Source: Anaerolineaceae bacterium (GTDB lineage Bacteria > Chloroflexota > Anaerolineae > Anaerolineales > Anaerolineaceae). From it: a DNA stretch of 23,765 nt. Shown here in pieces: positions 1-23,765 of the stretch (position 1 is the first letter of the stretch; every line of letters starts with the position of its first letter). A program made the translations under genes and the position numbers. The notes beneath the pieces were generated by a model, which was given only the letters and a program-made list of their open reading frames with translations, did no database searches and was not told the origin of the DNA. The stretch lies in assembly GCA_003448875.1 (NCBI GenBank), contig DLXG01000093.1, positions 1 through 23,765 on the forward strand, given 5' to 3'.

Positions 1-603
1 CATGTCGTTAATCTAGATGGGGCGTTTGGCGATGAACAACGGGCGAAGAAAAATGAAACAGCCATAGCGCAGATTTTGGAAATTACGCCAGAATTTGAAG
101 GGAAGGTTCAAGTAGGCGGAGGTTTGCGCTCAATGAAGGCGATTGAATCGCTTTTGGCAATGGGGGTTAATCGGGTGATTTTAGGGACACTGGCCGTTGA
201 ACAACCACAAATCGTCAGGGATGTTCTTCGGCGGTGGGGGGCTGAGCGAATCGCAGTGAGCGTGGATTTGCGGGCTGGCAGGATACAAACGCATGGATGG
301 ATGAAAAGTACGGAAAGGCAGCCAGAGGAGTGGATGGAAGGTTTGGTGCAGGCAGGGCTGCGCTGGGTGATAGTCACCGATGTTGAACGGGACGGTGTGT
401 TGAGCGGAGCCAACCTTGATTTAGCCTTAAGGTTTAGCCGAGACTCAAACTTGCGAGTGGTGCTGGCAGGCGGCGTAAGCATGATCAACGAGATTCATCA
501 AGCCAGAAACAACGGTTTAACGGGAGTGATCATCGGGCGGGCTTTGTATTCCGGTGAATTGAATTTATCCGAAGTGTTGAAGGAGTTTTCAGATGCTGGC
601 TAA
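1..603 (+). CDS. hisA: HisA, ProFAR isomerase (5' end cut by window)
   Basis: This is the (beta/alpha)8-barrel isomerase that converts ProFAR to PRFAR in histidine biosynthesis, a cytosolic reaction. The reading frame is open from base 1, so the gene begins outside the window and roughly 45 residues are missing. Visible HisA signatures are HVVNLDGAF at the truncated start, GGGLRS and VILGT in the first phosphate-binding half, then [15 protein letters not shown], which carries the second catalytic Asp region and the HisA-specific [16 protein letters not shown] and the closing AGGV and VIIGRALY phosphate loops follow. Its last 11 bases overlap the start of hisF, indicating translational coupling. 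A TTG codon at 76 could be read as a start but lies inside the conserved barrel and is rejected. Confidence 0.96.
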
Positions 604-1381
604 ACGGATTATCCCTTGTCTGGATATTAAGGACGGACGGGTGGTTAAGGGAATTAATTTTGTCTCCCTGCGCGACGCCGGTGACCCGCTCCAGCAGGCT
701 GCTCTGTATGACAGGTTAGGCGCGGATGAACTGGTCTTTCTCGATATTCAGGCAACACCTGAGGGGCGCAAGACAGTGGCGGATCTGGTGGCGCGTGTTG
801 CGGAAGAAATTCGCATGCCACTCACCGTCGGCGGCGGGGTTCGCAGTGTCGAAGATATGCGTCAGTTATTACTGGCTGGTGCGGATAAGATCAGCATCAA
901 TTCTGCAGCAGTGCGAAATCCGCGCTTGATTCGAGAGGGGGCCGACCGCTTTGGTAGTCAGTGCATTGTGCTGGCGATTGATGTACAGAAGGTCAAAGAC
1001 TACGGCGGATCATCCCGTTGGGAGGTGATCATAGACGGCGGCAGGACCTCAACAGGATTGGATGCGCTGGCATGGGCGCAGGAGGCGGTGGCTTTGGGCG
1101 CTGGCGAAATTCTTCTGACCAGCATGGATCGGGATGGTACACGAATGGGTTTTGATGTGGAATTGACGCGGACTTTCAGCCAGACTCTGCCGGTACCGAT
1201 TATTGCTTCCGGCGGAGCGGGTAGTATGGAACATTTTGCCGAGGTGTTGGAGGCGGGCGCAGCGGATGCGGCCCTGGCAGCCACGTTGTTCCATGACGGT
1301 ATTGTACAAATTCCTGTATTAAAAGAGTATCTGGCCGGTAAGGGAATTCCGGTGCGGCTAGTGGAAGGAGCAGGGTTATGA
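593..1381 (+). CDS. hisF: HisF, cyclase subunit of imidazole glycerol phosphate synthase
   Basis: HisF takes ammonia from the HisH glutaminase and converts PRFAR to imidazole glycerol phosphate and AICAR. The start [20 protein letters not shown] is the classic HisF N-terminus with the catalytic Asp in CLDI. The second catalytic Asp lies in VLAIDVQ, near residue 130. GGGVRS, the [10 protein letters not shown] segment and IIASGGAGS are the other barrel signatures. At 262 aa it is a few residues longer than usual because of a C-terminal tail. The start overlaps hisA by 11 bases and the stop overlaps hisI in an ATGA. HisH is not in the window and is presumably upstream of hisA. Confidence 0.97.
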
Positions 1382-1707
1382 GCGAGAAAAATGAGTTCAT
1401 TTTCGATGAAAGGGGGTTGATTCCAGCAGTTATTCAGGATGTTTTCAGCCAGCAGGTACTGATGCTGGGCTGGATGAGTCGTGAGTCCCTTGAATTAACT
1501 CGAAGAACCGGTCTGGTTCACTTCTGGTCGCGCAGTCGAAAACGCTTATGGATGAAAGGTGAAACATCCGGTCATGTGCTGCAGGTTGTCGAGATGATCG
1601 CCGATTGTGATCGGGATGCCCTGTTGGTGCGGGTTGTCCGCAGAGGCCCAACCTGTCATACAGGAATGGTCACCTGTTTCCATGAAGCAATTGAGAAAGG
1701 TGGGTGA
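1378..1707 (+). CDS. hisI: HisI, phosphoribosyl-AMP cyclohydrolase
   Basis: HisI opens the adenine ring of phosphoribosyl-AMP, the third step of histidine biosynthesis. The 109-aa protein shows the family hallmarks in order: [34 protein letters not shown], the metal-binding DCDRDALL, and the zinc-site GPTCHTG near the C-terminus. It is a stand-alone cyclohydrolase, with the HisE activity encoded by the next gene rather than fused as in enterobacteria. The start ATG overlaps the hisF stop in ATGA at 1378-1381, so the two are translationally coupled. Confidence 0.97.
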
Positions 1708-1711
1708 AATC

Positions 1712-1993
1712 ATGGAATTTTTGAGAGAGTTAAGCCAGATTATTGAGGAACGCCGCCAAAATCCCAGACCGGATTCATATACCTGTACGTTGTTTGCTAG
1801 CGGCGAAGATGAAATTCTCAAAAAAATCGGCGAAGAGGCGATTGAGCTCATTCTGGCAGCCAAGGGACAGGGACGGCAGCGAATTCTGGAAGAAGCCGGC
1901 GATTTGATTTATCACCTGCTGGTCATGTTTTCTCTCAAAGAAATAAAGCTGGAAGAAATTGAGGCAGAATTACGACGCCGACATGGTGGTTAG
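1712..1993 (+). CDS. hisE: HisE, phosphoribosyl-ATP pyrophosphohydrolase
   Basis: HisE removes pyrophosphate from phosphoribosyl-ATP, the second step of histidine biosynthesis. It belongs to the all-alpha MazG-like NTP pyrophosphohydrolase fold. The metal-binding helices are visible as KKIGEEAIELILAAK and EEAGDLIYHLLVM. I place the start at the ATG at 1712, four bases after the hisI stop and about eight bases downstream of an AGGTGGG Shine-Dalgarno sequence, which gives 93 aa. The open frame runs further upstream, but that part is hisI read in another frame. It is the last his gene here. No terminator immediately follows; the first one downstream is at 2214-2259. Confidence 0.95.
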   Translation: MEFLRELSQIIEERRQNPRPDSYTCTLFASGEDEILKKIGEEAIELILAAKGQGRQRILEEAGDLIYHLLVMFSLKEIKLEEIEAELRRRHGG

Positions 1994-2059
1994 TTATAGA
2001 GGCCCATATAGAAAATAATTTGAAAGATACCAGCATCTTCCATTCACGCAAAAAATGAT

Positions 2060-2065
2060 TATAAT
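2060..2065 (+). promoter_or_regulatory. Consensus -10 box (TATAAT)
   Basis: A perfect TATAAT occurs 67 bases after the hisE stop. The hexamer 17 bases upstream (CTTCCA, 2037-2042) matches the -35 consensus at only three positions. Transcription would start near 2072, giving an RNA of about 188 nt up to the terminator at 2253-2259. A lone -10 in AT-rich DNA can occur by chance; the hairpin block directly downstream makes it more credible. Confidence 0.5.
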
Positions 2066-2071
2066 AAACGC

Positions 2072-2259
2072 AATCCATTTGCCCGGTTACAGGCAGATCC
2101 GTGTGGTTTGCACTGACCCGAAAGTTGCCCTGGCAAGGCATGCGTCTGTCCGTTACGCACCTTAAAAATGCTGTAACGAAGAATCTGGCAGCCCAACAGC
2201 AGCCAGATGATTTTTGGCACCGCTTATCCGTCAGGCGGGATAGCGGAGCCAATTTTTTT
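2072..2259 (+). ncRNA. Candidate structured RNA, family not recognised
   Basis: Between a TATAAT box and an intrinsic terminator the sequence folds into a run of hairpins that I can pair by eye. GGCAGAT (2092-2098) pairs with GTCTGTC (2144-2150) and encloses small hairpins at 2101-2113 and 2125-2136. CGTTAC-GCA (2151-2159) pairs with TGC-T-GTAACG (2169-2178). ATCTGGC (2183-2189) pairs with GCCAGAT (2202-2208). GGTTAC at 2085-2090 could compete with 2151-2156 for the same partner, a switch-like arrangement. The size resembles 6S RNA, but I do not see the long closing rod of 6S. tmRNA, SRP RNA, T-box and common riboswitch cores were looked for and not found. It could be an independent small RNA or the 3' end of the his transcript. 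Confidence 0.45.
2214..2259 (+). terminator. Rho-independent terminator
   Basis: The hairpin arms are TTGGC-A-CCGCT (2214-2224) continuing through ATCC (2226-2229), and GGAT (2238-2241) continuing through AGCGG-A-GCCAA (2242-2252). There is one A-A mismatch, one bulged T and an eight-base loop. The stem is followed at once by seven T residues at 2253-2259. Orientation is + only, since the other side lacks a U-run in the RNA. It ends the candidate structured RNA and probably also readthrough from the his operon. Confidence 0.8.
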
Positions 2260-2265
2260 GCCTCG

Positions 2266-2440
2266 ACATTGCGCCGCAGGACGGGATGATCAAAACCCTT
2301 GCGGTAAGGCGGTCGTTATGGCGTGTTTTTTTGTGGGCAAACCTCAGGTTCGCCCAGGACAGGCTCATGGTGAAATAACCATGGCAATTTAACCAAAGAC
2401 CGGGCATCTCCGGCGAGGTTAACCATTCTAGTCATTTCTT
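2266..2440 (+). promoter_or_regulatory. Hairpin-rich leader before the SET-domain gene
   Basis: Downstream of the terminator are more pairable elements: CCGCA (2274-2278) with TGCGG (2300-2304), a T7 run at 2326-2332, GGGC-A-AACC (2335-2343) with GGTT-C-GCCC (2347-2355), CATGGT (2366-2371) with ACCATG (2378-2383), and TTAACC (2389-2394) with GGTTAA (2417-2422). The last ends about 20 bases before the ribosome binding site. Such density suggests a structured 5' untranslated region for the following SAM-consuming genes. I recognise no known riboswitch core, and no promoter is obvious inside this part. Confidence 0.4.
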
Positions 2441-2452
2441 CAAAGGAGAAAA

Positions 2453-3022
2453 ATGGAGATTCAAACATTTTCATATTGCTCTCCAAAATTGGAGCTGCGT
2501 CCGTGTCCAGAAAAAGGGGGATTTGGTCTTTTTGCAATTGAGCCGATCAGCGCTGGTGAGCTGTTGGCGATGTGGGGTGGTCAGGTCGTTACCAGCGAAC
2601 AATTACAATACCTGCCGGTTGACCGCCAGACGCACGGCATCCAGATTCATGAAGACCTGTATTTGATACCGGTAACTCATGGTGAACCGGCTGATTATTT
2701 CAATCATTCCTGCAATCCCAATTGCGGTCTGGATTCACCAATTTCGCTGGTAGCCATGCGGGATATCGAAGTGGGAGAAGAAGCCTGCTTTGATTATGCC
2801 ATGAGCGATTCCTCGGATTATGATGAGTTTGAATGCCATTGCGGCGCTCCAAACTGCCGTAAGACGATCACCGGACGAGACTGGATGCTCCCCGAATTGC
2901 AGGAGAGATACTTTGGGTTCTTTTCTCCCTATCTTCAACGCCGGATCGAGAAAATGCGTGAAGAGATTAAGGTCAAAGGAAACGGCGGTAAATCTATCAA
3001 GAAAACCAACGGGAAAAAGTAG
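2453..3022 (+). CDS. SET-domain protein-lysine methyltransferase
   Basis: SET proteins transfer a methyl group from SAM to a lysine side chain, and bacterial members are small cytosolic enzymes with mostly unknown targets. The 189-aa protein has the whole core: KGGFGLFAIEPISAGELL (residues 21-38), the knot motif NHSCNPNC (84-91), the catalytic-tyrosine segment FDY (113-115), and a post-SET Cys cluster CHCGAPNC (128-135), which with the Cys of NHSC would hold a zinc ion. No pre-SET region is present. The C-terminus is a lysine-rich tail that could bind nucleic acid. The start is fixed by AAAGGAG four bases upstream. It lies 19 bases before a SAM hydrolase gene, probably co-transcribed. The target cannot be deduced here. 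Confidence 0.88.
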   Translation: MEIQTFSYCSPKLELRPCPEKGGFGLFAIEPISAGELLAMWGGQVVTSEQLQYLPVDRQTHGIQIHEDLYLIPVTHGEPADYFNHSCNPNCGLDSPISLVAMRDIEVGEEACFDYAMSDSSDYDEFECHCGAPNCRKTITGRDWMLPELQERYFGFFSPYLQRRIEKMREEIKVKGNGGKSIKKTNGKK

Positions 3023-3041
3023 CCACATCGAAGGTTGAGAG

Positions 3042-3836
3042 ATGCCAGTAATCTCCCTGTTGACCGATTTTGGCGATCGGGATGCCTTTGTTGGAATTAT
3101 GAAAGGGGTGATCTGGAAGATTGCCCCTCAAGTGCAAATTGCCGATCTGACCCATTGGATTGAACCTCAAAATGTGCTGCATGGCGCGTTGATTCTGGGG
3201 CAGGCATACGCATACTTCCCCGAAGGCAGCGTCCACGTTGCGGTTGTAGATCCGGGGGTAGGTACGCAACGGCGGGCAATTGCGGCGCGCATTGGCAAAT
3301 TTTATTTTGTAGCCCCGGATAACGGGTTGCTTACGCTGCCGCTGGAAAAGGCTGAAAAATCGGGAGAACCCATCCATGTGGTGGAATTGAACGAACCGCG
3401 CTTCTGGCTGCCGGAGGTGAGTCGTTCATTTCATGGTCGGGATATATTTGCACCGTGTGCTGCCCATCTGATCAACGGAGTGCCGCTGGATGAGATGGGT
3501 AGTAACATAAAGAGCCGCGATCTTGTGCGTGTAGACGTTCCAAAGCCTCGCCGAACTCCAACTGGCTGGCTGGCGCAGGTCTTAATGGCAGATGTGTTTG
3601 GTAATTTGATCAGTAATCTGACCGTTCAAGATGCAGGTGACCGCGAAATTCGCAAGGTGATGATTGCCGGCACGGAAATTGAGCGATTTACGCGAACGTT
3701 TGGTGAAGCGCCAGCCGGTTCTTTAATTTCCATGTTCGATAGTTCTGGTTATTTGAGTGTGTGCGTGGTCAACGGCAATGCCCAGAAACAGTTAAATGTG
3801 CGGGTCGGAGACCCACTTGAAGTCATCACAAATTAA
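3042..3836 (+). CDS. SAM hydrolase (DUF62, SAM hydroxide adenosyltransferase)
   Basis: Members of this family, related to fluorinase and chlorinase, activate water to split S-adenosylmethionine into adenosine and methionine. The N-terminus ISLLTDFGDRDAFVGIMKG and the motifs VVDPGVGTQRR, APDNGLLT, FHGRDIFAP and DVFGNLISN are diagnostic. The water-activating triad of the hydrolases maps to Asp70 (VVDPGVG), Arg77 or Arg78, and His131 (FHGRD), which favours a hydrolase rather than a halogenase. The 264-aa length is normal. The start ATG follows GAGAG. The gene is 19 bases after the SET-domain methyltransferase and ends 18 bases from the convergent peptidase gene. The physiological role of these hydrolases is still poorly defined; control of SAM level is plausible. 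Confidence 0.92.
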   Translation: MPVISLLTDFGDRDAFVGIMKGVIWKIAPQVQIADLTHWIEPQNVLHGALILGQAYAYFPEGSVHVAVVDPGVGTQRRAIAARIGKFYFVAPDNGLLTLPLEKAEKSGEPIHVVELNEPRFWLPEVSRSFHGRDIFAPCAAHLINGVPLDEMGSNIKSRDLVRVDVPKPRRTPTGWLAQVLMADVFGNLISNLTVQDAGDREIRKVMIAGTEIERFTRTFGEAPAGSLISMFDSSGYLSVCVVNGNAQKQLNVRVGDPLEVITN

Positions 3837-3854
3837 GGGATTTTCCCGTTGTTG

Positions 3855-5228
3855 TTATGAGGCGGAGGTTTCCTGTCCGTACAGCAGTAAAATTCGGGCA
3901 ATGTGTTTGGCGCCTTTCAAGTAAAGATCGAGGCGGATATTCTCGTTAGGGGCATGAGCCTGAGAACCCGGGTAACCGATTCCGGCTGTTACGATCGGGA
4001 CATGCAGGGTTTCGATGAAGAGGTGGTTGGGGCCTGAACCACCGCTCATCGGAATAATTTGCATGGGCTGACCGTAAACATCCGCGGCTGATTTGACGAC
4101 TAACTGGACGAAGGGATGATCGGGATCGGTACGAGCGGGTGCCTCGCCGCCAAGGTAAGTGATTTGTATATCACTGAAACCATGATCATCCAGATGCTGG
4201 CGCAACTGCTGTAAGACTTCTTCGGGAGTCTGGTCTGGCACCAGCCGAAAATCCACTTTTGCGCTGGCGCGGGCGGGTAGAACGGTCTTAGAACCGGGAC
4301 CTTGATAACCGGAGGTTAATCCACAAATTGTACAGGTGGGTAACATGCTTTCGGCAACCCGCAATTCCACTCCACCGCTCATCCCTTTGAGGAATTCTTT
4401 AATCCCATAGCGGCTGCGATATTCGTCTGCTGTTTCTGGCATTAATTCAAATAATTGAAGGTCACGTTCGGATGGGGGGCGGACTTTATCGTAGAAGCCG
4501 GGCAGGCGGATGGTTTCATCGGGAGATTTGAGCGTATTTAGAGCCCACACCAGCCGCCAGGCAGCATTGGGAAAAATTGAACCACCCAGACCAGAATGCA
4601 CATCTTGATTGGCGGTTTCCACACTAAGTTCAACATAACATAAACCGCGCAAACCGAGATATTGAACCGGCACATCGCGATGGTCCACTCCGCCAAATTC
4701 CCAAATGCAGGCATCCGCGCTTAACTCGGCGGCATACTTTTGCATGAATGGTTTGAGGCTGGGACTGCCAATTTCTTCCTCGCCCTCTACCACGAAACGA
4801 ACGTTGCAAGGAAGTTCCCCTTGCTCAGCCAGTAAGGCATCAATGGCAAACAAGCGGCTGACCAGATGACCTTTATCATCGCTGACACCGCGGGCAAACA
4901 ACATGCCATCCCGCAGGGTGGGTTGAAAAGGTGGGGATTCCCATAATTCGAGTGGTTCAGGCGGCTGAACATCGTAGTGATTATAGAATAAGACGGTACG
5001 CTCAGACCGGCCGGCGCGAAATGCAGTCACAACCGGTGCGCCATCGGTGGGGATGATTTGTGTTTCAAACCCGCGCTTTTTCAGCATTTTCTCGACCATC
5101 CGGGCAGTGTCTTCAATTCCCCAGTTCTGGGCAGATACGCTGGGCTGTTCGCACAGGCGGCTTAACTCGGCAATGCTCTGGTTGAGGTGTTCTTCCAGAT
5201 AGCGATCAATGCGATTGATGAAATTCAT
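3855..5228 (-). CDS. M20 family metallopeptidase (dipeptidase-like)
   Basis: M20 enzymes are di-zinc (or di-cobalt) exo- and dipeptidases or deacylases of the cytosol. In this 457-aa protein the metal ligands and catalytic residues stand in order: HYDVQP (His84, Asp86), GVSDDKGH (bridging Asp117), EGEEEIGS (base Glu151, ligand Glu152), the dimerisation-domain VHSGLGGS, then MSGGSGPNH and AHAPNE near the end, which supplies the last metal His. The closest general description is the CNDP/PepV-like dipeptidase branch; the substrate cannot be told. The start is supported by GGGAGG four bases upstream. It is the last gene of the leftward cluster, 24 bases after the VTT membrane protein, and converges with the SAM hydrolase. 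Confidence 0.92.
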   Translation of the reverse strand: MNFINRIDRYLEEHLNQSIAELSRLCEQPSVSAQNWGIEDTARMVEKMLKKRGFETQIIPTDGAPVVTAFRAGRSERTVLFYNHYDVQPPEPLELWESPPFQPTLRDGMLFARGVSDDKGHLVSRLFAIDALLAEQGELPCNVRFVVEGEEEIGSPSLKPFMQKYAAELSADACIWEFGGVDHRDVPVQYLGLRGLCYVELSVETANQDVHSGLGGSIFPNAAWRLVWALNTLKSPDETIRLPGFYDKVRPPSERDLQLFELMPETADEYRSRYGIKEFLKGMSGGVELRVAESMLPTCTICGLTSGYQGPGSKTVLPARASAKVDFRLVPDQTPEEVLQQLRQHLDDHGFSDIQITYLGGEAPARTDPDHPFVQLVVKSAADVYGQPMQIIPMSGGSGPNHLFIETLHVPIVTAGIGYPGSQAHAPNENIRLDLYLKGAKHIARILLLYGQETSAS

Positions 5229-5252
5229 GCTGCCTCCCTGCTCATTCAGAAG

Positions 5253-5792
5253 TTAAAAAGGGAAGAGATTCAGGATGAAAGATCCTCCGTATGAAAACAC
5301 GAGCATTTTCAAGACTTTGCCAATCCAGGAAAAAAGAAGAAACTGCCATAGCGGCATCTTAAGGATGCCGGCCGTTATGCCGGCCACATCAAAAATGGGG
5401 TTTGGAACGAAGGAAAGTACTAAAATGGTTATCGGACCGTATTTGCGCATCCAGCGTTCGAATTTCTCGCTCCATTGAGTTTTTTCAACAATTCCCTGGC
5501 CACTGAAACCGGCCAGATAGCCTGAAATCTCCCCTAGTGCTGCCCCTGTTCCAGCCGCAATCGCCACCCAAAACGGGTTGAAGACTGCGCCCATTGCAGA
5601 CGTAAATAAAACTCCCGGTACCGGGAGAATTAAAGTCGCATTCGCCAGCAAAGAAACCAGGAAAATACCGGGATACCCCAACGCTTCCAGTTCCCGGACT
5701 CTTTCACGATTGAGGTAAAGGAAAATGGTCAGACCCACCACAAAGAGCAGGGCAAGAATGCGCGCAATTTTGAGGCGGGTTTCTTTACTCAT
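5253..5792 (-). CDS. VTT (SNARE-associated/DedA-type) membrane protein
   Basis: The protein belongs to the VTT-domain membrane proteins, several of which help phospholipid carriers flip across the membrane in bacteria. Visible are an N-terminal helix (ILALLFVVGLTIFLYL), a re-entrant or helical segment with LILPVPG and GAVFNPFWVAIAAGTGAALGEISGYLAG, and the family motif FVPNPIFDVAGITAG followed by a C-terminal helix. I prefer the ATG at 5792 (MSKETRLK, 179 aa), which overlaps the udk stop by eight bases. The longer frame to 5828 would overlap udk by 44 bases. The DedA re-entrant Arg/Gly pattern is partly altered to Asn-Pro, so a TVP38/TMEM64-like member is as likely as a true DedA. Confidence 0.85.
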   Translation of the reverse strand: MSKETRLKIARILALLFVVGLTIFLYLNRERVRELEALGYPGIFLVSLLANATLILPVPGVLFTSAMGAVFNPFWVAIAAGTGAALGEISGYLAGFSGQGIVEKTQWSEKFERWMRKYGPITILVLSFVPNPIFDVAGITAGILKMPLWQFLLFSWIGKVLKMLVFSYGGSFILNLFPF

Positions 5793-6435
5793 CCGGGTTG
5801 TGTTCTTTTTTCTCCAGCAGGGTTTCAATCCGTGAAATCACCATATCCAGAGCAACCGTATTGAATCCCCCTTCCGGAATGATGACATCAGCATAGCGTT
5901 TGGATGGTTCCACAAAGTCCATGTGCATGGGACGGACAGTATTGAGATACTGGCGGATGACCGATTCGGTAGTGCGCCCGCGTTCGCGGATATCCCGTTC
6001 CAGGCGGCGGATAAAGCGCAGATCGGGATCGGTATCCACAAAGATTTTTACATCGAATAATTCCCGCAGGGCCGGTTCGGCAAAAATGAGGATGCCTTCT
6101 ACCAGAATGACACGCTGAGGTTCAATGTGAATGGTGCGGTTGGTGCGGGTGTGAGTGGTGAAATCATACACCGGCAGTTCGATGGCCTCCCAATTCTTTA
6201 ACTTGCGGATGTGTTCTATCATCAATGAGGTTTCCAGGGAATTGGGATGGTCAAAATTGACCAGTTCGCGCTGGGCGGGGGGGAGGTCTTTCAGATCGCG
6301 GTAATAGGCATCATGGGGGAGGTAGGCGATGCGGTGCGATCCTACGCGCTTAAGGATTTCAGTAGCAACGGTCGTTTTACCGGAGCCGGATCCTCCGGCA
6401 ATCGCAATCACAAGGGGTGTAATCATAGGCATCAT
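5785..6435 (-). CDS. udk: Uridine kinase
   Basis: Uridine kinase phosphorylates uridine and cytidine in pyrimidine salvage. The 216-aa protein shows the P-loop GGSGSGKTT near the N-terminus, the nucleoside-site LPHDAYYRD and NFDHPNSL, the VYDFTTHTR segment, VILVEGILIF as Walker B, and the lid DIRERGRT. The length fits the bacterial single-domain enzyme. Two in-frame ATGs (6435 and 6426) precede the P-loop. No Shine-Dalgarno sequence is visible before either, and a TATAAT lies on this strand at 6449-6444 (no -35 match), so an almost leaderless internal transcript is possible. The stop overlaps the start of the VTT gene. Confidence 0.94.
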   Translation of the reverse strand: MMPMITPLVIAIAGGSGSGKTTVATEILKRVGSHRIAYLPHDAYYRDLKDLPPAQRELVNFDHPNSLETSLMIEHIRKLKNWEAIELPVYDFTTHTRTNRTIHIEPQRVILVEGILIFAEPALRELFDVKIFVDTDPDLRFIRRLERDIRERGRTTESVIRQYLNTVRPMHMDFVEPSKRYADVIIPEGGFNTVALDMVISRIETLLEKKEHNPDE

Positions 6436-6471
6436 TAACTCAGATTATAGTCGAAATCGCTTCCAGTCGGG

Positions 6472-6966
6472 TTATTCTAATAAAATAAAAAGGATTTGTC
6501 GGGTTTGGGTATCCAGTATGCAAAAGGATCGTTCTTCTTTGTGTAATCCTCCTAGTGCGCCGGGATTGACGAGTCGCGTCCTGCCTTGCAAGCGATCTTC
6601 ACGGCGGTGGCTGTGCCCAAAAAATATCCAGTCAAATTGTTGGCTATTAATTAGATTTTGAAATTGGGAAAGGTGATGACCGTGGGTTACTGCAATCATC
6701 AAGCCGTCTATTTCTCCCTGAAATACCGATCCGGCGTAAGATTCGGGATTCAACCTCAATAAGGTATTTCTCATTTCCCCGCTGGAAAAATCGCCGTTAC
6801 CGTAAGTCAAAATAACTTTGCAGGGGGAGAGTAATGCAAGGGTTTCGGTGGTTGTGACATCTCCGCAATGAATAACCGTTTGGATATTCTCATCTTCGAT
6901 TATTCGTAAAGCCTTTTGGAGGTTTGCCAGATGATTATGAGTGTCCGATAGGATTGCAATCTGCAT
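6472..6966 (-). CDS. YfcE/MJ0936-type metallophosphoesterase
   Basis: This is a small (164-aa) calcineurin-like phosphodiesterase of the YfcE family, di-metal cytosolic enzymes with activity on phosphodiester model substrates and unsettled natural substrates. The metal ligands are visible as SDTHNH, HCGDV, YGNGD, THGHH and GHSHRRE. The start lies five bases after the stop of the RelA/SpoT-like gene, and its ribosome binding site (GAGGGA) overlaps that stop codon, so the two are almost certainly co-translated. A role in nucleotide second-messenger metabolism would suit that neighbour, but this is inference. Confidence 0.9.
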   Translation of the reverse strand: MQIAILSDTHNHLANLQKALRIIEDENIQTVIHCGDVTTTETLALLSPCKVILTYGNGDFSSGEMRNTLLRLNPESYAGSVFQGEIDGLMIAVTHGHHLSQFQNLINSQQFDWIFFGHSHRREDRLQGRTRLVNPGALGGLHKEERSFCILDTQTRQILFILLE

Positions 6967-6971
6967 GTCCC

Positions 6972-8828
6972 TCAGGCAACCTCCAGCGATGCAATTTCAA
7001 TATCGGCATTCAAAAAAGCCAGTCGTAAGGCTTCCCGCTTTGAAGGCGTCAGGTTTTTGATCACCAACCGCAGGTAAAAGCTGCCGTCCGGCTGAGTGTC
7101 GTTGATTGAGCGGAGGATGTTGCCACCTGCCTGAGAAACCAGATGAGCAAGCCTGGCCAGCACACCCGGCCGATTGGCATTTTTGGTGCCCGTAATCGAA
7201 ATGGTTGTCCAGTTCAGGTTTTGTTGAGTGATCCCGGCATTAATCAGGGCATCTGCAAAATCTAATTCACGAATCGCCCCTGAGCCGATTGAGGCGTACA
7301 GGTCTTCTAAACTGGAAGCGGCTAAGTTTTCCAGCAGGATGTCAAATCGCACCGGGTCGAGCACCTGCACATCTTCCAGCGAGAGAATGCCCTGATTAAC
7401 CAGCACCGGTTTGATCATCTGCCGGCCTTTTTCTGCGCTTTTTTTCAGGGCTTCGGTAACCAGAACTGAGCGCAGCAGGCGCGTGGTGGAGTTGTTGGCA
7501 TAAGCCAGCCATTCTTCACTGGGAGGCTGACGGGTACCGTCCGTGATGACTTCTACGACATCACCGGAACGAACCCGATCGGAAAGCCTGACAAGTGCCC
7601 CGTTGACCTTGACGGCGCTGATTTTATCGAGAAGAAATTCCTGCTGAATGGAAGCCACGGCGTCAAGCACGGTTGAACCTTCGGGAAGAAAACGCGCCCC
7701 GCCGGTGGGGGTTAGAATCTCGACAGGACGGTAATGACTGATATCTTTGCCTTTCTGGATGGCGTAAACAACCCCCCAATGATTTTCTCCTTCCATGTCG
7801 CGGGTGGCAATGGCCACTTCCACTGCCCCTAAATCTGGCAGCCAGGCGGTAATTTGTAAGGCGCGGTAACCGTTTTGGGGGCAGGCGATGTAATCATCAA
7901 AGCGATTTTGATCGAGATAGGGGCCTAAAAAGCGGTTAACTCGCGGTAACAGTTGATAACAAGCGCCTTCGTCTTCTTCCTCCACGACTAACCGAAAACT
8001 GATGATGTCATTCACATCCCGAAACGAATTCATGGAGGTTTTGCGGGCGCGCGCCATGCGGCGCAGTTTTTGCCAAGATTGCCAGTAGCCATTGACGATG
8101 ATTTCAACCGAGCCGTTTAAGCCGCTTTTTTCCATGATGCCGGCCAATTGCTCCATCATGGGATTGATGAAATTCAAATCCAGGCGCGGGTCTGAGTCGA
8201 TCATGGACTTGACATAGGCGTAAGTTTCCGGCTCGGCGTACGGAAACGCGAGGTCTTCGATCCAGCGCCGCCAGCGGTAACAGTTCAAAATACCCGCCAG
8301 TTTACCGTAGGCGCGAATGGCTTCACTGGCTTTTTGCTGCCTTTTATGGGCTGGCATGTGATGCAGGGTAAGCAGATTGTGGCTTTTATCGGCCAGTTTG
8401 ACCAGAAAAACACCGGGCTCGCGGTATTGAGCAATTTTTCGCAGCGTCTCTATTTCGCGGGAACGCCCGTCGCGGGGGGCACTGATTTTGGTAACCCCAT
8501 CCACAATATAAGCCACCTCTTCCCCCAACTGACCGGGGAAGTGCTGCTTAATCCGTTCTAAACTCTCGCCCTGATCTTCGACGCTGTCGTGGAGCAGAGC
8601 GGCAATTGTCCAGGCCTCGTTGGCAACCAGTTTATCCACAAATGCGGCTACCCAGGCACAATGGGTCTCAAAATAGGGTTCACCACTCAGGCGAAGTTGG
8701 CCGGCGTGAAGTTCTTTACCCCAGCGGTAGGCTTCGGCGATAGCGGGGGTGCGCGGTACAAAAGCGCCGGGATTAAATTCATCATCCAAACGTGGACGGA
8801 TTTCACGAACTTGTTTGATGTTGACCAT
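6972..8828 (-). CDS. RelA/SpoT-like HD-TGS-ACT protein, divergent synthetase
   Basis: Rel-type proteins make and degrade (p)ppGpp. This protein has the family order: HD hydrolase domain, synthetase-like domain, TGS (TPTGGARFLPEGSTVLDAV), helical region and C-terminal ACT (NRPGVLARLAHLVSQAGGNI). The hydrolase motifs look intact: ELHAGQ (His41), ALLHDSVED (His80, Asp81) and LVKLADKSHN (Asp147, Asn151). The synthetase part is degraded. The usual Arg-x-Lys of the ATP site reads GYWQSWQKLRRM, the DYIA-PK-NGYQSLH segment reads DYIACPQNGYRALQI, and EVQIRT reads EVAIATRD, although Asp in DIISFR and the Glu before AIATR remain. At 618 aa it is shorter than Rel (about 720). I start at the ATG at 8828, preceded by GGAG; an upstream in-frame ATG at 8861 has no such signal. 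A hydrolase-biased role is inferred. Confidence 0.85.
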   Translation of the reverse strand: MVNIKQVREIRPRLDDEFNPGAFVPRTPAIAEAYRWGKELHAGQLRLSGEPYFETHCAWVAAFVDKLVANEAWTIAALLHDSVEDQGESLERIKQHFPGQLGEEVAYIVDGVTKISAPRDGRSREIETLRKIAQYREPGVFLVKLADKSHNLLTLHHMPAHKRQQKASEAIRAYGKLAGILNCYRWRRWIEDLAFPYAEPETYAYVKSMIDSDPRLDLNFINPMMEQLAGIMEKSGLNGSVEIIVNGYWQSWQKLRRMARARKTSMNSFRDVNDIISFRLVVEEEDEGACYQLLPRVNRFLGPYLDQNRFDDYIACPQNGYRALQITAWLPDLGAVEVAIATRDMEGENHWGVVYAIQKGKDISHYRPVEILTPTGGARFLPEGSTVLDAVASIQQEFLLDKISAVKVNGALVRLSDRVRSGDVVEVITDGTRQPPSEEWLAYANNSTTRLLRSVLVTEALKKSAEKGRQMIKPVLVNQGILSLEDVQVLDPVRFDILLENLAASSLEDLYASIGSGAIRELDFADALINAGITQQNLNWTTISITGTKNANRPGVLARLAHLVSQAGGNILRSINDTQPDGSFYLRLVIKNLTPSKREALRLAFLNADIEIASLEVA

Positions 8829-8907
8829 TGTTCTCCAATTCCAGCCGATAAAACCATACAATAATTAAAAAATAATTTTAAGCGCAAATCGTAAAAAATG
8901 ACTAAAA

Positions 8908-8936
8908 TTGGGGTGTTGCTGAAAAGTGATTATAAA
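8908..8936 (+). promoter_or_regulatory. Candidate promoter of the duplicated-domain lipoprotein
   Basis: TTGGGG (8908-8913) and TATAAA (8931-8936) are separated by 17 bases. Transcription would begin near 8943, just before the ribosome binding site at 8946-8955. The placement supports the ATG at 8961 as the start, because an upstream in-frame ATG at 8898 would lie ahead of the promoter. Confidence 0.45.
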
Positions 8937-8960
8937 CCTGCATCGAGGAGAAGGAAATTG

Positions 8961-9536
8961 ATGAGAAAGTTAGTCATTTCATTGTTGTTGCTGGCTCTTG
9001 CTCTGACAGCCTGTAATGGGCAGGAATCAACGCCTCAGCCGATAAAAGTAGAGTTGCCGGTTGGTGTGCTGGACTCGCTAACCCGCAATTTGAAGGTGGA
9101 ATCCGATCAAATTGAATTCAATAAAATTACCCAGTTAGATTATTCCAATACCTGTATGGGGCTCCCGTCTGTGGATGAGCAATGCGCAGAAATGATCATT
9201 AAGGGTTATCAGGGCATCATTTCGCTGGAGGGTACTCAATACGAGTTCCGCAGCGATCAAAGCGGGGAGCGGATGCGGATTGTGCCGCTGGCGCTAAAAC
9301 AGGCTCAAACTGTGCTGGCCAACCGCCTGAATGTCAATCCTGAATTTGTGCGTTGGGTTTCAATAGAAAAAGTGGACTGGCCGGATAGTTGCCTTGGCAT
9401 CGAGCAGCCCGGTATCAATTGTAATATGGTCATTACACCCGGTTTTCGCATTTTGCTTGAAGCGGGTGGAACCATTTTTGTGTTCCGCACGGATCTATCG
9501 GGTAAGCAGACCGTCTTGGAGATGGTCAGCGATTAA
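8961..9536 (+). CDS. Lipoprotein built from two copies of one domain
   Basis: The N-terminus MRKLVISLLLLALALTAC is a lipoprotein signal peptide with lipobox LTAC, giving a lipid-anchored protein with mature Cys18. I choose the ATG at 8961 because AGGAG/AAGGA lies just upstream. The mature part consists of two related halves offset by 79 residues: copy 1 has YSNTCMGL, a second Cys ten residues later, GTQYEFRSDQSG; copy 2 has WPDSCLGI, a Cys ten residues later, GTIFVFRTDLSG. Each pair of Cys (65/75 and 144/154) probably forms a disulfide. I do not recognise a characterised function. It stands alone, divergent from the RelA/SpoT-like gene and convergent with the aldo/keto reductase. Confidence 0.8.
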   Translation: MRKLVISLLLLALALTACNGQESTPQPIKVELPVGVLDSLTRNLKVESDQIEFNKITQLDYSNTCMGLPSVDEQCAEMIIKGYQGIISLEGTQYEFRSDQSGERMRIVPLALKQAQTVLANRLNVNPEFVRWVSIEKVDWPDSCLGIEQPGINCNMVITPGFRILLEAGGTIFVFRTDLSGKQTVLEMVSD

Positions 9537-9545
9537 GGATGAGAA

Positions 9546-9590
9546 ATCTCCGCCATTTTCCTGATTTTAAGAAGGGAAAATGGCGGAGAT
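9546..9590. terminator. Shared hairpin between convergent genes
   Basis: A perfect 16-bp inverted repeat (arms 9546-9561 and 9575-9590, arm sequence ATCTCCGCCATTTTCC and its complement) lies between the lipoprotein stop and the aldo/keto reductase stop. There is no clean T-run on either side, so it may act as a weak bidirectional terminator or as a 3'-end stabilising stem. Confidence 0.7.
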
Positions 9591-9592
9591 GA

Positions 9593-10585
9593 TTACCGTG
9601 AGCCATATTGATATGGGGTTCTTTCCTCATTACGGTCAGTAGCGGGGGGTGGTTCAGGAGAAAGCGCCGAAATTTCGGCGCGAAGTTCGGGGGTCATTTC
9701 AATTTCCAGACATTTGAGGATCTGTCTTAATTGATCGGGGTGGCGAGCACCAATAATGGGAGCAGTGACTGCCGGGTGACTGGCCACCCAGGCTACCGCG
9801 AGAGGGGCCGGCTCATAGCCGTATGACCTGGCCAGTTCGCTAAACCGTTCAGCGAGGGCGTATAGTGAAGGATCGCCGTAGCGAATCTGGTACATCTTAT
9901 TTTCGACCAGCCGGCCGCTTTCCGGCTTTTTGTCTAAACCATATTTGCCGCTCAACAGGCCGCCACCCAAAGGGCTGTAAGGAATAACGGCGAGTTGTTC
10001 CGCCTGCGCCATGGGTAAGATTTCGACCTCAGCCTGTCGTTTGGCAAGATTGTACATGGGCTGAATTACTTCAAAAGCAGCCCAACCATGTTGTTGTGAA
10101 ATCCCCAATGCTTTCATGATTTGCCAGGCGGCAAAATTACTGGCGGCCGGGTATAAAATTTTGCCCTGCTGAACCAGATCATCCAGCGCACGCAGCGTTT
10201 GTTCTAAATCGGTAAAGTCGTCAAAGTGGTGAATGAAGTAAATATCAATCCAATCAGTATTCAGCCGTCTTAAAGATGCTTCCACCGATCGCATGATATG
10301 ACGGCGGGATGCTCCGCGGGCGTTGACATCTTCACCTACCGGGAAGTATACCTTGCTGGTGATGATGACTTCGTCCCGATGGCTGTGAATCAACTTTCCC
10401 AAAATTTCTTCGGATTTGCCGCCGGCATACACATTGGCGCAATCGAAAAAGTTGATCCCCGCGTCCCGGCATATTTGATAGAGTTGCGCCGATGTGTCGG
10501 GGTCGGCATCTCCCCCAAAGGACATTGTACCAAAACACAAAGAAGAAACCTTGACACCTGTTTTGCCTAAGAATTTATATTCCAT
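9593..10585 (-). CDS. Aldo/keto reductase
   Basis: This is an NADPH-dependent aldo/keto reductase with the TIM-barrel fold. The catalytic tetrad is visible: Asp and Tyr in FFDCANVYAGGKSEE, Lys in IITSKVYFP, and His in DIYFIHHFDD. The NADPH-binding end shows IPYSPLGGGLLSGKY and PIIGARHPDQL. The length of 330 aa is normal for the AKR branch that includes YghZ- and YajO-like proteins. The N-terminus EYKFLGKTGVKVSSLCFGTM is typical, and AGGA lies upstream of the start. It is monocistronic. The physiological substrate cannot be assigned. Confidence 0.93.
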   Translation of the reverse strand: MEYKFLGKTGVKVSSLCFGTMSFGGDADPDTSAQLYQICRDAGINFFDCANVYAGGKSEEILGKLIHSHRDEVIITSKVYFPVGEDVNARGASRRHIMRSVEASLRRLNTDWIDIYFIHHFDDFTDLEQTLRALDDLVQQGKILYPAASNFAAWQIMKALGISQQHGWAAFEVIQPMYNLAKRQAEVEILPMAQAEQLAVIPYSPLGGGLLSGKYGLDKKPESGRLVENKMYQIRYGDPSLYALAERFSELARSYGYEPAPLAVAWVASHPAVTAPIIGARHPDQLRQILKCLEIEMTPELRAEISALSPEPPPATDRNEERTPYQYGSR

Positions 10586-10843
10586 GATCTATTCCTGTGG
10601 GTGAAATTGAGGTTGAGAATAATACTCGGCTTTATCTATGCACATAATCATACCATTATCGGAATTTTCAAAATATGACGAAAGGTGGTATTCAGCGTAT
10701 GAATTTTTTGTTATGATAATACCGATTCCATTAGAAAAATTATAAAAAAGGATAAACTTATTTTATTAGAGCGCGGTCAAGGCAAAGAAGGAAATTTCTT
10801 TGTCCACTTACCAGCACGTGCTTGTCTTTTTATTGAAATTATC

Positions 10844-13800
10844 ATGGCAGAACTATCCATACCGGTTACCCGTACGAAAGTCATCCTGCCGCGCCGCCGA
10901 GCAGATATTCTGACGCGGCAGCGCTTAATTTCTTACCTCGATGAGTTAAGCGACAACCGCTTGATCATCATCGCTGCTCCGGCCGGTTATGGAAAGACGA
11001 CTCTTTTGATTGATTTTGCCCATCAAAATCAAATGCCGGTGTGCTGGCTTTCTCTGGATACCATGGATGCCGAACCACAGCGGTTTATTGCGGGATTTAT
11101 CTCTGCTATTCAGGTGGTATTTCCCAACTTTGGTAGAAACAGTATCCCGGCGTTGAATGCCATGCCGCAGGAAAGGCTAAATCTGGAGTCGTTAGTTTCA
11201 TTGATTGTCAATGATATTTACGAAACGATAGATGAACATTTTATTCTGGTGATTGATGATTATCATCTGGTTGAGCATGTCCAGGAAGTTAACTATTTCA
11301 TCAATCGTTTTTTGCTGTTAGCAGATGAAAACTGCCACGTGTTTATCTCTTCGCGAAGGCTGCTCCCTCTGGCTGATATGCCCCTGCTGGTAGCCCGCTC
11401 AATGGTTGGCGGTATTGGTTTTGAAGAACTTGCGTTTCAACCGGAAGAGATCCGAAATTTGTACCTACAGAATTTTGGCATTTCGCTTTCGGAACAGCAG
11501 GTTGAAGAACTCTCAAACCTGACCGAGGGATGGATCACCGGCTTGGTTCTTTCTACGCAGGTGGAAAACGGTCAGATAAAAACCCGTTTTCAGGCAAAAA
11601 AAGTTGCCGGCGTGAGTATTTATGATTATCTTGCCCAGCAGGTCTTAGAGCAACAGCGAGAAGAACTGAAAAAATTTTTATATCGGACTTCACTATTCGA
11701 GGAATTTGATATCCGGATTTGCGAAGAAGTACTGGGCAAAGGCTTGAACCTCCAAATGGACTGGCAGCTCTTGATGGAGGAAGTTCAACGAAATAATCTG
11801 TTTGTTTTACCGGTTATTGAAGAAGATCGGATCTGGCTGCGTTATCATCATCTATTTCGGGATTTTCTTCAAAACCGTTTGTTTAAAGAGTTTCCTGACG
11901 AGGGTCAGCGGATTCTCAATCGCCTTTCAGAATATTATCAGGAAGTAGGGGAATGGGAACGCGCTTATCAAATTTATGAGCGAATTGGAAACAAAGAAGC
12001 CAAAGCCCGTCTGATCGAACGAGCCGGTGCGATTATGGTTTCCAAAGGCCGAATCCTTACCCTGCAAGCCTGGTTGGAGGATTTACCATCTCTGTATATT
12101 GAGCGTTCTCCCTTGTTATTATCCATTCAAGGGGTGGTTCGGGTAATGCTGGGGGATGTGCGGGGTGGAATTGAAGCGTTCAACCACTCTCTCACCTTGT
12201 GCTCAGAGGCAGAGACTACATTATACGCCCATACGTTGATACGGCGGTCAGGTGCTTACCGGATGCAGGGGGATTATGCCCGTGCATTAGAAGATGCCGA
12301 AAAAGCCCTCCAGGTACTGTCCCATCTCCCAGCCGAAAAACATCTCTATGCAACCGCCTTGCACGCCAAGGGAACAGTTCTGCACTACCTTGGAAAAATC
12401 AATCAGTCATTATCCTGGCTGATCCAGGCCAGAGACATTTTTTTTGACCTCGGGGATGAGGAATCTGCGGCTAAGGTAGCCATGGAAATTGCCATGGTTT
12501 ATCGCTATCTTGGCAACCTCGAACATGCTGAAAAAATCTACAAAGACACCTTACTGTTTTATCAGAGCAGCGGTAACTTAATCTGGCAGGCTAACTTGCT
12601 GAATAACCTCGGTGTCCTGCATTCACTGGCAGGGATGTATGAAACAGCGCTGGAGGAATTGGAAAAGGCGATTCAGTACGCCAGATTGGGCGGTTATAAC
12701 CGCTTGGAAGCGTACGCGCTGACCAGCCTGGGGGATTTGTTCAAGGATGTAGGGGCTTTTGTCGAAGCAGAGCAAGCCTACCAGAAAGCCACTCAATTAA
12801 TCCAACAAGTTGAGGATCAGTTCCTTCGTTTCTATTTGACTCTGGTCAGGAGTGATTTGCAATTAGTCCGCAATCAGATTACTGAAGCAGAAAACATCCT
12901 GAATTCTGCCTGGCAGGCTGCGGTTGATGCGGGTTCTCTGTATGAAGAAGCGTTGTGCAAATGGATTGCCGGGAAGATTGCCATATCTAAAGAGGATTAT
13001 GAGGCTGCCCGTTGCAATCTTGAAGAAGCCGAGACCTATTTTTCGCTGGAAAGGCATCATGTCGAAGCCATTCGCTGCCGGATGTTATTGCTGGCAGTAG
13101 TTGTGCGAATGGGGGATGAAATTGAGCTCAAACGTCGCATGGAAGAATTACTGCCGGTGGTTCAAGATGTCAAATTTCACCATTTGATTGGAAGCAGCGG
13201 TGAAGTATTGGGGAGAGTTCTTCAAGATGAAGATATGCTGCCGGAGGCAGTGCGGGTTCTTTCAGTACCATTCCTGAAGGTGATTCGCCAGCATGCCAGA
13301 CATTTGCCCAATGCCCGAAAACAAATCAGGCAACGCTCTCAGGAAGTTCCGGTATCTCCTCCCGAGTTGACTATTTTAACTTTTGGAAGAATCCAGATTT
13401 CTCTTGGAGATCATATTATTACCGGCTTGGAATGGCGTTCCCAAACGGCGCGCGATTTGATGCTGTTGTTAATGCTGCACCCGGAAGGGTTGACCAAAGA
13501 GCAAATTGGATTGATCTTTTGGCCGGACATCAGTCCCGCGGAGTTAAGAATCCGATTTAAGAACACGATTTACCGCCTAAGGCACGCTGCTGGTAAGGAT
13601 GTGGTGGTGTTTGAAGATGATATTTATTACTTTAACCGTGCCATGGATTACGAGGCTGATTTCGAAACCTTCAATCGCGAAATCCAACTTGCGGGACTTG
13701 CCCGTAAACCGGAACAGGAAATTTTACATTACCGCCGGGCGGTTGAACTTTACAAGGGAGATTTTTTGCCGGAAATCAACGAGGAGTGGGTACTTGTTGA

Positions 13801-14113
13801 AAGAGAACGCTTACACCAGAAGTATATAACCGCCTTGAAGCGGCTGGTTGAGTTGTATTTGGAAACTTCTCAACCGGTGGAAGCGCTGGTATTTGCAAAC
13901 AAATATCTCCAGTTTGATCCAGTTAACGAGCATGTCCATCAGTTAATGATGCGTTGTTATGCCAGCATGGGAAATGTGAATATGGTGGTTAAGCAGTACA
14001 AGGCTTTAAGTGCCCTCTTGGAGAAAGAACTGGGTAGTGAACCAAGCCCGCAAACAATCACGCTTTATGATTTATTAACCCGCAATCGCCGCAAAACTGA
14101 AGCCGATACATGA
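10844..14113 (+). CDS. MalT-like ATPase regulator with TPRs and C-terminal wHTH-BTAD
   Basis: This 1089-aa protein looks like a one-component signal-integrating transcription activator. Residues 1-380 form a MalT/STAND-type ATPase with P-loop APAGYGKT (45-52), Walker B FILVIDDYH (133-141) and a winged-helix-like YHHLFRDFLQNRL segment. About residues 390-830 are tetratricopeptide repeats, the usual ligand or partner sensor. From about 841 comes an OmpR-type winged helix (LTFGRIQISLGD, LEWRSQTARDLMLLL, RFKNTIYRLRHAAG), then a BTAD domain (from about 928 to 1085), as in SARP activators. It has a BTAD output where MalT has a LuxR helix-turn-helix. The start has no clear ribosome binding site. The gene sits immediately upstream of phased direct repeats and a small-peptide operon, its likely target. 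Confidence 0.9.
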   Translation: MAELSIPVTRTKVILPRRRADILTRQRLISYLDELSDNRLIIIAAPAGYGKTTLLIDFAHQNQMPVCWLSLDTMDAEPQRFIAGFISAIQVVFPNFGRNSIPALNAMPQERLNLESLVSLIVNDIYETIDEHFILVIDDYHLVEHVQEVNYFINRFLLLADENCHVFISSRRLLPLADMPLLVARSMVGGIGFEELAFQPEEIRNLYLQNFGISLSEQQVEELSNLTEGWITGLVLSTQVENGQIKTRFQAKKVAGVSIYDYLAQQVLEQQREELKKFLYRTSLFEEFDIRICEEVLGKGLNLQMDWQLLMEEVQRNNLFVLPVIEEDRIWLRYHHLFRDFLQNRLFKEFPDEGQRILNRLSEYYQEVGEWERAYQIYERIGNKEAKARLIERAGAIMVSKGRILTLQAWLEDLPSLYIERSPLLLSIQGVVRVMLGDVRGGIEAFNHSLTLCSEAETTLYAHTLIRRSGAYRMQGDYARALEDAEKALQVLSHLPAEKHLYATALHAKGTVLHYLGKINQSLSWLIQARDIFFDLGDEESAAKVAMEIAMVYRYLGNLEHAEKIYKDTLLFYQSSGNLIWQANLLNNLGVLHSLAGMYETALEELEKAIQYARLGGYNRLEAYALTSLGDLFKDVGAFVEAEQAYQKATQLIQQVEDQFLRFYLTLVRSDLQLVRNQITEAENILNSAWQAAVDAGSLYEEALCKWIAGKIAISKEDYEAARCNLEEAETYFSLERHHVEAIRCRMLLLAVVVRMGDEIELKRRMEELLPVVQDVKFHHLIGSSGEVLGRVLQDEDMLPEAVRVLSVPFLKVIRQHARHLPNARKQIRQRSQEVPVSPPELTILTFGRIQISLGDHIITGLEWRSQTARDLMLLLMLHPEGLTKEQIGLIFWPDISPAELRIRFKNTIYRLRHAAGKDVVVFEDDIYYFNRAMDYEADFETFNREIQLAGLARKPEQEILHYRRAVELYKGDFLPEINEEWVLVERERLHQKYITALKRLVELYLETSQPVEALVFANKYLQFDPVNEHVHQLMMRCYASMGNVNMVVKQYKALSALLEKELGSEPSPQTITLYDLLTRNRRKTEADT

Positions 14114-14126
14114 AGTCGGTTCGATC

Positions 14127-14148
14127 AAACGTTAACAAAACGTTAACA
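14127..14148 (+). repeat. Perfect tandem 11-bp direct repeat, possible activator site
   Basis: AAACGTTAACA occurs twice in direct tandem, so the CGTTAAC heptamers recur with an 11-bp period and a four-base spacer. This is the geometry described for binding sites of SARP/BTAD activators, which use heptameric direct repeats one helical turn apart. The repeats begin 14 bases after the stop of the BTAD regulator. That they bind this regulator is inference. Confidence 0.6.
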
Positions 14149-14159
14149 TTAGAACCTCG

Positions 14160-14204
14160 CAAAACAGCCTCAAAACCGGTTTACGGAAGCCTCTTTGGAA
14201 GCCT
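14160..14204 (+). repeat. Two further phased direct-repeat pairs
   Basis: CAAAAC recurs at 14160-14165 and 14171-14176 (period 11), and GGAAGCCT recurs exactly at 14185-14192 and 14197-14204 (period 12). The second pair ends where the -35 would stand for a -10-like TCTAAT at 14227-14232; a weaker -10 candidate, TAAACT, is at 14214-14219. Repeats replacing a -35 element fit an activator-dependent promoter for the peptide gene at 14254. Confidence 0.5.
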
Positions 14205-14253
14205 ACCCCTGATTAAACTGAAGGTATCTAATTACAAAAAAGGAGAGGCTGAA

Positions 14254-14379
14254 ATGAAAAAGATCAATTCCCGTGTCGTGTTGTTCGTTCTGACGGTTGC
14301 GATGTTTGTTTTGGGTTCAGGTGCTCCGGAAGCCGGTGGCGGCATCATCAATCGGATCTTCACTTTCCCGGGCTGGTAA
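14254..14379 (+). CDS. 41-aa exported or membrane peptide
   Basis: The tiny gene has a strong ribosome binding site (AGGAGAGG, four to five bases before the ATG), so it is likely real. The protein has a basic N-terminus (MKKINSR), one hydrophobic helix of about 14 residues (VVLFVLTVAMFVLG), then SGAPEAGGG and a C-terminal IINRIFTFPGW. It resembles a signal peptide with a very short mature part; cleavage might fall after Gly23 or Ala27, or after the GGG run. I do not recognise the family. It is the first gene behind the phased repeats and 26 bases ahead of the DUF5317 gene. Possible roles are a secreted signal, a small membrane regulator or a processed peptide. The open frame extends upstream to 14110, but that part lacks a ribosome binding site and carries the repeats. 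Confidence 0.7.
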   Translation: MKKINSRVVLFVLTVAMFVLGSGAPEAGGGIINRIFTFPGW

Positions 14380-14405
14380 TCTACCCAGACAAAACTTTTG
14401 CTTGA

Positions 14406-14993
14406 ATGATACTCCTCACAGCCGTCATTGCAGGCCTGGGTCTTGGGCTAATTCGAGCAAAAATCAACAACCGCCCTTACCGTCCTTTCCAGTTTCGATA
14501 TGGTTGGATGGTGCTGGTGGCCCTCTTCATCCAATGGCTGGCTTTCGGGTTTCCCCCAACCAGAACCATTTACCCGGATGAGGCGGCAAGCATCAGTCTA
14601 GTACTTTCACAATTCATCCTGCTTATCTTCGCATGGTTCAATCGGAAAATTCCCGGTTTCTGGCTGCTGACGATCGGCCTGGTGCTGAATCTGTTGGTCA
14701 TCAGTCTGAACGGCGGCTTTATGCCCATCAGCCCCGAGACCGTTCAGTGGCTGCGGGGCGACCCTGCTACGGCGGGTTGGGAGGTCGGCGAGCGGTTAGG
14801 AACAGGGAAAGATATTGTGCTCCCGCTTGAACAAACCAAACTCGAATTTCTTTCAGACCGCTTCCGAACGCCAGACAATCCTTATTATCGGGTCGCTTTC
14901 AGCGCGGGAGATGTGTTGATCGCCATTGGAGCCTTCTGGTTGTTATGGTCAGTCGGTGGACAGGCAGAACGAAATTCGAGAAAGGAGACTTAA
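14406..14993 (+). CDS. DUF5317 family membrane protein
   Basis: This is a 195-aa integral membrane protein with four to five hydrophobic segments: MILLTAVIAGLGLGLI, WMVLVALFIQWLAFGF, AASISLVLSQFILLIFAW, GFWLLTIGLVLNLLVISL and, near the end, AGDVLIAIGAFWLLWSVG. The family marks are NGGFMPISPET after the fourth helix, the loop with LEFLSDRF, and the FSAGDVLIAIG segment. DUF5317 proteins are known from Chloroflexota and Firmicutes and have no assigned function. No clear ribosome binding site precedes the ATG, so translation may depend on the upstream peptide gene. It ends two bases before the start of the NHLP-type gene, hence same operon. Confidence 0.82.
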   Translation: MILLTAVIAGLGLGLIRAKINNRPYRPFQFRYGWMVLVALFIQWLAFGFPPTRTIYPDEAASISLVLSQFILLIFAWFNRKIPGFWLLTIGLVLNLLVISLNGGFMPISPETVQWLRGDPATAGWEVGERLGTGKDIVLPLEQTKLEFLSDRFRTPDNPYYRVAFSAGDVLIAIGAFWLLWSVGGQAERNSRKET

Positions 14994-14995
14994 CG

Positions 14996-15283
14996 ATGAC
15001 ACCCACGCTTTTGGAAACGAGAAAAACCAATTATCGGGATGTTTCAGAAGAATATGGCCGTATTCTCACCGCTGCTGTTATCAGCGCCCAGTTCCGCCAG
15101 TTATTACTCAGCAATCCTGCCAAAGCACTGGCCGCAGGGTTTGGTGGTGAGGCATTCCAGCTCAGCAACGAAGATCGTTCCCGTTTGGTTGCCATTCGGG
15201 CTACTTCCCTGGCAGACTTTGCCTCTCAGTTAAGTGGTTACAATGCCAACCGCTCGGTTCAGTCAGCGGTGTGTGGAGATTAA
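14996..15283 (+). CDS. NHLP-clan (Os1348-like) small protein, possible RiPP precursor
   Basis: The 95-aa product carries the pattern of nitrile-hydratase-leader-like proteins: ILTAAVISAQFRQLLLSNPAKALAAGFGGEAFQLSNEDRSRLVAI, that is a helix with FRQLLL-NP-KAL followed by an 'LS-ED' helix. Such leaders precede a core peptide in some RiPPs, but many members are stand-alone. The C-terminal tail is short, about 20 residues ending SVQSAVCGD, with one Cys. The start at 14996 follows AAAGGAG at good spacing; the open frame continues upstream only by overlapping the DUF5317 gene. No cyclodehydratase, radical SAM enzyme or peptidase-transporter is in the window, so precursor status is uncertain. Confidence 0.75.
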   Translation: MTPTLLETRKTNYRDVSEEYGRILTAAVISAQFRQLLLSNPAKALAAGFGGEAFQLSNEDRSRLVAIRATSLADFASQLSGYNANRSVQSAVCGD

Positions 15284-15302
15284 TGGATAACTTCATTAAC
15301 TA

Positions 15303-15329
15303 GGTATGGGGATACCGGAAACTGTTTCC
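15303..15329 (+). other. Two adjacent small hairpins before the HD-GYP gene
   Basis: GGTAT-GGGG-ATACC (15303-15316) is followed without a gap by GGAAA-CTG-TTTCC (15317-15329). They lie between the NHLP gene and the preferred start at 15378. They could stack on each other and shape translation or mRNA stability. The upstream in-frame ATG at 15306 lies inside the first stem, which counts against it as a start. Confidence 0.4.
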
Positions 15330-15377
15330 CTGCCCGTGCATCGAAGCCCGCGTTTCTGCTCACAAGGAATGGACTCC

Positions 15378-16535
15378 ATGATTACAGGGAATCTTTATTT
15401 TGGCGGTGATTTTTTCAACCGCCTTGGCAAAATAAAAACCCCTCTTGTCACAGAGGTTTGGGGGGAGTCGGGCGATCTGGCTGCACAATGGCTGCAGGTT
15501 GAAGGATCGTCCAGTTTGCTTTTTGAAATCACGGTTAAAGCAGTTGAACTTCTGGATGTTAAGCATTGTCAGGTTTTAGTTTTATGTGCAGATGGTACTT
15601 TTCATCGGCAGGCGTCTTATCAGTCTCAAACTTTATTGAACCGTTCCAACGGTGTGTTACGCAATTATCCCCATTTGAATCATTTTCTTCAAAGGGTCGT
15701 TCTCAATGACGGCCCGATATTGATCGGTTATCGAGAAAACATCTTAGGATCGGAAGAACGGCGTTTGTTGAAGTTGCAAGCCAATGAAAACCTGATGCTA
15801 TTTCCAATGAGGTTGGAAACTGAGCCCGTTGGGATCTTTGGTTTATCGTTCGACCGCTTTCATTCCATTGAACAGCGATTACCGCTGGCAATGATGTTTG
15901 CCGAACAAGCCGCGCAGGCCATTCAGCGGGAAGGTCTGGCACTCACGGAAGAAGAGTCGGCAGTAGAAATTGTGCTGGCTTTGGCTAAAGCCCTTGAATC
16001 CAGAGATTTATCTACCGGATCGCACTGCCGTAGAGTAACCCGCATTGCTGAACAGGTGGCACTGCGCATGGGATGTTCTTTTCGCGAAATACAGGATATT
16101 CGAAGGGCTGCTTTATTACATGATATTGGCAAAATTGGAATCCCGGATCAAATTCTGCACAAACCCGGCCCGCTGACCGAGCGAGAATGGGCAATCATGC
16201 GTCAACACCCGGAAATTGGGGCGCGAATCCTGCGGCTGGTACATGGATTAAGTGAGGTTGCCAAACTGGTGTTGGCTCATCACGAACATTTTGATGGGTC
16301 AGGCTATCCTTATGGATTAAGCGGAGATGCGATACCGCTGGGTGCCCGGATTTTGAAGGTGGTGGATGCTTTTGGGGCGATGACTACTGATCGAATTTAT
16401 CGCCCGGCCTTGTCTTTCCGAGATGCGGTTGCGGAATTAAAGCGCTGTGCAGGTACCGATTTTGATCCTCGGGTTGTGGATGTTTTTCTGGACATGCTAA
16501 ATACAGACTCGGATGGGATGGAAGATGTAGGGTGA
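15378..16535 (+). CDS. GAF-HD-GYP phosphodiesterase
   Basis: HD-GYP proteins degrade cyclic di-GMP (some act on other cyclic dinucleotides). The N-terminal half has GAF-like features (sensor domain, LLFEITVKAVELL through PVGIFGLSFD). The C-terminal half is a complete HD-GYP domain: ALLHDIGKIGIPD (HD at 248-249), MRQHPEIGARIL, HHEHFDGSGYPYGL (from 301), and GARILKVVDAFGAMTTDR. All metal-binding signatures are kept, so it should be active. I choose the ATG at 15378 (385 aa), nine bases after AAGGA; in-frame ATGs at 15306 and 15369 are less favourable, the latter touching the AAGGA. It closes the operon that begins with the 41-aa peptide and is followed by a strong terminator. Cytosolic, as no membrane segment is seen. 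Confidence 0.9.
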   Translation: MITGNLYFGGDFFNRLGKIKTPLVTEVWGESGDLAAQWLQVEGSSSLLFEITVKAVELLDVKHCQVLVLCADGTFHRQASYQSQTLLNRSNGVLRNYPHLNHFLQRVVLNDGPILIGYRENILGSEERRLLKLQANENLMLFPMRLETEPVGIFGLSFDRFHSIEQRLPLAMMFAEQAAQAIQREGLALTEEESAVEIVLALAKALESRDLSTGSHCRRVTRIAEQVALRMGCSFREIQDIRRAALLHDIGKIGIPDQILHKPGPLTEREWAIMRQHPEIGARILRLVHGLSEVAKLVLAHHEHFDGSGYPYGLSGDAIPLGARILKVVDAFGAMTTDRIYRPALSFRDAVAELKRCAGTDFDPRVVDVFLDMLNTDSDGMEDVG

Positions 16536-16555
16536 AGTCATCCCAATCTTAAGTC

Positions 16556-16601
16556 GGGTGCCCCGTGCGAAGTGTACAGCGCAACGGGGCACCCATTTTT
16601 T
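16556..16601 (+). terminator. Rho-independent terminator after HD-GYP gene
   Basis: A perfect 11-bp stem, GGGTGCCCCGT (16556-16566) with ACGGGGCACCC (16584-16594), is followed by ATTTTTT. It is directed with the + strand and ends the peptide-DUF5317-NHLP-HD-GYP operon. On the other strand it lies just past the stop of the membrane-protein gene but lacks a U-run there. Confidence 0.85.
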
Positions 16602-16613
16602 GGAAAGCAATTC

Positions 16614-17030
16614 CTAGCCGTTTGAAGCGACGCGGCGATTAATCAGGCTGATGCGGACTTCCGGCAGGTCGGTGTAGAGCAGATACAAAGCCGAAAGAAA
16701 AATACTAAGCAGGGTGAGGGAAACATACGAAACGTTTAAACGGACTGCCCCATCCACCAAAATAGAAGCGCGCGGCATCAGCAACATCAATCGGCTGATG
16801 ATATTAAAGCCGTGAGCAAAGGAAATGAGGTACCACGGCCAGAGTTGGACGGCCCCGCGAAAGACCAACTGTATCGAGGCAATTAAGGCAAAAATGGCTA
16901 GAAGTAGCGGCAACCACCATTCCTGAGTTGCGGGCGAATACGATTCAGGAGGGAGGAGCAAAATTGGAAAAAACTGGATGATAAATAAAATAATAACAAC
17001 ATTCGGTTGGGCAAGTTTTTTCCGCAACAT
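16614..17030 (-). CDS. Four-helix membrane protein, unknown
   Basis: The 138-aa protein has four hydrophobic stretches: VVIILFIIQFFPILLLPP, WWLPLLLAIFALIASIQLVF, WYLISFAHGFNIISRLMLL and YVSLTLLSIFLSALYLLY, with a short basic C-terminus (LINRRVASNG). I prefer the ATG at 17030 (MLRKKLAQPN), preceded by GGGAG; a longer frame begins at a TTG at 17087 with a sequence that is not membrane-like. I recognise no family. It stands alone, convergent with the HD-GYP operon and divergent from livK. Confidence 0.7.
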   Translation of the reverse strand: MLRKKLAQPNVVIILFIIQFFPILLLPPESYSPATQEWWLPLLLAIFALIASIQLVFRGAVQLWPWYLISFAHGFNIISRLMLLMPRASILVDGAVRLNVSYVSLTLLSIFLSALYLLYTDLPEVRISLINRRVASNG

Positions 17031-17148
17031 AATTTGTTGGCTCCCGGTATTTTGGTTTGGACAAAAGGGGAATGGCTTACAGGTCAATATTACAATTTGT
17101 GAGTGTAAATGTCAAGCAATGCTTCAAAAATTAGAGGAAGTTTAACAC

Positions 17149-17177
17149 TTGACAATTTGAGCATGTTTCTCTATTAT
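17149..17177 (+). promoter_or_regulatory. Strong sigma-70 type promoter of the liv operon
   Basis: A perfect -35 (TTGACA, 17149-17154) and a five-of-six -10 (TATTAT, 17172-17177) are 17 bases apart. Transcription would begin near 17184, giving an untranslated leader of about 210 nt before livK. The -35 overlaps one arm of an inverted repeat and one copy of an ACAATTTG direct repeat, so repressor control is possible. Confidence 0.8.
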
Positions 17178-17284
17178 ATGCACTATGCAATTTCAAGCAA
17201 CAACGAAATTGCTGCTTTCGATTAATTCCCTCTTTTTTTATCATTAATATGTGAAAAGTTGTGCCTTTTGGGAAGGAGGTGGTA

Positions 17285-17323
17285 TTGCTCTATATAAAGA
17301 GTCATGATCGTAGGTGCAAATAA
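17285..17323 (+). CDS. Possible 12-codon leader ORF before livK
   Basis: A near-perfect Shine-Dalgarno sequence (AAGGAGGT, 17273-17280) has no normal gene behind it. Four bases later a TTG opens a 12-codon frame, MLYIKSHDRRCK, ending at 17323. The livK start is 70 bases further down with its own ribosome binding site. It may be a regulatory leader peptide, a ribosome standby site or coincidence. The frame is not rich in branched-chain residues, so simple amino-acid attenuation is not suggested. Confidence 0.25.
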   Translation: MLYIKSHDRRCK

Positions 17324-17393
17324 TGTCCGATGCCGGCGGGGGATAAAAACTGAATATCTTCAATCATTCATTTGCCAAACTATGGAGGAGAAA

Positions 17394-18560
17394 ATGCGTT
17401 TCGTGAAGTTTTTTAGTTTGTTGATCGTTGCAGCCCTGATACTTTCAGCGTGTGCGCAGGGCGGCAGTACCGGCGGACAGCAGCAAGAATTGAAAGTGGC
17501 TATTCTTGCGCCGTTGTCCGGCCCAGTGCCGACCTTTGGGGTATCCACCCGCGATGGTGCCTTGATGGCAATTGATGAATGGAATGCCAAGGGCGGTGTG
17601 TTAGGCATGAAGATCGTCCCGATTGTTGAGGACAGCCAGTGCACGCCCGATCCTGCGGTCAATGCTGCAAACAAAGTCATTGATCAGGATGGCGTCAAAT
17701 TCATCGTTGGTGAGGTATGCTCTAAAGCATCCATTCCGGTTTCCGAAATTGCCAACTCCAAAGGCGTGATTCAAATCAGCCCCACCTCCACTAATGAACA
17801 GGTTACTGTGGATGCTAATGGGAATGTGAAACCCTACATCTTCCGGGCCTGCTTCATTGATCCCTTCCAGGGGTATGTGGGTGCGAAATTTGCCATCGAA
17901 CAATTGGGTGCCAAAACAGCCTTCGTTATGCTGGATCAGGCTAACGACTATGTGAAGGGGCTTGCCACCGAATTTGCCAAGAACTTTGAAATGATGGGCG
18001 GTAAGGTGGTTGGAACCGAATCCTACACGGCTACCGACACCGACTTCTCGGTCATCCTTGGCAAAATTGCCGAGGCCAAGCCGGATGTGGTCTACCTGCC
18101 GGATTATTACAACATCGTCAATCTGGTGACCAAACAGGCAAAAGAGAAGGGCATCAATGTGCCGTTCATCGGTGGTGATGGTTGGGACTCGCCTGACCTG
18201 GATCTGGCTTCCGCGGCAGGTGGTTTCTTCACCAATCACTATTCACCGGATGACCCCCGCCCCGAAGTGGTCAACTTCCTGAAGGCCTACGGTGAAAAAT
18301 ACAAGGATGAGAGCGGCAATCCCAAAGTGCCGGATGCCCTGGCTGCGCTGGCTTATGATGCCACCAATGTTTTACTGCAAGCGATCAATGATGCGGGTAC
18401 AACCGATACAGCCAAGGTGAGGGAAACCCTTGAAAAGATCAACTTCAAGGGAGTTTCCGGTAACATCACCTTTGATGCCAACCACAATCCCATTAAATCA
18501 GCCGCGTTGCTGGCAGTTAAACCCGACGGGGTTAAGTTCGAGACCATTGTTAACCCCTAG
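17394..18560 (+). CDS. livK: Branched-chain amino acid type ABC substrate-binding lipoprotein
   Basis: This is the extracytoplasmic binding protein of a HAAT-family ABC importer. The signal peptide MRFVKFFSLLIVAALILSAC ends in a lipobox with Cys20 as the lipid anchor. The mature protein is a type I periplasmic-binding fold (Peripla_BP_6): LKVAILAPLSGPVPTFGVSTRDGALMAIDEWNAKGG at the start, VKFIVGEVCSKASIPV and QISPTSTNEQ around the ligand, then PDVVYLPDYYN and PFIGGDGWDSPDL in the second lobe. At 388 aa it has the usual length. The start at 17394 is fixed by GGAGGAG four bases upstream; an earlier in-frame ATG at 17304 gives a non-signal-like extension. The ligand could be leucine/isoleucine/valine or another amino acid, amide or urea. 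Confidence 0.93.
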   Translation: MRFVKFFSLLIVAALILSACAQGGSTGGQQQELKVAILAPLSGPVPTFGVSTRDGALMAIDEWNAKGGVLGMKIVPIVEDSQCTPDPAVNAANKVIDQDGVKFIVGEVCSKASIPVSEIANSKGVIQISPTSTNEQVTVDANGNVKPYIFRACFIDPFQGYVGAKFAIEQLGAKTAFVMLDQANDYVKGLATEFAKNFEMMGGKVVGTESYTATDTDFSVILGKIAEAKPDVVYLPDYYNIVNLVTKQAKEKGINVPFIGGDGWDSPDLDLASAAGGFFTNHYSPDDPRPEVVNFLKAYGEKYKDESGNPKVPDALAALAYDATNVLLQAINDAGTTDTAKVRETLEKINFKGVSGNITFDANHNPIKSAALLAVKPDGVKFETIVNP

Positions 18561-18574
18561 TTCTTCAAACTTCT

Positions 18575-18620
18575 AACCAAACCGTGGAGGGCAGCCACGA
18601 GTTGCCCTCCAATTTTGGTT
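18575..18620 (+). terminator. Hairpin between livK and livH (attenuator or stabiliser)
   Basis: AACCAAA (18575-18581) pairs with TTTGGTT (18614-18620) outside an inner stem GGAGGGCA (18586-18593) with TGCCCTCC (18603-18610). No proper T-run follows, so part of the transcription probably continues. Such stems between a binding-protein gene and its permease genes usually protect the upstream mRNA, raising binding protein over permease. Confidence 0.6.
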
Positions 18621-18684
18621 TGATAAAGTTCCCTTTATTTCTATTGTTGGAAGATGTTATTCATAATTTGGAGGTGCTCGACCG

Positions 18685-19818
18685 ATGCAACAGTTGAGCG
18701 GTTCATCTCAGGTAACAATTGCTTTGCCTAAAAAGAAAAAACGACCCCCTCTTGCCTGGGTTGGTCAAGGCTTTTTCATCATCCTCGGAATTCTTGTTGC
18801 AGTTATTTTAATCAGCAACCTGATTCGCCAGCCGACCCTCTTTGCCCAATTTTTCATCAGCGGCTTGCAGTTAGGTTTTGTGTACGCCATGATCGCTCTG
18901 GGATATACGATGGTTTATGGCATTGTTAAACTGATTAATTTTGCCCATGGCGATGTGTTCATGGTAGGTGCCTTCGTATCCTATTTTGCGGTTGCCCGCT
19001 TTCGTCTGCATCAATGGCCGCTGGCGGCTTTCCCGCAAATTTCACCCGGGTTGGGTGTGGTGATCGGTTCTATCACGGTCATTTTACTTTCAATGGTGAT
19101 TTGCTCTGCTCTCGCAATCACGATTGAGCGGGTTGCCTATAAACCCTTACGGGATGCTCCCCGCATCGCGGCTCTGATCACAGCCATTGGTGTTTCTTTC
19201 TTCCTTGAATATTTTGGGGCATTAAATTTCGTTTTTTCACCTCGTTTCATTCCTTATGAAAGACCTTTTGAAGTGGTTGCATGGTATATCAAGGATGGAA
19301 TTCATCTGATCAAACCCGGAGAAGCGCCACCGGATGGTGCAATTACTTTTTCGAATATTCTGGTCATTATTATGATTGCTTCTATTCTCGTGCAGATCTT
19401 TTTGCAATTCCTGGTCAGGCGCACCAAAATTGGGATTGCCATGCGCGCTTCCTCTTACGATAAACCCGCGGCCCGCTTGATGGGTATTAATGTGGATTCG
19501 GTAATCTCTTTTTCCTTTGCAATAGGAGCGGCGTTTGCCGGTTTGGGTGGAGTTTTGTATGCAATTGCATACAGTTCAATCTGGACTCAATTAGGTATTT
19601 TGCCCGGCTTGAAGGCCTTTGTGGCAGCGGTTTTAGGCGGGATTGGCAGTATTCCGGGCGCTTTTGTGGGGGCCTTGATTATGGGGCAAGCTGAGGCCAT
19701 GACCATGGGGTACATTTCCACTCCGATGCGTGATGCGGTTGCTTTTACTATCTTAATCATTGTGCTTCTCATCCGCCCAACCGGTATTTTCGGCGAACCG
19801 GAAAAAGAGAAAGTCTAA
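18685..19818 (+). CDS. livH: Branched-chain amino acid ABC permease LivH
   Basis: LivH is one of two membrane subunits of the importer. The 377-aa protein shows the family core: LQLGFVYAMIALGYTMVYGIVKLINFAHGDVFMVGAF, the ERVAYKPLRDAPRIAALITAIGVS loop, the coupling-helix region GIAMRASSYDKPAARLMGINVDSVI and GLGGVLYAI, and KAFVAAVLGGIGSIPGAFVGALIMG. It is longer than the usual 300 or so residues because of an N-terminal extension containing a basic PKKKKRPP stretch and an extra hydrophobic helix (FFIILGILVAVILISNLI). The start ATG follows GGAGGTG. It ends 13 bases before livM. Confidence 0.93.
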   Translation: MQQLSGSSQVTIALPKKKKRPPLAWVGQGFFIILGILVAVILISNLIRQPTLFAQFFISGLQLGFVYAMIALGYTMVYGIVKLINFAHGDVFMVGAFVSYFAVARFRLHQWPLAAFPQISPGLGVVIGSITVILLSMVICSALAITIERVAYKPLRDAPRIAALITAIGVSFFLEYFGALNFVFSPRFIPYERPFEVVAWYIKDGIHLIKPGEAPPDGAITFSNILVIIMIASILVQIFLQFLVRRTKIGIAMRASSYDKPAARLMGINVDSVISFSFAIGAAFAGLGGVLYAIAYSSIWTQLGILPGLKAFVAAVLGGIGSIPGAFVGALIMGQAEAMTMGYISTPMRDAVAFTILIIVLLIRPTGIFGEPEKEKV

Positions 19819-19831
19819 AAGGAGAGCCCTG

Positions 19832-21196
19832 ATGGAACTTGGATTTCTTTTGGGTTCAATTGTAAAAATTATTGGAATTCTGGCTTATTTATATGGTCTT
19901 TTGTGGGTGCTGGCTCGTCCAAACCGCTGGGTTAAGATTATCGGCGTAATCGTTGCCTTTGGTGTGATCCAGTTAGCACTGACAAACATCGGCGGTTTTC
20001 AATTATTAACCAATTTCGACAGCGGTTTACTGTTCCAGGCCTGTGCCATGACCATGGTTGCCTTGGGGTTAAATTTGATTTACGGCTTTAATGGTCAATT
20101 CAGCCTTGGGCAATGGGGGTTTTACGGAATTGGTGCATATACTGCTGCCGATATTACTTACCGATGGGTGAATGGAGATGCCAGAGGTCTGCTGGTGGTG
20201 GGCTTTGGCACAATACTGGGCGGTTTGGCATTAATTTACATTGGGCGATGGTTGAAACGCTTTCGGGGTGTGCCAGTGCTTTCATCCTTTACCCTTTACT
20301 TGATCGGGGCAATTCTGGCAGGAATTGTAGCGGTTTATATTGGCAATGCCCTGAATCCCTTGTTTGAGCCATTACTTGGCACAAACCTCAATCCCGGTGT
20401 GCTTAATTCACCTCTGGCTCTACAAATTGTGTTCTTCCTCGCGGTTGTGTTTGCCGGTATATTTGCGGCAGAGGTTAGTTTTCTTTTCGGTCTACCGGTA
20501 TTGACTCTGGGATCGGATTATTTTGGTATTGCGACACTCGGGTTTACGATTGTGGTCAATGTGCTCATGATCAACTCGGATACCATTCTGCCTTTCCCCG
20601 AAATGAAAGGCGGACGCGGTATGGTAGGTATTCCAAAGCTGACCACCTGGTTCTGGGCATTTTTCTTTATGATGGCAGTCATTATCATTATGCGCAACCT
20701 GATTCAATCCAGCACGGGGCGGGCGATAATTTCTGTGCGGGAGGATGAAGTTGCGGCTAAGGCGATGGGGATTGATGTGGCCGGCTCCAAATTACTGGCG
20801 TTTGTTGTTGGCAGTTTCTTTGCCGGCATCGGCGGCGCGGTGTATGCGCACTTTATTGGCTTTCTCAGCCCCGGCACGTTTGGTTTTCTGCAAAGTTTCA
20901 ATCCATTGATTATTATCGTGTTTGGCGGGTTGGGGAGTATGACCGGCACAATTGCGGCATCCTTTGGCTGGATCTTTTTCCTCGAAGGTCTGCTGAGGGT
21001 ACTTCTCAGCCAAATGGGTACAGAGGCTCCCACCTGGCGGTTCGTTTTATATCCCATCACGTTATTACTTTTGATGCTGATTCGGCCGCAGGGTTTGTTG
21101 GGGAATATTGAGTGGGGCTTCCTGAAACAAAAAGAAGTGCTACCGCGAGAAATCCCTGCTGGTGAAAAACCCGAAATGGCTGCCAGCGAAGCCTGA
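19832..21196 (+). CDS. livM: Branched-chain amino acid ABC permease LivM
   Basis: LivM is the second membrane subunit. Family signatures are ALGLNLIYGFNGQFSLGQWGFYGIGAYTAA, LTLGSDYFGIATLGFTIVV, RGMVGIP, the coupling segment SSTGRAIISVREDEVAAKAMGIDVAGSKLLAF and PLIIIVFGGLGSMTGTIAASFGW. The 454 aa include about ten hydrophobic segments. I start at the ATG at 19832 because AAAAGGAG lies just upstream. A longer frame would overlap the end of livH by 59 bases. The polar tail (LPREIPAGEKPEMAASEA) extends beyond the last helix. The stop lies 10 bases before the livG start, and the livG ribosome binding site overlaps it. Confidence 0.93.
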   Translation: MELGFLLGSIVKIIGILAYLYGLLWVLARPNRWVKIIGVIVAFGVIQLALTNIGGFQLLTNFDSGLLFQACAMTMVALGLNLIYGFNGQFSLGQWGFYGIGAYTAADITYRWVNGDARGLLVVGFGTILGGLALIYIGRWLKRFRGVPVLSSFTLYLIGAILAGIVAVYIGNALNPLFEPLLGTNLNPGVLNSPLALQIVFFLAVVFAGIFAAEVSFLFGLPVLTLGSDYFGIATLGFTIVVNVLMINSDTILPFPEMKGGRGMVGIPKLTTWFWAFFFMMAVIIIMRNLIQSSTGRAIISVREDEVAAKAMGIDVAGSKLLAFVVGSFFAGIGGAVYAHFIGFLSPGTFGFLQSFNPLIIIVFGGLGSMTGTIAASFGWIFFLEGLLRVLLSQMGTEAPTWRFVLYPITLLLLMLIRPQGLLGNIEWGFLKQKEVLPREIPAGEKPEMAASEA

Positions 21197-21206
21197 GGAG
21201 ACCTTG

Positions 21207-21998
21207 ATGATGACAACCATTTCAACAATCCTCGAAATTACTGATCTTACAAAATTCTTTGGCGGGTTAGGAGCAGTTCGGAATTTTGACCTGACCCTGA
21301 AAAAAGGTGATTTGAACGGCTTAATCGGTCCGAACGGTGCGGGTAAGACGACTGTGTTTAACCTGATAACCGGTATTTATGAACCAACAGCAGGCGATAT
21401 TGTATTCAACAATACTTCCATTGTCGGATTGGAGCCGTTTGAAATCACCCGATTAGGGATTGCCCGAACATTCCAGAACATTCGCTTGTTTTCCAACCTC
21501 ACCGTTTTGGACAATGTGCGAATCGCTTATCATCCGCATACCAAATACGGAATGGCGGATGGCATCCTGCACAACCGCAAGTTTGATATCCACGAAAAAG
21601 AGTTAACCGAAAAAGCACAGGAGTTTCTGGCAATTTTTGGGTTGGAAAACCTGCAAAATGAAATTGCTAAAAATCTGCCCTACGGTCAACAGCGGCGGGT
21701 TGAAATTGCGCGGGCACTGGCGTGTGAACCGCGCCTGTTGCTGTTGGATGAGCCGGCAGCCGGCATGAATCCGCGCGAGATTCTGGAATTAATGGATTTG
21801 ATTCACTTCATCCATGATCGCTTTGATCTGACCATTTTATTGATCGAACATCAGATGCGGGTTGTGATGGGAATTTGTAAATTCATTACAGTGATGGACT
21901 TTGGTCAGGTAATTGCGCGCGGCACTCCCAAGGAAATTCAGGAAAACGAACGGGTAATTGAAGCCTATCTTGGAAAAGGAGCGGGTCATGCTGCTTGA
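21207..21998 (+). CDS. livG: Branched-chain amino acid ABC ATPase LivG
   Basis: LivG is one of two cytosolic ATPase subunits. Walker A is GPNGAGKTT, the Q-loop lies in RTFQNIRLF, the signature is LPYGQQRRVEIARAL (the livG form of LSGGQ), Walker B is RLLLLDEPAAGMNP, and the switch His is in LLIEHQMRVVM. The 263-aa length is normal. The start at 21207 follows TGAGGAG at six bases; the longer frame from 21162 lies inside livM. The stop overlaps livF by 11 bases. Confidence 0.94.
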   Translation: MMTTISTILEITDLTKFFGGLGAVRNFDLTLKKGDLNGLIGPNGAGKTTVFNLITGIYEPTAGDIVFNNTSIVGLEPFEITRLGIARTFQNIRLFSNLTVLDNVRIAYHPHTKYGMADGILHNRKFDIHEKELTEKAQEFLAIFGLENLQNEIAKNLPYGQQRRVEIARALACEPRLLLLDEPAAGMNPREILELMDLIHFIHDRFDLTILLIEHQMRVVMGICKFITVMDFGQVIARGTPKEIQENERVIEAYLGKGAGHAA

Positions 21999-22695
21999 AG
22001 TTGAAGACTTAAACGTTTATTACGGGGCTATTCACGCTTTGCAGGGCGTTTCTTTTCATGTCGAAGAAGGGGAAATTGTTACCCTGATCGGTGCCAATGG
22101 GGCGGGTAAGTCCACTACTCTGCGTACCATATCCGGTTTGCTGCGGTCACGCACCGGGCATATCAAATTTAAAGGTCAGGATATATCAATGATGCCGGCT
22201 GATCAAATTGTGCGTTTGGGCATCAGCCATGTGCCGGAAGGACGCAAGATTTTTGCACCTTTGACAGTTAAAGAGAATTTATTGATGGGAGCCTACACCC
22301 GTAAAGACCCAAATGAAATCGAACGTTCGATGCAGCGTGTATTTGCCAGTTTTCCGCGCTTGAAAGAGCGTTTGAACCAATTAGGAGGTACTCTATCCGG
22401 TGGTGAACAGCAAATGCTGGCAACCGGACGTGGTTTAATGAGCCGCCCGACTCTTTTGATGATGGATGAACCTTCTATGGGATTGAGTCCTATTCTGGTC
22501 GAGGAAATTTTCAACATTATCAAGGACATCAATTCGCAGGGCACCAGCATCTTACTGGTGGAACAAAATGCCCAGATGGCCCTTTCGATTTCTCATCGGG
22601 CCTATGTGTTGGAAACCGGGCGGATTGTCCTTTCGGGAACGGCGAAGGAAATTGCGGAAAATCCGCGGGTGAAAGAAGCCTATTTAGGTGTTTAA
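21988..22695 (+). CDS. livF: Branched-chain amino acid ABC ATPase LivF
   Basis: LivF is the second ATPase subunit. Walker A is GANGAGKSTT, the signature is LSGGEQQMLATGRGLM, Walker B is TLLMMDEPSMGLSP, and the H-loop position reads LLVEQNAQMA with Gln/Asn in place of His, as is usual for LivF. The protein is 235 aa. I choose the ATG at 21988, behind AAAGGAG at seven bases, which overlaps the livG stop by 11 bases and ensures coupled synthesis. It is the last gene of the operon. No terminator follows; the convergent rnpB gene begins within two bases of the stop. Confidence 0.95.
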   Translation: MLLEVEDLNVYYGAIHALQGVSFHVEEGEIVTLIGANGAGKSTTLRTISGLLRSRTGHIKFKGQDISMMPADQIVRLGISHVPEGRKIFAPLTVKENLLMGAYTRKDPNEIERSMQRVFASFPRLKERLNQLGGTLSGGEQQMLATGRGLMSRPTLLMMDEPSMGLSPILVEEIFNIIKDINSQGTSILLVEQNAQMALSISHRAYVLETGRIVLSGTAKEIAENPRVKEAYLGV

Positions 22696-22696
22696 G

Positions 22697-23091
22697 TCAG
22701 TTACCGGGCTGGCCTGTAAGCCGCATTCTGTCCACCCGCAGGGTATCCCACTTCTGGGACGGCTGCGGGTGGGGTGATCATCTCTCTGGACCGGCTGTTA
22801 CCAGACGGTTCTGTGCAGCCTACCCGGAACTCAAACGGGACGAGCAGCCCCTCGTTCCTGCTTGGCTTTGCTCCCGGCGGGGGTTGCCTGGCAGCCGCAT
22901 TACTGCGGACTCCGGTGGTCTCTTACACCGCCTTTTCACCCTTACTGCCCAAATGGGCAGCGGTTTGTTTCTGTGGCCCGATCCAGCAGGTTACCCCGCT
23001 CCGGGTGTTACCCGGCGCCGTGCTCTGTGGAGTGCGGACTTTCCTCAGCAGTGGCAGTCCACTGCCGCGATCACCCGGCCAACCCGGTTAA
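22697..23091 (-). ncRNA. rnpB: RNase P RNA, bacterial type A
   Basis: This is the catalytic RNA that matures tRNA 5' ends. On the - strand the 5' part reads AACCGGGTTGGCC, which pairs with GGCCAGCCCGGTAA at the 3' end to form P1 with a G-U pair. The conserved core follows: GAGGAAAGTCC near 23045, the GGGTGAAAAGGCGGTGTAAGAGACC block (split here at about 22920-22945), the GGGTAGGCTGCACAG segment near 22820 and the terminal ACAGAATGCGGCTTACAGGCC near 22720. The length of about 395 nt and the presence of P16/P17-type stems match ancestral type A. Short open frames on the + strand in this region are not genes. The exact ends are estimates from the P1 pairing. Confidence 0.95.
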
Positions 23092-23095
23092 TTAG

Positions 23096-23124
23096 AATAT
23101 ACCCTAAGAAATGCCAAACGTAAA
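23096..23124 (-). promoter_or_regulatory. Promoter of rnpB
   Basis: Reading the - strand, TTTACG (23124-23119) and TATATT (23101-23096) are separated by 17 bases, and transcription would begin five to seven bases on, at the estimated 5' end of rnpB. The -35 matches four of six and the -10 five of six consensus positions. It is almost back to back with the -10 of tpiA. Confidence 0.65.
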
Positions 23125-23125
23125 G

Positions 23126-23131
23126 TATAAT
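23126..23131 (+). promoter_or_regulatory. -10 box of tpiA
   Basis: A perfect TATAAT lies 30 bases before the tpiA start, giving a short leader. No good -35 is seen at 16-18 bases upstream, where the divergent rnpB promoter lies, so the two promoters may interfere with each other. Confidence 0.5.
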
Positions 23132-23161
23132 CAAAAAAAGTCCATAATCACGGAGGGAACC

Positions 23162-23765
23162 ATGCGTACACCATTAATTGCAGGAAACTGGAAGATGAAC
23201 AAAACCGTGGAACAGGCTCGGGCACTGGTGGCCGAGATGCTGCCGGGTTTGCAAGCGGTTTCAACAGTGGAGCGGGTGCTTTGCCCGCCTTTTACGTCGC
23301 TGATGCCGATTTCGGCTATGCTGGCGGGGACGGAAATTGGATTGGGTGCGCAAAATATGCACTGGGAAGCGCAGGGGGCCTTTACTGGTGAAGTTTCACC
23401 GGCAATGGTCAAGGAATTTTGTCAGTATGTCATTTTGGGGCATTCCGAACGGCGGACTTACTTCGGTGAAACCGACCAGACGGTGAACAGAAAAGTTTTG
23501 GCCGCATTGGCCAACCAGTTGATTCCGATTGTCTGTGTGGGAGAAACCTTGGAGGAAAACGAAGCCGGTCGTACTGCTGAAGTGGTTGCCCGGCAGGTTT
23601 GTGACGGTTTGAAGGATGTGCCCAAAGATCAGGCAACAAAACTGGTGATTGCTTACGAACCGGTATGGGCAATCGGTACCGGCAGGGCAGCCAGCGGAGA
23701 GGTGGCTAACCGCGTGCTTGCTGAAATCATCCGGCCAGCCCTGGCAGGTTTGTTTGATACGCCAC
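23162..23765 (+). CDS. tpiA: Triosephosphate isomerase (3' end cut by window)
   Basis: TpiA interconverts dihydroxyacetone phosphate and glyceraldehyde 3-phosphate in glycolysis and gluconeogenesis. The frame is open to the window end (about 201 of some 250 residues). The substrate residues are visible: GNWKMN with the Asn and Lys near the N-terminus, the electrophile His in VILGHSERR, and the catalytic Glu in AYEPVWAIGTGR, followed by the loop-6 end. The start ATG follows GGAGGG five bases upstream. The gene is divergent from rnpB. Confidence 0.97.
   Translation, partial: MRTPLIAGNWKMNKTVEQARALVAEMLPGLQAVSTVERVLCPPFTSLMPISAMLAGTEIGLGAQNMHWEAQGAFTGEVSPAMVKEFCQYVILGHSERRTYFGETDQTVNRKVLAALANQLIPIVCVGETLEENEAGRTAEVVARQVCDGLKDVPKDQATKLVIAYEPVWAIGTGRAASGEVANRVLAEIIRPALAGLFDTP

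Follow-up and report, generated by a model that had tools for sequence, protein, structure and literature searches.

The window, that is, the whole 23,765-nucleotide stretch of Anaerolineaceae DNA analysed here, may carry a conserved peptide-signalling cassette that feeds into c-di-GMP and is switched on by a regulator, a reading held at somewhat less than even confidence. The five genes of the cassette lie on the forward strand between positions 10844 and 16535 and are followed by a strong terminator. Their places and strands had been given by an earlier sequence-only reading and were all confirmed by open reading frame and profile evidence. The overall interpretation of that reading is partly supported. 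Comparison of sequences indicates that the cassette is wider than it supposed: a core of micropeptide, DUF5317 and HD-GYP genes reaches other phyla, where neither the regulator nor an NHLP gene was detected.

The first gene (10844..14113) encodes a transcription regulator of 1089 aa made up, according to profile and structure-chain matches, of a MalT-like STAND ATPase, a TPR region and a C-terminal SARP/BTAD part. Its N-terminus matches the NCBIfam MalT model (4e-66, 224 bits, below the equivalog cut-off of 537), the MalT-like part matches PDB 8bob (9e-30), and the sequence AGYGKTTL is a Walker A motif. The SARP half combines OmpR-like DNA-binding and BTAD parts (PF03704, 2e-20) as large SARPs do, and the AfsR chains 8k60/8jke are matched at about 4e-6 over residues 866-1071. 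The domain order, MalT-like ATPase, TPR and SARP, is the reverse of the SARP-NOD-TPR order of AfsR-like proteins.

The second gene (14254..14379, forward strand) encodes a micropeptide of 41 aa, MKKINSRVVLFVLTVAMFVLGSGAPEAGGGIINRIFTFPGW, with a basic N-terminus, a hydrophobic segment, an SGAP motif and a C-terminal tail predicted to lie outside; its frame is preceded by AAAAGGAGAGG. Of three close relatives, two (L126 and L127) do not preserve the longer 89-aa frame that runs from 14110, and the 41-aa form is therefore the likely gene. All six pairs of the four same-genus copies show a pS of 0.35-0.51 against a pN of 0.01-0.07; by this sequence measure, the 41-aa frame is coding and under purifying selection. 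The pattern shared within Anaerolineae consists of a basic N-terminus, a hydrophobic stretch, a G-A-P that hardly varies and a short tail rich in Gly, the small-residue motif [AGS]G[AG] being the most conserved feature. Basic charge is higher in the N-flank than in the tail of 67 of 68 micropeptides, which corresponds to an N-in/C-out signature (70 were collected, and two, both from L058, were left out as they have no exact GA motif). A proline directly follows the motif in at least 54 of the 68 tails, some tails having been trimmed two residues early. Such a proline is unfavourable for signal peptidase I, so that the micropeptide may remain in the membrane. Some loci (L052, L054, L058, L137 with four, L147, L159, L280 and L291) contain two to four copies of the gene.

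The third gene (14406..14993, forward strand) encodes a DUF5317 membrane protein of 195 aa with five predicted membrane helices (profile match 4e-34). Its score of 118 bits against PF17248, for a Pfam gathering score of 25, places it within the family, and its predicted model (pLDDT 90.8) has long helices at residues 2-20, 34-47, 58-78, 85-101 and 167-183. The positive-inside rule orients the loops of membrane proteins by their charge. Charges counted by hand under this rule would put the conserved loop 102-165 (NGGxMP to FSxGD) outside, on the same side as the predicted tail of the micropeptide, and the loops at about 16-32 and 79-84 together with the C-terminus inside. In seven proteins observed in other genomes, DUF5317 forms the N-terminal domain of a fusion, either with PAS-GAF-GGDEF (L185, L189, L197 and L231), with GAF-GGDEF-EAL (L218) or with MFS proteins (L161 and L233). 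The GGDEF and GGDEF-EAL fusions suggest, among several readings, that DUF5317 is a sensory input domain for c-di-GMP enzymes.

The fourth gene (14996..15283, forward strand) encodes an NHLP-like small protein of the Os1348 type (95 aa), whose matches to an Os1348-type NHLP model (2e-7) and to Frankia_peptide (1e-5) both stay under the curated cut-offs. With 30.7 bits for NF038399 (cut-off 40), 25.8 bits for PF14407 (cut-off 48) and 12.9 bits for TIGR03793 (cut-off 50.9), no NHLP-type leader reaches its curated threshold. By profile, the protein also matches PDB 6lk7 (E 0.004), which we take to be the structure of Os1348. The fifth product (15306..16535, forward strand) had been called a GAF-HD-GYP phosphodiesterase. 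The HD-GYP part of this claim holds, with an HD_5 match of 1e-41 and, in the alignment to 5z7c, an intact HDIGK...HHE...DGSGYP core that carries both HD and GYP motifs, but the GAF match (7e-4) is below cut-off and leaves a weak N-terminal GAF-like region. Residues of the HD-GYP core are known for their roles as metal ligands. The genome also holds eight GGDEF matches, some of them partial.

Gaps between the genes are short, with 26 nt between micropeptide and DUF5317, 2 nt between DUF5317 and NHLP, and 22 nt between NHLP and HD-GYP; in L033 and L034, the micropeptide stop overlaps the DUF5317 start. The strong terminator that had been said to close the operon stands at 16557..16602 on the forward strand as a GC-rich hairpin followed by a run of T, predicted to be intrinsic from its folding energy (-30.3 kcal/mol, z -4.4). 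A consensus terminator scan did not list it, probably because its loop is above the limit of that tool.

The direct repeats noticed before the micropeptide gene are real. The sequence AAACGTTAACA occurs twice with an 11-nt period at 14127..14148 (forward strand), where a GTTAAC pair is conserved in the close relatives L125, L126 and L127, and GGAAGCCT occurs twice at 14185-14204. Tandem-repeat comparison across loci leads to a proposed SARP operator, GAAGCC-N6-GAAGCC, with a 12-nt period at 14186..14203 (forward strand), which is the only exact match to the search pattern in the 2.33-Mb, 77%-complete assembly. A -10-like hexamer, TAAACT, lies 10 nt past the last GAAGCC (14214..14219, forward strand). 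The same operator is common to 18 loci, seven of them from one genus, and TANNNT follows exactly 10 nt later in 15 of the 18 (about 0.5 in shuffles). More generally, tandem repeats of 11/12 nt upstream of the micropeptide are significant against shuffles in 32 (p<=0.05) and in 24 (p<=0.01) of 54 loci with regulator and micropeptide, these loci being related (seven of one genus) and not independent; in the other 22, no significant repeat of this kind was found at this place. Control segments taken upstream of the regulator gave 1/51 and 0/51 at the same two thresholds, and those taken inside the regulator gave 0/51 at both. The tandem repeat and the fixed-distance -10-like hexamer before the micropeptide gene are laid out like a SARP operator, and the repeat is conserved among loci as had been suggested. 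Locus L136 keeps the operator and DUF5317 with no micropeptide and no adjacent regulator. As a separate observation, G493 contains a second intergenic copy of the operator, upstream of a gene for a product that, judged by eye, looks like a secreted one.

Absence of the gene order from related genomes, which the sequence-only reading had named as evidence against itself, is not what was found: the order turns up again at each rank from genus through family and order to class. Of 150 genomes of the class, 47 carry DUF5317, as do 25 of 61 close relatives. Two sets of loci were compared, a class sample comprising the best 41 of 53 DUF5317 matches, the window among them, and 22 more from relatives that range from the same genus to the same order. 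In the best 41, the regulator adjoins DUF5317 in 29 loci, all 29 with the micropeptide and NHLP genes and seven with a downstream HD-GYP gene. The 12 class-sample loci without regulator comprise three with a micropeptide and nine without; three of these nine have fewer than 900 bases upstream, and some are cut by contig ends. For a micropeptide to be counted, it had to lie no more than about 1 kb from DUF5317, so that L152, L159, L161 and, weakly, L070 were scored as devoid of it, although it is present there beyond an intervening HD-GYP gene. Among the 22 relatives, the micropeptide is found in 21, NHLP in 22, a downstream HD-GYP in 20 and the regulator in 17, all 17 with micropeptide and NHLP. 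The unit first described needs a correction for HD-GYP, which often does not adjoin the cassette in Anaerolineae and in the best 41 class-sample loci is downstream in eight, upstream in two and absent in 31 from the stretch examined around DUF5317 (some contigs end early).

All 81 loci were searched for the genes that flank the cassette in the window (RelA-like, aldo/keto reductase, LivK and others). These recur in the six same-genus loci, and outside the genus only reductase matches in L036 and L164 were found. Since the flanks change beyond the genus and the cassette stays, the conserved unit is the cassette itself. Profile A1, built from 28 micropeptides of Anaerolineae only, was also run against 350 genomes of the window's phylum. 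At E<=0.01, 47 of them gave a match, often in a long frame and probably by chance. At E<=1e-5 there were 18 matches; DUF5317 is present on the retrieved contig for 15 of these and absent from the contig for the other three (L149-L151).

The core extends to two other phyla, where 40 DUF5317 loci were examined by running A1 on all their open reading frames of 20 aa or more (48-134 per locus). The top frame is a micropeptide of 24-72 aa upstream of HD-GYP/DUF5317 in 31 of the 40 (a motif filter gave 32, and L283, unlike the family, was removed by eye), and in 30 of these 31 the next gene begins less than 400 nt beyond the micropeptide end. The other nine include L297 and L298, whose top match is a similar micropeptide downstream of DUF5317, and L274, with a peptide-like frame not ranked first. 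Examples of these micropeptides are MKTIAKVVLAIVTLVLAGGARLWW and MKWGEKVNKTLGVRGLYVLLALALLAILSGAHSKWC; many are 24-32 aa long, with about 4-8 residues past the motif. A same-strand HD-GYP gene is present in 37 of the 40 loci, and in the phylum to which L211 belongs, DUF5317 occurs in 82 of 100 genomes. Among 149 genomes of the Carboxydothermus phylum, a micropeptide (E<=1e-3) was detected in 43 of 52 with DUF5317, leaving nine without a match at this threshold, and in 0 of 97 without DUF5317; the A4 profile used in this search includes 12 Bacillota-type peptides from the same genomes, which makes the result partly circular, whereas the A1 test is independent. Of the 44 matches, 41 stand beside DUF5317 on the same strand, 40 of them upstream by 1.4-2.8 kb and one just downstream, and the remaining three are on contigs in which DUF5317 was not matched. 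Weaker matches (E>1e-3), six in all, none near DUF5317 and two in genomes without it, were set aside.

The micropeptide belongs to no curated family above cut-off in the libraries tried, as judged from its sequence. At E<=0.1, that of the window matches nothing in Pfam or PHROGs, and in NCBIfam it has a single row far under cut-off; the searches of 28 A1 members against Pfam and of 23 A4 members against NCBIfam gave weak scattered rows only, including NprX (0.04) and YoaJ (0.11).

In the proposed mechanism, the regulator would switch on the operon by binding the tandem repeat that lies directly before the -10. The micropeptide, predicted to insert N-in/C-out, would display or release its short C-terminal tail outside. 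DUF5317 may sense this tail via its outside loop and lower c-di-GMP, jointly with the HD-GYP protein where the cassette encodes one, as the gene linkage and the DUF5317-GGDEF/EAL fusions lead us to infer. The NHLP-like protein probably acts as a small partner in regulation, and the TPR region of the regulator may sense the micropeptide or the NHLP protein, closing a positive-feedback loop. From the gene counts, the weakest point of this scheme is the c-di-GMP output in Anaerolineae, with 31 of the best 41 class-sample loci without a nearby HD-GYP gene versus 37 of 40 other-phylum loci with one. A broader reading, put forward tentatively, would see a peptide communication system of at least three phyla, unrelated by sequence to known quorum-sensing families, with a propeptide of about 24-60 aa ([AGS]G[AG] and a short, lineage-specific tail), DUF5317 as membrane receptor domain and an HD-GYP or fused GGDEF/EAL output, to which Anaerolineae would have added an autoinducing STAND-TPR-SARP regulator.

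The leading rival, possible rather than probable on sequence grounds, is that the micropeptide stays in the membrane as a subunit or regulator, a single-span helix whose motif packs on DUF5317 or on the membrane part of the HD-GYP protein and tunes c-di-GMP turnover in its own cell, with no export. The conservation of the small-residue motif, the proline after it in most Chloroflexota peptides and the short forms of the other phyla would all fit, as would a MASE9 domain in the partner HD-GYP protein of L215 (5.6e-8, above cut-off) and, weakly and below cut-off, of L170, but L188 has none. On the other hand, in non-identical pairs of repeated copies the tails are more alike than the helices (84/86 identical residues against 170/200 in the hydrophobic parts), and tails differ between lineages, as more expected of a signal, although the counts are small and the pairs of L137 not independent. 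Alternatively, DUF5317 might process or export the micropeptide instead of sensing it. Its close proximity to the micropeptide in most loci examined, the two MFS fusions and its conserved N, G, D and S residues are compatible with such a role, which is nevertheless improbable: the GGDEF and GGDEF-EAL fusions point to signalling input, no protease motif was seen by eye, and a fold search, of a kind that cannot exclude a match, returned none.

An antimicrobial or RiPP cluster, in which the micropeptide or the NHLP protein would be the precursor and DUF5317 would serve in immunity or export, appears highly improbable. Indeed, the resemblance of the NHLP-like protein to RiPP leader regions and to Os1348, and the repeated micropeptide copies, are opposed by the lack of any modification enzyme among the five cassette products, by the occurrence of the core without a detected NHLP gene beside HD-GYP in three phyla and by the lack of a conserved core after the domain in the NHLP proteins compared. 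Chance neighbourhood or clonal inheritance with no joint function is barely credible and already contradicted by the comparative data, since the order is conserved across families with different flanks, the linkage recurs in other phyla and the genes are separated by short gaps or overlap.

The cassette recalls several known systems. In Streptomyces, afsS is the small gene adjoining afsR. The available part of one account describes AfsR as a single protein with SARP, nucleotide-binding and TPR parts, a tandem-repeat box in the afsS promoter, and SARP targets with direct repeats 11 or 22 bp apart, the 3' repeat being 8 bp from the -10 (PMC10936776). The cassette likewise has these three parts in one protein and a tandem-repeat box at the putative target promoter, but its SARP half is C-terminal and its ATPase MalT-like; its repeats have mostly a 12-nt period, not 11 or 22, with a fixed -10 distance (one offset in 15 of 18), and its small product is a membrane micropeptide, followed by DUF5317 and HD-GYP. 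RRNPP systems (Rgg/SHP, PlcR/PapR and Rap/Phr) resemble the cassette in pairing a TPR regulator with an adjacent short hydrophobic peptide of the exported type; here, the micropeptide next to the TPR regulator bears the N-in/C-out signature, and its export is putative. RRNPP quorum sensing relies on an HTH- or Rap-type TPR receptor with an adjoining gene for an exported pro-peptide. In contrast, the cassette regulator has no RRNPP-type HTH or Rap architecture and instead joins SARP-type DNA-binding to a MalT-like ATPase, the receptor is more likely the membrane protein DUF5317, and the core occurs without the TPR regulator in two other phyla. In the Rpf/DSF system (RpfC-RpfG), an outside fatty-acid signal acts on an HD-GYP phosphodiesterase through a histidine kinase and a response regulator. 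An outside signal acting on such an enzyme is also proposed for the cassette, which differs in having no histidine kinase or response regulator genes. Os1348 of Pseudomonas sp. Os17 is described, in the part of the source available, as an NHLP-clan small protein with putative modification genes beside it (PMC7726476); the cassette shares an NHLP-like small protein and differs in having no modification gene among its five.

A further likeness concerns Thermotoga maritima, whose genome carries DUF5317 and whose density-dependent peptide is presumably the product of TM0504. This peptide (Johnson 2005) is linked to exopolysaccharide according to the available part of a review (PMC4187201), and the likeness is that of an exopolysaccharide-linked peptide in a DUF5317-bearing species. 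Within the papers searched, no description of a micropeptide/DUF5317/c-di-GMP module was found. For DUF5317, a widespread domain of unknown function, sensory input to c-di-GMP becomes a probable role, and the data point to a micropeptide family missing from the curated libraries tried. Direct tests of peptide signalling become feasible in Chloroflexota, in Carboxydothermus-type Bacillota and in the phylum of the Bipolaricaulota records, and the earlier claim that Thermotoga uses peptide quorum sensing could be tested at the level of genes.

Upstream of the peptide gene, a direct repeat, AAACGTTAACA, lies at window positions 14127-14148. Three close relatives (L125, L126 and L127) keep the GTTAAC pair with its 11-nt spacing, and in them the -10-like hexamer follows some 65 nt further downstream; this repeat is perhaps a second site for the regulator.

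In the compared locus L136 (G496:C5), the proposed operator repeat is retained upstream of the DUF5317 gene, with both the peptide and the adjacent regulator absent. Fusions of DUF5317 to GGDEF, GGDEF-EAL or MFS domains are found in L185, L189, L197, L231, L218, L161 and L233. One phylum group holds L211 and L197, whose records are titled Thermotoga sp. and Neomarinimicrobiota, together with L170, titled Bipolaricaulota; given this mixture, some of these titles are probably wrong.

Elsewhere in the window, a SET-domain gene (2453-3022; PF00856, 7e-13), here bacterial, adjoins a SAM hydroxide adenosyltransferase gene. The minus-strand ORF at 16614-17087, without a match in Pfam or NCBIfam, recurs only in same-genus loci among those compared.

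A second intergenic GAAGCC-N6-GAAGCC is present in L340 (G493:C8:80345). Some 100 nt downstream of it begins a gene whose product is large and seems to be secreted, its frame being cut off at the locus edge; this gene is a possible second target for the regulator.
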